Below are positions 1 to 60,347 of a DNA stretch of 60,347 bases, piece after piece. The position numbers and the translations under genes were made by a program. Source of the stretch: Hyphomicrobiales bacterium (GTDB lineage Bacteria; Pseudomonadota; Alphaproteobacteria; Rhizobiales; Methyloligellaceae); assembly GCA_021775575.1 (NCBI GenBank), contig JAJFHO010000164.1:1-60347 (forward strand), in the 5' to 3' direction. Every line of letters begins with the position of its first letter. The stretch's first letter is position 1. Below the pieces are notes generated by a model. The model was not told where the DNA came from and did no database searches. It worked only from the letters and a program-made list of their open reading frames with translations.

Positions 1-446
1 ATAAAACTGATCACCCTGTCATCCGCCTGATTGACGCCCTCGTTGAAGGTCACCAGCAGGCCCCAGTCCGGTTTGGAGTTCAGCTCGATCTTTTCGCGTG
101 GCGTGGAGCGGTAGGTGATGGTGTCGCCGGGATAGACGGGCTTGAGCCATTTCAGCTCGCGCAGGCCGGGCGAGGGGCCCCGGCGCGCCGGGCGCATTCC
201 GGCGGCGGCGATGTCGTCGGCGATGCGTGCTCGGTGCGCCGCCATCAGCCGCATCCAGATGCTGGCGGTGTGCCATCCGCTCGCGCACAGACCACCGAAA
301 ATCGTGTCCATGGCCGCCTCATCGTCGATATGAAAGCGCTGCGGGTCGAAACGCCTGGCGAAGGAAAGAATATCCTCGCGGGTGAAACGGTGCGCGCCCA
401 GAGTGATCGGTTCGCCGATGACGATGTCCTCGAAGAAATCGCTCAT
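1..446 (-). CDS. MaoC-like dehydratase, 3' end outside window
   Basis: The reading frame starts at the ATG at 446 and runs off the left edge, so about 148 residues are visible. It reads as a single hot-dog MaoC-like domain of the (R)-enoyl-CoA hydratase type. The family's Asp...His catalytic pair appears in a DPQ-x-FH-x-D variant near residue 32, followed by a helix rich in Gly and Trp (GGLCASGWH). A very similar gene precedes it and the two overlap by 4 bp (ATGA), so they are co-transcribed and probably arose by duplication; paired hot-dog proteins often form heterodimers. Substrate unknown. Family assignment is firm; function beyond acyl-CoA hydration is inference. Confidence 0.85.
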   Translation of the reverse strand, partial: MSDFFEDIVIGEPITLGAHRFTREDILSFARRFDPQRFHIDDEAAMDTIFGGLCASGWHTASIWMRLMAAHRARIADDIAAAGMRPARRGPSPGLRELKWLKPVYPGDTITYRSTPREKIELNSKPDWGLLVTFNEGVNQADDRVISF

Positions 447-916
447 GACGCGGCCTCGGCCTCGCGCTGGCCGAAAAACTGCGTGCATTCCCAGATCATC
501 ACCAGATCGCCGTGCTGGTTGAACAGCTCGTAATGGAGTTCGCAGATGCCAATGCCGGGGCGGCTCCCCGACGCGCGGGCCTCCTTGCAGGTATATTGCG
601 CCTTGAGCGTATCGCCCGGGCGCACCGGCTTGAGCCATTTGACCTCGTCGAGGCCGGGCGATCCGAGCGAGGAGGAGTTGGTCAGATAGCCGTCGCACAT
701 CAACCGCATCATGATGGCGCAGCTGTGCCAGCCGCTGGCCGCGAGCCCGCCGAGCATGGTGTTGGCGGCGGCGGCCTCGTCGAGATGAAAGGGCTGGGGG
801 TCGAACTCCGCGGCGAAGGCGACTATCTCCGCGCGCGTCACGGTTTTTTCGCCGAGCAGCACGGTGCGGCCAACCTCGAAATCTTCCCAATAGAGGGTCT
901 TATGCTGCTTGCTCAT
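443..916 (-). CDS. MaoC-like dehydratase
   Basis: A complete 157-residue single hot-dog protein of the MaoC / (R)-specific enoyl-CoA hydratase group. The FDPQPFHLD segment near residues 38-46 carries the Asp and His expected at the active site, and SGWHSCAIMMRLM resembles the central hot-dog helix. It parallels the next gene downstream over its whole length, and its stop overlaps that gene's start, suggesting a tandem duplication and possibly two subunits of one enzyme. It lies downstream of ychF and a small unknown gene on the same strand. The substrate, likely an acyl-CoA, cannot be read from the sequence. Confidence 0.88.
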   Translation of the reverse strand: MSKQHKTLYWEDFEVGRTVLLGEKTVTRAEIVAFAAEFDPQPFHLDEAAAANTMLGGLAASGWHSCAIMMRLMCDGYLTNSSSLGSPGLDEVKWLKPVRPGDTLKAQYTCKEARASGSRPGIGICELHYELFNQHGDLVMIWECTQFFGQREAEAAS

Positions 917-957
917 GGTAAAAGATATAAGGGAGGAGCTTACGCTAAACCAGAGTT

Positions 958-1200
958 TCAGCTGGAGCCCAGGACGTCCTTCAGCCAGGAGACGTTGATA
1001 ACGGCGTCGTCGAGTGCTGATTTTTCGCTGGTGAACAGCCGCTCGGCATAAAATCCGATCGGATACCAGCCGCGCCCATCTTCAAGCTCACGCCGGTATT
1101 CTTCATAACCGAATGTACCTCCCGGGCGCTGGAAAAGATCGACGCAGCGCTCCCGGCCCGGCGTTTCCATCGATCTCAAAACCTTGTTTTCGTGGGCCAT
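958..1200 (-). CDS. small conserved-looking protein of unknown function
   Basis: I do not recognise this 80-residue protein. It has no signal peptide or membrane segment, is rich in Arg, Glu and Tyr, and contains an FGYEEYRRELEDGRGW stretch typical of a folded cytosolic protein. It lies between ychF and the MaoC pair on the same strand, so it probably shares their transcript. An alternative ATG at 1218 adds six residues and directly abuts the ychF stop. I prefer 1200 because the extra residues look like non-coding sequence. Codon use matches its neighbours. Confidence 0.6.
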   Translation of the reverse strand: MAHENKVLRSMETPGRERCVDLFQRPGGTFGYEEYRRELEDGRGWYPIGFYAERLFTSEKSALDDAVINVSWLKDVLGSS

Positions 1201-1218
1201 GCGTCCAGGACGCCTCAT

Positions 1219-2343
1219 TCAGGTCGCGAAGCGAAAATGCATCAAATCGCCATCCTTGACGACATACTCCTTGCCCTCAAGGCGCATTTTGCCGGCTTCG
1301 CGTGCGCCGTTTTCGCCGTCGCAGGCGAGAAAGTCGTCATACGAAATCGTTTCGGCGCGGATGAAGCCCTTCTCGAAATCGGTATGGATTTGTCCGGCGG
1401 CGCGTGGCGCGCTGGCCCCCGCCCGCACGGTCCAGGCGCGCGACTCCTTCGGCCCCGTGGTGAAGAAAGTGATCAGCTCCAGGAGCTGGTAGCCGGCGCG
1501 GATCAGGCGGTTGAGACCGGGTTCTTCCAGACCCAGCTCGGCCAGATATTCGGCCCGTTCCGCTTCGTCGAGTTGCGCAAGCTCGGCTTCAATCTTGGCC
1601 GAAATGACGATAACGCTGGGCGCCTTCGGGCCGTTGGCGGCCTCGCCCGCCAGCGCCGCGACGCGCTCCTCGACGGCGCGCGAATAGTCATTGCCGGTCG
1701 CGGCCGACGCTTCGTCGACATTGCAGACATAAAGAACCCGTTTCGATGTCAGCAGGTTGAGCGCCCGGAACGCCGCCCGGTCCGCATCCGCCACATCGGC
1801 CTCGCGCGCCGGGTGGCCCTCGCGCAGATGCTCTAGCGCCGCCTCGACCAGGGCAAGCGTTCGCTTCGCTTCCTTGTCCTGGCCGCGGATTTTCTTCACC
1901 AGCGGGTCGATGCGTTTCTCAAGGCTCTCCATGTCGGCGAGCATCAGCTCGGTCTCGACTGTCTCCGCGTCGGCCAGCGGGTCGATGCGGCCATCCACAT
2001 GGGTGACATCGCCATCGTCGAAACAGCGCAGCACATAGGCAATCGCATCGACCTCGCGGATATGAGCCAGGAACTGGTTGCCGAGCCCTTCGCCCTTCGA
2101 TGCGCCCTTCACAAGTCCGGCGATGTCGACAAAGGTAAGACGCGTCGGGACCGCCGCTTGCGACTTGGTGATAGCGGCGATCGTGTCGAGACGCGGGTCG
2201 GGCACCGGCACCTCGCCGACATTGGGCTCAATGGTGCAAAAGGGATAATTAGCCGCTTCCGCCGCCGCCGTTTGCGTTAGCGCATTGAACAATGTCGATT
2301 TGCCGACATTCGGCAGTCCGACGATGCCGCATTTGAAGCCCAT
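1219..2343 (-). CDS. ychF: ribosome-binding ATPase YchF (Obg-like)
   Basis: This 374-residue protein is a P-loop ATPase of the Obg/YchF family, which binds ribosomes and hydrolyses ATP rather than GTP. The G1 motif GLPNVGKST sits near residues 8-16. The usual G4 motif NKxD is replaced by NVDE, as known for YchF, which explains the ATP preference. The C-terminus has the TGS domain. I chose the start at 2343 (MGFKCGIVG) because it has a GGGGAAG ribosome-binding site and matches the family N-terminus; the frame stays open 30 bases further upstream. pth lies 68 bp upstream, a common pairing. Confidence 0.96.
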   Translation of the reverse strand: MGFKCGIVGLPNVGKSTLFNALTQTAAAEAANYPFCTIEPNVGEVPVPDPRLDTIAAITKSQAAVPTRLTFVDIAGLVKGASKGEGLGNQFLAHIREVDAIAYVLRCFDDGDVTHVDGRIDPLADAETVETELMLADMESLEKRIDPLVKKIRGQDKEAKRTLALVEAALEHLREGHPAREADVADADRAAFRALNLLTSKRVLYVCNVDEASAATGNDYSRAVEERVAALAGEAANGPKAPSVIVISAKIEAELAQLDEAERAEYLAELGLEEPGLNRLIRAGYQLLELITFFTTGPKESRAWTVRAGASAPRAAGQIHTDFEKGFIRAETISYDDFLACDGENGAREAGKMRLEGKEYVVKDGDLMHFRFAT

Positions 2344-2411
2344 TTTTTCTTCCCCGTCGTGACCTGCGGTCACTCCGCGCCTCTTGTTATTTTTCCGGTC
2401 GTGTCTTGTGA

Positions 2412-3110
2412 TTAATTGTCGCTACTGAACAGCCCGCGCAGTTTGGCAAAGGGGCCGGCGGACTTTGTTTCCGTCGGCGCGTCTTCTTCATCCGCCGCCT
2501 CGCGTTGCGAAGGCGCAGTTTTCTTCGTGTGCTTCTTGTCTTCCGATTGGGTGGCAAGCGCGACCGCGTTCATAAAGCCGGCCGCGTCGTCTTCGGCCAG
2601 CTTCGGGGCGGCGTCCGCTATGGCGTCGAGCAGCGTCTCCAGCCAGCCCGTGTCCGTCTTGGCAAAGTCGCGCAGGACATATCCGTGGACCTTGGTCTTG
2701 GAGCCGGGATGGCCGATGCCGATGCGCACCCGCGTGAAGCCCTCACCGATATGCGCCGCGATGGAGCGGATGCCGTTATGACCCGCCGCGCCGCCGCCGC
2801 TCTTGACGCGGACCTTGCCAGGGGCGAGGTCCAGCTCATCGTAGAAAACGGTGACGTCCTCGGGCTCCAGCTTATAGAAGCGCATCGCCTCGCCGACCGA
2901 GCGGCCGGACTCGTTCATATAGGTCTGCGGTTTCAGCAGAAGGCATTTTTCGGCGCCGAGCCTGCCGTCGCGGATTTCACCCTGAAACTTGGCACGCGGG
3001 TTCGCGAAGCCGTGGCGCTCGGCGATCAGATCGGCGGCCATGAAACCGACATTGTGCCGGTTTCGTGCATGGCCGCCGCCCGGATTACCAAGTCCGACAA
3101 AGAGTTTCAT
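2412..3110 (-). CDS. pth: peptidyl-tRNA hydrolase with C-terminal extension
   Basis: Peptidyl-tRNA hydrolase frees tRNA from peptidyl-tRNAs that drop off the ribosome. The N-terminal [18 protein letters not shown] segment contains the catalytic His (RHN), and [10 protein letters not shown] plus GIGHPGSK match family blocks. At 232 residues it is longer than the roughly 190 usual. The last 40-50 residues are a charged Lys/Glu/Thr-rich tail ending in [12 protein letters not shown], a type of extension often seen in alphaproteobacteria. It lies 41 bp downstream of rplY and upstream of ychF on the same strand, forming a translation-related operon. Confidence 0.96.
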
Positions 3111-3151
3111 GCCAGACGTCCGTTTGCGAATGCGACAAGGAACCGGCGAGG

Positions 3152-3826
<675 letters not shown>

Positions 3827-3989
3827 TATTCGTCTCCAGAAAAATTACTAAGGGCCACGCATGTGGCCATCCAGCGCGTTGCGCGGCTCCTCCAGGGGTG
3901 CAGGCGCGGCATCCTACGCTGAGCGCGCTTATAGCGTTACCGGTCGGCGGTGGCAATGGGCAGGGAAGGGGCTTTGTCAGGCCAGAGCC

Positions 3990-4922
3990 TCAGTCGAACA
4001 GGCTGGAAACCGACTTCTCGCCCGAGGTGCGGGCGATGGCTTCGCCGATCAGCGGGGCGATGGAAAGCACGCGGATATTGTGCGATACGCGCACGGCCTC
4101 GGTCGGCATGATCGAGTCGGTAATAATCAGGTTCTTCAACGCCGATGCGGAGATCCGCGCGACCGCCCCGCCGGAGAGTACGCCATGGGTGATATAGGCG
4201 CTCACTTCCGTCGCTCCCTGGTCCATCAGTGCCCCGGCGGCATTACAGAGCGTGCCGCCTGAATCGACTATATCATCGACCATGATGCATGACCGCCCGG
4301 CGACGTCGCCGATCACATGCATCACTTCCGATACACCGGCACGCTCGCGGCGCTTGTCGATGATCGCCAGCGGCGCGCCGATCCGTTGCGCCAGTCCCCG
4401 CGCCCGGACCACGCCGCCCACATCCGGCGAGACGACCATCAGGTTGCCGTTGTCGTAATTCTCCTCGATGTCCTTCACCATCACCGGCGCGGCATAGAGA
4501 TTGTCGGTCGGGATATCGAAGAAGCCCTGAATCTGGCCGGCATGCAGATCAAGCGTCAGCACCCGGTCGGCGCCGGCATGGGTGATAAGGTTGGCGACCA
4601 GCTTGGCGGAAATCGGCGTGCGGGGACCGGCTTTCCGGTCCTGGCGCGCATAGCCGAAATAGGGGATCACGGCGGTGATCCGTTTTGCGGAGGCCCGGCG
4701 CAGTGCATCCATGATGATGAGCAACTCCATCATATGGTCGTTGGCCGGGTAGGATGTGGACTGGATCACGAACGCGTCCTCGCCGCGCACATTCTCCTGG
4801 ATCTCGACAAAGATTTCCATGTCCGCGAAGCGGCGGACGCTGCATTTGGTCAGCGGCGAGTTGAGATAGGCGGCAATTGCTTCCGCGAGGGGGCTGTTGC
4901 TGTTGCCCGCGACGAGTTTCAT
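3990..4922 (-). CDS. prs: ribose-phosphate pyrophosphokinase (PRPP synthetase)
   Basis: PRPP synthetase makes 5-phosphoribosyl-1-pyrophosphate from ribose 5-phosphate and ATP, feeding nucleotide and histidine synthesis (hisG in this window uses PRPP). The 310-residue length is normal. Visible signatures are the metal/ATP region [14 protein letters not shown] and the PRPP loop [12 protein letters not shown] chose the ATG at 4922 ([13 protein letters not shown]), the family N-terminus. The frame stays open far upstream to 5543, but that part overlaps the neighbouring lipoprotein gene and is not prs-like. A 155-bp gap separates it from that gene and 163 bp from rplY, so it may have its own promoter. 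Confidence 0.96.
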
Positions 4923-5077
4923 ATGCCGCTCTCCGGCCCGGTATTCAGTGGCGAAAATCCGAGCCTTTCCCCAAAAAACCCCCTCGAAAGGCCAGCTTTG
5001 TAACAGTGGTGTGACGCCAAGTAAACCGGCGCGGCATTCATGTCTGTGGATGAAGCGCGAGTGCGTATCGCGCGTGC

Positions 5078-6001
5078 TCAGCGTTTGGGAATGAGCTTGA
5101 CGATGCCGTCGGCGGCGGCGTTCGCTGCCGCCTCGGCAATCGGCCCCCATTTCTTGTCGAGCGAACCCTGCGGCACCTTGTTGGCCTGCGAGACGGTGCC
5201 CAGCTTCCCGCCATTGGGATCGAGCACGCGCCATTCGATCTTGATGTCCTGCTGACCGCCGGAGGGTTTGCTCAGCTTGACCGTGCCGCGGACCGTATAA
5301 ATACTCGATCCCGCCGCGCTGGCCAGCTTTACGCCCTTCGAAAAGAGCTGTTTCTTGATGGCCAGTGTGAGTGATTTGCGCCCGTCTCCAGGCGCACCGC
5401 TGACGGCGGGAACATAGGCCATGACCTCGCCTCGTTTGGCACTCGCCGTTTTTTTGGTGGTCTTTGTGCTTGGCCGTGTCGTGGGCGGCTGTGTCGCTAC
5501 GGCGGGCCGCGGGCCGGCCGGCGCGCTCTGCTGCGGCAGCCACTTGGCCAGATCAGCCGCGGTCTTGGTGGCAATTTTCTGCAGCGCCGCCTGATCGAAA
5601 GTGGCCCAGGCGTCGCGGCCGGCTTTTGTCGGAGTGACTTCCTCGCCAAGGATTCTGTGAACGCGCTTGCCGGATTTGTCGGTGACGTCCCAAATGTAGG
5701 CCAGCTTGTTGCTCTTCTTGTCCTGGGAAGCGGCAAGATAGCCGCGCACGGTATAGTCGGCCGGTTTGGCTTTTTCGGTCACAACAGGGATTTTCTGTTG
5801 CTGTGCCGCGGTTACGAGCTGGCTGGAGAGAGAGCTTGAGACATTTGCCGGAGCGCCGATGATCGGGGCAAAGGAAATCGGCGCAAACGCCGTTTTCGCT
5901 TCTTTGGTGCCCGAGAAAACGCCGCCAAGCGAGCCGGCGCATCCCGCCGTGCCGAGCAACCCGACAAGGACCAGAACCAGCGGAACAAACCGCAGGAACA
6001 T
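5078..6001 (-). CDS. predicted lipoprotein with two related domains
   Basis: This 307-residue protein starts with a lipoprotein signal sequence ([17 protein letters not shown]), so it should be lipidated on the Cys and anchored in the envelope. I chose the start at 6001, just before this signal; the frame extends 60 bases upstream. The mature part has two similar halves of about 110 residues: each has a YTVRG strand, then an I-W-DV or IEWRV-LDP strand, and ends in a helix with an LP(Q/K) tail. They are joined by a Thr/Lys/Pro-rich linker (about residues 165-195). I do not know the family. The lgt gene for lipoprotein lipidation is about 2 kb upstream. Confidence 0.8.
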
Positions 6002-6202
6002 GCGGGTTGCCTCTCTAACGCGCATGCACGCCACCTGTTCAACTCCCCTTGCGCAATTCAATGGGTCCGACCGTATGTTCAGCGAGAGCGGAAGATCCCG
6101 ATCGCATCTAACCGTAAATTAGTATCTTGTCTCAACAAATGCGTCCAGCGCGCCGGACCGCATGACGTGCGGCTTCTTCATTTTTCGTTAACGATAAAAC
6201 GA

Positions 6203-6973
6203 TCAACGCGGTATCAGAATGGCAGAAATTTGACGGCCGTAGTCCGTTTCGCGTCTGTGTACGGAGCGTCGGTAGCTGAAAAGCCGGTTTTCCGTCGCGT
6301 ATGTGCAGATATCGAGCCCTTCCACATGCGAAATTTTTTCATTTCGCAGGCGGGACTCGACATAGCCAGGCAGATTGAAATGAGGCCGTGATTGTGCATT
6401 TGAACGCCTGAAGAAGCGTGCATTGTCGGCGTCTTTTCCGACGAATTCCGTTTCAAATTCCTCGCCGACTTCATAGGCCGCTTGTGAAATGGCCGGTCCG
6501 ATGGCGGCTGTTATCGCGGACCGGGCCGCGCCGAGACCTTCCATCGCCGCAATTGTGGCCTCCAGAACGCCCGAAACCGCGCCACGCCAGCCGGCATGGG
6601 CGGCCCCGATCACCCCGGCATTCGCGTCGGCGAACAGAACAGGCACGCAGTCGGCCGTCGAGACCCCGATCGCGAGCCCCGGCCGTGCGGTCACGACGGC
6701 ATCGGCGCGCGGCGCCGTCTCTCCGGTCCATGCCTCTTCGGCAGCCACGACGTCGGCGGAGTGACACTGGTATGGGGTTATCAGCTGATCGGATCCGGTG
6801 CCAAGTTTGCGCGCGACGCGCCGCCGGTTTTCCGCGACCGCCGGCCGGTCGTCCTTTGAGCCGAGACCGCAATTGAGCGACGCATAAATACCATCGGAAA
6901 CGCCGCCTTCGCTGGTGAAGAAGCCGTGGCGGATTTTGCCGAGCTCTGACAGGGATGCTGCTTCTATCAACAT
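6203..6973 (-). CDS. pgeF: peptidoglycan editing factor PgeF (YfiH / laccase-domain)
   Basis: This 256-residue protein belongs to the YfiH/DUF152 family, annotated as polyphenol oxidase or as PgeF, which removes mis-incorporated residues from cell-wall precursors. Metal- and active-site blocks are visible: CHSADVV, ADCVPVLF and HAGWRGAVSG, with the conserved His and Cys residues. Its start overlaps the stop of the upstream methyltransferase by 7 bp, so the two are translationally coupled, with lgt first. The operon lgt-midA-pgeF is common in alphaproteobacteria. Confidence 0.93.
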   Translation of the reverse strand: MLIEAASLSELGKIRHGFFTSEGGVSDGIYASLNCGLGSKDDRPAVAENRRRVARKLGTGSDQLITPYQCHSADVVAAEEAWTGETAPRADAVVTARPGLAIGVSTADCVPVLFADANAGVIGAAHAGWRGAVSGVLEATIAAMEGLGAARSAITAAIGPAISQAAYEVGEEFETEFVGKDADNARFFRRSNAQSRPHFNLPGYVESRLRNEKISHVEGLDICTYATENRLFSYRRSVHRRETDYGRQISAILIPR

Positions 6974-8097
6974 ATGACGCCTTGCGTTGGTTCCTGCGAG
7001 GTTGCCGGGAATGGCGGCGGTGCCGGTCCGTTCGTGTCGGTCGCCGCCAGGACCTTGAACAGCGCACCCATCTGCGCCGGATCGGCCAGCCGTCTCGCGG
7101 CGGTCTCGATCAAGGCAGCCTGTTCTTTTCCAGCCCCCTTCATAAGCCGATCGGCACGATGGGCAAGTCCCAGTGCAAGAAGAAATTGTCCCTGCTCCAG
7201 TGGACCGTGGGTCCGCAGGCCCGATTCTTCGGCCCTTCGGGCGAATTCGGCGAAATCGACATGGGCCGTCAAATCCTGGTCGCCCGGCCTTTCAAGCGGG
7301 TCGGTATAGCCATGGGCGGACATCGCCTGCAGCGTGTCGCCGGGAGCGGATTGCACATGCCCATAGTCGACAATAAGAACGGCCAGCGGATGATCCGCCG
7401 CCCGGCGCCCGAATTCGGCGGCGAGGGCGTTTGCGGCGGGGCGGATTTCGGCAATATCGCCGGGCTGTGCGCCTGTTGCGATATCCAGTGGAATGCGGGG
7501 ATCGCCATCCGGCGGGCCGGGGCTCTCGACAAAGGCGAGCGCTCCATCCCCGCCGGGCGCAATGAGGCGTTCCCGCCAGCCGCCGCCCCGCCGCACGAAT
7601 TGCCGGACGGGCAGGGCATCGAGAAATTCGTTGGCGATGACAATCGAGGGACCGGGCGGCACAGCGGTGAAAGTGTCATGCCATTGCGGCGCATGCTCCG
7701 CCAAACGCTCCGCCTGTTCCTGGCGCAGAACCGGACTTGTTTCAACCAGATGCAGGCGCGCCTGCTGCACGAAATCGGGAACGGCTTTGGCGGCGCGCAG
7801 CGCGTCGGCCATCAGTGTGCCGCGCCCCGGGCCCAGTTCGATAAGCTGGAAGGGGCCAGGTTCTCCCATGCCGCGCCACACTTCAGCACACCACAGACCG
7901 ATCAGCTCGCCGAAGATCTGGCTGATTTCGGGCGCGGTGATGAAGTCGCCGCGCGCGCCAAGGGGATCGCGTGTGCGGTAATAGCCATACTCGGGGTCGG
8001 CCAGGCAGATTTCCATATACTCCGCCACGCCGAGAGGACCGCTCCGGGCGATGCGGCGCTTCAGCTTTTCATCGAGTGGTGTTGGCGCGCGCGACAT
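6967..8097 (-). CDS. MidA/NDUFAF7-like SAM-dependent methyltransferase
   Basis: This 376-residue protein belongs to the DUF185 family; its mitochondrial member NDUFAF7/MidA methylates an arginine of complex I subunit NDUFS2. The SAM-binding motif ELGPGRGTLM follows a family-typical N-terminus (YMEICLADPEYGYY, then GDFITAPEISQIFGE). The start is placed at the ATG at 8097, preceded by AGGA at good spacing. A GTG at 8124 would overlap the lgt stop by 4 bp and add nine residues, but lacks a visible ribosome-binding site. Methylation of a bacterial complex I subunit is inference from the family. Confidence 0.9.
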   Translation of the reverse strand: MSRAPTPLDEKLKRRIARSGPLGVAEYMEICLADPEYGYYRTRDPLGARGDFITAPEISQIFGELIGLWCAEVWRGMGEPGPFQLIELGPGRGTLMADALRAAKAVPDFVQQARLHLVETSPVLRQEQAERLAEHAPQWHDTFTAVPPGPSIVIANEFLDALPVRQFVRRGGGWRERLIAPGGDGALAFVESPGPPDGDPRIPLDIATGAQPGDIAEIRPAANALAAEFGRRAADHPLAVLIVDYGHVQSAPGDTLQAMSAHGYTDPLERPGDQDLTAHVDFAEFARRAEESGLRTHGPLEQGQFLLALGLAHRADRLMKGAGKEQAALIETAARRLADPAQMGALFKVLAATDTNGPAPPPFPATSQEPTQGVIC

Positions 8098-8120
8098 TGC
8101 GCCGATCCTATACCCGGATG

Positions 8121-8942
8121 TCACGCTGCGGCAGTCCGCCGCCGCGCCCGCCAGATGACGAGGATGCCAATCGCGATCATCGGGATCGAATAGGCGATGC
8201 CGGGGGTCAGCCAGCCGATCGACAGAAAATGCTCATGATCGGGCAGGCGGAAAAACTCGGCGGAAGAGCGCGCCAGCGCATATCCGGCGAAAAAGACGCC
8301 TGACACGTAACCCGGCATCGGCAGCACCTTTTTCACATGGGTGAAATAGCGCAGGACAAGAAACAGGGCGAGACCCTCCAGCGCCGCCTCGTAAAGCTGG
8401 CTGGGATGGCGCGCCTGCGGCCCGCCATCGGGGAAAATCATCGCCCAGGGCACGTCGGTAACACGCCCGAACAATTCTCCATTCACGAAATTGGCAAGCC
8501 GGCCAAAGAACAGTCCGATCGGCGCGACCGCGCAGGCCACGTCGGCAATCGAAAGCATGGGCAGTTTCCTGGACCGGGCAAACAGCCACACGGCGAGGCA
8601 CACGCCCACGAGCCCCCCATGGAACGACATGCCGCCATTCCACAGCGCCGGTATCTGGTCGGGATGGGCGAAGAAAAAACGCGGATCGTAGAAAATCACA
8701 TAGCCGAGCCGGCCGCCGAGCACGACGCCGAGCGTGATCCACAGAATCAGATCGTCGGCAATGGCGGCTCCGGCCACCGGCTTGCCGTCCCAGAGTTTCT
8801 GGTTGGCGAAAATCGCCCGCGCATACAGCCAGCCGCCGAGAAGGCCGGTCATATAGGCCAGCCCGTACCAGCGCACGGCGACGGGTCCGATTTCGAGGGC
8901 AACCGGGTCCAGAACGGGAAAGGGAATGGCGAAGAGCGGCAT
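8121..8942 (-). CDS. lgt: prolipoprotein diacylglyceryl transferase
   Basis: Lgt transfers diacylglycerol from phosphatidylglycerol to the lipobox Cys of prolipoproteins at the inner membrane. The 273-residue protein has several hydrophobic segments and the family signatures FHGGLVG, GRLANFVNGELFGR and RHPSQLYEA, which contain the essential His, Arg and Asn residues. It heads a minus-strand operon with the MidA-like and pgeF genes. Length and motif order are as expected. Confidence 0.96.
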   Translation of the reverse strand: MPLFAIPFPVLDPVALEIGPVAVRWYGLAYMTGLLGGWLYARAIFANQKLWDGKPVAGAAIADDLILWITLGVVLGGRLGYVIFYDPRFFFAHPDQIPALWNGGMSFHGGLVGVCLAVWLFARSRKLPMLSIADVACAVAPIGLFFGRLANFVNGELFGRVTDVPWAMIFPDGGPQARHPSQLYEAALEGLALFLVLRYFTHVKKVLPMPGYVSGVFFAGYALARSSAEFFRLPDHEHFLSIGWLTPGIAYSIPMIAIGILVIWRARRRTAAA

Positions 8943-9064
8943 CGGGGTTCCTTGCGTGGCGGAGCTTTCGCGTCATGCGGGATTGTTGTCAAGCGACGAT
9001 GGCCGTCCCGGGTCGGGCTCTCGCCCATCTGACGCTGCTTTGATGGTGCGTGATGGGCGCGGCG

Positions 9065-10669
9065 TCATCCGCGCAAGGTTTCAAGCTGGCCGGAATAGCT
9101 GCGCGCGTCCGCCACGACATCGACGAGGGCGGGTCCGTCCCCGTCGAAGGCATCGCGCAGGGCGGGCAGCAAAGGCTCGCCGGCCTCGATACGCCAGCCC
9201 CGGCACCCCAGAGCCCTGGCGCAGGCGGCGAAATCCGTGTTCGGCGTGCGCACGCCGCGGCTGCGATATTGCTGACCTTGCTGCTTGATGTCGATGAGCG
9301 ACAGCGCGGCGTCGTTGATTACGACGACGACCAGATTGCAGCCATGCTCGGCCGCCGTCGCCAGTTCCGACAGGCACATCATCATGCCGCCGTCACCGGT
9401 AACCGCCACGACGCGGCGCTCGGGCTCATGCAGGCAGGAAGCGATCGCGGCGGGAAGCGCATAGCCCATGGTCGACAGGCCATTCGACTTCAGGACGCCG
9501 AAGGGCTCCTCGGCCCTCCAGCAGGCAAAGGCGGAGAACATATGCGCACCGGCATCGACGGTGAGCCGGCACTCTTTCGGTGCGAGTTCCGAAAGCGTCT
9601 CCATCACGCTCTGTACCGTGTGACCATCGCCCTCCAGGGCGAGGCGTCCGCGCAAGGCGGCGCGAAGCCCGGTCAGGTCATCCGGTTGCCATTCGGTACC
9701 GGTGTCGGTTTCGAGGAGTGCGGCTACGGTTTCGGGCAGATCCGCAACCACGCGCACGGCGGCGTCGATGGTGGGCGTCTCCCGGTCGAACGCGCTCAGG
9801 TCGAGAACCCGGCCCGCATGGTCCCATGAGCCGGGGATCATCTCGACCGGATCGAATCCGTACAGGATGATGAGATCGGCTTTTTGCAGGATGTCTCCCT
9901 CGGCGAGGGCCCCGGTGAAATGGCCGCACAGGCCCGCATGGCTGTCTGGCAGAACGCCCTTCCCCTTATAGGTCGTGAGAACCGGGCAGCGAAGCGATGT
10001 GGCGAGATCGCGCAGCGCCCTTGGACAATCTCCGTGCCGCGCCTCGTGCCCGGCAATGATCGCGGGCCGCCGGGCGCCGGCGACAAGCGCGCATGCCTCC
10101 TCAAGGGCCTTCGCGCCCGAGGAGAAGGCCGCTTGCTCCCGCGCCGGGTCCGCATTTCCCGATACAGGCGTCGTCGCGTCGCCCGCCGTCAGGTCCAGAT
10201 GCACCGGTCCCCAGGGCGGCGTCAGCGCGGCGCTGATCGCGGCTGCGAGTTCCGTTTCGCCATTGTGCGGACGCAGCCGTGTCTGGAATTTTGTAACTGG
10301 CGCGAACAGCGCGTTTTGGTCGAAGGCCTGATGCAGCGACGAGGCCGGCCCATCGGTAAAGACCAGCAGCGGCGCTTTTTCCAGATGGGCATAGGCGACG
10401 CCGTTGACGACGCTTGCCGCGCCCGGTCCGACGCCCGTCAACACCACGCCGGGTATACCGGTCATTTCGGCAGTCACGGCGGCCATGATCGCCGCCGCCG
10501 TCTCGGTTCGCGCCAGCACGAAATCTATGCCCGCCGTGCCGGCCGCTTCGATGAGCGCAAGATTGGAACCGCCGCCGGGAATGCCGAACATGCGCTTCAC
10601 GCCGTGGGCGCGCAGTGTCCGGGCGATAACCGACGCCAGCTTTGGCGGAGCCGATACGCTGGCGTCCAT
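9065..10669 (-). CDS. thiamine-diphosphate enzyme, acetolactate synthase-like
   Basis: This 534-residue protein has the three-domain ThDP fold. The N-terminal pyrimidine-binding domain has the catalytic Glu in RTETAAAIMA. The central domain follows, and the C-terminal PP domain has GDGGMMMCLSELATA with the distal IND metal-binding residues. The family covers acetolactate synthases, benzoylformate decarboxylases and related enzymes; nothing I can see fixes the substrate. Its start directly follows the stop of the RraA-like gene, so the two form a unit. It is shorter than a biosynthetic IlvB and has no IlvH-type partner nearby, which argues for a catabolic decarboxylase or lyase. Confidence 0.85.
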   Translation of the reverse strand: MDASVSAPPKLASVIARTLRAHGVKRMFGIPGGGSNLALIEAAGTAGIDFVLARTETAAAIMAAVTAEMTGIPGVVLTGVGPGAASVVNGVAYAHLEKAPLLVFTDGPASSLHQAFDQNALFAPVTKFQTRLRPHNGETELAAAISAALTPPWGPVHLDLTAGDATTPVSGNADPAREQAAFSSGAKALEEACALVAGARRPAIIAGHEARHGDCPRALRDLATSLRCPVLTTYKGKGVLPDSHAGLCGHFTGALAEGDILQKADLIILYGFDPVEMIPGSWDHAGRVLDLSAFDRETPTIDAAVRVVADLPETVAALLETDTGTEWQPDDLTGLRAALRGRLALEGDGHTVQSVMETLSELAPKECRLTVDAGAHMFSAFACWRAEEPFGVLKSNGLSTMGYALPAAIASCLHEPERRVVAVTGDGGMMMCLSELATAAEHGCNLVVVVINDAALSLIDIKQQGQQYRSRGVRTPNTDFAACARALGCRGWRIEAGEPLLPALRDAFDGDGPALVDVVADARSYSGQLETLRG

Positions 10670-11341
10670 TCAGATACCCTTATATTTCGCCATGGCTTGC
10701 GAGAAAGTGAGCCCGGCCTTCAAATCCTCCATCGCCGCCGCATCGTCGCGCGCGAAACTCTCAGCCAGATCGGCGACCTCTTCGGCCTTGCCCGCGGGCA
10801 CGGCCGCTACGCCCGTGCCATCGGCGACAATGATGTCGCCGGGCGCCACCGCCACGCCGCCAATGGTCACCGGCACGTTGATAGCCTCCACTTTCAGCCG
10901 CGTCCGGCCAGTGGTCGGGATCATGTGCCGGGCAAATACGGGGAAATCGAATTCGATCATTTCTTCACGGTCGCGCACACCGCCATCGACAACAAGCCCG
11001 GCGACACCCTTCAGCTTCGCGGCATAGGATGCCATCCCGCCCCAGGTCGAGCATTCCGCACCGCCGGCGTCGACAACGATCACGTCGCCGGCGCTGGCCG
11101 CATCGATCATGGCGCCGACGGCGAAGTCCTCGGACGTGAAGTCGCCGAATTCGCCGGCGGCCTCCTTGACGGTGACGGCGGGCCCGGCGAAACGGAACCC
11201 CGGCGCCGCCGCGTCGATATGGGTAACGATATTTGCGTGCAGTCCGACCCGGTCGAAGGCATTGGCAAGCGTGCTTGTGGCAATGCGTTCAAGCCGTTCG
11301 ACGAGCTTGCGCGAAGGTCGGTTGAAAACGCCCTGTTTCAT
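10670..11341 (-). CDS. RraA-family protein (aldolase/decarboxylase-like)
   Basis: This 223-residue protein belongs to the RraA / 4-hydroxy-4-methyl-2-oxoglutarate aldolase family. The substrate-binding signature DGGVRDREEM and the preceding GDVIVVDAGG strand are clear. Members are either metal-dependent class II pyruvate aldolases / oxaloacetate decarboxylases or RNase E inhibitors; the catabolic type fits better beside a ThDP enzyme. The start at 11341 has GGTGAGA at suitable spacing; ATG 11347 and GTG 11353 are in-frame alternatives. Its stop abuts the ThDP gene start with no gap. Confidence 0.85.
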   Translation of the reverse strand: MKQGVFNRPSRKLVERLERIATSTLANAFDRVGLHANIVTHIDAAAPGFRFAGPAVTVKEAAGEFGDFTSEDFAVGAMIDAASAGDVIVVDAGGAECSTWGGMASYAAKLKGVAGLVVDGGVRDREEMIEFDFPVFARHMIPTTGRTRLKVEAINVPVTIGGVAVAPGDIIVADGTGVAAVPAGKAEEVADLAESFARDDAAAMEDLKAGLTFSQAMAKYKGI

Positions 11342-11430
11342 GCTCATTCTCACCGGATTTCAGGATGGATCGGCTTCTAGCGCATATCCGCCCTGGTAGC
11401 AAAACCGACTTTTTCCAGAAGGAGCAATAT

Positions 11431-11464
11431 ATTGCGCCATGATTGCGCCGCATCCAGGCGCAAT
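11431..11464. repeat. cluster of ATTGCGCC repeats upstream of the RraA-like gene
   Basis: The octamer ATTGCGCC occurs at 11431-11438 and 11442-11449, and in inverted form (GGCGCAAT) at 11457-11464. The last two form an 8-bp stem with a 7-base loop. It lies in the 205-bp region between the divergent RraA-like and ubiK-like genes, so it could be a regulator site for one or both. No T-run follows, so it is not a standard terminator. Confidence 0.5.
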
Positions 11465-11546
11465 AATCGCCACAGTATCTTGTGACAGGGCCACTTTCCG
11501 GCGTTAAGAACTTCCCCACCATGCGTAAATGGATGACAATTCAGAC

Positions 11547-11867
11547 ATGACCCAAACCACAGGCCGGTTGTTCGATGAACTTGGCAGACTGATGACCGAT
11601 GCCGCCGGCGCCGCCCAGGGCGTACGCAAGGAAATCGACACGGTGATGCGCGGCCAGGCGGAGCGTATCCTGAACGAACTCGACATTGTGCAGCGCGAGG
11701 AGTTCGAAGCGGTCAAGGCGATGGCGCAAAAGGCGCGCGAGGAGAATATCCGTCTTGAAAAACGCATTACCGATCTCGAGGCCGCGTTGGCGGAGCTGGA
11801 ATTCGAAGGGACACCGTCGGGGCCACCCCGGCCGGTGAAGCAGAAGAAACCAAAACCGGGCTTTTAA
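11547..11867 (+). CDS. ubiK: UbiK/BMFP-family ubiquinone synthesis accessory protein
   Basis: This 106-residue protein is almost wholly helical. It matches the BMFP (YqiC/UbiK) family of trimeric coiled-coil, membrane-associated proteins that assist ubiquinone biosynthesis. The coiled-coil region is REENIRLEKRITDLEAALA (about residues 67-85), followed by a short Pro/Lys-rich tail. I use ATG 11547 (MTQTTGRLFDELG); six more residues are possible from 11529. It is the first gene of the plus-strand block but stands 258 bp from the next gene. The symbol rests on family resemblance. Confidence 0.78.
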   Translation: MTQTTGRLFDELGRLMTDAAGAAQGVRKEIDTVMRGQAERILNELDIVQREEFEAVKAMAQKAREENIRLEKRITDLEAALAELEFEGTPSGPPRPVKQKKPKPGF

Positions 11868-12125
11868 GGAGGCAACACCGCCGCTTTTGCGGCAACAGCC
11901 ATGTCCAGCGCCTGTTCGCGCCGGCCATGGGAGGGAAAGACGGAGTGCGGAAATTCGCGTGGACAATTTTCCCGTCCACCTTGCGACTCATTTCGCGCTG
12001 CGCATAAGGTCGCACACGTTGTGGTCTTGATAGGTTAGAACGCGATATATTGTGGGGGTGAGTGATTCGCGGGGGATGTCGCGTGCGTGGGGAACGGCAG
12101 GACTACGCCGGCACAAGGACAAGAA

Positions 12126-12623
12126 ATGGCTTCGGTAGAACCCAATTTTGAGCGTTTTTCGAATCCGGTCGACATGGTCGAGCATATCGCGACCAGTCAC
12201 GACTGGGCGTTCGAACGCAGCGCGGAAGACGAATTATCGCTCTCGGTCAACGGTACCTGGACCGATTATCATATTTCATTGAACTGGCGCGACGATCTGG
12301 AGGCCCTGCATTTGGCCTGCGCGATCGATCTGAAGGTTCCGGAGTCGCGGCTCAACGAAATTTACCGGCTGATGGCTTCGATCAACGAGCAGCTGTGGAT
12401 TGGCCATTTCGATATCTGGAACCAGGAAGGACTGCTTCTGTTCCGCCACGGCCTGATGCTGAACGGGGCCGAACCGACGGCCACTCAGTGCGAGGCGCTG
12501 CTGCAGGCGGCGCTGGAGAATTGCGAGCGTTACTTCCAGGCCTTCCAATTTGTGATCTGGGCCGGCAAAAGCGCGTCGGACGCATTGTCGGTCGTCATGT
12601 TCGAGACCGAAGGACGGGCATGA
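12126..12623 (+). CDS. YbjN-domain protein
   Basis: This 165-residue protein resembles the YbjN family of small, soluble sensory or chaperone-like proteins with a type III secretion chaperone-like fold. The DLEALHLACAID and LLFRHGLMLNG segments are typical. ATG 12126 has AAGGACAAGAA in front; the frame is open 39 bases further upstream, but that part looks non-coding. Its stop overlaps the proC start (ATGA), so it is coupled to proC, an arrangement I recall as recurrent in alphaproteobacteria. The molecular role is not established. Confidence 0.8.
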   Translation: MASVEPNFERFSNPVDMVEHIATSHDWAFERSAEDELSLSVNGTWTDYHISLNWRDDLEALHLACAIDLKVPESRLNEIYRLMASINEQLWIGHFDIWNQEGLLLFRHGLMLNGAEPTATQCEALLQAALENCERYFQAFQFVIWAGKSASDALSVVMFETEGRA

Positions 12624-13441
12624 CCATTTCCCTTCGCGGACCGCTGTTGCTGGTCGGCGCGGGTAAGATGGGCGGCGCAATGCTCGCCGGCTGGCTGGAT
12701 CAGGGCCTCGATCCGACCTCCGTTTTTATACAGGACCCTCAGCCGGCGGAGGAGATCGCCAGTCTCGCCCGCGATGCCGGGATCGTTATGGACGGCGCGC
12801 CGTCGCTGCCCGCCGATCCGGCGGTCGTCGTGCTTGCCGTGAAACCCCAGATCATGGACGCGGTGCTGCCGCCGCTGTCGGAGCGGCTGGGTGCACGGGG
12901 CGTCGTCCTGTCGATTGCCGCCGGGCGAAGACTGGCGAGCATCGAGAAACATTTCGCCACCGGCACGGCTGTCGTGCGCTCGATGCCCAATTTGCCGGCT
13001 TCCATCGGGCGCGGGATTACCGTCGCCTGCCCGAACGCGGCTGTCTCGGCGGAGCAAAGGGAAGCATGTGTCGCCTTGCTCTCCGCCGTGGGTCAAGTCG
13101 CCTGGATTGACGATGAGGATTTGCTGGATGCGGTAACCGCCGTTTCGGGCTCGGGGCCGGCTTATGTTTTCCTGCTGGCGGAATGCCTGGCCGAAGCAGG
13201 CGTGGCGGCCGGACTGGACCGGGATCTCGCCATGCGTCTTGCCCGCGCCACGGTGTCGGGCGCCGGCGAGCTGATGCACCGGTCGGATCTCGATCCGGCC
13301 GAGCTCAGGAAAAATGTTACCTCGCCCGGCGGCACGACGGCCGCGGCGCTCGAGATCCTGATGGGCGCGGAGGGGTTGCAGGACCTGATGACCCGCGCGG
13401 TCCGGCTGGCGGCGAGGCGCTCAGCCGAGCTTTCATCGTAA
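12620..13441 (+). CDS. proC: pyrroline-5-carboxylate reductase
   Basis: ProC reduces pyrroline-5-carboxylate to proline with NAD(P)H. The 273-residue protein has the N-terminal Rossmann motif VGAGKMGGAML, the substrate-binding AVSGSGPAYVF and the C-terminal dimer region with VTSPGGTTAAALE. The ATG at 12620 overlaps the ybjN-like stop; the frame upstream of it belongs to that gene in another register. The amidase gene follows after one base, so the three are probably co-transcribed. Confidence 0.96.
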   Translation: MTISLRGPLLLVGAGKMGGAMLAGWLDQGLDPTSVFIQDPQPAEEIASLARDAGIVMDGAPSLPADPAVVVLAVKPQIMDAVLPPLSERLGARGVVLSIAAGRRLASIEKHFATGTAVVRSMPNLPASIGRGITVACPNAAVSAEQREACVALLSAVGQVAWIDDEDLLDAVTAVSGSGPAYVFLLAECLAEAGVAAGLDRDLAMRLARATVSGAGELMHRSDLDPAELRKNVTSPGGTTAAALEILMGAEGLQDLMTRAVRLAARRSAELSS

Positions 13442-13442
13442 G

Positions 13443-14861
13443 ATGGGCACTCGGGAGACGACCGGCGAGCTGATTTTCGCCAGCGCACTGGAATTGAAAG
13501 ACCTGATGGTGCGCGGGGAAATCTCTCCCGTCGAGCTCGTTCGCGCGAGCCTGGAGCGGCTCGAACAGGCTGACGCCATTTGCAACATGTTTGTCACCGT
13601 CACCCGCGACATGGCACTCGAGGCGGCGCGCCACGCTGAATCCGCTTATATGTCGGGCGAGGGCGTCGGCGCCCTGTGCGGGTTGCCGATCTCGGTGAAG
13701 GATCTGATTCCCGTCGATGCCGTCCGGCATACCTTCGGGACCAAATCCTTCTCCGACAATATTGCGGCCCTCAGTGCGCCGGTCGCGGAGCGGGCATTGG
13801 CGGCGGGCGCCTGCCTGCTTGGCAAGACGACGACGGATGAACTCGGCTGCAAGGCGGTCGGCCATTCGCCGGTGACAGGCTGGACGCTGAACCCGTGGGA
13901 CATATCCAAAACGCCGGGCGGGTCGAGCTGCGGCGCGGCGGCAAGCGTGGCCGCCGGGGTTACGCCTTTTGCTATCGGAACGGATGGCGGCGGGTCCGTC
14001 CGTATCCCCGCTTCCTGCACGAATCTGTTCGCGATCAAACCGCAATTCGCCCGGATTCCGGTCTTCCCGGCGGTTCTGGCGCCGACCCTGGTTCATGCCG
14101 GACCGATGTCACGGACTGTACGCGACGCGGCGTTCCTGCTGTCCGCCGTTGCCGGCTACGATGCGCGCGATCCGGCCAGCGTCGCCGAACCGCTGCCCGA
14201 TTTTCTGGCCGCGTGCGACCGGCCGGCCAAGGGCATGCGGATCGCCTGGAGCCCGACCATGGGCTACGCACGCCCGGAGCGCGAGGTCGTGGAACTGTGC
14301 GAAGCCGCCCTCGGCGCGCTTGAGGAACAGGGCTGCAGCGTGGAGCTTGTGGATGGCCCGTTCGACGAGGATCCTCTCGAAATCTGGATGGCGGAATTCT
14401 ATGCGGGCGCCGGCACGCGGCTGAAGGGCGCGCTCGACGCCGCGCCGGAACAGTTTGACCCGGCGGTTCGGGCGATGCTGGAACAGGCCGTGGGCCAGAC
14501 CATGTATGGCTACTACACGGCAGTATTCGAGCGTTACGCGCTGCGCGAACAGGTCAGGCGTTTCATGGAAGATTTCGATCTGCTCGCCACACCGACGCTT
14601 CCCGTGCCGCCCTTCGATACGGGGCTCGATATTCCGCCCTCGATGCCCGACGCCAATATCGTCGGCTGGGCGCGCTATACATATCCGTTCAACCTGACCG
14701 GGCAACCGGCAGGATCGGTCCCGGCGGGTTTTACCTCGCAAGGGTTGCCGGTGGGCCTCCAACTCGTGGCGCCGGCCTTGAAGGAAACAGACATATTCGC
14801 CGCCGCCGCCGCGCTTGAACAGGCGCGGCCATGGAGTGACAAGCAGCCCGCTCTCGAATAA
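13443..14861 (+). CDS. amidase-signature family hydrolase
   Basis: This 472-residue protein is a member of the amidase signature family, which hydrolyses amides by a Ser-cisSer-Lys triad. The catalytic Lys is in LPISVKDLI (about residue 86), the cis-Ser in PGGSSCGAAAS (about 161-162) and the nucleophile in DGGGSVRIPAS (about Ser185). It is not clearly GatA: no gatB or gatC lies nearby, and the Gly-Ser region departs from the standard GGSSGG (Cys replaces Gly). Substrate unknown. The start lies one base after the proC stop. Confidence 0.9.
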   Translation: MGTRETTGELIFASALELKDLMVRGEISPVELVRASLERLEQADAICNMFVTVTRDMALEAARHAESAYMSGEGVGALCGLPISVKDLIPVDAVRHTFGTKSFSDNIAALSAPVAERALAAGACLLGKTTTDELGCKAVGHSPVTGWTLNPWDISKTPGGSSCGAAASVAAGVTPFAIGTDGGGSVRIPASCTNLFAIKPQFARIPVFPAVLAPTLVHAGPMSRTVRDAAFLLSAVAGYDARDPASVAEPLPDFLAACDRPAKGMRIAWSPTMGYARPEREVVELCEAALGALEEQGCSVELVDGPFDEDPLEIWMAEFYAGAGTRLKGALDAAPEQFDPAVRAMLEQAVGQTMYGYYTAVFERYALREQVRRFMEDFDLLATPTLPVPPFDTGLDIPPSMPDANIVGWARYTYPFNLTGQPAGSVPAGFTSQGLPVGLQLVAPALKETDIFAAAAALEQARPWSDKQPALE

Positions 14862-14933
14862 CCGCAGGGCGAATGGAAAGGTCTGGAATTCCCGTTCGAT
14901 CGGCAGGATAATGCACATCCTGGAGGTGTCGCC

Positions 14934-15779
14934 ATGGCGATAAGGATCGAGGCCCTCGACGGGCCGATGGGTGCGCTTGTGCATGGGCTGGATTCACGCA
15001 AGCCGCTCAGCGACGAGGACTTCAACTTGGTCGAGCAGGCGATGTTCGACCATATTGCGATCGTCATACCCGAGCTGGAGGAGAATGTGCCCTGGCTCAG
15101 GGATTTTGGCCACCGGTTCGGGCCTTTGGTGCCGCATATTCTCGACCAGTATCACCATCCCGAAGGGTATGAGGTTTCGATCATTGCCCGCAATACGGGA
15201 ACCAACGAGTCTCGCGACACCGCCAAGCCGGCCGGAGCCTTCTGGCATTCGGATTTGAGCTATGAAGAAAACCCGTCCGACGCGATCTTCCTCTATTCGA
15301 CGCAAATTCCGGGCAAGGGCGGCGATACGCTGGCGGCCAACATGTACTTGGCTTATGACAGTCTGCCCGAAAAGACAAAGCAGCGGATCGAGGGGCTTAC
15401 GGCAACCCATCGCTTTGGCTGGAATACCGGAGGGGCAACCCCCAAACTGACTCAGAAACAACGCGAAACCCATCCTGACGTGGTGCATCCCGTGGTCCGG
15501 ACCCATGCCCGCACGCGGCGCAAGCTTCTTTTCGTGAACCCTGGTTATGTGATGAAAATCAACGAAGTATCGCAGGCTGAAAGCGACGATCTTCTGGAAG
15601 AGCTATACGCACATGCTCTGAAGCCGGAGTTTCAGTTCCGGCATCAATGGGGTCTCAACATGATGCTGGGCCTCGACAATCGCGCCTCGATGCATGCAGC
15701 GGTGGACGATTATAGCCAGCCGCGCCGTATGCTGCGCATGATTATCGGCTGCACCGAAAAGCTGGGCGAGGCCGCCTGA
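14934..15779 (+). CDS. TauD/TfdA-family Fe(II)/2-oxoglutarate dioxygenase
   Basis: This 281-residue protein is a non-haem iron, 2-oxoglutarate-dependent oxygenase of the TauD/TfdA family. The iron ligands are the HxD pair (WHSD, His105 and Asp107) and the distal His near residue 254 (DNRASMHAAVDDY). Arg265 or Arg268 would bind 2-oxoglutarate. The start has CTGGAGGTG as ribosome-binding site. It follows the amidase by 72 bp and may use a related compound, but the substrate cannot be read from the sequence. Confidence 0.92.
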   Translation: MAIRIEALDGPMGALVHGLDSRKPLSDEDFNLVEQAMFDHIAIVIPELEENVPWLRDFGHRFGPLVPHILDQYHHPEGYEVSIIARNTGTNESRDTAKPAGAFWHSDLSYEENPSDAIFLYSTQIPGKGGDTLAANMYLAYDSLPEKTKQRIEGLTATHRFGWNTGGATPKLTQKQRETHPDVVHPVVRTHARTRRKLLFVNPGYVMKINEVSQAESDDLLEELYAHALKPEFQFRHQWGLNMMLGLDNRASMHAAVDDYSQPRRMLRMIIGCTEKLGEAA

Positions 15780-15791
15780 GAAAAGCGCGTG

Positions 15792-16136
15792 TCAGCAGGC
15801 GGTCGGCTCGCAGAACCTGAATTCGTAGCGCTGTTCTTCCGGTCGCCACGACGAGTCGAAGGCTCGCTGGTCATAGCAATGCGCACGCACGTCCAGCGCC
15901 TGTTGTCCGGCAATCTCAAACTTGCGCAGGCCGGTCGTGTAGTTGAGCTGGCACTGCTTTTCGACAAGCAACTGATCCCGCAGCAGGATCAGCCAGGTCT
16001 CTTCTTCCTGTGCGGAGAGCGGCCCTGCCAGCCCCGCCAGCACAATGCCGACAATGGTGACCCTCGCGGTACGGCGCCTTCGGCCGGCTCCGCGCGATCT
16101 CCGGAATGGCGGCGATCTATCGGACTGTTTTTCCAT
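15792..16136 (-). CDS. small secreted protein of unknown function
   Basis: I do not recognise this 114-residue protein. A strongly basic N-terminus is followed by a hydrophobic segment (VTIVGIVLAGLAGPLSA) and a likely cleavage site before QEEETW, so it is probably exported. The mature part is about 70 residues with four Cys, two of them in the C-terminal FCEPTAC. The gene converges on the dioxygenase gene, with 12 bp between the stops. The long basic N-region makes the exact start uncertain. Confidence 0.6.
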   Translation of the reverse strand: MEKQSDRSPPFRRSRGAGRRRRTARVTIVGIVLAGLAGPLSAQEEETWLILLRDQLLVEKQCQLNYTTGLRKFEIAGQQALDVRAHCYDQRAFDSSWRPEEQRYEFRFCEPTAC

Positions 16137-16671
16137 GGCGCCGATAGTCGAACGCCTGCAATCCGTGCGCCATGATTTGTATCAAACCGCGCCCTCTGCG
16201 CGGACATGCGAAATCCGCCTGCGGAACGGGCAGGCTGGTCTCAAAAAGTGCGAAATTAGAAAGCGTTAGTGCTCAGTGCGCCGGTCGGTACTTTTGCGCC
16301 GGGTCTGCTCGGAGCGTCGATCGGGGGCTTTGAAAGGCTTTTGCTCGGCGCGCCGGTCGGGTGTTTGGCGCCGGTCGGATTTTACGCGCCGATTCTGGAT
16401 AACATCCAAATCATCATCATGCATTTCGAGAACTCCTGTCGGGCCGAGGAAAACAACCGGTCAACCCGCGCAGTGTAATGATAAGCCATGAACAGACCGT
16501 AAAGCCGAGACGCTCTTTTGTTGACCCGCGCATCGGTGCGATTTTGGAGCAGGGGCCGTGCGTCGAACAAATTATCGCCGCCCCCCTTGGCGTGCGATAA
16601 TCGCAAGACTGTCGGCTTACCCTTCAAAACGCCCGCGGTTCGCTCTATCCTCGGGCCAAAGGAGTAATCTC
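16137..16671. other. 535-bp intergenic region with short direct repeats
   Basis: No convincing gene. The region holds three exact copies of GCGCCGGTCGG (16278-16288, 16350-16360 and 16368-16378) with looser copies between. A plus-strand frame over them (16269-16478) would encode a short protein with repeated APVG, but it has no good start and I do not call it. The end of the region carries the AAAGGAG ribosome-binding site of the TetR gene. Confidence 0.5.
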
Positions 16672-17358
16672 ATGTTTGACAACAAGTCAAAACGCGGCAG
16701 GATCATCATGGCTTCCCTGAAGCTTGCCAAAAAGCGGGGTTGGCGCGACGTGACCCTCGCCGATATCGCAAGGAAAGCGGGCATGTCCCTGGGCGCCCTC
16801 CACAGGCGCTTCCGCTCCAAGTCGGAAATACTCGCAGCTTTTGTCGACGCGGTGGATGCCGAGGTCCTGAAAAGGGTCAAGGCGCCCGATATGGATGCGC
16901 CGGCGCGCGACCGGCTGTTCGACGTGCTGATGACGCGCCTGGACGTGCTGGAGCCGTACAAGGCCGCCCTGCGGAGGATTCATGCCGACGCCCGATGTGC
17001 GCTCCCCGGTCCGGGAACGGCGCGGTTCGTTTGCGCCGCCATGTCGAGCCATGGCTGGATGCTCAATGCGGCCGGCATTCCGACCGGCGGGGCGAAGGGA
17101 TGCGCGCGGGTTTCGGGAATGATGTGCCTGTATGGCCGGGTCGTTCCGGTCTGGCTGAAGGATGACGACCCCGATCAGGCAAAAACGATGGCTGTCCTCG
17201 ACCGGGAGTTGCGCGATGGCGAGCGCTGGCTGAAGCGGCTCGACGCGATCTGCGGCGATCTGAAAAAGCTCGCCTGCTGCTTCGCGCCGCGCCGCCGCAA
17301 AGACGCGTCCGGCCGCGGCGCGGCGCCGACGGTGCCAGAGCGGCCCGTTGCCGGGTAG
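16672..17358 (+). CDS. TetR-family transcriptional regulator
   Basis: This 228-residue protein has an N-terminal TetR-type helix-turn-helix (VTLADIARKAGMSLGALHRR, about residues 25-45) followed by FRSKSEILAAFVD. The C-terminal ligand-binding part is not diagnostic, and the last 30 residues are a basic, Pro-rich tail. The ATG at 16672 has an AAAGGAG site. The frame is open upstream to 16558, but that sequence is not protein-like. csaA begins within its last codons, so they may be co-transcribed. Ligand and targets unknown. Confidence 0.88.
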   Translation: MFDNKSKRGRIIMASLKLAKKRGWRDVTLADIARKAGMSLGALHRRFRSKSEILAAFVDAVDAEVLKRVKAPDMDAPARDRLFDVLMTRLDVLEPYKAALRRIHADARCALPGPGTARFVCAAMSSHGWMLNAAGIPTGGAKGCARVSGMMCLYGRVVPVWLKDDDPDQAKTMAVLDRELRDGERWLKRLDAICGDLKKLACCFAPRRRKDASGRGAAPTVPERPVAG

Positions 17359-17707
17359 CGGTGAGGCATCTCCCGAAATCGCGTTCGGCGATTTCGCGAA
17401 GGTCGACATTCGCGTCGGCACGATCATGCGCGCCGAACCTTTCCCTGAGGCGCGCAAACCGGCGCTGATATTGTGGATCGATTTCGGGCCGGCGATCGGC
17501 GAGAAGAAAAGCTCCGCCCGGATCGCCCTCCGCTACGCTCCCGAAGAGCTGGTCGGCCGGCAGGTGGCGGCGGTAGTCAATTTTCCGCCACGGCAAATAG
17601 GCCCTTTGATGTCGGAGGTTCTGACGCTCGGATTTCCGGATGAAAAAGGCGGGGTCGTGCTGTTTTCGCCCGATCTGAAGGTGCCCGATGGCGGGCGGTT
17701 GTTCTAG
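17348..17707 (+). CDS. csaA: CsaA-type tRNA-binding protein
   Basis: This protein of about 119 residues is a homodimeric OB-fold tRNA-binding domain protein, described in Bacillus as a chaperone assisting secretion. The signature KVDIRVGTI is followed by VGRQVAAVVNFPPRQIGP and ends in the family's DGGRLF. No ATG is in frame near the N-terminus; I use TTG 17348, which overlaps the TetR gene by 11 bp. The stop codon TAG is part of the CTAG that begins the adjacent transposon-like island, so the island abuts the gene without disrupting it. Confidence 0.88.
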   Translation: MPGSGEASPEIAFGDFAKVDIRVGTIMRAEPFPEARKPALILWIDFGPAIGEKKSSARIALRYAPEELVGRQVAAVVNFPPRQIGPLMSEVLTLGFPDEKGGVVLFSPDLKVPDGGRLF

Positions 17708-17828
17708 GCCGTGTACTCATAAATGAGCATCGGCTGGAGCCGTTGCGGGACTGTCCGCTTTTTTGCCGAAAGCGGACATAAATCTACACAGCATGGAATG
17801 TCTGCTTCGTGCCAATAGCAGACATTCG
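17704..17828 (+). repeat. left inverted-repeat arm of the island
   Basis: The arm starts CTAGGCCGTGTACTCATAAA and contains two internal palindromes: TGTCCGCT...AGCGGACA (from 17752) and AATGTCTGCT...AGCAGACATT (to 17826). The right arm contains the same parts in the same order on the opposite strand. Confidence 0.75.
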
Positions 17829-17872
17829 CCAGAAAGTTCACGAGTAGGAATTTCAGTGTTGCAGCTGCGCTA

Positions 17873-18970
17873 CTATTGCGGCTCCATGATCGAGTCCGGC
17901 CCTAGCTTCATGGTCAGGCGCAAGGACGTGCGCATGGCATAGGCATCGTCGTCGCCGATGGTCGTGCCGACATTCGGTCCCAGTAAATTGCCACCATTTA
18001 TGGTGTCGTTGTAGTTCATGTCAGGAACGTAGGAATAATATTCATACTCGCTCCTGAGTGACAGTGTTGCGCGCCGTCCAATCTGCTTGCGCGTCTCCAG
18101 CGTAAGACCGCCGATGAAGGCAACCTCGTTATTTGAATCGCCCGCATTGCTGTTTAGGGCCAAGGCAGAGGTGCTGCGCATGATGCCCGAATAGTCAGTG
18201 TCGGCATAATATATGCCACCTTGAAGACGGAACGACGACTGCAAACCCCAGCGGTTCCAAAGCCCCTTGAACAGCATCGGCCAGTAGTCACCGCCATAGG
18301 CCGCGAAAACACCGTAATAGTCTGTGTCAAGCTCCTCAGTGTAAATCTGACTGAAAGCGCCAGGAGGTAAAGTCGTGTTGATCGTCATGTCCTGATAGAT
18401 CGCCCGCCAGTCGGCGCCGAGCGCCAGATAGCGCGCGTTCGGAGCCTGCGTGACACCCGAGATGCCCGGCGTTAGCAATTGCTTGACTTCAAGAGCAACC
18501 CCGGCCTGATCGACGTCGCGTTCGGTCCTGCTAATGAATGACGTGCCAACAGCGGCGGCGAGAGCGACTAAAGCGGCGGGATTCGGAATAAGCGCGTTGA
18601 CGATGCAAATCGCACCGGCGACGGACGTACAGGACGAGGTGTCATCGTCCTCAATATTGGCCCAGAAGCCGCTCAACGAAACGTGCTTGTTCCCGCCCAT
18701 TGGAGCCGTGATTGCGCCATTAATGTTCCAGCCGATCTCGTCGGAAAAATCATCCGCGTCCGTCACCCGACTTGAGACTGTTTGTCCAACGGCAGCGATA
18801 GGTATCGTTTTGTTGAATTTCACATCTGGCAGATCGAGGGTCGCCGTACCGCCGCCGACGGTAATGGTCGCATTGCCGATCTGAGTCATCGCATCCTGCG
18901 CGCTTGCCGGCATGGCGAACGCAAGAGAAGCAAACATCAGACCCGAGATTAGACGGCTTGGAAATTTCAT
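17873..18970 (-). CDS. predicted outer-membrane beta-barrel protein
   Basis: This 365-residue protein has a clear signal peptide (LISGLMFASLAFAMPASA, cleavage before QDAM). The mature part alternates polar and aromatic residues, as in transmembrane beta strands (for example YLALGADWRAIYQDMT and ATLSLRSEYEYYSYV), and lacks long hydrophobic helices. It does not end in Phe or Trp, and I cannot assign it to a named porin family. The start is ATG 18970; a run of ten Gs on the coding strand lies 10 bases upstream. It is the main gene of the CTAG-bounded island, so it was probably acquired horizontally. Being monocistronic, its expression should depend on the region carrying the G-tract. Confidence 0.8.
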   Translation of the reverse strand: MKFPSRLISGLMFASLAFAMPASAQDAMTQIGNATITVGGGTATLDLPDVKFNKTIPIAAVGQTVSSRVTDADDFSDEIGWNINGAITAPMGGNKHVSLSGFWANIEDDDTSSCTSVAGAICIVNALIPNPAALVALAAAVGTSFISRTERDVDQAGVALEVKQLLTPGISGVTQAPNARYLALGADWRAIYQDMTINTTLPPGAFSQIYTEELDTDYYGVFAAYGGDYWPMLFKGLWNRWGLQSSFRLQGGIYYADTDYSGIMRSTSALALNSNAGDSNNEVAFIGGLTLETRKQIGRRATLSLRSEYEYYSYVPDMNYNDTINGGNLLGPNVGTTIGDDDAYAMRTSLRLTMKLGPDSIMEPQ

Positions 18971-19280
18971 GGCAATTGTGCCCCCCCCCCGCACAGACTC
19001 AATCCTGCTCAATCTTATTTATTGCGTAGGAGATTATGCCGATTGCGGGGGGAGGGTGCCATTATTTGCCACCTTTGCCTGCCGAATCCTGAATGGATGT
19101 GGTAAATCGATCACAGCCCTGTGACCAGCGTGAAACAGCGTCTGTTCCGACAGATCAAGAGAGTCCGCTCAGGGTCATTAGCGGACTTTCGGTGACTTTG
19201 ATCGTTAGCCTCGACGATGGTGGCTGACTTACTTAGTATTTCAGTAAGATGTTCGATGCTCAACTATAACGAGGTGTAAA
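18971..19280. other. 310-bp divergent intergenic region within the island
   Basis: It separates the outer-membrane gene (minus) from the small secreted-peptide gene (plus). It contains the C10/G10 tract (18981-18990), a palindrome AGTCCGCT-N10-AGCGGACT (19162-19187) that resembles those in the flanking repeat arms, and a second inverted repeat CTTACT-N9-AGTAAG (19228-19248) just upstream of the plus-strand gene. No further gene is visible. Confidence 0.6.
18981..18990 (-). promoter_or_regulatory. G10 homopolymer in the outer-membrane gene leader
   Basis: Ten consecutive Cs on the plus strand read as ten Gs on the coding strand, ending 10 bases before the ATG at 18970, where a ribosome-binding site would be. 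A TTG at 19012 is in frame with the gene through the tract, so an upstream start would shift frame with each change in tract length. Such tracts are classic slipped-strand (phase-variable) sites in surface genes of other bacteria; that role here is inference. Confidence 0.6.
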
Positions 19281-19505
19281 ATGATACGCGTGATATTGTC
19301 CCTATTCGCACTGCTCGTACTTTCCTTCGTCGTCACTAATACGGCCCATGCTGCAATACTCGGAACGACTAAGTATCTGGGCCAGACGGTGCAGGTATCA
19401 ACGGGCCACAACAACCCGAACAACTGTTTCTACAGGATCGGCGGGGGTGCATGGCAGTCAGCTCCATGGTCTCTCTGCGCGAGGCTGGGCGCCAAGAAGA
19501 GCTAA
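19281..19505 (+). CDS. small secreted peptide of unknown function
   Basis: This 74-residue product has a textbook signal peptide (hydrophobic LSLFALLVLSFVVTNTAHAA, cleaved after AHA). The mature part of about 50 residues has two Cys (Cys-FYRIGGG and LCARLG) that could form one disulphide. A GAGGTG ribosome-binding site lies seven bases before the ATG. It is divergent from the outer-membrane gene, inside the same inverted-repeat island. I do not recognise a family. Small exported proteins next to a surface protein could be a partner, but that is speculation. Confidence 0.65.
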   Translation: MIRVILSLFALLVLSFVVTNTAHAAILGTTKYLGQTVQVSTGHNNPNNCFYRIGGGAWQSAPWSLCARLGAKKS

Positions 19506-19580
19506 CAATAACCTCGCTGCTCTTTTTCTTCGTAACCATTCCATGCGACACACGCTGAGATGGAACTAGGGAGCCTGTTA

Positions 19581-19704
19581 CGCATGTCCGCTATGGGTCA
19601 GAAGCAGACATTCTGCGTCACTGCGGTTTATGTCCGCTTTGCCCGCGAAAGCGGAAGTCAGATCCTCGATCGGCTATGGCTGCTTTTATGAGTTCACGTC
19701 CTAG
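19581..19704 (-). repeat. right inverted-repeat arm of the island
   Basis: Read on the minus strand it begins CTAGGACGTGAACTCATAAA and then repeats the order of elements seen in the left arm, including TTCCGCTTT...AAGCGGACATAAA and AATGTCTGCTTCTG...AGCGGACAT. Identity to the left arm is partial, so the copies are old or independently inserted. Confidence 0.75.
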
Positions 19705-19742
19705 CACATGCACTGCCGAATTTTTTTAAAGGGGGAGAGTGA

Positions 19743-20498
19743 ATGGCTGGCGGAAAGATAGCATTGGTGACAGGGGCAGGCAGCGGTATCGGCCGCGCCA
19801 CGGCGCTGACACTCCAGCGCAACGGCTACTCGGTCGTGCTGACCGGGCGGCGGGGCGACGCGCTGGAGGAAACCGCCCGAATGGCGGCGGAAGGCGAGGG
19901 CCGGATGCTTGGCGTGCCCATGGATGTCTCCGATCCCCAATCGGTCGCCGCCGCTTTCGCCGCGATGAAAGAAAATTTCGGGCGTCTTGATCTGCTTTTC
20001 AACAATGCCGGCACCAGCGCGCGCGGCGTTGCCATGGAAGATCTGGAGCCGGAGGAATGGCAGGCGGTCGTCAACGTCAATCTGAGCGGATCCTTCTATT
20101 GCGCCCAGCAGGCGATCAGGATCATGAAAGCCCAGCATCCCAAGGGCGGGCGGATCATTAACAATGGCTCGATCTCAGCCCATGCGCCGCGCCCTCTGTC
20201 GGCGCCCTATACCTCGACCAAACATGCCATCACCGGTCTTACCAAATCGATCGCGCTGGACGGCCGGGAACACGATATCGCCTGCTGCCAGATCGATATC
20301 GGCAATGCGTTGACCGAGCGCACCGAGCGCATGAAGAAAGGCGTGCCGCAGCCCGACGGACGGGTTGTGCCCGAGCCGCTCATGGAGGTGCAGCAGGTCG
20401 CCGACGCAGTGCTTTATATGGACTCGCTGCCGCTGGAGACCAACGTGCAGTTCATGACAATTATGGCGACCAAGATGCCCTTTATCGGGCGCGGGTAG
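19743..20498 (+). CDS. SDR-family oxidoreductase
   Basis: This 251-residue classical short-chain dehydrogenase/reductase has the cofactor motif TGAGSGIG near the N-terminus, the structural NNAG ([10 protein letters not shown]) and the catalytic Tyr-x3-Lys in YTSTK. The start has a strong GGGGGAG ribosome-binding site. The gene lies just outside the right end of the island and converges on the kinase gene (12 bp between stops). Arg after the first strand (LTGRRGD) hints at NADP preference. Substrate unknown. Confidence 0.9.
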
Positions 20499-20509
20499 GG
20501 TCGAAGCTT

Positions 20510-21895
20510 TTAAACCGGCACCCGGATCGTCGCCTTAAGCCCGCCCATCTTGCTGTCGGAGAGGACGATATCGCCGCCATGGCTGCGGATGATGTCGCGG
20601 GCGATCGACAGACCAAGACCGGTGCTGACGCCGGTGTCCTGCTGGCGCGCGTCGTCGAGTCGGTAAAAGGGGCGGAAAACCTCCTCGCGCTCGTCTTCGG
20701 GAATGCCGAGCCCGTCATCCTCGATGCGTATGGACAGGAAACGTTTCGTTCTTGCGGCATCGATCGAGACATGATCGGCGAAGCGCACCGCATTTGATAC
20801 GACATTGTCGACGGCCCGCTTGAAAGCGCGGGCGCGGAGCGCAACAATGACCGGTTCTTCCGGCATCTTCAGCGTTACCTGTTTGCCGCTGTGAGCCGCC
20901 TGCTTCCGGCTTTCGCGCAACAGCTGGCGGATGTTGACGCGGCTGATCTGCTCGCTGGAGTCGCCCTGGGCAAAGGCCATATAGTCCTCAAGCATCGCCT
21001 GCATCTCGTCGACGTCGCGGCGCATATCCGTCGCTTCCTCACTGTCGCCGGCCATCGCCAGTTGCAGCTTGAAGCGGGTCAGGATGGTGCGCAGGTCGTG
21101 GCTGACACCGGCGAGCATCGTCGTGCGCTGCGCCATCTGCCGTTCGATGCGGTCGCGCATCTCGATGAAAGCGCGCGCCGCGGCACGAACCTCGCGCGCG
21201 CCGCGCGGGCGGAAATCCGGCGGCGTCGGGCGCCCCTTGCCGAACCGTTCCGCGGCCTGAGCCAGTCTCAGGATCGGCTTGATCTGGTTGTGCAGGAAGA
21301 GGATCGCGACAGTCAGCAGAACAAGCGACGTGCCGACCATCCAGATAAGGAAAATATGGGAGTTGGAGGCATAGGTCTGGCTGCGGCGGGCAAGCACGCG
21401 GAACACGGCTTCTTCGAGTTTTATGCGGATCTCGACCAGGTGCGAGCGCCCGACCGTATCGATCCAGAAGGGTTTGCCTATTTGCTTCCTTATCTGGTCG
21501 CTCAGCGTGCGGTCGAGCAGAGCGAAGAACGGTTTCGACCGGGCAGGCGGCAGATCCTGATCAGGCAAAATCTGCACGGACAGGTGCAGATCCTTCTGCG
21601 CCATCCGGATCAGCTTTTCGTAATTGTCGTTATGCGAATAGGTCTCATAGACCGACAGAAGCAGCGCAATGTCGCGTGTGGTGCCTTCGGACAGCCGCTG
21701 CGTTACCGTTTCCCAGTGACGCTCCATGAAGACGAAGGCGACAACCGACTGCAGCAGCACCATCGGCGCGATGATGATAATGAGCGCGCGGGCATACAGG
21801 CCCTTCGGCATCTGATTGCCGACAATGCGGCCGAGACGCTGGAGAAGATTGAGGCGGTCCGCCGCCGTGGTGCTGCGCTCTGGAATGGAGACCAT
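20510..21895 (-). CDS. EnvZ-like sensor histidine kinase
   Basis: This 461-residue membrane kinase has a transmembrane helix at about 37-57, a periplasmic sensor of about 120 residues, a second helix at about 182-203, then HAMP, the H-box (MLAGVSHDLRTILTR) and an ATPase domain with DNVVSNAVRFAD (N-box) and DDGLGIP (G1). The H-box reads LRTI where EnvZ has LRTP. Its start overlaps the response-regulator stop by one base (TAATG), so the pair is co-translated and surely cognate. The signal is unknown. Confidence 0.93.
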   Translation of the reverse strand: MVSIPERSTTAADRLNLLQRLGRIVGNQMPKGLYARALIIIIAPMVLLQSVVAFVFMERHWETVTQRLSEGTTRDIALLLSVYETYSHNDNYEKLIRMAQKDLHLSVQILPDQDLPPARSKPFFALLDRTLSDQIRKQIGKPFWIDTVGRSHLVEIRIKLEEAVFRVLARRSQTYASNSHIFLIWMVGTSLVLLTVAILFLHNQIKPILRLAQAAERFGKGRPTPPDFRPRGAREVRAAARAFIEMRDRIERQMAQRTTMLAGVSHDLRTILTRFKLQLAMAGDSEEATDMRRDVDEMQAMLEDYMAFAQGDSSEQISRVNIRQLLRESRKQAAHSGKQVTLKMPEEPVIVALRARAFKRAVDNVVSNAVRFADHVSIDAARTKRFLSIRIEDDGLGIPEDEREEVFRPFYRLDDARQQDTGVSTGLGLSIARDIIRSHGGDIVLSDSKMGGLKATIRVPV

Positions 21896-22626
21896 TATTC
21901 CGCGTGCAGGACGTAGCCCTTGCCCCTGACAGTTTGCAGATAGACCGGGTTGCTTGGGTCGGCTTCTATTTTTCGCCGCAGCCGGTTGATCTGGACGTCA
22001 ACGGCCCGTTCGCCGCCGTCGCCGTTGCCGCCGGCGAGCTCGTGGCGCGAAATGGCGGTGCCGGGCCGCTGGGCAAACTGCCGCAGCAAGTCACGCTCGC
22101 GCTCCGTCAGCTTGACCGTCTGGTCCTGGCGTCTCAGTTCGCCGCGGACGACATGAAAAGTCAGATCGCCCATCTTTATCGTATCCGTGCCGCCATCGCG
22201 CCTTTGTTGCCGGCGCAAGATGTTGTGCAGCCGTAATAGCAGTTCGCGGGGCTCAAAGGGCTTGGCGAGATAATCGTCAACCCCGGTTTCGAGCCCCTTG
22301 ATGCGCTGATCGGGTTCGGTGCGGGCGGTCAGCATCAAAATCGGGACATTGCGATTGTCCCGCAGCCACTCGGCGAATTCGAAGCCGGACTCGCCCGGCA
22401 TCATCACGTCCAGCACGAGAATATCGAAGGCAAGGCCCTTCATCATCGCGCGCGCGCAGCCGGCATTCTCCGCGGTGGTTACGCGGAAGCCGTTTTCATA
22501 GAGGAACCGGCCCAGTAAATCCCGGATACGCTGATCGTCATCAACAACCAGAATATGCGGTGCGTTGTCGGGCAAGGATTCACCCCGGCCCTGCCTCGTT
22601 CCCGGCTTTCCGGGTTTTTGCGTCAT
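21895..22626 (-). CDS. petR: OmpR/PetR-type response regulator
   Basis: This 243-residue protein has a receiver domain with the acidic pocket VVDDDQ, the phospho-acceptor Asp in LVLDVMMPG, Thr in LTAR and Lys in AKPFEP. An OmpR-type winged-helix domain follows, ending VYLQTVRGKGYVLHAE. It sits between a MarR-type gene and a kinase gene; this MarR-regulator order recalls petP-petR of Rhodobacter, a regulator linked there to the cytochrome bc1 genes. The symbol rests on that resemblance and should be treated as tentative. Confidence 0.9.
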   Translation of the reverse strand: MTQKPGKPGTRQGRGESLPDNAPHILVVDDDQRIRDLLGRFLYENGFRVTTAENAGCARAMMKGLAFDILVLDVMMPGESGFEFAEWLRDNRNVPILMLTARTEPDQRIKGLETGVDDYLAKPFEPRELLLRLHNILRRQQRRDGGTDTIKMGDLTFHVVRGELRRQDQTVKLTERERDLLRQFAQRPGTAISRHELAGGNGDGGERAVDVQINRLRRKIEADPSNPVYLQTVRGKGYVLHAE

Positions 22627-23204
22627 GATCCGCTCCTGTCGCCGCCGCTCTGCGGTGTTACCGATGCCAGCAAATGGGTCACCGATGCGCGATCCTCCGG
22701 CGCGACCATATGATAAAGAAAGTCCCGTACGCTTTGCGATGCGCCGGCGCCGGCGTCTTCAAGCGCTTCGGCGATACGGTGAAGCTGGGACCGGGCAAGC
22801 TGGGCCGCGAGAGTTTTGCCGCGCTCGGTCGGATAAAGCAATCGTTCACGGCGGTCCTCCTTTCCAGCTCTTTGCACGATATAGCCTTCGTCCACCAGCT
22901 GCTTCAATACGCGGCCCAAGCTCTGCTTGGTAATCTTCAGGATGTCCAGCAGGTCGGCGACCCGCAGTCCCGGATGGCGGTTCACAAAATGAAGAACCCT
23001 GTGATGCGCCCGGCCGAATCCGAATTCCGCGAGAATGGCGTCCGGCTCGCAAATAAAATCACGATAAGCGAAAAACAGCAGCTCCGTCAGCTCGAGCAAT
23101 ATCGGTTCGACGCCTGGCGGCGCGGCTGGGGAGCGGCTGTCCGGCCTGTTTTCCCCGCCCTTCTTGGGCTCCGCGGATGAGATTTGATCGTTTATGTCAG
23201 CCAT
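22623..23204 (-). CDS. petP: MarR-family regulator (PetP-like)
   Basis: This 193-residue protein has a MarR winged helix (VADLLDILKITKQSLGRVLKQLVDEGYI, wing DRRERLLYPTERG) after a 35-residue, Pro/Ser-rich N-terminus. Its stop overlaps the response-regulator start by 4 bp (ATGA), making it first in a three-gene operon. The arrangement matches petP-petR of Rhodobacter. ilvE is divergent across 151 bp. Target and ligand are unknown; the symbol is tentative. Confidence 0.85.
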   Translation of the reverse strand: MADINDQISSAEPKKGGENRPDSRSPAAPPGVEPILLELTELLFFAYRDFICEPDAILAEFGFGRAHHRVLHFVNRHPGLRVADLLDILKITKQSLGRVLKQLVDEGYIVQRAGKEDRRERLLYPTERGKTLAAQLARSQLHRIAEALEDAGAGASQSVRDFLYHMVAPEDRASVTHLLASVTPQSGGDRSGS

Positions 23205-23355
23205 GTTGACTTATTTTGGACCGATTGATACTGGTGGCAACCGTTTTTATGGAATTTTCCTGACTTTTTGGGCGACATAGGGAAATATGATTAGCGCGCC
23301 GAGCCGCGCCGACTGACAGAAAGAGACCGGCGCGCCGATCCGGGAGCGAAAAGAA

Positions 23356-24261
23356 ATGGCGACGGGTACGACGAATCCTTACGACAGCCGCGAAGGCGTT
23401 ATCTGGATGAATGGCGAGATGGTCGATTGGCCGGACGCCAAGCTTCATGTGCTCACCCATGGGCTGCATTATGCGAGTTGCGTATTCGAGGGCGAGCGCG
23501 TTTATGGCGGTGAAATCTTCAAACTGACCGAACATACCGAGCGTTTGCATCTGTCCGCCGATATTCTTGGTTTCAAGCTTCCCTATTCGGTCGCGGAAAT
23601 CGATCAGGCCTGCCGCGATGTCGTCGCCGCGCAAGGATTGAGCGAGGGTTATGTTCGCCCGGTCGCCTGGCGCGGCAGCGAGCAGATGGGCGTATCCGCG
23701 CAGGAAAACCGTATCAATGTCGCCATCGCCGCCTGGGACTGGGGTTCCTATTTTGATCCGGCCGAACGGCTGAAAGGCATCCGCCTGGCGATCGCCGAAT
23801 ATTGCCGGCCCGACCCGCGCACCGCGCCCACGCGCGCCAAGGCCGCGGGCCTTTATATGATCTGCACGCTGGAGAAGCACCGGGCCGAGGCCGCCGGCTA
23901 TGCCGACGCGCTGATGTATGACTGGCGCGGCCGGGTCGCCGAAGCGACGGGCGCGAATATTTTCTTTGTGCAGGACGGCGTCATCCATACGCCGGAAGCC
24001 GACTGTTTTCTCAACGGAATCACCCGGCGCACGGTCATCGATCTGGCGCGCAAGCGCGGTTATGAAATCGTCGAGCGGGCGATCATGCCGGACGAATTGG
24101 ACGGTTTTGAACAATGTTTCATCACCGGTACCGCGGCGGAAGTAACGCCGGTCTCGGAAATCGGCCCGCACCGCTTCCAGACCGGCGAGATCACCGAGAC
24201 GCTGCTCAACGACTATATGGCGCTGGTGCAGCCGGCCGAGAGCGTCGCCGCGACCGGATAA
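23356..24261 (+). CDS. ilvE: branched-chain amino acid aminotransferase
   Basis: This 301-residue fold-type IV PLP aminotransferase should interconvert branched-chain keto acids and amino acids. The substrate region THGLHYASCVFEG, the PLP-Lys in PTRAKAAGLYM and the EATGANIFFV and TGTAAEVTPV blocks match IlvE. ATG 23356 follows GGGAGCGAAAAGAA. It stands alone between the divergent regulator operon and the convergent caspase gene. Confidence 0.93.
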   Translation: MATGTTNPYDSREGVIWMNGEMVDWPDAKLHVLTHGLHYASCVFEGERVYGGEIFKLTEHTERLHLSADILGFKLPYSVAEIDQACRDVVAAQGLSEGYVRPVAWRGSEQMGVSAQENRINVAIAAWDWGSYFDPAERLKGIRLAIAEYCRPDPRTAPTRAKAAGLYMICTLEKHRAEAAGYADALMYDWRGRVAEATGANIFFVQDGVIHTPEADCFLNGITRRTVIDLARKRGYEIVERAIMPDELDGFEQCFITGTAAEVTPVSEIGPHRFQTGEITETLLNDYMALVQPAESVAATG

Positions 24262-24285
24262 CCGGCAGCTTTCCTCGCTGCCCGC

Positions 24286-25824
24286 TCAGCGTTTCTTCTT
24301 CGTGAAGCAATCGGCGGTCCAGAGACCTCGCATCTCGCAATCGACGCGGGTGTCCTCGCCGCCCCAGTAACGGTCTTCCTTGGGCTTCTTCTTGGCTGCC
24401 GGCGGTCCCGGCTTTTTCGCCGCGGGTGAGGCCACTTTCTTCCTGGTCGTCTTTGCCGGCGTCGTCACGGTTTTCGAAGGCGCCGCGGCGCAGACCGTCT
24501 CGGTTTTTGCCTTTAACGCCGCCAGTGTGGCTTCGCTCGGCCTGTCGGATGGAAGGTCGAGGCTCGCCTGTGCATTGAAACGGCTTATGGCGCTGCGTGT
24601 CCGCTTGCCCCAGTCGCCGTCGGGCCGGCCCGGGCTGCAGCCGACGCGCGCCAGCTCTTTCTGGATCGCGACGGTCAGCGCGCCGATGTCGGGCCTGTCT
24701 TCCTTCGCTGCCCCTGCCGCGGGTGCGGGCGCCGGGTCGGCGGCGGCAACGACAATCTTCTGGGTGTCGGCCGCGGCCTTGGCCGGCTTTTTCACGTCCG
24801 CCGATTCAACCTTGATGGCCCGCTGCGTTTTTTTCTGGCAGTTGGTCTTCAGATATTCCTCGGCCAGCCGGCCATAGAATGTATTGCGGTGCTGCTCCTC
24901 AAAAATCCTGTAGGCGCCGCAAGAACCGACGGCGACCGTTGCCTCATAGGCGCTGGCCACGGCTTTCCGGGTGCCGTCGGAGGTGGATGACGCGGGGGCC
25001 GTTGCCTTGGGCTTGGTATCGGCAACCGCGACCCGCACCGGCGCCTTGAAATAATATTGCCCGGTCAGCGAGGAATGTTCCCAGGGAATTTGCTTGCCCT
25101 GGGATTCGGCCAGAACATCCTGCCGGACCGCGATCATCATGTCGTTGATCGAGACGCCGGGTTTCTCGATATGTTTCAGGATGGCGCTGGTATAGGGGCT
25201 GTGCTGGCCCTTGCCGTCATAGGCTACCATGCCGGGGCTGGTGGCATAGCCGATCAGCGTGCCGACGCCGGATTCGACCCGGGCGAGACCGCGGCTGACG
25301 GCGGCGGAGCGGGCCCGGCCCATGCTGCGCGCAAGCGCGCTGGCCAGCGGGTTGTCGCGGCAGGCATCAAGAAATATGAGGTTTGTCCGCTTTTCCCGCT
25401 CCATCTGGCGCAGCACCAGGTTGAGCGGAATGGTCTCGAAATCGACATCGCTCTCGCGCGACAGCCTTGCGTCGATCGGGGCCAGGTGATTCTTGCCGTC
25501 GATCTGGAATCCGTGTCCCGCATAGTAGAACAGGGTTACCGCGGCGCTGTCGATGCGGGAGGTGAATTCGCGGATTTTCGCGCGCATTTGCGCCTGATCC
25601 AGGTTGAATCCCTCGACCACATCGAAGCCGAGGCGGGCAAGCACCGCGGCCACGGCCCGGGCGTCGCGCACGGGATTGGCCAGTTGGGAGGTATGCTGGT
25701 AATCGGAATTGCCGATGACCAGCGCGACGCGCTTCTCTTCGATGGCCGCTTGCGCGCCGCCGACGGCGACTGCGATCAAAACGGCGCATGCGATGGCGAA
25801 TGAAGCAAATCGGGCGCGAAACAT
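24286..25824 (-). CDS. secreted caspase-like protein with peptidoglycan-binding domain
   Basis: This 512-residue protein begins with a signal peptide (FASFAIACAVLIAVAVGGAQA). A caspase (C14) domain follows at about 30-260, with the His-Cys dyad in YYAGHGFQ (His104) and FLDACRDNP (Cys155). A Pro/Lys-rich linker leads to a peptidoglycan-binding-1 motif near 395-455 (IQKELARVGCSPGRPDGDWG). The C-terminus is Lys/Pro/Ala-rich and ends with two Cys. The start at 25824 precedes the signal peptide; the frame is open 105 bases upstream. It should act in the periplasm. Prokaryotic caspase homologues of this layout are common in alphaproteobacteria, with unknown substrates. Confidence 0.88.
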   Translation of the reverse strand: MFRARFASFAIACAVLIAVAVGGAQAAIEEKRVALVIGNSDYQHTSQLANPVRDARAVAAVLARLGFDVVEGFNLDQAQMRAKIREFTSRIDSAAVTLFYYAGHGFQIDGKNHLAPIDARLSRESDVDFETIPLNLVLRQMEREKRTNLIFLDACRDNPLASALARSMGRARSAAVSRGLARVESGVGTLIGYATSPGMVAYDGKGQHSPYTSAILKHIEKPGVSINDMMIAVRQDVLAESQGKQIPWEHSSLTGQYYFKAPVRVAVADTKPKATAPASSTSDGTRKAVASAYEATVAVGSCGAYRIFEEQHRNTFYGRLAEEYLKTNCQKKTQRAIKVESADVKKPAKAAADTQKIVVAAADPAPAPAAGAAKEDRPDIGALTVAIQKELARVGCSPGRPDGDWGKRTRSAISRFNAQASLDLPSDRPSEATLAALKAKTETVCAAAPSKTVTTPAKTTRKKVASPAAKKPGPPAAKKKPKEDRYWGGEDTRVDCEMRGLWTADCFTKKKR

Positions 25825-26010
25825 CGGAAATCCTCCCACACGCGGCGGTTGCTGAACCTTGGGGGGTATATTTGACTTCGCGAGCCGAATATCAAGCGTA
25901 GGAACGCATACGAACGATTTTACCTCCACGGGACTCGGCGCTTCGCGGCGCTTCGTGATATATTTTCACCGCGGGTGATTTGTATGCGTATCAATTCGGG
26001 GGAGTGGCAG

Positions 26011-26349
26011 GTGAGTTTGTCAAAACCGGTTTTTACAGTTTTTGTCATAGGGTTTGCGGTTTTTCTGGCAGGCTTGTCCGCAACATCGCAAGCGATGCCG
26101 GCCGGGCGAATCTTGTCCGGCGCGGATATTACGGGTTCGCTGGAGCGCTATCTGCACCGCGTCGATACCTTCCCGACCTGCGCCAAGGTGCGCAGTTGCT
26201 GGCGCAACAATTATGGCCAGCTCAGATGCGGCTATGTCACCCGCTGCCAGGTCTGCAAATTCGTGCGCCGCTGTACCCGAGCCGCGGGTTGCCGCTGGGT
26301 CGAGACCTGCAAATGGGGCCCCCAAAAGCCGGTGCTCAAGTCGAATTAG
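26011..26349 (+). CDS. small secreted protein with eight cysteines
   Basis: I do not recognise the family. From the GTG at 26011, which has a GGGGGA site at ideal spacing, the product is 112 residues: a signal peptide (VFTVFVIGFAVFLAGLSATSQA) and a mature part of about 85 residues. Eight Cys lie within about 50 residues, several in C-x2-C or C-x4-C spacing (for example RCQVC and CTRAAGC), together with many Arg, Lys and Trp. The spacing suggests a disulphide-stabilised basic protein or a metal site. The frame also has ATGs at 25975 and 25984, but these precede the signal peptide poorly. It diverges from the caspase-like gene. Confidence 0.7.
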   Translation: MSLSKPVFTVFVIGFAVFLAGLSATSQAMPAGRILSGADITGSLERYLHRVDTFPTCAKVRSCWRNNYGQLRCGYVTRCQVCKFVRRCTRAAGCRWVETCKWGPQKPVLKSN

Positions 26350-26442
26350 CGCTTTTTCAGGAAAAGCATATCCCAGCGAAGGCGGGCGTGAGAACCGGTA
26401 TTCCGCCCGGAAAATGTGCAAAAAAATAGTTGGCAAGAACCG

Positions 26443-26910
26443 CTATTCGGCGGCCTTTTTCTCAGGCCCCCAGCGCGCCAGCGCAGTATCGTCGCTTTCG
26501 CGCGCATCGACCCAGCCGCCTGTCTCCGCGCCGTCTTCCTTTTTCCAGAAAGGCGCGCTGGTCTTGAGATAGTCCATCAGAAATTCCGCCGCCTCGAAGG
26601 CCGCCTGCCGGTGTGCGGATGCGGTGATCACCAGCACGATATTCTCGCCCGGTTGCATCGGGCCATAGCGGTGGATGACGAGGCTTGCCTGCAGCGGCCA
26701 GCGTTCGCAGGCTTGCCCCTCGATACGCTCAAGCTCTTTCTCCGTCATGCCGGGATAATGCTCGAGCGTCATTTGCGAAACGCGCGCGCCCATGGCGCTG
26801 TCGCGCACGGTGCCGGTGAAGGTGACGATGGCGCCGATATCGGTGCGTCCCGCGCGCAGGCCTTCAATCTCGGCGCCGATGTCGAAGTCTCGCTGCTGGA
26901 CGCGGATCAT
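26443..26910 (-). CDS. moaE: molybdopterin synthase catalytic subunit
   Basis: MoaE transfers sulphur from thiocarboxylated MoaD to precursor Z (cPMP) in molybdopterin synthesis. The 155-residue protein has FTGTVRD, LEHYPGMTE and the diagnostic LKTSAPFWKKE with its active-site Lys. moaD is 7 bp upstream and pgsA and uvrC precede it, an order typical of alphaproteobacteria. The length is normal. Confidence 0.95.
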   Translation of the reverse strand: MIRVQQRDFDIGAEIEGLRAGRTDIGAIVTFTGTVRDSAMGARVSQMTLEHYPGMTEKELERIEGQACERWPLQASLVIHRYGPMQPGENIVLVITASAHRQAAFEAAEFLMDYLKTSAPFWKKEDGAETGGWVDARESDDTALARWGPEKKAAE

Positions 26911-26917
26911 GGGTTTC

Positions 26918-27175
26918 CTACCCCCCCGTCACCGGCGGGAAGAAGGCAATCTCCCGGGCGCTCGCAATGGGCGCGTCATGGGCGACATGGGTCTGGTCGA
27001 CGGCCGCGCGGATGACGTGCGCCTTTTCAAAGGCGGACTCATATTCGGGCCCACGCTCCTTCAGCCAGCCGATGAGCTCCGCGACCGTGGTCACATCGGC
27101 GGGCAAATCGATCTGTTCCTGGCCGATGCCGGTTTTCTCGCGCACCCAGGCGAAATAGAGAAGTTTTACGCTCAT
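26918..27175 (-). CDS. moaD: molybdopterin synthase sulphur-carrier subunit
   Basis: This 85-residue ubiquitin-like protein ends in the required Gly-Gly (FFPPVTGG), which is adenylated and thiocarboxylated before delivering sulphur in the MoaE complex. The N-terminus VKLLYFAWVREKTG is typical. It is tightly coupled to moaE. Confidence 0.95.
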   Translation of the reverse strand: MSVKLLYFAWVREKTGIGQEQIDLPADVTTVAELIGWLKERGPEYESAFEKAHVIRAAVDQTHVAHDAPIASAREIAFFPPVTGG

Positions 27176-27210
27176 GCCAAATCCGCTTTCAGCTTCGGCG
27201 CGGCACGGGC

Positions 27211-27846
27211 CTAGTCCTTGTAGCCCATGATATGGCGCATGCCCGCGCGGAAATAATCATAGCCTGTATAGAGCGTCAGCAGGGCGGAAATCCAGAGCAG
27301 CGTCAAGCCGGTGAGGGTTGTGTAGGGGAATATCTTGTCGCCGGCGGTGCCCGCCAGCAGGAAGCCGATGGCGAGAAGCTGCATGAAGGTCTTGCGCTTG
27401 GCCAGCGTGGTGACGGGTACCGAAACCTGAACCTCGGCGAGAAATTCGCGCAGTCCCGAGACCAGGATTTCCCGGCTGAGAATAATGACGCCGGCCCACA
27501 GCGACCAGCCGGCGATGGTCTGCTGGGCGGCAAGCATCAGCAGCGCGGCGGAAACCAGAAGCTTGTCGGCTATCGGATCGAGCATGCGCCCGAGCGAAGA
27601 TTGCTGCTCCCAGGCGCGGGCGAAATAGCCGTCGAGCACGTCGGTGACGCCGGCGGTAATGAAGATGGCGAGCGCCAGCCAGTTGGAGAGATCGCCCTTG
27701 AGGAAAAAACAGCCCACAAGCGCGGGCACGGCGGCAATGCGGCCGTAGGTGAGAAGATTCGGTAGATTCAGCACCATACGCTGGCGCGCAGCCCTGTCCA
27801 TGGCTCCCAGATCCACTTCCATCCCCGCATCGTCAATCTGTGTCAT
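27211..27846 (-). CDS. pgsA: phosphatidylglycerophosphate synthase
   Basis: PgsA makes phosphatidylglycerophosphate from CDP-diacylglycerol and glycerol 3-phosphate at the inner membrane. The CDP-alcohol phosphotransferase signature D-G-x2-A-R-x8-G-x3-D-x3-D appears as DVLDGYFARAWEQQSSLGRM then LDPIADK. Several membrane helices follow. The ORF from 27846 gives 211 residues; starts at MDRAARQ (27801, with GGGAG) or MVLNLPNLLT (27777) would match many homologues better, so the N-terminus is uncertain. It lies between uvrC and moaD. Confidence 0.92.
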   Translation of the reverse strand: MTQIDDAGMEVDLGAMDRAARQRMVLNLPNLLTYGRIAAVPALVGCFFLKGDLSNWLALAIFITAGVTDVLDGYFARAWEQQSSLGRMLDPIADKLLVSAALLMLAAQQTIAGWSLWAGVIILSREILVSGLREFLAEVQVSVPVTTLAKRKTFMQLLAIGFLLAGTAGDKIFPYTTLTGLTLLWISALLTLYTGYDYFRAGMRHIMGYKD

Positions 27847-27872
27847 GATTATAAGCCTATACGCGATTCATG

Positions 27873-29786
27873 TCAGTTTTTCTCGTGAAAATAGTCGTAG
27901 ATGGTCTGCGCCATCTGCGCGGATATGCCGTCGACGGCGCGCAGGTCGGTGAGGCCCGCGCGGCTCGCCGCCTTGGCCGAGCCGAAATATTTGAGCAAGG
28001 CGCGCTTGCGGGCCGGGCCGACGCCGGGAATATCGTCGAGCGGCGTTGAGCCGATTGCCTTCTTGCGTTTGGCCCGGTGCGCGCCGATGGCGAAGCGATG
28101 CGCCTCGTCCCTGAGCCGCTGCACGAAATAGAGCACTGGGTCGCGCGGGGGCAGCATGAAATTGTCCCGGCCGCGCATGAAGAAGCGCTCCCGTCCCGCA
28201 TCGCGGTCTGGCCCCTTGGCGATACCGACGACGGGCAGGGCGTCGACGCCAAGCTCATCCAGCACGTCATGGGCGGCGGACAGTTGTCCCGCGCCGCCGT
28301 CGATCAGCAGGAGGTCGGGCCAGACGGCGCTGCCGGCGTCTTCCGCATCGTCCTTGAGAAGCCGCGAGAAGCGGCGCGTCAGGACCTCGCGCATCATTCC
28401 GAAATCGTCGCCGGGCGCGAGTTCCTTATTCCTGATGTTGAATTTGCGGTAGCTGTTTTTCTCAAAGCCTTCCGGCCCGGCGACAATCATCGCGCCGACC
28501 GGATGAGCGCCCTGGATGTGGCTGTTGTCATAGACTTCGATACGCTCCGGCATGTCGTCCATCCCGAAGGTTTCGGCCACGCCTTCCAGAAGTTTGCGCT
28601 GGGAGGCGGATTCGGCCAGCCGGCGTCCGAGCGCCTCGCGGGCGTTGGCCGCGGCATGTTCGACGAGTTCGCGCTTCTCGCCCCTTTGCGGCACCAGGAC
28701 CGCGATCTTGCGCTCGGCCTTGATGCCGAGGGCCTCAGCCAGCAATTTCCGCCCCGCGACGTCATGCGAGAGCAGCAGCAGCTTGGGCACCGGCCGGTCG
28801 TCGTAGAATTGCGCAATGAAGGCATCGAGCACTTCATCGGGCCCGAGCGATTTATCGGCGCGCGGAAAATAGGCGCGGTTCCCCCAATTCTGGCCCGTCC
28901 GGAAGAAAAATACCTGAATGCAGGTCTGGCCGCCTTGTGTATGGGCGGCGAAGACGTCGGCTTCGGCAAATGTCCGCGGATTGATGCCCTGATGTGCCTG
29001 GATTTGCGCCAGCGCGGCGAGCCGGTCGCGATAGCTGGCGGCACGCTCGAAATCAAGGGCGTCGCTGGCCTTTTCCATTAACGCATGCAGATGATGTTTG
29101 ACGCGGTCGCTCTTGCCGGTCAGGAATTCGGATGCGTCCTCCACCAGACCAGCATACTCCTCACGCGATATCTCTCCCGTACAGGGCGCCGAGCACCGCT
29201 TGATCTGGTAGAGCAGGCAGGGGCGCGAGCGCGCTTCGTAGTAGCTGTCGGTGCACGAACGCAGCAGGAAGACGCGCTGCAGCGTATTGATCGTGCGATT
29301 GACCGCGCCGGCGGAGGCGAAGGGGCCGAAATAGTCGCCGCCGCGCTTGCGTGCGCCGCGATGCTTGACGATTTGCGGCGCCGGGTGATCGCGGGCGATA
29401 AGAATATAGGGGAACGACTTGTCGTCCCTCATAATCACATTAAAGCGCGGTTTCAGACGCTTGATGAGGTTGGCTTCAAGCAGCAGCGCCTCTGTCTCGG
29501 TCGGCGTGGTGACGAATTCCATATCCGCGGTGGCGGCGATCATGCGGGCGATGCGGTTGGTATGGCCGCCGAGCCGGGCATAGCTTTGTACGCGTTTTTT
29601 CAGCGAGTGCGCCTTGCCGACATAGAGCACGTCACCCTCCGCGCCGATCATCCGGTAGACGCCGGGCGAATTCGGCAGCGTCTTCAAATGCCGCGCGATC
29701 ACCGTCACGCCGGTCCGGGCCGGGGCCAGGCGATCGGCATTCGCCGCGGCAGCGGCGGCTTCCGTGTTTGATGATTTCGCCGGCAT
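27873..29786 (-). CDS. uvrC: UvrABC excinuclease subunit C
   Basis: UvrC makes both incisions in nucleotide excision repair. The 637-residue protein has an N-terminal GIY-YIG domain ([20 protein letters not shown]), a Cys cluster near the middle of the N-half ([13 protein letters not shown]), a UVR domain, the RNase H-like 5'-endonuclease domain ([18 protein letters not shown] and [11 protein letters not shown]), and a C-terminal helix-hairpin-helix ([16 protein letters not shown]). It is followed by pgsA after 26 bp. Confidence 0.97.
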
Positions 29787-29833
29787 GGCGCGAGACTAGC
29801 AGACCGCCGGATGCGGTTCAGCAGTCTTGGCGG

Positions 29834-30247
29834 TCAGGAGAATGTCTGCAGCCGCTCGATTTCGACGCCGACGGAAGCGCATTCGGCGAAAGCGTCCGGC
29901 TTTTCGACCGATATGCGGATCGCATGGACCCGCTTGTCCTCAAGACAGCGCGCGGCGATTTTCTCCGCCAGCGTTTCAATCAGATGGACATGCCCCTTGG
30001 CGCAGATGGCCTGCACCGCGCGCACGACGTCCTCGTAACACACCACCGACTCCAAAGTGTCGTTGTGGCCCAGCGCCGATTCATGGGTCGTCAGATCGAT
30101 GGAAATCAGCAATCGCTGGGGCGCGACCTTTTCGTGCTCATGGACGCCGACGACCGCTTCCACTTCGAGCCCGCGCACGAAGACATGCGCCAACCCGCGT
30201 AACGCGTCGGCCCGGGTAGCGGAATGGCTTTTGGTTTGCTCCGTCAT
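29834..30247 (-). CDS. folB: dihydroneopterin aldolase-like protein
   Basis: This 137-residue protein belongs to the FolB family, which cleaves dihydroneopterin in folate synthesis. It has VRGLEVEAVVGVHEHEK (active-site Glu region), the E-x-V-V-x-Y-E block and the catalytic Lys in ISVEKPDAF. The start is ATG 30247 (MTEQTKSHS); the frame extends 66 bases upstream into the intergenic region. The pteridine-reductase-like SDR gene directly upstream supports a pterin/folate role. Confidence 0.88.
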   Translation of the reverse strand: MTEQTKSHSATRADALRGLAHVFVRGLEVEAVVGVHEHEKVAPQRLLISIDLTTHESALGHNDTLESVVCYEDVVRAVQAICAKGHVHLIETLAEKIAARCLEDKRVHAIRISVEKPDAFAECASVGVEIERLQTFS

Positions 30248-30273
30248 AATGGGATGTCTTTCGTTATTATTGT

Positions 30274-31047
30274 TTAGCCATTGTCCGTATCTGCGTCGGG
30301 CGTGTGCCAGCAAAGATGCTGGCCGCCATCGAGCGCGATCATTTGCCCAGTCATTGCCGGAGCGTCAAGAATAAATCGGGCGGCGGCGCAAATCTCCTTC
30401 GGGTCGGCGCCGCGCTGCAGCGGCGTCGCCTTTTGCTGCCGCGCAAATTTCGCCGGGCTCTGGCGCTTGTTCGCAAGGGTCGGGCCGGGCCCGATTGCGT
30501 TGACGCGGATTCGGGGGCTCAACGCCTGCGCCATGGTGCGCGTCGCGGTCCACAGGGCCGATTTGGACAAGGTGTAGGAGAAGTAGTCGGGTGTCAGCTT
30601 CCAGACCCGCTGATCGAGAATGTTGATGATGTTTCCCTCAGACTCGGGAGGCAGATTTTTGGCGAAAGCCTGTGAGAGGAATACGGGCGCGCGCAGGTTG
30701 ATATCCAAATGAGCCTGCCAGCTCTGCGCGCTCATGTCCTGAACGCTGTCATGCTCGAACAGCGACGCGTTGTTGATCAGGCAAAGCGGAGCGCCGAGCA
30801 CCGAGTTGCAGGCGGCGATCAGCGCTGGCGCCGCCTCCGCGTCGGCGAGATCGGCCTGAAATGCCGCCGCTGCCCCGCCAGTCGCGCGGATTTCTTCAAC
30901 CGTTTTCTCGGCGGCTTGCGCCGAGCTGTTGAAATGTACGCCGACACTCCAGCCATGCTGCGACAGATCGAGCGCCATGGCGCGGCCGAGCCGTTGAGCG
31001 GCTCCGGTTATCAGGACGGTTCGATTGGCGGTTTTGCTGTGTGGCAT
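30274..31047 (-). CDS. SDR-family oxidoreductase, pteridine-reductase-like
   Basis: This 257-residue SDR has the TGxxxRxG cofactor motif (ITGAAQRLGR) characteristic of pteridine reductases and FolM rather than the standard TGxxxGxG. It also has NNAS and the catalytic YTLSK. The strand-loop IGPGPTLANKRQS after the active site is like that of FolM/PTR1. With folB 26 bp downstream, reduction of dihydromonapterin or dihydrofolate is plausible. It should use NADPH, given the Arg in the Gly motif. Confident on family, moderate on substrate. Confidence 0.85.
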   Translation of the reverse strand: MPHSKTANRTVLITGAAQRLGRAMALDLSQHGWSVGVHFNSSAQAAEKTVEEIRATGGAAAAFQADLADAEAAPALIAACNSVLGAPLCLINNASLFEHDSVQDMSAQSWQAHLDINLRAPVFLSQAFAKNLPPESEGNIINILDQRVWKLTPDYFSYTLSKSALWTATRTMAQALSPRIRVNAIGPGPTLANKRQSPAKFARQQKATPLQRGADPKEICAAARFILDAPAMTGQMIALDGGQHLCWHTPDADTDNG

Positions 31048-31086
31048 CGGTTCGCGGCGGTCAGCGGTCTTTTCCCGCTCGGAATA

Positions 31087-32079
31087 TCAATGGGCGGACA
31101 GGGAGACCATGTCGTTCGCGCGCGGCATGAAGACGAAAATGATATAGGCGATATAAACCGCGACGAAAGCCAGCCCGGGGAGCCGCGTAATTTGGCCGCG
31201 CCTGAGCACGAACGGTGTGATCGCCAGAGCCGCGGCCAGCATGACCCAGATATCCACTTGCTTGATGAATTCGGGAACCGGCACCGGAACGACCATGGCG
31301 GTAAGACCCATAATGGCCAGAATGTTGAAGAGATTTGAGCCGAGTACGTTGCCGAGCGCGAGGCCGCAATGGCCGCGATACGCGGCTGAAAGGGTCGTCG
31401 CAAGTTCGGGGAGCGATGTGCCGAGCGCGACCACCGTCAGACCGATTACCGCTTCCTCGACACCAAAGGTCTGGGCGATCGCCGCGGCCGAGCTGACCGT
31501 CAGCTGAGCGCCCAGAGGCAGGCCGATCAGGCCGGCGGCCAGGCAGCCGATAATTCCGAAGCGCTGATTGGGCAGGCCGGAAACACCATCGATCAATTCG
31601 AGCGCCTCTTCCCCGATAATCGCTTCCGGGTCGGGCCTTCTCGCCGCGCGCCGCCCCGATTCAACGAGAAAGGCGATCATAAGCGCGAACAGGATCGCGC
31701 CGTGCCAGAAGGTTAGCGGGTCGAGAAAACACAGCGTGATAAAGATCACGCTGGCACCCAGCACGTAGAGCATATTTCGCTTGATGAAGGGCTGATCGCA
31801 GTTGGTCGCGGCGATTAGGGTGGGCAATCCAAGGACAAGAAAAACATTGGCGATATTGCTGCCGACAACATTGCCGATCGCAATACCGGGCGAGCCGGCA
31901 AGAGCAGCACGCAACGAGACAACGAGCTCGGGAGCCGATGTCCCGAAGGCGACTATCGTCAGTCCAATCACAAGTGCGGGCAAATGGAGCTTCACCGCGA
32001 GCGCGACGGCGCCGCGCACAAGCAGATCGCCGCAAAACAGCAGCAGCGCAATTCCAGCGACCAATAGCAGGTAGTTCAT
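31087..32079 (-). CDS. calcium/sodium antiporter (CaCA family)
   Basis: This 330-residue, roughly ten-helix membrane protein has both alpha repeats of the YrbG-type CaCA exchangers: GTSAPELVVSLRAAL with GNVVGSNIANV in the first half and GTSLPELATTLSAAY with GNVLGSNLFNI in the second. The acidic residues in the GTS-PE motifs bind the cation. It is first in the minus-strand block ending at moaE, with an intergenic gap of 917 bp upstream. Confidence 0.93.
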   Translation of the reverse strand: MNYLLLVAGIALLLFCGDLLVRGAVALAVKLHLPALVIGLTIVAFGTSAPELVVSLRAALAGSPGIAIGNVVGSNIANVFLVLGLPTLIAATNCDQPFIKRNMLYVLGASVIFITLCFLDPLTFWHGAILFALMIAFLVESGRRAARRPDPEAIIGEEALELIDGVSGLPNQRFGIIGCLAAGLIGLPLGAQLTVSSAAAIAQTFGVEEAVIGLTVVALGTSLPELATTLSAAYRGHCGLALGNVLGSNLFNILAIMGLTAMVVPVPVPEFIKQVDIWVMLAAALAITPFVLRRGQITRLPGLAFVAVYIAYIIFVFMPRANDMVSLSAH

Positions 32080-32745
32080 TAGCGCGCTTCGGGCTCCCTG
32101 CGTCCGCTTTCTTCTTGGTCTTGGCGGATTTCCCTTAAGTTGAAGAAAACCGCCACATTTTAACGACGTAGGCGGTGCACCGCCGGGTATGGGTATCTAT
32201 ATAGGGTGCCTTTCAGAGAACAGAAGGCGCTCGATGTTCTTTCCTGCCGCAGCGAACGAGTCGCCTTGGCCGGAAACCCTAGCTTGCGAAGAGCCGCGCG
32301 AATGTAGTTTCGCGCCGTATCAGGATCAATAGCTAATAGCAGGTCAATTAGTAGTGCCGTGCGGCTTGGAATTCGCGGGCAACGCCACCATGAATTGCGA
32401 ACATGGCCCGAGGCATCAGATTCGCGGGCATGACGCGTCAACAGGATGGCTTTTTTGGGGCCTTCCTGCCTAATGAGTTGAGTAAAATTATTGGTTTCAG
32501 GCAACAAGAAAATTCAAGAACTCAGTCTTGCAAATATTATTTTTTCAAAAACAAATCAATATATTCTGCCAAAAAGATTATGATGCATAAAAAAGGTGAT
32601 TTTTATCATGTTATATTTTGATAAAACAAAAGTCATTACAATAATTATCACAAAAATACAAAATAGTAGCGAATATACATCTATCAAAAGTCCGTTTGAC
32701 GCGTTTTCCGCGCGTTATCCCGAATTCTTCTTTCTCCAGACAGCC
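32080..32745. other. intergenic region with very AT-rich block
   Basis: No gene is called here. A minus-strand frame at 32160-32507 contains a stretch (IDPDTARNYIRAALRKLG) resembling the end of a LuxR-type helix-turn-helix, but the rest is not protein-like, so it may be a relic. From about 32485 to 32695 the sequence is strikingly AT-rich (long A and T runs, many ATTAT and TATCA words) in an otherwise GC-rich window. Two short plus-strand frames cross it (32403-32621 and 32596-32793) but neither has support. Confidence 0.55.
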
Positions 32746-32777
32746 AAAAAAAACGGGTGGGTACGGGAACCCACCCG
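32746..32777 (-). terminator. intrinsic terminator
   Basis: On the minus strand a 9-bp GC stem, CGGGTGGGT pairing with ACCCACCCG around a 6-base loop, is followed directly by eight Ts. It can end the candidate small RNA and read-through from the DUF1176 gene. Confidence 0.8.
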
Positions 32778-32861
32778 GGAGAGCTTGTGGTGAGGAGCCT
32801 AATCCTACAGCCGAGCAGGTCCGCGGCTGCTTTTGCCACGGCGGCGTCCGGACTATGCAAT
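32746..32861 (-). ncRNA. candidate small RNA, about 116 nt
   Basis: Between the DUF1176 gene and the AT-rich block, the minus strand has a promoter-like pair at 32868-32896 and, about 115 bases on, a strong intrinsic terminator at 32746-32777. The enclosed sequence can pair in places (for example AGCCG...CGGCT in its middle) and has no convincing ORF ending before the terminator. It does not match SRP RNA (no GGAAG loop region), tmRNA or 6S RNA that I can recognise. The alternative is that the terminator simply ends the DUF1176 transcript 220 bases downstream. Confidence 0.4.
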
Positions 32862-32896
32862 TGCGCAATCATGTGCAATTGCGGCTAAATTCTCAA
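32857..32896 (-). promoter_or_regulatory. sigma-70-like promoter with paired GCAATTGC sites
   Basis: Read on the minus strand: TTGAGA (32896-32891), 17 bases, CATGAT (32873-32868). This matches five and four of six consensus bases at ideal spacing. Two copies of the palindrome GCAATTGC (32857-32864 and 32875-32882), 18 bp apart, flank the -10. They look like operator half-sites for a dimeric regulator on one face of the helix. Function inferred only from position. Confidence 0.4.
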
Positions 32897-32996
32897 AACA
32901 AGCAGGCTCAAATCTCCGTGAAAGCGCAAGCTGTCCGGTGTTCAGCCGAAAGCCGGTGCAAACGTCGATTTGTCGCAGCTTGCGCGCAGACCGGAA

Positions 32997-34100
32997 TCAA
33001 CCCTTGTCATAGTCGGGATGCTGGTAAATCACCGGCCATCGCTCCGGCATATGCGTTCCGTCGCACTTTTCCCAGCTGCGGAACTCCAGCAGCCGCCAGA
33101 AGCTCTCATGCCAGCGGTAGGTCGGCACGCTGCCGCAGTCACCGAGCCCGCGCCCTTTCTCGAACGCGGACAATGTCTTGGTGGCGGCGTCGTAATCGGC
33201 GTTGATCAGCGTATCCTTGCCGTACCAGCCGAGATCGTCGCTATAGCCCACGAACAGCTCGCGGCGCACTTCTTTCGGGTAGCGCGCATCAGCAACCCAG
33301 GCCCGGTAGATCACATTGTAAGCGCCCGTGTAACAGGGAAGCAGATAGAGCGTGTGATGTTCGTCGAGCGTGTCGGCAACGCGCGCGCGCTGCATATGCC
33401 CGGCGTCGAAATCACGGCATTCGCCGTCGGCGAGATGCTGTTTGCGCACCAGCGCGGGAATGCTGACCGGGTCGGGCAATGGCGCGGTTGCGGCTTTGGC
33501 GGGGCTTGATTCCGGTTCGGGGGAGGCCGGAACGGGCGGGACAGGAGAGACTGGAGAGACCGGCACAGGGGCGGTCGGCGCGACCGGCCCGGCCGCAACC
33601 GCCTGATCGCCGGCGCGACCTTGTTGTTCGTCGATCCACAGGATGGCGGCCGCCAGCCCTGCCAGCGAGAAGTCCAGTTTCAGGGGAAAGCCCTGACTAT
33701 GCGTGAAGCTCAGCGTCGCCTTGTCGCCGTTTCGAAGCGTTGAAAACAGGATTGGGGAAAGCGCCGGATCGGTGAGGTCGAGACGGTTGTTCCCGGTCTC
33801 ATAGCCTGTTTGAGGCGCAAATCCCATGACCGGTTCATCGTCGACCTGTACCGTGACCGGCGTGCCGGGGGCGATGTCGCGCTGAACGTCGGTGAATGCA
33901 ATCGCCCAGGCGGCGTCCGAAGCGCCGCCTCGCCTGAACTGCAGGCGAACCTTGCCGCCGGTCGTTTTGGTTTCAGCAACGCACAGTCCTTGCGAACAAA
34001 AGCTCTTCCACGCCTTGAAGCTGCGTTTTTGCGCTTCGGCCGGCGCGACCGGTGCCGACAATGCGAAAGCAACCAGCAGAAAAGCAACAATCCGTCTCAT
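32997..34100 (-). CDS. secreted DUF1176-domain protein
   Basis: This 367-residue protein has a signal peptide (IVAFLLVAFALSAPVAPAEA). An N-terminal region of about 140 residues includes CSQGLCVAETK and resembles invasion-associated-locus-B-like domains. A Pro/Val/Ser-rich linker (about 170-215) leads to a C-terminal DUF1176 domain, recognised by HTLYLLPCYTGAYN, TKTLSAFEKGRGLGDCGS and the final WHESFWRLLEFRSWEKCDG. DUF1176 proteins are periplasmic with no defined function. It is followed on the minus strand by a strong terminator about 220 bp on. Confidence 0.82.
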   Translation of the reverse strand: MRRIVAFLLVAFALSAPVAPAEAQKRSFKAWKSFCSQGLCVAETKTTGGKVRLQFRRGGASDAAWAIAFTDVQRDIAPGTPVTVQVDDEPVMGFAPQTGYETGNNRLDLTDPALSPILFSTLRNGDKATLSFTHSQGFPLKLDFSLAGLAAAILWIDEQQGRAGDQAVAAGPVAPTAPVPVSPVSPVPPVPASPEPESSPAKAATAPLPDPVSIPALVRKQHLADGECRDFDAGHMQRARVADTLDEHHTLYLLPCYTGAYNVIYRAWVADARYPKEVRRELFVGYSDDLGWYGKDTLINADYDAATKTLSAFEKGRGLGDCGSVPTYRWHESFWRLLEFRSWEKCDGTHMPERWPVIYQHPDYDKG

Positions 34101-34250
34101 CGATCATCTCCCCAACGCGTGAGCTTCCCAACCCGCAATACCAAGGGCGGCGACCCTTGGTGTAAAGTGGGCCGCCGGGCGCCGGGGCGCAAGCCGTGCG
34201 GCGGGCCTTGCGTCGCGCCGCCGCACCGATGCCTGCGATCGAGCGGTGTT

Positions 34251-34931
34251 CTATTCTCCGCGCACCGGCGGCATGACAATCTTGTCCAGCCGGCACAGCT
34301 TCGACTGGTCTTCATTGTCGCCGCAGGGAATAGGTTTTCTGCCGGTTGAAAAGCAAATGCGCACTTCGCGCAGCCGCCGCCGGGCGCCGCAGGATATCGA
34401 AATCATCTCCGGCGACAGCGCTGGATTTGTGCTCAGGAAATCACTTTCGATCTGGCCCGGCGTTACGGTCGCAAATTTGCGCGGGTCCAGGTAACGCGCC
34501 GGGACCCTGACCTGCTCGAACAGCGCGCGGGAAAGGGCGAAATAGTCTCGTGGGCTCAACCCCGAGCAGGTCCCATGCTTGTTGTATTCGTGGATCACCA
34601 GTCGCCGCGCGGGCATGATGTCGAGCATGGAGTCGATCACCTCACGCGGCACCCAGGGCTTCTTGCCTATATCGCAGTTTTCCGGCCAGCCCTTCGCATA
34701 TTGCGGCCACAGACCGTGCAGCACGAAGGCATAGGGTCTCGCGCCGGAGCACTGGGCGTCCTTGCGGCCGCGGCCCTCACTCTCGCAATAGGTCGGCGAC
34801 CAACTCAGCGCCAGCACATAATAAGCGAATTTGCCCGGCTTGCCGCCGGCCTGCAACACTCCGGCGCAAGGCGTGAGCAAGAGCGCGCAGAATGCGAATA
34901 AGGCGCACAGGCGCCTAGGTTGAGAACTCAT
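34251..34931 (-). CDS. ribonuclease T2 family, start codon inside a MITE-like element
   Basis: RNase T2 enzymes are exported acid-type endoribonucleases with little base preference. The 226-residue protein has the CAS1 motif FVLHGLWPQY and CAS2 motif HEYNKHGTC with both catalytic His, plus paired Cys. The signal peptide is RRLCALFAFCALLLTPCAG. The ATG at 34931 and the next four to five codons (MSSQP) lie in the terminal inverted repeat of the 271-bp element at 34915-35185; a GTG at 34949 inside the element is an alternative. No other ATG, GTG or TTG lies between the element end and the signal core, so the present start depends on the insertion. Confidence 0.9.
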   Translation of the reverse strand: MSSQPRRLCALFAFCALLLTPCAGVLQAGGKPGKFAYYVLALSWSPTYCESEGRGRKDAQCSGARPYAFVLHGLWPQYAKGWPENCDIGKKPWVPREVIDSMLDIMPARRLVIHEYNKHGTCSGLSPRDYFALSRALFEQVRVPARYLDPRKFATVTPGQIESDFLSTNPALSPEMISISCGARRRLREVRICFSTGRKPIPCGDNEDQSKLCRLDKIVMPPVRGE

Positions 34932-35185
34932 AAATATCGTCCATTCCACGCAGTGGATTTTGTCTCTGACAAGGCAGAAGAACGCGGGAAATCTTCATGA
35001 TTTTCAAGTTCTTATAACGCAGGCAGTGGCGAAATCCACCACGCCCGGAGGGTTCGAAAAAGGCGGCCCATCCGCCGCGCAGCCGGCTCTCGAATAGGCT
35101 ATGGCCTGTCCATCGACCCGATTGCTTGCGCCTGAGCCGCCTTTTACGAATGGAATTGCACGATATTTATGAGTCCTCAACCTAG
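34915..35185. mobile_element. 271-bp MITE-like element with CTAG ends
   Basis: It has CTAG at both ends and terminal inverted repeats of about 34 bp: CTAGGTTGAGAACTCATAAA at the left and CTAGGTTGAGGACTCATAAA read inward from the right, continuing with similar TATCGT-CCA-TTCCA. There is no ORF of useful length and no transposase, so it is non-autonomous or a deletion remnant. Its left end supplies the start of the RNase T2 gene and its right CTAG includes the stop codon of the LysR gene. The same 20-base terminus bounds the 2-kb island at 17704-19704. Confidence 0.75.
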
Positions 35186-36099
35186 TGGGCGCGCTGAATA
35201 TTCAGCCCCTTGTTCCAATAGGGTTCTGGTCCGAAAAGCGCGGCGAGATAATCCACGAAGACCCGCAATTTTGCCGGAACATACTGACGGCAGGGATAGA
35301 CCGCGTAAACGGCGACCCGCGGCGACTCCTGATATTGGGGAAGGACAATCTGAAGCTGCCCGGACTTGAGCTCCCGGCCGACATCCCAGGTCGATCGCAT
35401 CGCGATGCCGAGGCCGGCGATAACCGCCTCGCGCACCACTTCGGTTGAATTCGTCCGGATATTGCCGTTCACCCGCACTGAAATCGGTCCATCCGGACCC
35501 TGGAGTCGCCAAACTTCCTGCGCCGTCGGCGCGAGGCAATTATATTTCGCGAGATCGGCCAGTTGCTCCGGAACACCATGTTTCTCCAGATAGACCGGTG
35601 ACGCGCAAATGACCCGGTGATTGGGAGCAAGTTTGCGGGCGACGAGGCTGGAATCTTCCAGTTCCGCGATACGTATCGCCGCGTCGAATCCGGCGCCGAC
35701 GATATCCACGAAGCTGTCGGACAAATCGAGATCCAGCGCGATATCGGGATATTGTTCCAGAAAATCTCCGAGATTGGGCGCGATATGCAGGCGCCCGAAG
35801 GCGGTGGAGGCGGTGATTTTCAGCGTGCCGCGCGCGACGGTGTTGCGCCGGGTGACAAACGCTTCGGCTTCCTCGATGCCGGCGAGAATATTGACGACGC
35901 GGTCATAGAAGCCCTGGCCTGTTTCGGTCAGAGTCAACTGGCGGGTTGTGCGCTGGAAAAGCCGGACCGCCAAACGGCGTTCCAAATGGCTTATGCGCTT
36001 GCTGACGACCGCCGGAGACAAGCCCATTTCACGGCCCGCCGCCGACATATTTCCAGCGGTTACGACACGTGCAAATATCTCAAGATCGTTGATTGGCAT
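35182..36099 (-). CDS. LysR-family regulator
   Basis: This 305-residue regulator has an N-terminal LysR helix-turn-helix (GNMSAAGREMGLSPAVVSKR, then ISHLERRLAVRLFQRTTRQL) and a periplasmic-binding-like effector domain of the CrgA-like subgroup. I chose ATG 36099 (MPINDLEIF), the family start; upstream in-frame sequence is AT-rich leader. It is divergent from glcD across 225 bp, so control of glcDEF is a reasonable inference. The TAG stop lies in the CTAG that begins the neighbouring MITE-like element. Confidence 0.92.
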   Translation of the reverse strand: MPINDLEIFARVVTAGNMSAAGREMGLSPAVVSKRISHLERRLAVRLFQRTTRQLTLTETGQGFYDRVVNILAGIEEAEAFVTRRNTVARGTLKITASTAFGRLHIAPNLGDFLEQYPDIALDLDLSDSFVDIVGAGFDAAIRIAELEDSSLVARKLAPNHRVICASPVYLEKHGVPEQLADLAKYNCLAPTAQEVWRLQGPDGPISVRVNGNIRTNSTEVVREAVIAGLGIAMRSTWDVGRELKSGQLQIVLPQYQESPRVAVYAVYPCRQYVPAKLRVFVDYLAALFGPEPYWNKGLNIQRAH

Positions 36100-36324
36100 G
36101 GCTGCTTTCTCTCGCCCTATTATCAACATAGCAGAAAAAATAAATTGTGTTTTTATCTTTACAGGCACATATAGCGGCGCGACGGCCAATCCTGTCAATA
36201 CCTTGGTGGTGCAGGAAGGCCTGATGAGTTTATAAATAGATACATTCTTTCTCCGGCTTACACCAACCGCTTAAAGTCGGGTAGGCTGATCTCAGGATCG
36301 ATCCAGCAGAAACGGTTATTGGAC

Positions 36325-37764
36325 ATGTCATCACTTGCAATTCCCGAACCCGATGCGCAGATTCTGGACCGCCGCGATGAGATTGTCCGGGAGTTGCGCC
36401 GCATTGTCCCGCAGCGTGATTGCGTCGTCGCCGACGAAGATGGCAGACGCGCCTTCGAAACCGATGCCCTGACCGCCTATCGGCAGATGCCGCTGGCAGC
36501 GGTCCTGCCGACAACGACGGAGCAGATTTCCGAAGTCCTGAAATACTGTCACCGCAACAAGATCAAGGTCGTGGCACGGGGAGCGGGCACGTCGTTGTGC
36601 GGAGGCGCCATGCCGCTCCAGGATTCGATCGTCGTCGGCGTTTCGAAAATGAACCGAGTGCTTGACGTCAGCTACGAGAACCGCACCGCGCGCCTCCAGA
36701 CCGGTATCACCAATCTCGGCATTTCAACTCATGTGACGCCGGACGGTTTCTTCTATGCGCCCGATCCCTCGAGCCAGCTTGCCTGTACGCTGGCCGGCAA
36801 TCTGGCGATGAATTCCGGTGGCGCCCATTGTCTGAAATATGGCGTGACCACGAACAATGTCCTTGGCGTGAAAATGGTCCTGATGGATGGAACCATTATC
36901 GAGATCGGCGGCGAGGAACTCGATTCGCCGGGTTACGACCTGCTTGGGCTGATCGTGGGGTCGGAAGGGCAATTCGGGATCATTACCGAGGCCACGGTGC
37001 GGATATTGCGGGCCGCGGAGGGCGCGCGCCCGATGCTGATGGGCTTTGACTCAGTTGCATCCGCCGGTGACTGCGTTGCTGGAATTATCGGCTCTGGGAT
37101 CATCCCCGTGGCAATAGAATTCATGGACAAGCCGGCAGTCAGGGTTTGCGAGGAATTCGCGAAGGCGGGATATCCGCTCGACGTCGAGGCGCTGTTGATC
37201 GTCGAGGTCGAAGGCTCCGAAGAGGAAATCGAGAATCTGCTCGCCCGGGTAACCAGAATCGCGAAAAAGTTCAAACCGAGCGTGATCAGGATAAGCCAGA
37301 GCCCGGAAGAAAGCGCTGCGATCTGGCTTGGGCGGAAGTCCGCCTTCGGCGCGATCGGGCGCATCTCGGATTATTACTGCATGGACGGCGTTATCCCGCT
37401 CGGCAGGCTGGCGGAGGTTTTGGTCGAGATTTCGAAAATTTGCGACCGATACGGCCTTCAGGTCTCGAATATATTCCACGCTGGCGATGGCAACCTGCAT
37501 CCGCTGATCCTCTATAACGCCAACGACCCGGTTCAGGTCGAGAAAGCGGAGGAATGCGGGGCCGAGGTGCTCAAATTATGCGTGGAGGTCGGCGGATGTC
37601 TCACCGGTGAACATGGCGTGGGCATCGAGAAACGCGATCTGATGCCATTTCAGTATACCCAGACAGACCTGATACAGCAGATGAGGATCAAGGACGTATT
37701 TGATCCGGACTGGCTGCTCAATCCCGCCAAGGTGTTTCCTCTGGAAGCGCGCACATATCAGTAG
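36325..37764 (+). CDS. glcD: glycolate oxidase FAD subunit
   Basis: GlcD is the FAD-binding catalytic subunit of glycolate oxidase, which makes glyoxylate and passes electrons to the respiratory chain. The 479-residue protein has the PCMH-type FAD fold (VVARGAGTSLCGGAMP, then GNLAMNSGGAHCLKYG) and a C-terminal FAD-linked oxidase domain with GDGNLHPLI and CLTGEHGVGIEK. ATG 36325 (MSSLAIPEP) is preferred over the TTG six bases upstream. glcE and glcF follow on the same strand. Confidence 0.94.
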   Translation: MSSLAIPEPDAQILDRRDEIVRELRRIVPQRDCVVADEDGRRAFETDALTAYRQMPLAAVLPTTTEQISEVLKYCHRNKIKVVARGAGTSLCGGAMPLQDSIVVGVSKMNRVLDVSYENRTARLQTGITNLGISTHVTPDGFFYAPDPSSQLACTLAGNLAMNSGGAHCLKYGVTTNNVLGVKMVLMDGTIIEIGGEELDSPGYDLLGLIVGSEGQFGIITEATVRILRAAEGARPMLMGFDSVASAGDCVAGIIGSGIIPVAIEFMDKPAVRVCEEFAKAGYPLDVEALLIVEVEGSEEEIENLLARVTRIAKKFKPSVIRISQSPEESAAIWLGRKSAFGAIGRISDYYCMDGVIPLGRLAEVLVEISKICDRYGLQVSNIFHAGDGNLHPLILYNANDPVQVEKAEECGAEVLKLCVEVGGCLTGEHGVGIEKRDLMPFQYTQTDLIQQMRIKDVFDPDWLLNPAKVFPLEARTYQ

Positions 37765-37774
37765 GGAGCGGCTG

Positions 37775-38995
37775 GTGAGCGACGTAATCTGTCCCGGCGA
37801 TGAAGACGAGCTGTCGGCCGCATTGGCGCAGGCGGCGTCGGAAAAGCGGCCGCTTGAAATCATCGGCGGCGGCTCGAAGCGCGATGTTGGACGCCCGGTT
37901 CAGACCGCCGGACGGCTTTCTACCGAGAAGCTCACCGGCGTGACGCTTTACGAGCCGAATGAACTCGTGATCGGCGCAATGGCGGGCACGCCGCTGCGTG
38001 AGATCGAAAAGGCTCTTGCCAAGAACAAGCAGCATCTTGCCTTTGAGCCGATTGACCTTGGACCGCTGCTGGGCGAGCGGCCGGGGCAGGGTTCGATCGG
38101 CGCGGTCTTCGCGACCAATCTGTCGGGATCGCGCCGCATCCAGGTTGGCGGCGCCCGCGATCATTTGCTCGGAGTGCGTGCGGTCAACGGGCTCGGTGAG
38201 CTTTTCAAATCCGGCGGGCGCGTGATGAAGAATGTCACCGGGGTTGATTTGTGCCGCGGACTTTCCGGCTCGTGGGGCACGCTCGCGGTCATGAGCGAAG
38301 TGACCATGAAAGTCCTTCCCTGCCCAGAGGCGACGCGCACCTTGCTGTTGCGGGGGCTGACCGATGAGGTTGCCGTCGGCGCCATGTGCGCGGCCATGGG
38401 TTCACCCTTCGAGCTGTCCGCCACGGCTCATCTCCATGCGTCCTGCGCCGCGGCGATGGGGATGGAGGGGCTTGCCCGAAAGGGACAGACAGTTACGGCG
38501 CTGCGGCTGGAGAATTTCGCGAGCTTTCTCGATTATCGCGCTGGCCGGCTTGGAGAAAAGCTGAGTGCATTCGGAAAAATCGCGGAACTGGATGACGAAC
38601 AGTCGAAGGATTTCTGGAACGCCATGCGCGTGCTCAAATTCTTTGATGGCGGCGAGGGGGCGGTCTGGCGGATTTCCGTTGGCCCGAATAAGGGCGCCAA
38701 GCTTGTCGCGGCCTTGTCCGCGCATCTCGATTGCCGCGCCGTTTACGACTGGTCCGGCGGTCTGATCTGGGTCGAGGTTGCACCGTCGCGCGATGCCGGA
38801 GCGACCGAAGTGCGCCGATCGATCGCCGAGTTTGGCGGACATGCCACGCTGATCCGAGCCGATGCGCCGGTGCGGGCCGGCCTCGAGGTATTCCAGGCGC
38901 TGGACCCGGCTGTCGCCACCTTGACCAAGCGGATCAAGGACAGTTTCGACCCGGCCGGAATTCTCAATCCTGGTCGCATGTATTCGGACATATGA
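37775..38995 (+). CDS. glcE: glycolate oxidase subunit GlcE
   Basis: GlcE is a second FAD-binding subunit needed for glycolate oxidase activity. The 406-residue protein has a truncated FAD-binding region (LEIIGGGSKRDVGRP, then GSIGAVFATNLSGSRRI) and ends DSFDPAGILNPGRMY, the family terminus. The start is GTG 37775 with GGGAG seven bases before it; the open frame further upstream overlaps glcD. The gene is 10 bp from glcD and 7 bp from glcF. Confidence 0.92.
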   Translation: MSDVICPGDEDELSAALAQAASEKRPLEIIGGGSKRDVGRPVQTAGRLSTEKLTGVTLYEPNELVIGAMAGTPLREIEKALAKNKQHLAFEPIDLGPLLGERPGQGSIGAVFATNLSGSRRIQVGGARDHLLGVRAVNGLGELFKSGGRVMKNVTGVDLCRGLSGSWGTLAVMSEVTMKVLPCPEATRTLLLRGLTDEVAVGAMCAAMGSPFELSATAHLHASCAAAMGMEGLARKGQTVTALRLENFASFLDYRAGRLGEKLSAFGKIAELDDEQSKDFWNAMRVLKFFDGGEGAVWRISVGPNKGAKLVAALSAHLDCRAVYDWSGGLIWVEVAPSRDAGATEVRRSIAEFGGHATLIRADAPVRAGLEVFQALDPAVATLTKRIKDSFDPAGILNPGRMYSDI

Positions 38996-39002
38996 CGCGG
39001 CG

Positions 39003-40349
39003 ATGCAGACCAAATTCACCTCCGAACAACTGACAGACCCTCGCATTGCGGAGGCGGATCGTATTCTCCAGCGTTGTGTTCACTGCGGCCTGTGCACGGC
39101 GACTTGCTCGACCTATGTGCTGCTTGGCGATGAGCGCGATAGTCCGCGCGGCCGGATTTATCTCATGAAGGATATGTTCGAAGGCAATCATGACGCCAGC
39201 AAGGAGATAACTCTCCATGTCGACCGGTGCCTGTCCTGTCTGTCCTGCATGAGCACATGTCCCGGCGGCGTCGACTATATGCATCTGGTTGATCTGGCCC
39301 GCGCCCATATCGAGGATACCCACAAACGCTCAATCAAGGACCGGCTGATCCGGGCCCTGCTGGTCATGGTTCTGCCTGATCCGGCGCGCTTCCGCCTGGC
39401 TCTGTGGGGAGCTGCTTTGGCGCGTCCCTTCCGCAGCCTGTACCGGGCTGTCGGATTGAAAGAAATTGCCGCGATGCTCGATCTGGCCCCGCCGCGCGGG
39501 CCGCGGGGCGGGTTGACCAAGCCTGGAATTTATCCGGCGGAAGGCGAACGCAAAAAGCGGGTGGCGCTGTTGACCGGCTGCGCCCAGCAGGCGCTGCGCC
39601 CGCAAATAAACGAAGCGACGATCAGGCTGCTGAACCGGCATGGCGTCGAGGTCGTTGTGCCTGACGACCAGGTTTGTTGCGGCGCATTGGTCCATCATAT
39701 GGGCCGCGACGAGGATGCCGCGCGGGCCGCCAAGCGGAACATCGATGCCTGGACGGCCGCTGGGCGGGAAACCGCTCTCGACGCGATCATCATAAATGCC
39801 TCGGGCTGCGGGACAGTGGTCAAGGATTACGGGCATATGCTGCAGCGCGACGAAGGCTACCGGGAGCGCGCCGAGGAAATCAGCGGGAAAACCAGGGATA
39901 TCACCGAATTTATCGCCGAAATCGATCTGGCGCCGCCGGTTATCTGGTCCGGTCTGTCGATAGCCTATCACTCCGCCTGCTCGATGCAACATGGGCAGAG
40001 GGTCAATCTGCAGCCGCGCGCGCTGTTGCGGCAGGCCGGTTTCTCGGTCGTCGAAATACCCGAAGGTCATATTTGCTGCGGGTCGGCGGGAACGTACAAC
40101 ATTCTGCAATCGCAGATTGCCGATGAGCTTCGTGCACGAAAGGCACGCAATATTCAAAGCGTCGCGCCGGACGCTGTCGTGGCGGGCAATATTGGCTGCA
40201 TCGCTCAGTTGCAGGGGGCCTGCCAAGTCCCCGTGGTTCACACCGTGGAACTGCTGGATTGGGCAACGGGAGGGCCCTGCCCGGGTGAGATGACGCCGCT
40301 TAGCGGACGCGCCAAGAGCGTCGAGGATCTCATAAAGGAAGAGGCGTGA
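39003..40349 (+). CDS. glcF: glycolate oxidase iron-sulphur subunit
   Basis: GlcF carries electrons from GlcDE to the quinone pool. The 448-residue protein has two 4Fe-4S motifs near the N-terminus (CVHCGLCTATC and CLSCLSCMSTCPGG) and the two C-terminal CCG-type cysteine domains (VCCGALVHHMG, then GHICCGSAGTYNILQ). It completes a standard glcDEF operon. The decayed aceB follows after 49 bp. Confidence 0.95.
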   Translation: MQTKFTSEQLTDPRIAEADRILQRCVHCGLCTATCSTYVLLGDERDSPRGRIYLMKDMFEGNHDASKEITLHVDRCLSCLSCMSTCPGGVDYMHLVDLARAHIEDTHKRSIKDRLIRALLVMVLPDPARFRLALWGAALARPFRSLYRAVGLKEIAAMLDLAPPRGPRGGLTKPGIYPAEGERKKRVALLTGCAQQALRPQINEATIRLLNRHGVEVVVPDDQVCCGALVHHMGRDEDAARAAKRNIDAWTAAGRETALDAIIINASGCGTVVKDYGHMLQRDEGYRERAEEISGKTRDITEFIAEIDLAPPVIWSGLSIAYHSACSMQHGQRVNLQPRALLRQAGFSVVEIPEGHICCGSAGTYNILQSQIADELRARKARNIQSVAPDAVVAGNIGCIAQLQGACQVPVVHTVELLDWATGGPCPGEMTPLSGRAKSVEDLIKEEA

Positions 40350-40398
40350 GGCCCGCCGGCGGATTGGCAAATTGATTTGAGCTTACGGGGGCTGGACT

Positions 40399-41559
40399 AT
40401 GAATGTTGTGAAAGAAGCAAATATCGCCCTGCCTGAAGGGGGGCGAGATTCGAGGCGCCAAGGGACCGGGGTTTGAATGCATTCTGACGAAAGAGGCGCT
40501 GTCCTTCGTCGTGGTCCTGGCGCGAAAATTCGAAGGCAGCCGCCGCGCATTGATAGCAGCGCGCGAGGAGCGGCAAAAAGTCCGGGATGCCGGCGCTCTG
40601 CCCGATTTCCTGCCCGAGACAAAAGAAATCCGCGACGGTGACTGGAAGATCGCCCGGGTCCCTGACGATCTGCGGAAGCGATGGGTGGAACTGACCGGTT
40701 CGACCGAGCGTAAAATGGTTATCAACGCGCTCAATTCAGGCGCCGATGTCTTCATGGCCGACTTTGAGGATGCCCTCTCTCCAACCTGGGAGAATATCGT
40801 CGAGGGGCAGATCGCGCTGCTCGACTACTAGCTCGGTCAATTGACTTTTGACGACCCGAAATCGGGCAAGAGCTAAAAGGTCGGAGATAACCCGGCCATG
40901 TTGCTTGTACGCACTTGCCACAAGCGCGGCGCTTTCGCGATGGGCGGTATGGCGGCCCAAATTCCGATCCGTCGCGAGCCCGAGACCAACGAAAGAGCGA
41001 TGGCCGCGGTCAAGATGGACAAGGAACGCGAAGTGCGCGAAGGCAGCGACGGAAGCTGGGTAGCGCATCCCGACCTGGTGCCGGTGGCGCGCGGGGTTTT
41101 CGAGGAGCTTATGTCGGGAGACAATCAGCTCGGCTTGATCCCCGGTGGCGCGCCGATGACCCGCGACGATCTTCTCGCCATCCATACCGGCACGCGCACC
41201 GAACAGGGGTTGCGGACCAATATCCGCGTCGGCAACCAGTATATCGAGGCGTGGCTGCGCGGTAATGGCGCGGTGCCGCTCTACAAGTCATGGAAGATGC
41301 GGCGACGGCGCAGATCTCGCGTACGCAACTTTGGCAGTGGCAGAAGCATGGCGCCACGCTTGAAGACGGCCGCACCGTTACCAACGCTTTGGTCGACGAG
41401 TTTCTGGACGATGAAATGACCAAGTTGCGCGCGGTACCGGGCGCGGAACTGTATGATTCAGGGCGATTCCCCGAAGCGATCGAGATCTTCAAGACGCTTT
41501 CGGAGTCGGACGAGCTGGCGCCATTTCTGACGCTGCCGGCCTATCAGCATATCGTTTAG
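40399..41559 (+). pseudogene. aceB: malate synthase A, frameshifted and internally deleted
   Basis: The remains of malate synthase A, which condenses glyoxylate with acetyl-CoA, are spread over three frames. The N-terminus starts at ATG 40399 and leaves frame at a GGGGGG run near 40438-40443, where one G fewer restores EIRGAKGPGFECILTKEAL. The frame then runs to a TAG at 40829-40831 and a TAA near 40874. At about 40899-40912 the LLVR of the RPRGWHLPE region is joined straight to the TCHKRGAFAMGGMAAQIPI block, so roughly 180-200 residues with most of the active site are gone. A further frameshift near 41290 precedes the C-terminal MEDAATAQISRTQLWQW. A GGGGG site and glcF lie upstream. Confidence 0.9.
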
Positions 41560-41615
41560 TGCGCGGCGTCGGTAAATTGTTGATTTGCGATCGCGGTCGG
41601 CAGTGGACGCGGCCG

Positions 41616-41649
41616 CACAAAAGGCGGCCCCAGCGGGCCGCCTTTTGTG
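41616..41649. terminator. strong hairpin terminator
   Basis: A perfect 15-bp stem, CACAAAAGGCGGCCC pairing with GGGCCGCCTTTTGTG around a CAGC loop, ends in TTTTGTG. It works as an intrinsic terminator in the plus direction after glcDEF-aceB and has the reverse symmetry for the minus strand. Confidence 0.85.
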
Positions 41650-41768
41650 CGTTCGTTGCTGTTCTTCCCGGAAGATAATCCGCTTTGCCGTAGTGAACAG
41701 AATGTTAGGAAAATTAATGCAATTCTAGGTGGTAGTAAGTACTTATCGAGCCTATCGGGAGGCAGGAA

Positions 41769-42527
41769 ATGACTGCAGCGCATCGGCGTATTTTCCGGAT
41801 CGAAAAAAATCGTCACAACGTGATCAATGGCGATGCGAATTGTGCCGCGACGCCGGGGGGCAATGATATCGGCGCGGAAATGCGTCACCGTGAAGTCATG
41901 AGCGTTTTGCGCGAACTGAGAGACCGGGTCGAGTCCGACTCCCCGCCTCAGGACCAGATTTCCGCGCAGATGATTGAGGATTACAAAAACGACCTCCATG
42001 AAGCGCGCAAGATCAAGGATGAGCTGAACCGGATTTATGAGGCGATCTCCCGAACCAAGCAGGAGATTGCGACTCTGCACGACGCCGGACGCGACGATCT
42101 GAGCATGACGCGGATGACCGACGAACTCGGTGCGATCGTGGAGGGAACCGAGCAGGCCACCGAAACGATCCTGCATTCGGCGGAAGAAATCGACGGCAAG
42201 GCGACCGACCTGATCGCGGCACTCCAGAAGCAGACCAACAAGGACGATGCCTGCGATATCCAGGAGCAGGTCGTGAAGATCTTCGAGGCCTGCAATTTCC
42301 AGGATCTTACCGGCCAGCGCATCACCAAGGTCGTAAACGCCTTTTGCTTCATCGAGGAGCGGGTCGATCGCATGATGACAATCTGGGGCGGCATCGATAG
42401 CTTCAAGGACGTCGAACGGATCGCCGTGCCCGAGCGCACTGACCATGAGGAACTGCTCAACGGACCGGCGCTCGAAGCCGATGAGGATGTCGCCTCACAG
42501 GATGATATCGACGCTTTGTTCGACTAG
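41769..42527 (+). CDS. cheZ: CheZ-family CheY phosphatase
   Basis: This 252-residue, mostly helical protein has the CheZ core FEACNFQDLTGQRITKV, with the catalytic Asp179 and Gln183 (the D-x3-Q pair that dephosphorylates CheY~P). It ends SQDDIDALFD, a CheY-binding-type acidic tail. A long coiled-coil precedes the core (about residues 60-150). The start has GGGAGGCAGGAA. No chemotaxis operon flanks it. A second CheZ-like gene with a CheY lies at 58799-59893. Confidence 0.88.
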   Translation: MTAAHRRIFRIEKNRHNVINGDANCAATPGGNDIGAEMRHREVMSVLRELRDRVESDSPPQDQISAQMIEDYKNDLHEARKIKDELNRIYEAISRTKQEIATLHDAGRDDLSMTRMTDELGAIVEGTEQATETILHSAEEIDGKATDLIAALQKQTNKDDACDIQEQVVKIFEACNFQDLTGQRITKVVNAFCFIEERVDRMMTIWGGIDSFKDVERIAVPERTDHEELLNGPALEADEDVASQDDIDALFD

Positions 42528-42582
42528 AAATCCGGATCGATCGACCGCGCGGGGCGCGCGCGCCGCGGCAGTCCTTTCCCCC

Positions 42583-45500
42583 TCAGCCCTTGGCTTTGGC
42601 GGTCTTGGTCTGGGCAGGGGCCTTTGCTTTCTTGTCCGTCTTGACCCATTCGCGAAGGCGTTGGAAAGCCACATAAAGGACGGGAATGAACACGACCCCG
42701 AAGACGGTCGCCGCCAGCATTCCGCCAAATACTGTTATTCCGACTGAAACACGGCTTGCGGCGCCGGCGCCGGTGGCAAGGACGAGCGGCGCCACTCCCA
42801 ATATGAAAGACAGAGCCGTCATCAGGACTGCCCTGAAGCGCAATCGTGCAGCGTCCTCGGCGGCGGTGACGATGTCCCGGCCTTCTTCGCGCAGCTGCTT
42901 GGCAAATTCGACGATAAGGATCGCGTTCTTTGCCGCCAGACCGATGAGCAGCACTAGTCCTACCTGCGCATAGACATTTAGCGGGAGCCCTATTGCGAGC
43001 AGGAGCCCCAGCGCGCCGAACATCGCGAAAGCGACCGACAACATGACCGGAAAAGGAATCGTCCAGCTTTCATATTGCGCCACCAGAAATAGGTAGGCAA
43101 AGACGATGGACAAGATGAAAACGAAGGAACCGGCTTCCGCGGCCTTGATTTCCTCAAGCGCCATACCCGTCCACTCATAAGTATAACCGTCCGGCAGGCT
43201 GGTCTGTCCAAGCCGCCTCATCGCCTCGATCGCCTGGCCCGAGGCGAACCCGGGAGCCGCGATACCATTGACGGTCGCCGAGCGGAACAGATTGTACCGC
43301 TCGATGCTCTCAGGCCCCAATATCGGCTTCACCGTTACGAAGGCCTGCAGTGGAATCATCTCGCCGTCCCGGTTGCGGACATAGGTCTTTCCGATATCCG
43401 CGGGTGTCGCGCGTCGATCTCCCTCGGCCTGGACAAAGACGCGATAGACGCGGCCGAATTTGTTGAAATCATTCACATAGTAAGAGCCGAAATTCGCGCT
43501 CAGAACCTGAAAGATCTCGCCGATATCGACTCCTTTAGTCTTGGCCAGCTGACGGTTCACATCGACAAAGAGTTGCGGTGCGTTGGCCCGGAAGGTGCTG
43601 AAGACATTCGATAGCTGTTGTTCGCCGTTGGCGGCGACAATGAGTCCGCCAAGCGCGGACGCCAGCTCGGGCGGTGGCCGGCCTTGCGTGTCCTGGAGCA
43701 CGAATTCGAACCCTCCCGTGGTGCCAAGTCCCGGTATAGGCGGAACGTTGAAGGGGATGATCGTAGCGCTTGGAATTGCGAGGAGCTTGGGAGTGACCGA
43801 TGCCAATATGCCGTCAATCCGCAAGCTCGGGCTGTTTCGTTCGTCCCATGGGTCCAATGCCACGATCAGAAGAGCGCCATTTGGGATGACCGAACCCGCC
43901 AGAATGGAGTAACCGCCAATCGATGCCACATTGGCGACGCCCGGTGTGTCCAGGAAAATCGTCTCTACCTCGCTGAGGACCGCCGCCGTGCGCGGCAATG
44001 CCGCGCCATCGGGAAGGCGGACATCGACGAAGAACGCGCCACGATCCTCTTCGGGAACAAATCCCGTCGGCAGGAGCGTACCAAGCCAGCCGGTCGCGGC
44101 GATGAGAGCGACGAATGCGATCATGCTTATCGACAGCAGCCGGATAAGGCGGCGAACCAGCCGGGTATAGCCATCGCGGGTTATCCCAAGCCCCTTCTCG
44201 AACCAGGCCAGCGGTCCTCGCTGATATTGTTTTGGCGGCTTCAGGATGCTCGCGCACAAGGCGGGGCTGAGCGTGAGCGCATTCACCGAAGACAGGGAAA
44301 CGGCGACGGCGATTGTGGCGGCGAACTGTTCGAACAGCCGTCCGGTCAGGCCCGGCGTGAACGCAACCGGTATAAAAACGGCAAGCAGGACAAGGGTCGT
44401 CGCAATGACCGGCGTGGTAACCTCTTCCATAGCCTTGCGTGTCGCCGCGCGCGGCTCCAGGCCATCGGCCATGTGACGCTGCACATTCTCCACCACGACG
44501 ATGGCGTCGTCGACAACGACGCCAATGGCCAGAATGAGCCCGAACAGACTGACGGTGTTGATCGTGAAACCCATCGCGAGAAGCGCGGCGAATGTGCCGA
44601 TCAGAGACACCGGTATCGATATCGCCGGGATCAGGGTCGATCGCCAGTCCTGCAAAAAGATATAAACGACGAAGATCACCAGGGCCAAAGCCTGGAACAG
44701 CGTGATCACGACGCCCTTGATGGACGTCTCGACATAGAGAGTGGTGTCATAGGTGACGCCATAGTCGAGATCTTCGGGGAAACGTTCTTTCAGGCGCTGC
44801 ATTTCCGAACGCAGCCCATCGGCCAGAGCGAGCGCGTTGGCGTCGGGCAGCTGATACACCGCCAGCAATGCGGCCGGCTTGCCGTTCAGCTGGCCGAACC
44901 AGCCATAGGTTTCCGCGCCGAGCTCTATCCGGGCGACATCGCCCAGCTTGACGATTGAACCGTCCGCGCGTGCGCGTATGACAATCTCGTCGAATTCCTT
45001 CGGGTCGGTCAGGCGGCCTTTCGCCTGGATCGTATACTGGAACTGCTGGGTCGCGGGAGAGGGCGCCTGGCCGATGCTTCCCGCGGAGACCTGGACATTC
45101 TGATCGCGAATCGCGTTGATCACGTCGCTTGCCGTCAGGCCCAGGCTTGTCATCTTGTCCGGCTGCAGCCAGATACGCATGGAATAGTCGCGCGCGCCCA
45201 GAATATCGACGCTCGCTACGCCCGGCACGCGCGCCAGCGTGTCGCGGATGTTGATGCTTGTATAGTTGGACAGGAAAATATCGTCATAAGTGCCGTTCGG
45301 CGAATAGACCGAAAACACGATCAACATGCTTGTCGACTGTTTCTTGACCGACAGGCCCTGGCGCGCGACCTCCTCGGGCAGTTTCGGAGTTGCGAGGGAT
45401 ACCCTGTTCTGGACATTGACCTGAGCAATGTCGCCGTCCGTGCCGACCTCGAAAGTCACGGTCAGCGTATAAGTGCCGTCGTTGGCGCTCTTCGACGACA

Positions 45501-45735
45501 TGTAAATCATGTTCTCAACGCCGTTGACCTCCGCCTCGACAACCGCGGCGACGGTTTCCTCCACTACCTGCGCGTTGGCGCCGGGATAGGTCGCCTTGAC
45601 CTGAACCTGCGGTGGGGTGAGTTCGGGATATTCGGCGATAGGCAGGGCAAAAATCGCCAATATGCCGGCGAGCATCGTAACGATCGCGATAACGAAGGCG
45701 AATTTGGGCCGGTCGATGAAAAACGCGCTTAACAT
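42583..45735 (-). CDS. RND efflux pump permease (HAE1/AcrB type)
   Basis: This 1050-residue inner-membrane transporter has the AcrB layout of 12 helices and two large periplasmic loops. The N-terminus [20 protein letters not shown] is typical. Helix 4 has the proton-relay acidic pair in [14 protein letters not shown], and the second half has [14 protein letters not shown]. It should expel hydrophobic compounds using proton influx. The adaptor gene lies directly upstream with no gap, but there is no outer-membrane factor here, so a TolC encoded elsewhere is needed. Substrates unknown. Confidence 0.96.
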
Positions 45736-46872
45736 CTATTTGGCCGGAGCGCGTTGTTGTTGCGGTACCGGCTTTATCGTCACGCCAGCCCGAACCTTCT
45801 GGATGCCCTCGACGATGATCATTTCCCCGGCTGTGAGGCCGTCGGTGACCGTTATCTTGGTTCCGCTGCGCTGGCCGGTTTTAATCGGACGCAGCTCCAC
45901 CTTGTCGTCCTTGCCGACCACAAGAACAAAGGGTCCGGACTGATTTTCCTGAACCGCGGCCTGCTGCACAACAAGCTGGTCTTCGGAGTCTTCGCTGAGC
46001 AGCGTTACATTCATGAACTGACCCGGCAGCAGCAGGCCGTCGGGGTTTGGGAATTCGACGCGAACCTTGATCGTGCCTGTCGAGGGGTCAACGCGGTTGT
46101 CGATAAAATCAAGCTCGCCCTGATGTGGATAGACCTCGTCGTTGGCGAGACGGATCCTGGCCGTGAAAGCGCTGGTTTTGCCAGCCAATTTTGCCTGTTG
46201 GTAATAAAGATAGTCGCGTTCGGCGACCGTGAAGTTCACCCGAATCGGGTCGAGCGCGACGACGGTCGCCAGAACCCCGCTGTCGGGCCCAATCAGATTG
46301 CCGACGTCCACGCTGCTGCCGCCGATCCGGCCATCGATCGGCGAAATGATTTTCGTATATCCAACATCGAGTTCCGCTCTTTCGAGATCCGCCTTCGCGC
46401 CGGCCAGATCGGCGCGCGCCTGTCCGGCCTTTGCCTTGGCTTCATCCAGCTTGGCTTCGCTGGTCGTGCCGCGCTCGGTAAGCGTGCGGTAGCGCACAAG
46501 CTGAAGCTCCGCTTCCTCGATCGTGGCCTTCGCGCGCGCGACCTTCGCGGCGGCCGCGTCCCGCGCCGCATCGAATTCGGACGGGTCGATGACGAAAAGC
46601 TGATCGCCCTTCTTGACCGGTCGGCCTTCCTTGAAGGGCTGCTCGATAAGAAAGCCGGTAACGCGCGCGCGCAAATCCACCGACTGGAACGCTTCGCTCT
46701 GGCCGATGAACTCGGCTGTGGCCGCGATCGGCTCGGAGGTTACCGGCGCCACAATGACCGCCGGAGGCGGCCGGCCTGCTTTGGGGTTTGCGTCACCGCT
46801 CTGATCGCCGCACGACGCGAGCAGAGCGAGGCCCAGAATTGCTGTCAGGTAGCGCAAAAGACTGCGAAACAT
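45736..46872 (-). CDS. RND efflux periplasmic adaptor lipoprotein
   Basis: This 378-residue membrane-fusion protein starts with a lipobox signal (ILGLALLASC). It has the biotinyl-lipoyl-like half motifs, a long helical hairpin (about 95-165, rich in Ala, Lys and Glu) and beta-barrel and membrane-proximal domains (IDGRIGGSSVDVGNLI, then TVTDGLTAGEMIIVEGIQKV). The start at 46872 precedes the lipobox; the frame continues upstream, but that part is non-coding. Its stop abuts the permease start. No dedicated regulator gene is adjacent. Confidence 0.94.
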   Translation of the reverse strand: MFRSLLRYLTAILGLALLASCGDQSGDANPKAGRPPPAVIVAPVTSEPIAATAEFIGQSEAFQSVDLRARVTGFLIEQPFKEGRPVKKGDQLFVIDPSEFDAARDAAAAKVARAKATIEEAELQLVRYRTLTERGTTSEAKLDEAKAKAGQARADLAGAKADLERAELDVGYTKIISPIDGRIGGSSVDVGNLIGPDSGVLATVVALDPIRVNFTVAERDYLYYQQAKLAGKTSAFTARIRLANDEVYPHQGELDFIDNRVDPSTGTIKVRVEFPNPDGLLLPGQFMNVTLLSEDSEDQLVVQQAAVQENQSGPFVLVVGKDDKVELRPIKTGQRSGTKITVTDGLTAGEMIIVEGIQKVRAGVTIKPVPQQQRAPAK

Positions 46873-47076
46873 GGACTCCCCGTCTGCTGAGTGCGACCAC
46901 TGGTTGCATAGTGTTGCGGTCTTAACCGGCTGGGTCAAATTGTTTTCAAAGAGGTGCAGGGTCGAGCCTGTCCGGCCCGGCGGCCGGGCGGAAGTCTTGC
47001 CTGCCCTTGCTGGTCCGCGGCGCATGGGTTAGAACCGCGCGCGAGATATGACGGCGAGGCCGGGCTCCTGATTCCC

Positions 47077-48582
47077 ATGAACAAAAAACAGAAAACAGTC
47101 CGCCCCAAGGCGCGCCTGCCGAAGGGACTGACAGATACGGGCGCAGCGGAAATCCGCGCCATGGGCGAGATGCTCGCCACGATCCGGAAAGTTTATGAGT
47201 CCTACGGCTTTGAACCGCTGGAGACGCCGGCCTTCGAATATACCGACGCGCTGGGGAAATTCCTGCCCGATTCCGACCGTCCCAATGAAGGGGTTTTCTC
47301 CTTCCAGGACGAGGACGAGCAATGGCTGTCGCTGCGCTATGATCTGACGGCACCTTTGGCCCGCTATGTGGCGCAGCATTTCAACGACCTGCCCAAGCCC
47401 TTCCGCCGTTATCAGACGGGTTCGGTCTGGCGCAATGAAAAGCCGGGGCCGGGGCGCCTGCGCCAGTTCACCCAATTTGATGCCGACACGGTTGGCGCGG
47501 CGAGCGTCGCGGCGGATGCGGAAATGTGCATGCTCGCCGCCGACGCGCTGGAGGCGCTGGGCATCGAGCGCGGCGACTATGTGATTCGCGTCAACAACCG
47601 CAAGGTGCTGGATGGGGTGCTGGAGTCGATCGGCGTCGACCCGCATGACACCGATCATCTCGGCAAGCGGCTGACCATCTTGCGGGCTCTGGACAAATAT
47701 GACCGCTTGGGCGCGAAGGGCGTCCAATATCTGCTCGGCGAGGGCCGCAAGGATGAGAGCGGGGACTTTACGAAAGGCGCGGGGCTGACAGGCGATCAGA
47801 TTGGCAAGGTGCTGGGATTCGTAACGGCGGAAAGCGGCGGGCGCGAGGAAACGCTTGCAGCGGTTGAGCCGTTGGTGGCTGGCAGCGTGACGGGCGGCGA
47901 AGGCGTCGCGGCGTTGCGGGATATGGATGCTCTTCTCTCCGCGGCGGGTTTCGATGCTGACCGGGTCAAGATCGACCCCTCCGTCGTGCGCGGCCTCGAC
48001 TATTACACCGGCCCCGTCTATGAGGCCGAACTCACCTTCGAGACGAAGGACGAAAAGGGCCGTCCGGTCCGTTTCGGCTCGGTCGGCGGCGGCGGGCGCT
48101 ATGACGGGCTGGTCGCGCGCTTTAAGGGTCAGGACATACCGGCGACCGGCTTTTCCATTGGCGTGACCCGGCTCTACGCGGCGCTCAAATCCCTCGGCAA
48201 GCTTGAAGGCGCCGCGGCGCGCGGCCCCGTCGTCGTCACCGTGTTCGACAAGGAACGCATGGCCGACTATCAGCGCATGGTGCAGACTTTGCGCGAGGCG
48301 AAAATCCGCGCCGAACTCTATCTCGGCAATCCGAAGAATATGGGCGCGCAATTCAAATATGCCGACCAGCGCGGCTCTCCTTGCGTCGTCATCCAGGGCG
48401 GCGATGAAAAGGACAAGGGCGAGGTGCAGATCAAGGATTTGATCGAGGGCGCCAGGGCGGCGGAATCGATCGCCTCGAATGAAGAATGGCGCGAGAGCCG
48501 CCCCGCCCAATTCGCGGTTGCCGAAAGCGATCTTGTCAAGGCGGTGCGCGAGGTTCTGGCGCGCCACGAGGACGAGACTTGA
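47077..48582 (+). CDS. hisS: histidyl-tRNA synthetase
   Basis: HisS charges tRNA-His. The 501-residue class II synthetase has motif 2 ([20 protein letters not shown]), the histidine-binding [12 protein letters not shown] and motif 3 ([11 protein letters not shown]), followed by the anticodon-binding domain. I start at ATG 47077 ([17 protein letters not shown]); the frame extends 123 bases upstream without homologue-like sequence. hisZ follows 3 bp after the stop. The three genes hisS-hisZ-hisG form one operon. Confidence 0.96.
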
Positions 48583-48585
48583 GCT

Positions 48586-49764
48586 ATGGCCGCTGAATCC
48601 GCTCTCCGGTTCGAGGCGCTTGAAGCGCAGGCATCGGCGCTGACCGAACTGTTCAAGGAAGCCGGTTACGAGCCGGTCGCGCCTTCCATCCTGCAACCGG
48701 CCAGCCTGTTTCTCGACCGCATGGGTGAAGCCATTCGCGCGCGCACCTATGTCTTCACCGATAATGACGGCGAAGAGCTGTGTCTGCGGCCCGATCTGAC
48801 CCTGCCCGTGGGGCGCATCTACGTGGCGCGCAACCCGGAGGCGCAGCAGGAGGCGCGTTATTGCTATAACGGCCCCGCCTTCCGTTATCAGCCGGGCGGC
48901 GCGAAGGTGGCGGGGCCGCGCGAATTCCGCCAGGCCGGGATTGAATATATCGGCGGCGGCGATCACGTGCGCGCGGAAGCGGAAGTCCTGACCCTCGTCA
49001 TTAGCGCGGTACGCGCCGCCGGCCTGACCGGTTATCGCATCAGCCTCGGCGATCTCGGTCTTTTCAGCGCGTTGATCGAGGCGCTTGATGTTCCCGAACG
49101 CTGGCGCTTGCGGCTGCGCCACTTTTTCTGGCGCCCACCGTCCTTCCACGACCTTCTCAAACAGCTGTCCAGCAACGGCAAGGGGATGCTCGGCAAGACG
49201 GAAGCCCGGCTCGTTGGCCGTCTCGACCCCGATGATCCGAAGGCGGCGCTGGACGTTGTATCGAAATATCTCAAGCGGACCAAGACCCCGCTTACCGGGA
49301 CGCGCACTCTGGAAGAAATCACCGGGCGGCTGCTGGATCACGCGCGCGACGCGCGCGAGGCGCCGCTCTCGACGAAGACAGTCAAGCTGATCGAGGACTA
49401 TCTTGCCGTTTCGGGGCCGCCGCGCGCCGCTTTGGCGCGGATCGACGATCTGGTGAGCGCCGCGAAGCTCGACATTTCATCTGCTCTCGAGACGGCGCGG
49501 GACAGGCTGGACAATTTCGCCGCCAGCGGCATCGAGCTCGGCGATATGGAGTTCCGCGCGGAGTTTGGCCGCGACCTTGAATATTATACGGGTTTCGTTT
49601 TCCAGCTTGAGGTGCCCGATGCCGGCCGCGCCGGGCACATTGCCGGCGGTGGGCGGTACGACACGTTGCTTGAAGGTCTCGGTGCGCCGCATGCCGTGCC
49701 GGCGGTCGGATCAGCCATCCACACCGAACGGCTGCTGGCCGCCGTCGAGGGAGGCGCGTCATGA
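48586..49764 (+). CDS. hisZ: ATP phosphoribosyltransferase regulatory subunit
   Basis: HisZ is a catalytically inactive HisS paralogue that binds the short HisG and mediates histidine feedback. The 392-residue protein has class II synthetase-like blocks (LRPDLTLPVGRIYV, YYTGFVFQLE, GGGRYDTLLE) but lacks the anticodon domain and the full HisS motif 2. Its stop overlaps the hisG start by 4 bp, so the subunits are co-translated. Standing next to hisS reflects shared ancestry. Confidence 0.94.
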   Translation: MAAESALRFEALEAQASALTELFKEAGYEPVAPSILQPASLFLDRMGEAIRARTYVFTDNDGEELCLRPDLTLPVGRIYVARNPEAQQEARYCYNGPAFRYQPGGAKVAGPREFRQAGIEYIGGGDHVRAEAEVLTLVISAVRAAGLTGYRISLGDLGLFSALIEALDVPERWRLRLRHFFWRPPSFHDLLKQLSSNGKGMLGKTEARLVGRLDPDDPKAALDVVSKYLKRTKTPLTGTRTLEEITGRLLDHARDAREAPLSTKTVKLIEDYLAVSGPPRAALARIDDLVSAAKLDISSALETARDRLDNFAASGIELGDMEFRAEFGRDLEYYTGFVFQLEVPDAGRAGHIAGGGRYDTLLEGLGAPHAVPAVGSAIHTERLLAAVEGGAS

Positions 49765-50501
49765 GCGAGGACGCGCTTATTCTGGCCGTGCCGTCCAAAG
49801 GACGGCTGATGGAGCAGGCCAGCGACCTGTTTACAAAGTCAGGTTTGCCAATGCGCAAGACCGGTCACGAACGCGGCTATCGTGGCGAGATCGAGGGTCT
49901 GGAGGGCGTCGATGTCGCCTTTCTGTCGTCGACCGAGATCGCCCGCCAGCTGATGCTGGGCCGCGTTCATATGGGTGTTACGGGTGAAGACCTGCTCCGC
50001 GAAACGATCCAGGACGTGGACGACAAGATCGAGTTTTTAGAGCGGCTCGGTTTCGGTTTCGCCGATGTCGTCGTTGCCGTGCCGGAATGCTGGCTCGATG
50101 TGAGCCGGATGTCGGACCTGGAGGAAGTGGCGGCGATGTTCCATCGCGAACATGGCCGGCGTATCCGGGTCGCCACCAAATATATGAACCTGACGCGGCG
50201 GTTTTTCGACGAAAAGGGCGTCACCGGTTACCGGATCGTCGAGAGCCTGGGCGCTACCGAAGGCACCCCGGCGGCCGGAACTGCCGACATGATCGTCGAC
50301 ATCACGACAACCGGGACCACGCTCAAGGCCAATCACCTCAAGATCCTGGACGACGGGGTTATCCTTGAAAGCCAGGCGATGATTGTCGCGTCGCGCGCTG
50401 CCGGCTGGCCGGATGCAGCGGTGCGCTCAAAGCAGGAGATCCTGGCGCAGCTGAAGAAAATCAAGGGCGGCGGCGCCCGCCGCAAGCCAGGGAAGAAATG
50501 A
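49761..50501 (+). CDS. hisG: ATP phosphoribosyltransferase, short form
   Basis: HisG catalyses the first step of histidine synthesis, joining PRPP (from prs in this window) to ATP. The 246-residue short form lacks the C-terminal regulatory domain, consistent with HisZ next door. It has AVPSKGRLMEQ, GVTGEDLLRE and the PRPP loop near EGTPAAGTADMIVDITTTG. The last 75 bp overlap the convergent acetyltransferase gene. Confidence 0.95.
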   Translation: MSEDALILAVPSKGRLMEQASDLFTKSGLPMRKTGHERGYRGEIEGLEGVDVAFLSSTEIARQLMLGRVHMGVTGEDLLRETIQDVDDKIEFLERLGFGFADVVVAVPECWLDVSRMSDLEEVAAMFHREHGRRIRVATKYMNLTRRFFDEKGVTGYRIVESLGATEGTPAAGTADMIVDITTTGTTLKANHLKILDDGVILESQAMIVASRAAGWPDAAVRSKQEILAQLKKIKGGGARRKPGKK

Positions 50502-51728
50502 CGCAGGCCGGGATTTCCAGCGGCGCATCTGCGTGGCGAGGCGCCAAAGGCCCGGCGATTGTTTGATTTGCAGTTTTGCCAGCAAGGTCGCCTTGAGGGC
50601 CTCCGTATAAATGCGGCCCTTGGCGCTGACCGGAACGATGCTGTGGTGACGCTCGCGGCGCTGGGTACACCATCGCAGTTTGTTCTCTTCTTCGCCGGCG
50701 CCAAAGTCCATCACCGAAACCCCCTCATTCGCCAGATGCTCGACGGTGTATTTCAGTAATAGTTTGCCGGGCCCATAGCGCTGCAACGGACCGGCAGCCG
50801 TGGCCGCGACCAGCCCATAGAACTGGTTCTGGAAGATCAAATCGAGGCTGGCCGCGAGCGTTTCGTCACCGACGCTCAGCTTGTGAATGCATGTTACCGG
50901 TTCCGTTGTCGAACCCGGCATGCGCGATAGCTCCCGATAGAATTCCCGGTGTTTTTCATCGACCAGGAAGTCATCGATCCCTCTTTGCGCCAGCCATTGC
51001 CGTTTCTGCCCAATGATGAAGTTGACGGTGTCCAGTCTTTCATCGGTGTCGCCGACGTTCGTGAACCGGACATTTCCATGCTCCGACAGCCGGCGTTCGT
51101 TGCGGCGCAATTTGCTCCTGTAGCTTGGACTGAAGCGTGACTTGTAGTGATTTTCCAAGTTCCCATTCAGCGGCAGGGCGTAACCGGCGCTGGCCGCGGG
51201 GACACCCGGCAGGTCCGCCAGCGGGTTCGCCAATCCCCCAATTTCAAGCGGCTGGCATTCCAGGTAGATTGCGTCGACGTTCGGCAGCACCGCCAGCAGC
51301 GCGGCAATAAGCTGTTCGCCGCGAGGCGCAACCGGGTCCGCCCAGGTGTTGCGGTCGAACAGTCCGGAAGCATAGTTGCCGTGAGCCGAAGCGAGCCATT
51401 CGAGGACGTTGCAGCCAAAGTGCTTCCGGATCGTCAGGGGAAGCAGGCATACGGCATCACCAGCCGTATTTCTACCGATGGCGATCAGGGGTTCGGAGGC
51501 ATGCCCGGCCGTGCGTAGCCATGCGTCGACCCAGGCAAAACTCTCATGCGGGCCGCCTACCGCATCGCGCTGAAGCCGGCACCACAGCTCGGCTAGGTCG
51601 GCTGCATCGCTACGGATTTCGATGTTCAGTTCGGGCATCAGGCAGCTTTGGCCCTGAACAGGTTTCGTGGCGGGCGATGCTGATCTCATGAGCAGTGCTG
51701 CGTGTGATTTGGCTTCATGACTGGACAC
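50427..51728 (-). CDS. BioF2/CelD-like GNAT acetyltransferase
   Basis: This 433-residue protein resembles the CelD/BioF2-like group of acetyltransferases (PF13480), often linked to cell-envelope or polysaccharide synthesis. FSPSYRSKLRRNERRLSE is typical of the region before the acetyltransferase core, and RYGPGKLLLKYTVEHLANEG then FGAGEEENKLRW match the core. Starts at GTG 51728, ATG 51689 or ATG 51638 (MPELNIEIRSD) are all possible; the last best matches where homology seems to begin. Its 3' end overlaps hisG on the other strand by 75 bp. Confidence 0.8.
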   Translation of the reverse strand: MSSHEAKSHAALLMRSASPATKPVQGQSCLMPELNIEIRSDAADLAELWCRLQRDAVGGPHESFAWVDAWLRTAGHASEPLIAIGRNTAGDAVCLLPLTIRKHFGCNVLEWLASAHGNYASGLFDRNTWADPVAPRGEQLIAALLAVLPNVDAIYLECQPLEIGGLANPLADLPGVPAASAGYALPLNGNLENHYKSRFSPSYRSKLRRNERRLSEHGNVRFTNVGDTDERLDTVNFIIGQKRQWLAQRGIDDFLVDEKHREFYRELSRMPGSTTEPVTCIHKLSVGDETLAASLDLIFQNQFYGLVAATAAGPLQRYGPGKLLLKYTVEHLANEGVSVMDFGAGEEENKLRWCTQRRERHHSIVPVSAKGRIYTEALKATLLAKLQIKQSPGLWRLATQMRRWKSRPASFLPWLAAGAAALDFLQLRQDLLL

Positions 51729-51840
51729 AGTCGCGGAAAACTTTCGCGGAATCGGAAAAACCAGATGATCAGTGTAGCGACTTTTCCTTAATCGGAGGTG
51801 GAGACGGCCGCCGAATTATTACCAGCGTCAGCCATGCGTC

Positions 51841-51871
51841 TTGACATGGCAATATATAAGTGTATATACAC
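51841..51871 (+). promoter_or_regulatory. promoter and operator of the MarR gene
   Basis: TTGACA (51841-51846) and TATACA (51865-51870) are spaced by 18 bases. The perfect palindrome GTGTATATACAC (51860-51871) overlaps the -10, and the longer form AAGTGTATATACACCT is nearly symmetric. A near copy sits before the next gene, so this is probably the operator of the MarR protein encoded just downstream. Confidence 0.65.
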
Positions 51872-51904
51872 CTATAGAGATTCATTTAGAGGAGACGATG
51901 GCAC

Positions 51905-52327
51905 ATGGCGGGCCGTGATAAATTTGGCGACTGCGCCTGTTTCAATCTGCGCCGCGCCGCGCGACTGGTGACGCAAGCCTATGACCAGGTACTGGCGCCA
52001 TCGAAACTGAAGGCGACTCAGTTCACTCTATTGGCCGTGCTGGCGCCCGCCGGGAAGGGGATTGCGATTTCCGCTCTGGCGGAAAAGCTCGGCATGGACC
52101 GTACGACGCTTACGCGCAATCTCGCTGTGGTTGAACGCGCGGGCCTGGTGTCGCTAAGGCCGGGGGAGGACCCCCGGACAAAGCTGGTCAGCCTCACGGC
52201 AAATGGGCGCAAAGCGCTCGAAGAAGCGGTGCCACTATGGCGCGAGGCGCAGTCGGAGGCAATCGACCGCCTCGGAGACGAATGGGGAGATTTTCTGAAA
52301 ATGACGCGGCGCATCGCTGCGATCTAG
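51905..52327 (+). CDS. MarR-family regulator
   Basis: This 140-residue MarR protein has a winged helix with ISALAEKLGMDRTTLTRNLA and the wing RPGEDPRTKLVSLTANG. The start is ATG 51905; an ATG at 51898 in another frame would encode only six residues. GAGGAG lies upstream. Two Cys near the N-terminus (FGDCACFNLRRAARLV) are typical of redox- or drug-responsive relatives, but the ligand is unknown. The operator-like palindrome over its promoter indicates autorepression. Confidence 0.9.
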   Translation: MAGRDKFGDCACFNLRRAARLVTQAYDQVLAPSKLKATQFTLLAVLAPAGKGIAISALAEKLGMDRTTLTRNLAVVERAGLVSLRPGEDPRTKLVSLTANGRKALEEAVPLWREAQSEAIDRLGDEWGDFLKMTRRIAAI

Positions 52328-52383
52328 GGCTCGATTTGCGATTGGTCAACCGCACTTGGGCCGGTCGATTTTTGACATTAAAG

Positions 52384-52395
52384 GTGCATATACAC
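52384..52395 (+). promoter_or_regulatory. second copy of the MarR operator
   Basis: GTGCATATACAC differs by one base from the palindrome at 51860-51871. It lies 18 bp before the start of the membrane-protein gene, next to its AAAGAGGAG site, downstream of a TTGACA at 52372-52377. Binding here would block expression of that gene. Confidence 0.55.
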
Positions 52396-52413
52396 GTAAA
52401 GAGGAGAAAAAAC

Positions 52414-53085
52414 ATGAACCGCAGAATCGATGCAGGACCGGGCGCAGTGTCGCCTGTCGTCTGGGCAACCGGAGCCGCCGCAACATTATGGATCGCTGCG
52501 GTGACGGGGTTGGCGATCGATGGAGCTTTCGCGTTGGAGCCCGGAGTTCCGCCGCTACGCACTCTGGCGATGGTCGTCGGGCCGCCCTTGTTGTTTGCCG
52601 CGGCGCTGGTCCTGTTTGAGAATTTCAGAAAGCTGATGCTTTCGATCGATCCCGCTTTGCTGACAGCCCTGCAGAGCTGGCGTGTTCTGGGCGGGGGTTT
52701 TCTGTTCGTCTATTCCTTTGGCCACCTGCCTGGCTTATTTGCCTGGCCGGCGGGTCTTGGCGATGTCGCGGTGGGGATCGGTGCGCCATTCGCCGCGCTT
52801 GCTTTGGCGCGAGGCCGTTTGGCGATCACGAGCGGCCGATTTCTCGCCGTCCACGCCGCCGGACTCCTGGACTTTGTCGTCGCTGTCGGAGCGGGGATAG
52901 CGACGCGCGGCCAGGTCCCCGGACTTGTCGAAGGCGTGACGTCTTCGGCGATGGGCGAGCTGCCGCTTGTGCTCGTTCCAGCCCTGGCTGTACCGGCCTT
53001 TATCATTTTGCACATGATCGTGCTGGTGCAGGTCTGGCAAGCCCGGACCGAGAAGCTGCCTCTCGCCGGGGCGGCAGCCCATTGA
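52414..53085 (+). CDS. predicted inner-membrane protein of unknown function
   Basis: This 223-residue protein has about six hydrophobic segments (for example TLWIAAVTGLAI, LFAAALVLFENF and FIILHMIVLVQVW) and no recognised motif. The start is at ATG 52414 with a strong AAAGAGGAG site; the open frame upstream runs through the MarR gene region and is not real. The shared operator and adjacent MarR gene suggest it is the regulated target, perhaps a small transporter or stress protein. That is inference from context only. Confidence 0.8.
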   Translation: MNRRIDAGPGAVSPVVWATGAAATLWIAAVTGLAIDGAFALEPGVPPLRTLAMVVGPPLLFAAALVLFENFRKLMLSIDPALLTALQSWRVLGGGFLFVYSFGHLPGLFAWPAGLGDVAVGIGAPFAALALARGRLAITSGRFLAVHAAGLLDFVVAVGAGIATRGQVPGLVEGVTSSAMGELPLVLVPALAVPAFIILHMIVLVQVWQARTEKLPLAGAAAH

Positions 53086-53110
53086 GCCTGCGCCGGGCCG
53101 TGGAGGCTGA

Positions 53111-53149
53111 AAAGAAAAGGGCCGCCCCGGTTTTCCCGGAGCGGCCCTT
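53111..53149 (-). terminator. intrinsic terminator of groESL
   Basis: On the minus strand the stem AAGGGCCGCTCCGG pairs with CCGGGGCGGCCCTT around a short A-rich loop, followed by TTCTTTT. It lies 30 bp after the groEL stop. One mismatch is visible. Confidence 0.85.
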
Positions 53150-53178
53150 GCTCATTGTCGCAAGGTGGGTAGGGGCAA

Positions 53179-54861
<1,683 letters not shown>

Positions 54862-54890
54862 TTATTGATGGGGGTGGGCGTGCAGGCCAT

Positions 54891-55181
54891 TCAGCCTTCA
54901 AGCACCCCCATGATGTCGGATTCTTTCATGATCAACAGGTCCTCGCCGTCGATCTTGACCTCGGTGCCCGACCATTTGCCGAACAGTACCTTGTCTCCGG
55001 ATTTCACGTCGGGTGTGATGATCTTCCCGTCTTCGCCGGGACCACCCGGGCCGACCGAGAGGACTTCACCGGTCTGCGGTTTTTCCGCGGCCGTATCGGG
55101 AATGATGATCCCGCCGGCCGATTTCAGATCTTCTTCGATGCGCCTTACAACGACGCGGTCATGGAGTGGACGAAATTTCAT
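54891..55181 (-). CDS. groES: 10-kDa co-chaperonin GroES
   Basis: This 96-residue lid of the chaperonin has the mobile-loop region ([21 protein letters not shown], cited in part) and the final [14 protein letters not shown]. It is the first gene of the groESL operon. Upstream are a promoter-like pair, CIRCE, and an 18-bp palindrome in the leader. Confidence 0.97.
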
Positions 55182-55213
55182 TGACGGTCTCTCTCGCTAA
55201 CACTCTGAATGGG

Positions 55214-55231
55214 AATGTCAAATTTGACATT
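55214..55231. promoter_or_regulatory. 18-bp perfect palindrome in the groES leader
   Basis: AATGTCAAATTTGACATT is perfectly symmetric and lies 33 bp before the groES start and 22 bp after the CIRCE site in the direction of transcription. No T-run follows. It looks like a second operator or an RNA hairpin. Confidence 0.6.
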
Positions 55232-55252
55232 TCAAGATTTGGGAAACGATGT

Positions 55253-55279
55253 TTGGCACTCATATTGTCTGAGTGCTAA
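55253..55279 (-). promoter_or_regulatory. CIRCE element (HrcA operator)
   Basis: TTGGCACTC-N9-GAGTGCTAA differs from the consensus TTAGCACTC-N9-GAGTGCTAA by one base. CIRCE is bound by HrcA, so groESL should be repressed by HrcA and released by heat. Confidence 0.93.
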
Positions 55280-55293
55280 CAGTCGCACAGGCA

Positions 55294-55322
55294 AAATGGT
55301 CTTCAGCCGCGAGAAAGTCAAG
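55294..55322 (-). promoter_or_regulatory. heat-shock-like groESL promoter
   Basis: On the minus strand CTTGAC (55322-55317) and CCATTT (55299-55294) are 17 bases apart. The CTTG and CCATnT features fit RpoH-type promoters; the -35 also suits sigma-70. The CIRCE element would lie at the expected start of transcription. Confidence 0.55.
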
Positions 55323-55391
55323 TGCTTAACAAAGCGCCGGCGCGAAATGGTAAACTGGGGCGCTATATCGAGGCGCATTCGTACGAACAGG

Positions 55392-55423
55392 AAAAGGGCG
55401 GCGATACGAGATCGCCGCCCTTT
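55392..55423 (-). terminator. hairpin between the cytochrome gene and the groES leader
   Basis: AAAGGGCGGCGAT and ATCGCCGCCCTTT form a perfect 13-bp stem with a 5-base loop. On the minus strand it ends CCCTTTTCC, so it can terminate the cytochrome P460-like gene 36 bp after its stop. It may serve both strands. Confidence 0.75.
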
Positions 55424-55459
55424 GTTTGCAACACGTTGTGAAGACGGGACAGGTGCCGG

Positions 55460-56035
55460 TCAGTTCTGCTTGCCGAAGATGTAGTCTTTGTCTTTCACGC
55501 CCGCATGACAGGCAATGCAGCCCTTGTCGGCGCCTTTCATGACGCGTCCGGCCAGCATCATGCCTTTCGGATTGGTGTGCAGCGATCCGTCGGCTTTGTA
55601 TTTGACCCAGAACCAGTCGTTATTGTCCGCGTCGTATCCCTTCTCGCGCTTGAACATGACGGTGACGGCCTTGAGGAATTTGCCGCGGTCCTTGGACACG
55701 GAGTCGATGCTAACGCCTTCGCCGCCATAGTTGCGCTTGACGATGACCTTGCCCTTCTGACTGCCGACGGTCACTTCCGATGTGATCGTCTCCAGGATCG
55801 CCCCATGCGGCGCCATACCCTTATAGGGCTTGTCTGCTTTCAAACTCTTGCCCACGAGACCGGTCTTTGCCATCGCGGCCCAGAGGTCCTGGGAATATTT
55901 AACCGCGCCGTCATCGCAACAGGCTTTCATCTGGCTACGGGCGTCTCCAATGGTAAGGCCGGTGAGTACAACGCCGGTCGCCGCGATAGCGGCGGTTGCG
56001 GCGAGTGCTTTGCGAAAACTCATAAATTTCTTCAT
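55460..56035 (-). CDS. cytochrome P460-like c-type haem protein
   Basis: This 191-residue protein has a signal peptide (AATAAIAATGVVLTGLTIGDA) and a single C-terminal haem c motif CIACH. The fold-typical NNDWFWVKYKADG and AGRVMKGADKGCIACH blocks resemble the cytochrome P460 family, which in ammonia oxidisers handles hydroxylamine or NO. The special Lys that cross-links the P460 haem cannot be assigned by eye. The start is ATG 56035; the frame opens 36 bases earlier. It is separated from groESL by a terminator and has no obvious partner gene. Confidence 0.72.
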   Translation of the reverse strand: MKKFMSFRKALAATAAIAATGVVLTGLTIGDARSQMKACCDDGAVKYSQDLWAAMAKTGLVGKSLKADKPYKGMAPHGAILETITSEVTVGSQKGKVIVKRNYGGEGVSIDSVSKDRGKFLKAVTVMFKREKGYDADNNDWFWVKYKADGSLHTNPKGMMLAGRVMKGADKGCIACHAGVKDKDYIFGKQN

Positions 56036-56328
56036 GCAGAAGTCCCTCCCAACATCAGGTGTCCAGCGCACGCAAATTGCGAACTACGCCGAAATCTAAG
56101 CGTCTAGAATAGAGGGTCGATCGGCGGGCAGACGTAACGCTTGATAAAATAGAATTGAGGTCGATTGATATCCCGTGATCGGCTCTGGGGGTCTGGCGCC
56201 ACTGTCGCGGGCACACAATCTGTGCCGTTGCCGGGCTGTGGAATTCGGCAAAAAAGCGTGTTGCCCTGTGCCATCGCTTCGCAGACAGTCAGGAAAAGCA
56301 TGTCCAACTGATTCGTTTTTGAAACGGC

Positions 56329-57843
56329 ATGACACGATTAACGAGGGAAAAGACGAAGCAGGCGGGCCGGCATCCGGTCTTGAGCGCGATTGTCCTGCTC
56401 GCCATGTTTACCGCGGCACTGGCTTTCGGCGCCGGTCTTTATGTTCAGGCCGGGCTCGGACTGGTCGCGTCCGCAATTGGCGGCGTCGCCACTTTTCTCG
56501 TAATCGCGTCGTCGCATATGGCGCTCACCCGGTCGCTGGCACAAGGTAATTCCGGCCAGCGTCTCGCTAAGCTCGAGACATCTTTTGCCGCTATTGCGAA
56601 AGACGTGAAACGGGTAAGCCAGGCGTCGGCGGCGGACGAACAGCTTGATATCCTTACGCAGCGCGTTGACAGCATCAAACCTCTTCTCGACAAGGCGGAC
56701 AAATTCAGCGCCAATGTCGACGCGGCCGCTTTGCTGAAACGGCTGACCGGAGAGACGGAACGGCTCGATGCCCGGCTTGAGGCCCTGAGAAGCCAGGTGA
56801 ATATCGAGACCAGGGAACGTCATGACGAGCTCTCGGCCGAATTCAAAATTCTCGAAACGCTGGTGAAGCAGCTGGCTGAACGCGTGGCGGCCGACGCTGC
56901 AAACCGACAGGTCATGCGTGAATTTGTTTCCGATTCAGCAGCGATGGATACCGCCGGGATAGACGAAGAAGATGCAGTCGGTGTGCCCGCGGGCCTTCTG
57001 CTGCCTGAAGATGAAGACAGGTTCCACGCCGATTTGGAGGATATTCCAAGACTGGATCCCAGCGAGGTCGAGTCGCTTATGCTGGAGGAGGTCCGGCGGT
57101 CGATCGAAGCGAACAAGATTGAACTCTATCTGCAGCCGATCATGATTATTCCGCAACGGCGCGTCCGCTACTATGAGGCGCTGACGCGACTTAAGAACGA
57201 GACCGGCAAGGTTATTCTGCCCAACGACTATCTCTCCATTGCCGAAAGCGCCGGCGTTATGCCCGTCATTGACAATGTCATGCTGTTTCGCAGCGTTCAG
57301 GTGCTCAGGCGCCTTGAGAAGCGATCAAGCGCGCGCGGCGTTTTCTGCAATATCTCGGTTCATTCTCTGCTCGATCCGGAGTTCTTCCACGAATTCATCG
57401 CTTTCATGGAGCAGAACCGGGAATTGTCCGACAGCATGTATTTCGAATTCAGCCAGCCCGTGATTGCCAATTGCGGGCCAATGGAGCGCGAGAGCCTTGC
57501 GGCTCTCGCGGCGCTGGGCTTCCGTTTCTCGCTCGATCAGGTGTCGGATCTGGATATTGATTTCCAGGAGTTGCACGACATGGGCTTTCGCACCCTCAAG
57601 CTAACGGCCGATCTGTTCCTGAACGGCATGGTGGAGGCGGGCGCCCGAATTCATGCGGTCGACATGAAAAGCTATCTGGAGCGTTATGGCATGCAACTCA
57701 TCGTCGAGAAAATCGAGGATGAACGCAGCCTTGCCAATGTGCTCGATCATCATGTTCGCCTTGGCCAGGGCTATCTCTTTTCGGAACCGCGTCCGGTACG
57801 CCCCGAAGTGTTCGGTGCAAAGGAGAATGCCGCCGCCGCGTAA
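56329..57843 (+). CDS. tipF: TipF-like membrane protein with degenerate EAL domain
   Basis: This 504-residue protein has two adjacent membrane helices (about 15-62), a long coiled-coil (about 75-195), an acidic linker and an EAL domain (about 245-490). This is the layout of Caulobacter TipF, a c-di-GMP-binding flagellar placement factor. The EALTRL signature (Glu283), Asn341, Glu373, Lys424, Glu460 and Gln480 are present. The loop that should read DDFGTG reads DQVSDL, so one catalytic Asp is Gln and phosphodiesterase activity is doubtful. The symbol is by architecture. A HAD hydrolase gene follows, and a CheY/CheZ-like pair lies 1 kb downstream. Confidence 0.75.
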   Translation: MTRLTREKTKQAGRHPVLSAIVLLAMFTAALAFGAGLYVQAGLGLVASAIGGVATFLVIASSHMALTRSLAQGNSGQRLAKLETSFAAIAKDVKRVSQASAADEQLDILTQRVDSIKPLLDKADKFSANVDAAALLKRLTGETERLDARLEALRSQVNIETRERHDELSAEFKILETLVKQLAERVAADAANRQVMREFVSDSAAMDTAGIDEEDAVGVPAGLLLPEDEDRFHADLEDIPRLDPSEVESLMLEEVRRSIEANKIELYLQPIMIIPQRRVRYYEALTRLKNETGKVILPNDYLSIAESAGVMPVIDNVMLFRSVQVLRRLEKRSSARGVFCNISVHSLLDPEFFHEFIAFMEQNRELSDSMYFEFSQPVIANCGPMERESLAALAALGFRFSLDQVSDLDIDFQELHDMGFRTLKLTADLFLNGMVEAGARIHAVDMKSYLERYGMQLIVEKIEDERSLANVLDHHVRLGQGYLFSEPRPVRPEVFGAKENAAAA

Positions 57844-57894
57844 ACTCGAAGATGCCGCTTGACCCCTCCTTTCCATGCCACTAGGCAAGCGGCT

Positions 57895-58770
57895 ATGTGC
57901 GCCGAACCACCCGCAGTAACGCTGCTTCCTTCTATTGCCCCGCTGTCGTCCCGCTATGATCTGTGGCTGTGCGACATTTGGGGCGTTATGCACAATGGCG
58001 AACGGGCCTTCGCCGCCGCCGGTGCGGCGTGCCGGCATTTTCGCGCCGCCGGCGGAACTATTGTGCTGATTTCCAATTCGCCGCGTTTACGGCAGGGCGT
58101 GGCGCAACAGCTCGAAATGCTGAATGTTGCCGCGGACGCCTGGGACGGGCTGGTGACGTCTGGCGATGTGACGCGCGGTCTTCTGGAGAAAAACCGGGAC
58201 CGGAAACTATTTCATCTCGGCCCGGAGCGGGACCGGGGCACCTTCGAGGGGCTGGAGCTCGATTTTGCATCGCCCGAGCATGCCGATCTGGTTATCTGTT
58301 CCGGATTGTATGACGACACTTTAGAGACACCGGACGACTATGGCGAATTGCTGGGTCTGCTGGCAGCGCGGAAGCTACCCATGATTTGCGCCAATCCCGA
58401 CCTGATGGTGGAACGCGGTAACCGGCTGGTCTATTGCGCCGGCGCGTTGGCCGCGGCGTACGAAAAGCTGGGCGGGGACGTGACCTACACCGGCAAACCG
58501 CATCCGCCCATCTATGACATGGCGTTCGAACTTGCCGCGACATTGCGAGGCGAGGCGATTGCGCGCGAGCGCGTCATCGCGATCGGCGATGGGCTGAAGA
58601 CCGATATGGAGGGTGCGGCCAAGGCTGGCGTGGACGCACTGTTCGTCGCCAGCGGCCTGCATCTGGCGCAGGCGGGCGGTGACGGCTCGGCGGATGCGGA
58701 GGCGATCACGGAGCTGTTCACCGGTACGACCATGCAGCCTGTGGCTGCCCAGGCCCGACTGGTGTGGTAA
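57895..58770 (+). CDS. TIGR01459-type HAD hydrolase
   Basis: This 291-residue HAD phosphatase of the NagD-like group has motif I in LCDIWGVMHNG, motif II around VLISNSPR and motif IV in AIGDGLKTDMEGAAKAG. The C2 cap lies between. The family is common in alphaproteobacteria and its substrate is unknown. I start at ATG 57895 (MCAEPPAVTLL); a TTG 36 bases upstream is possible. It follows the tipF-like gene by 51 bp on the same strand and converges on the second cheZ-like gene. Confidence 0.85.
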   Translation: MCAEPPAVTLLPSIAPLSSRYDLWLCDIWGVMHNGERAFAAAGAACRHFRAAGGTIVLISNSPRLRQGVAQQLEMLNVAADAWDGLVTSGDVTRGLLEKNRDRKLFHLGPERDRGTFEGLELDFASPEHADLVICSGLYDDTLETPDDYGELLGLLAARKLPMICANPDLMVERGNRLVYCAGALAAAYEKLGGDVTYTGKPHPPIYDMAFELAATLRGEAIARERVIAIGDGLKTDMEGAAKAGVDALFVASGLHLAQAGGDGSADAEAITELFTGTTMQPVAAQARLVW

Positions 58771-58798
58771 GCGGGATTTTTGAAGTTGCCGAGTGCTG

Positions 58799-59434
58799 TC
58801 AACCGGCCATGAGCGAATCGATATCGTCCTGGCTGACGCCTTCGCCTTCGCCGGCGGGGCCGTTGAGTATGAGGTCCTTCTTGCGTTTTTTGCGCTTTTC
58901 TTCCTTATCGCAAACGGGCGTCTGGGAATCCGTGGTACTCACGGCGTCCGCGAAGCGGGCAACCCGGGTTTTAATGGAGTCCAGATTCTCGCGAACCTTC
59001 GAGATGCGCTGTCCGGTTATATCCTGGAAGGCGCATGCCTCGAAAATCGCCATGACGTGTTCATTGACGGTCTCCAGATAAGCATCGGGGCAAGACCGGT
59101 CGGCATCCATGATCGCCTCGGCGGCCTCCATGATGCTTGACGCCGCAGTTTCGGTCGCCGCGAGCGTTTCCTCCAGTTCGCGTCCGGCTTCCGGAATATG
59201 CGTATGGCGAAGGTGATTGGCTTGAAGAAGGGAAATCCCTTCTTTTAGGCTCGCGACTTTGCCGGCAACTGCCTGCAGCTTGACATCCGTATCGGCGTCG
59301 TGCGTCTTGGCAAACTTGGTCAGGGCACGCACCGATGTCTCGGCAAGAGCAAGTGCGTCATCGAGATCCAGATCTTTGCATTTCCGCAGCCGCTCCACCG
59401 CAGCATGCAATTCAGTATTGTCGCGAGAAACCAT
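58799..59434 (-). CDS. second CheZ-like protein
   Basis: This 211-residue helical protein has the CheZ phosphatase core FEACAFQDITGQRISKV (Asp138 and Gln142) and ends SQDDIDSLMAG, like the cheZ at 41769. The region in front of the tail is Lys/Arg-rich. The gene lies 75 bp downstream of a CheY gene on the same strand, so it is the probable phosphatase for that regulator. The start follows GGGAG. The two proteins share the core but differ elsewhere. Confidence 0.82.
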   Translation of the reverse strand: MVSRDNTELHAAVERLRKCKDLDLDDALALAETSVRALTKFAKTHDADTDVKLQAVAGKVASLKEGISLLQANHLRHTHIPEAGRELEETLAATETAASSIMEAAEAIMDADRSCPDAYLETVNEHVMAIFEACAFQDITGQRISKVRENLDSIKTRVARFADAVSTTDSQTPVCDKEEKRKKRKKDLILNGPAGEGEGVSQDDIDSLMAG

Positions 59435-59509
59435 GCAAAGCTCCCGTCGGCGAAAAAGTCAGGCTTGCAGCGGACGAATCGGTCCGCGGTGATAGATCAA
59501 CGCAAAGCG

Positions 59510-59893
59510 TCAGTCGCCGAAGACCGCGTCGATTTTCTGCTTCAGCGTCGCCGCATTGAACGGCTTGACGATGTAATTGTTTACGCCGGCCTTTTTGGCG
59601 GCGATCACATTCTCCGTCTTCGATTCCGCAGTCACCATGATGAATGGCGTCCGATTCATGGTCTCGTTGGTCCGGACCTCCTTGAGAAGCTCGTAGCCGG
59701 TCATCGGCTCCATATTCCAGTCCGAAATTATCAGGCCGTACTTCTTGCCGTTCAGTTTTTCAAGCGCTGCCTTACCGTCAGAGGCATCGTCGACATTAGA
59801 AAAACCCAGTTGCTTCAATAAGTTGCGAATTATTCGGATCATTGTCTTATAGTCATCGACAACGAGTACCGGCATCGAAAGATCAACTGACAT
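59510..59893 (-). CDS. cheY: CheY-type single-domain response regulator
   Basis: This 127-residue receiver domain has the acid pocket VVDDYKTM, the phospho-acceptor Asp in LIISDWNMEP, Thr in MVTAES and Lys in IVKPF, as in alphaproteobacterial chemotaxis CheY. ATG 59893 has a GGGGGATGGAG site; the frame opens 63 bases upstream. The cheZ-like gene downstream supports assignment to motility or chemotaxis. Confidence 0.9.
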   Translation of the reverse strand: MSVDLSMPVLVVDDYKTMIRIIRNLLKQLGFSNVDDASDGKAALEKLNGKKYGLIISDWNMEPMTGYELLKEVRTNETMNRTPFIMVTAESKTENVIAAKKAGVNNYIVKPFNAATLKQKIDAVFGD

Positions 59894-60127
59894 TTTGTTC
59901 TCCATCCCCCGTCTAGACGGCGACCGCCGCCAGCCAACACATAGATACGCGCCCATTTCCCGCAGGCCACCGAATCCTTCGACAGCCCGCTCTGCAGCAC
60001 GGAATGCGCGAAACTCTACGCAATGCCCTTAAAAATAGAGTTAATTCCACTTGGGCGGGATATGGCGAGCCGGATTCGGTCAGGGCAATACCTACTTATG
60101 ACGCAGTTGCAGCATTTGCCGCCCCTG

Positions 60128-60156
60128 TTTATTGTGCATTGCGAAAAACGTATAAT
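60128..60156 (+). promoter_or_regulatory. candidate promoter of the right-edge MaoC gene
   Basis: A perfect TATAAT at 60151-60156 has TTTATT 17 bases upstream (60128-60133), a weak -35. It is 20 bp before the ATG at 60177. The 283-bp region from cheY to here holds no gene. Confidence 0.3.
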
Positions 60157-60176
60157 TTGCGAGGGAAGCATCTTAA

Positions 60177-60347
60177 ATGGACGCCATAGTCAAAAACGGG
60201 GACGCGCGGCATGGCTACTTCTTTGAAGAGTTGTCGGTCGGCATGTCGGCCAGCCACGCCAAGAAAATTAATTCCGATGACGTTCAGATTTTTGCGGATC
60301 TGTCCGGTGACGACAACCCGATACATCTCTGTGATGAATTCGCCTCC
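60177..60347 (+). CDS. MaoC-like (R)-enoyl-CoA hydratase, 3' end outside window
   Basis: The first 57 residues are visible. The start ATG 60177 has a GAGGGA site. The frame reads GYFFEELSVGMSASHAK and then FADLSGDDNPIHLCDEFA, which contains the family's Asp and His in GDDNPIH. This is the canonical form of the motif, unlike the DPQ variant at the left edge of the window, so this gene is closer to PhaJ-type hydratases. It runs off the right edge. Confidence 0.85.
   Translation, partial: MDAIVKNGDARHGYFFEELSVGMSASHAKKINSDDVQIFADLSGDDNPIHLCDEFAS

Follow-up and report, generated by a model that had tools for sequence, protein, structure and literature searches.

The closest relative of solved structure for the regulator analysed here is MosR (Rv1049) of Mycobacterium tuberculosis, which detects H2O2 via Cys10 and Cys12 and regulates rv1050, a gene for a short-chain dehydrogenase, according to the accessible part of the report (PMC11351531). 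The disulphide between these cysteines is described as lying within one chain (PMC5823404). SCO3205 of Streptomyces coelicolor, as far as the accessible part of its report goes, resembles our locus in having two operators, one each for its own and a neighbouring gene, and in base contacts made by helix residues of the same spacing as those discussed below; it differs in its operator with a TT/AA core, its divergent target gene and its C-terminal tail (PMC3737563). Likewise, SydR of Sinorhizobium meliloti is presented as a redox-sensing MarR regulator with two identical inverted repeats, serving its own gene and a neighbour, whereas the operator TATCGCGATA, the redox-sensing C16 and the divergent arrangement set it apart (PMC11633110). 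Regulators and motifs have also been correlated or compared in studies of GntR, MerR, LacI and IclR regulators, but these, to judge from the accessible text, concern other families, and the accessible portions of the OsbR, BosR and AcsR papers hold no site comparable to ours.

The window, i.e. the whole 60,347-nucleotide stretch of DNA analysed here, contains an ORF for a MarR regulator of 140 amino acids at positions 51905–52327 (+ strand). It was placed in the MarR family by PF12802 (36.1 bits, cut-off 27) and PF01047 (25.4 bits, cut-off 24.6), and among proteins of solved structure it comes closest to M. tuberculosis MosR (PDB 4fx0/4fx4, E 3.4e-32). A profile search of solved chains gave MosR an E value of 4.2e-41 and the next chain 2.3e-15. 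The codons for Cys10-Ala11-Cys12 (51932–51940, +) align with MosR Cys10/Cys12, both in our alignment and in the PDB alignments. Thus, MosR as the closest solved homolog and the N-terminal pair Cys10 and Cys12 mark the protein as MosR-like. The recognition helix D65-R66-T67-T68-L69-T70-R71-N72 is encoded at 52097–52120 (+) and is nearly identical to that of MosR (ERTTLTRN in MosR, DRTTLTRN here). The targets of the two regulators differ: that known for MosR from the accessible text is the dehydrogenase, and that of the window regulator would be a membrane protein that falls into no named family. Both cysteines are invariant across 13 aligned proteins; of 246 homologs, 242 have the first and 179 the second, and all 67 that lack the second keep the first. 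The cysteine pair, like the family-wide coupling between operator and recognition helix, goes beyond the first-pass annotation, which was made from the sequence alone. The sole OhrR model among the matches, NCBIfam NF052638, scored 39.5 bits against a cut-off of 200. We found no experiment on the window regulator. A phage search gave no match, no mycobacterial record was among the best 30 of 184 matches listed in the plasmid search, and no mycobacterium was named among the matching genomes when the family search included control genomes.

The predicted operator O1, GTGTATATACAC, is a perfect 12-bp palindrome at 51860–51871. A candidate −35 element of the marR promoter, TTGACA, lies at 51841–51846 (+), and with a spacer of 17–18 nt the −10 element would sit inside the palindrome; a likely ribosome-binding site, AGGAG, follows at 51890–51894 (+). 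The second predicted operator, O2 (GTGCATATACAC; 52384–52395), is one base away from O1 and lies 18 nt 5′ of the ATG of the adjacent membrane-protein gene, between a candidate −35 element (TTGACA, 52372–52377, +) and a likely ribosome-binding site (AGGAG, 52402–52406, +). Unlike O1, which would cover a −10 element, O2 occupies the spacer of its candidate promoter. Both palindromes had been pointed out in the first-pass annotation and are present as described. Its further statement that the first overlaps the marR −10 holds for the position; since a strict sigma-70 scan detected no promoter at either candidate promoter, the −10 assignment itself is plausible only, by its spacing from TTGACA. 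O1 and O2 are the sole matches to the palindrome in the window at up to two mismatches. As 0.27 matches are expected by chance and 5 of 100 shuffles reached two, the pair is only modestly unusual within the window. The annotation had proposed a genome scan as a check, and in the whole genome (4,061,451 bases) the only matches with at most one mismatch were O1 and O2. Up to two mismatches gave 24 places, compared with 52 for a reversed control pattern. With no third genomic site at one mismatch or less, the circuit appears dedicated and local.

To follow the operator in related genes, we used a homolog profile (A1) built from the 13 aligned proteins. It matched 106 of 386 genomes of the class, 87 of 397 genomes of a phylum draw and 21 of 302 genomes of the class of another centre, the three draws being partly overlapping. 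From the class matches we took 30 loci and 80 stretches, mostly the best of those listed; with earlier loci, this first set amounted to 124 rows, including one spurious low-scoring row, and 122 had enough upstream sequence. All 4096 six-base half-sites were then counted de novo as palindromes, with up to one mismatch allowed. GTGTAT ranked first of the 4096 upstream of the related marR genes, in 38 of 122 rows. In the 200 nt that follow the marR stop it was found in 24 of 124 rows, and inside coding sequence in 0 of 122, and the reversed control palindrome was absent upstream (0/122), downstream and in coding sequence. Pooled over 246 homologs, a recognisable site was detected in 161, against 14 of 246 coding controls, under a relaxed site definition drawn up after the data were seen. 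In the other 85, no site could be recognised over 230 nt upstream and 200 nt downstream. A second site 3′ of marR is present in 69 of the 246 rows, and GTG-type sites occur both before and after marR in 32. This recurrence at homologous marR genes lends comparative support to the shared operator and the autoregulation proposed in the annotation.

At individual loci, L015 and L016 carry GTGTAATTACAC, and no site was found in L011. De novo half-site counts on groups without sites (L033/34/35/39; L046/49/52/85/102; L087 and kin; L169 and kin; the Pro66-Ser67-Gly70 and DQTTLARA groups) did not produce a convincing palindrome. Of 14 plasmid loci, five had an assigned site. The marR loci on haloarchaeal plasmids of Natrinema and Haladaptatus (L157, L161) have a perfect GTGTATATACAC, a Paenibacillus plasmid locus has GTGTAGATACAC, a one-mismatch form, and two further ones have a GGG-type site. 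As a separate observation, the same perfect operator on haloarchaeal plasmids may mean that the regulator was transferred together with its site.

The gene behind O2 (52414–53085, +) encodes a membrane protein of 223 amino acids. The annotation had called it an uncharacterised six-helix protein, and this description was borne out: six long helices are predicted in the structure model (mean pLDDT 88.7), and the protein matched no Pfam or NCBIfam family. Similarly, none of 18 aligned homologs matched NCBIfam, comparison with the sequences of solved structures returned nothing better than E 0.29, and plasmids gave no match. Fold searches of the PDB revealed no clear counterpart: the best Foldseek E value was 0.7, and VIA-align, with a best Z of 9.4, retrieved mostly helical bundles. 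Outside the window we identified 23 homologs, 11 of them within about 1.5 kb of a MarR gene of this MosR-like family. GTG-type sites were found at eight of these 11 loci, and in seven of the eight a GTG-type site also precedes the membrane gene (two at two mismatches). Among the remaining loci, L066 has a GTTGAT site instead, and L056 and L060 have none. Twelve of the 23 homologs have no nearby MarR of this family, and a GTG-type site was found at 0 of these 12 (contig ends truncate some of these loci). At L057, marR and the membrane gene are set apart by a gene for an EamA transporter, so named from the Pfam match of the same gene in L030; marR and the membrane gene each have their own site, that of the membrane gene being GTGCATATACAC. 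Recurrent linkage together with sites at homologous loci thus supports the membrane gene as a recurrent target of these regulators, which was also the prediction of the annotation.

We also looked at other genes behind operators by family scans of 30 chosen proteins, nearly all from loci with a second site after marR. These included transporters (MFS, MATE, EamA, MMPL), oxidoreductases (SDR, NmrA), 4HBT thioesterases, two proteins with a metallo-beta-lactamase fold, one 2Fe-2S protein and one ketoacyl synthase. No family was assigned to eight of the 30, six of which are homologs of the membrane protein, and two more had matches below the cut-offs only. The common theme of these genes would be detoxification.

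Most likely, a MosR-type repressor acts on O1 and O2 and holds both genes low until it is released by oxidation of Cys10 and Cys12, with its recognition helix choosing the DNA. The reduced dimer would bind O1 over its own promoter and also O2 over the membrane-gene promoter. Oxidation would join Cys10 and Cys12 in a local disulphide, the regulator would leave the DNA, and both genes would be switched on, the membrane protein then presumably having a protective role. On the DNA, Arg66 would read G1, the non-glycine residue 70 would pair with T2 and Arg71 with the G3 register, giving GTG[T/C]AT half-sites. From what sequence comparison can tell, an ordinary autoregulated MosR-type MarR circuit with a dedicated local target is well supported.

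The same operator and target could also serve a MarR regulator that senses a ligand such as a quinone, a phenolic compound or another electrophile, the cysteines being structural or reactive towards electrophiles rather than peroxide. We regard this as rather unlikely, though by no means far-fetched. Efflux pumps (MFS, MATE, EamA, MMPL) and thioesterases behind the operators would be typical of small-molecule stress, and the 67 homologs without the second cysteine also speak for it. However, the near-universal presence of the first cysteine points the other way, and the closest solved relative is, by the accessible accounts, a peroxide sensor with the same cysteine pair. A redox-released repressor remains our preferred reading of the locus.

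When the homologs were sorted by the helix D65-x66-T-T-L-x70-x71-N72, their operators were sorted too. In the first set, GTTGAT was found with 13 of 13 Ala71 proteins. The 80 Arg66-Arg71 proteins had GTG in 50 cases, GGG in two, ATG in two, CTG and GTTGA in none and no site in 26, and the 15 Pro66 proteins had CTG in seven, GTG in one and no site in seven. We then pooled all 161 homologs with a site, a pool that includes the sets from which the rules were formed. For residue 66 and base 1, Arg went with G in 119 of 125 cases (A in five, C in one), Gln with A (8/8), Pro with C (8/8) and Leu with T (5/5); Ala went with T nine times, C twice and A once, and Lys, Ser and Thr occurred once each, with T, A and T. 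For residue 70 and base 2 in the G register, Gly was paired with G in 24 of 26 homologs (A and C once each), and the other residues mostly with T: Thr (T 70, C 1, G 1), Ser (T 14), Val (T 7), Ala (T 5, A 1), Ile and Leu (T 1 each). Residue 71 followed the register: Ala was found with TTGAT in 33 of 33 homologs and Thr in one, and the G register with Arg in 118 of 118, His in six and Lys, Gln and Ser in one each.

Over all 161 homologs, columns 66, 70 and 71 were the most informative of those scanned on base 1, base 2 and register, respectively, and the same columns came out on top among 93 representatives under 60% identity. Residue 66 carried more than twofold as much information on base 1 as any other scanned column. 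For base 2, residue 67 ranked slightly above residue 70 by z-score; the best column for the register reached 0.71 bits, with a runner-up close behind at 0.58 bits. These results suggest that MosR-like MarR regulators probably use a modular, nearly one-residue-to-one-base code within the 12-bp palindrome. Residue 66 would set base 1 (Arg G, Gln A, Pro C, Leu T, Ala T/C), residue 70 base 2 (Gly G, others T) and residue 71 the register of bases 3–4 (Arg G-Y, Ala T-G).

For prediction, the class rules were fixed in writing before the held-out stretches were retrieved. The held-out set contained 89 rows, 54 of them with a prediction; 17 further matches of the phylum draw were left out. The predicted class was found in 40 of the 54, another class in three and no site in 11, and the coding control gave 0 of 89. 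By class, GTTGA was right in 18 of 22 cases, all four misses being Gln66 proteins with ATTGAT, and GGG in 16 of 19, with 13 of these 19 predictions coming from one family group (f216). GTG performed worst (6/13), and among the 35 rows without a prediction a GTG-type site was found in six. No Pro66-Thr70-Arg71 protein was in the set, which puts the CTG rule outside its reach. In a third set of 21 homologs, 15 had the predicted site with no more than one mismatch, two had it with two mismatches and four lacked it; as this set is nearly all of the GTG class, it gauges the operator more than the code. In a fourth set of eight named plasmid loci, the predicted site was found in five of the six for which a prediction was possible.

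Such classes could also reflect shared ancestry of promoter and regulator, with residues 66, 70 and 71 as clade markers and not as the cause. The CTG, GGG and GTTGA classes are indeed mostly one clade each. On a tree from which the helix columns had been excluded, residue 66 changed about ten times, base 1 about 12 times and the Ala71 register once. Well-supported branches offered five independent pairs, of which three to four were concordant in nearly all pairings and none discordant (median p 0.125); with only five, the pairs fall short of significance. As these changes are few and linked to clades, they do not prove that the helix residues are the cause. Against ancestry, however, stands the rank of precisely these three columns among those scanned, with the more than twofold lead for base 1. 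Moreover, the code is combinatorial across groups, which argues for causation: Ala66 with Gly70 goes with CGG (L099), Leu66 with Gly70 with TGG (five loci), Gln66 with Ala71 with ATTGAT (4/4) and Gln66 with Arg71 with ATG (L118). Finally, in the SCO3205-DNA crystal, as given in the accessible text, Arg72, Ser73 and His77 make major-groove base contacts (PMC3737563), and their spacing suggests that they correspond to residues 66, 67 and 71 here. Ancestry as the whole explanation therefore seems improbable, and we favour the helix residues as the likely cause of base choice. That the palindromes are chance AT-rich repeats or another factor's sites is scarcely credible and was rejected on the genome scan and on the recurrence upstream of related marR genes in many genomes: the window shuffles with equal matches would allow it, but the site reappears on plasmids, at two haloarchaeal loci and, one mismatch away, at the Paenibacillus locus, and the operator covaries with the regulator itself.

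The residue-to-base code for this branch is the part that deserves attention. There are numerous MarR regulators, many of them uncharacterised, and it is difficult to guess their operators. The single window studied here opens onto a large cysteine-bearing branch in which the operator is often predictable from few residues, whose combinations behave additively. If this is true, the protein alone would suffice to read the operator and local target for many uncharacterised bacterial members and for some haloarchaeal ones, and regulons could be predicted and targets, such as an orphan membrane protein, assigned quickly. For M. tuberculosis MosR the code predicts a GTG[T/C]AT half-site, which can be checked at once against the existing MosR-DNA structure. 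In the open literature we found no paper with GTGTATATACAC. Matches to the other operator strings were unrelated by title, with one Haloferax promoter paper containing a single CTGCATATGCAG. No MarR covariation study was found there either; most subscription papers lie outside this coverage, so this is weak evidence for novelty.

Several further observations concern genes near the operators. MATE-like efflux genes lie behind Pro66 regulators that have CTG operators in L074, where Pfam identifies MatE, and in L084, L117 and L122, where the assignment was made by look. On a Pseudomonas aeruginosa plasmid (L152), a MarR gene with GGGTATATACCC lies 5′ of an MFS gene and a gene for glutathione peroxidase. 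A search of the open literature for a paper with two of the genes PA1285–PA1287 found none. A clade with Ala71 (L293–L296, L300 and 31 loci of the genome sets) carries GTTGATATCAAC, as in L293 of Paracoccus denitrificans PD1222, or a near form, at two mismatches in L294, and on named plasmids DUF899, VOC, YciI or GST genes are nearby.

In the window itself, a GNAT acetyltransferase gene (PF13480; 50427–51728, −) points away from marR in a divergent arrangement, some 130 bp from O1, and could be a further target of the regulator. A similar ORF, recognised by eye, flanks marR in L006. After the membrane gene, groEL and groES ORFs follow on the opposite strand (53179–55181), and groES/groEL-like ORFs, also judged by eye, stand beside the MarR gene in L014.
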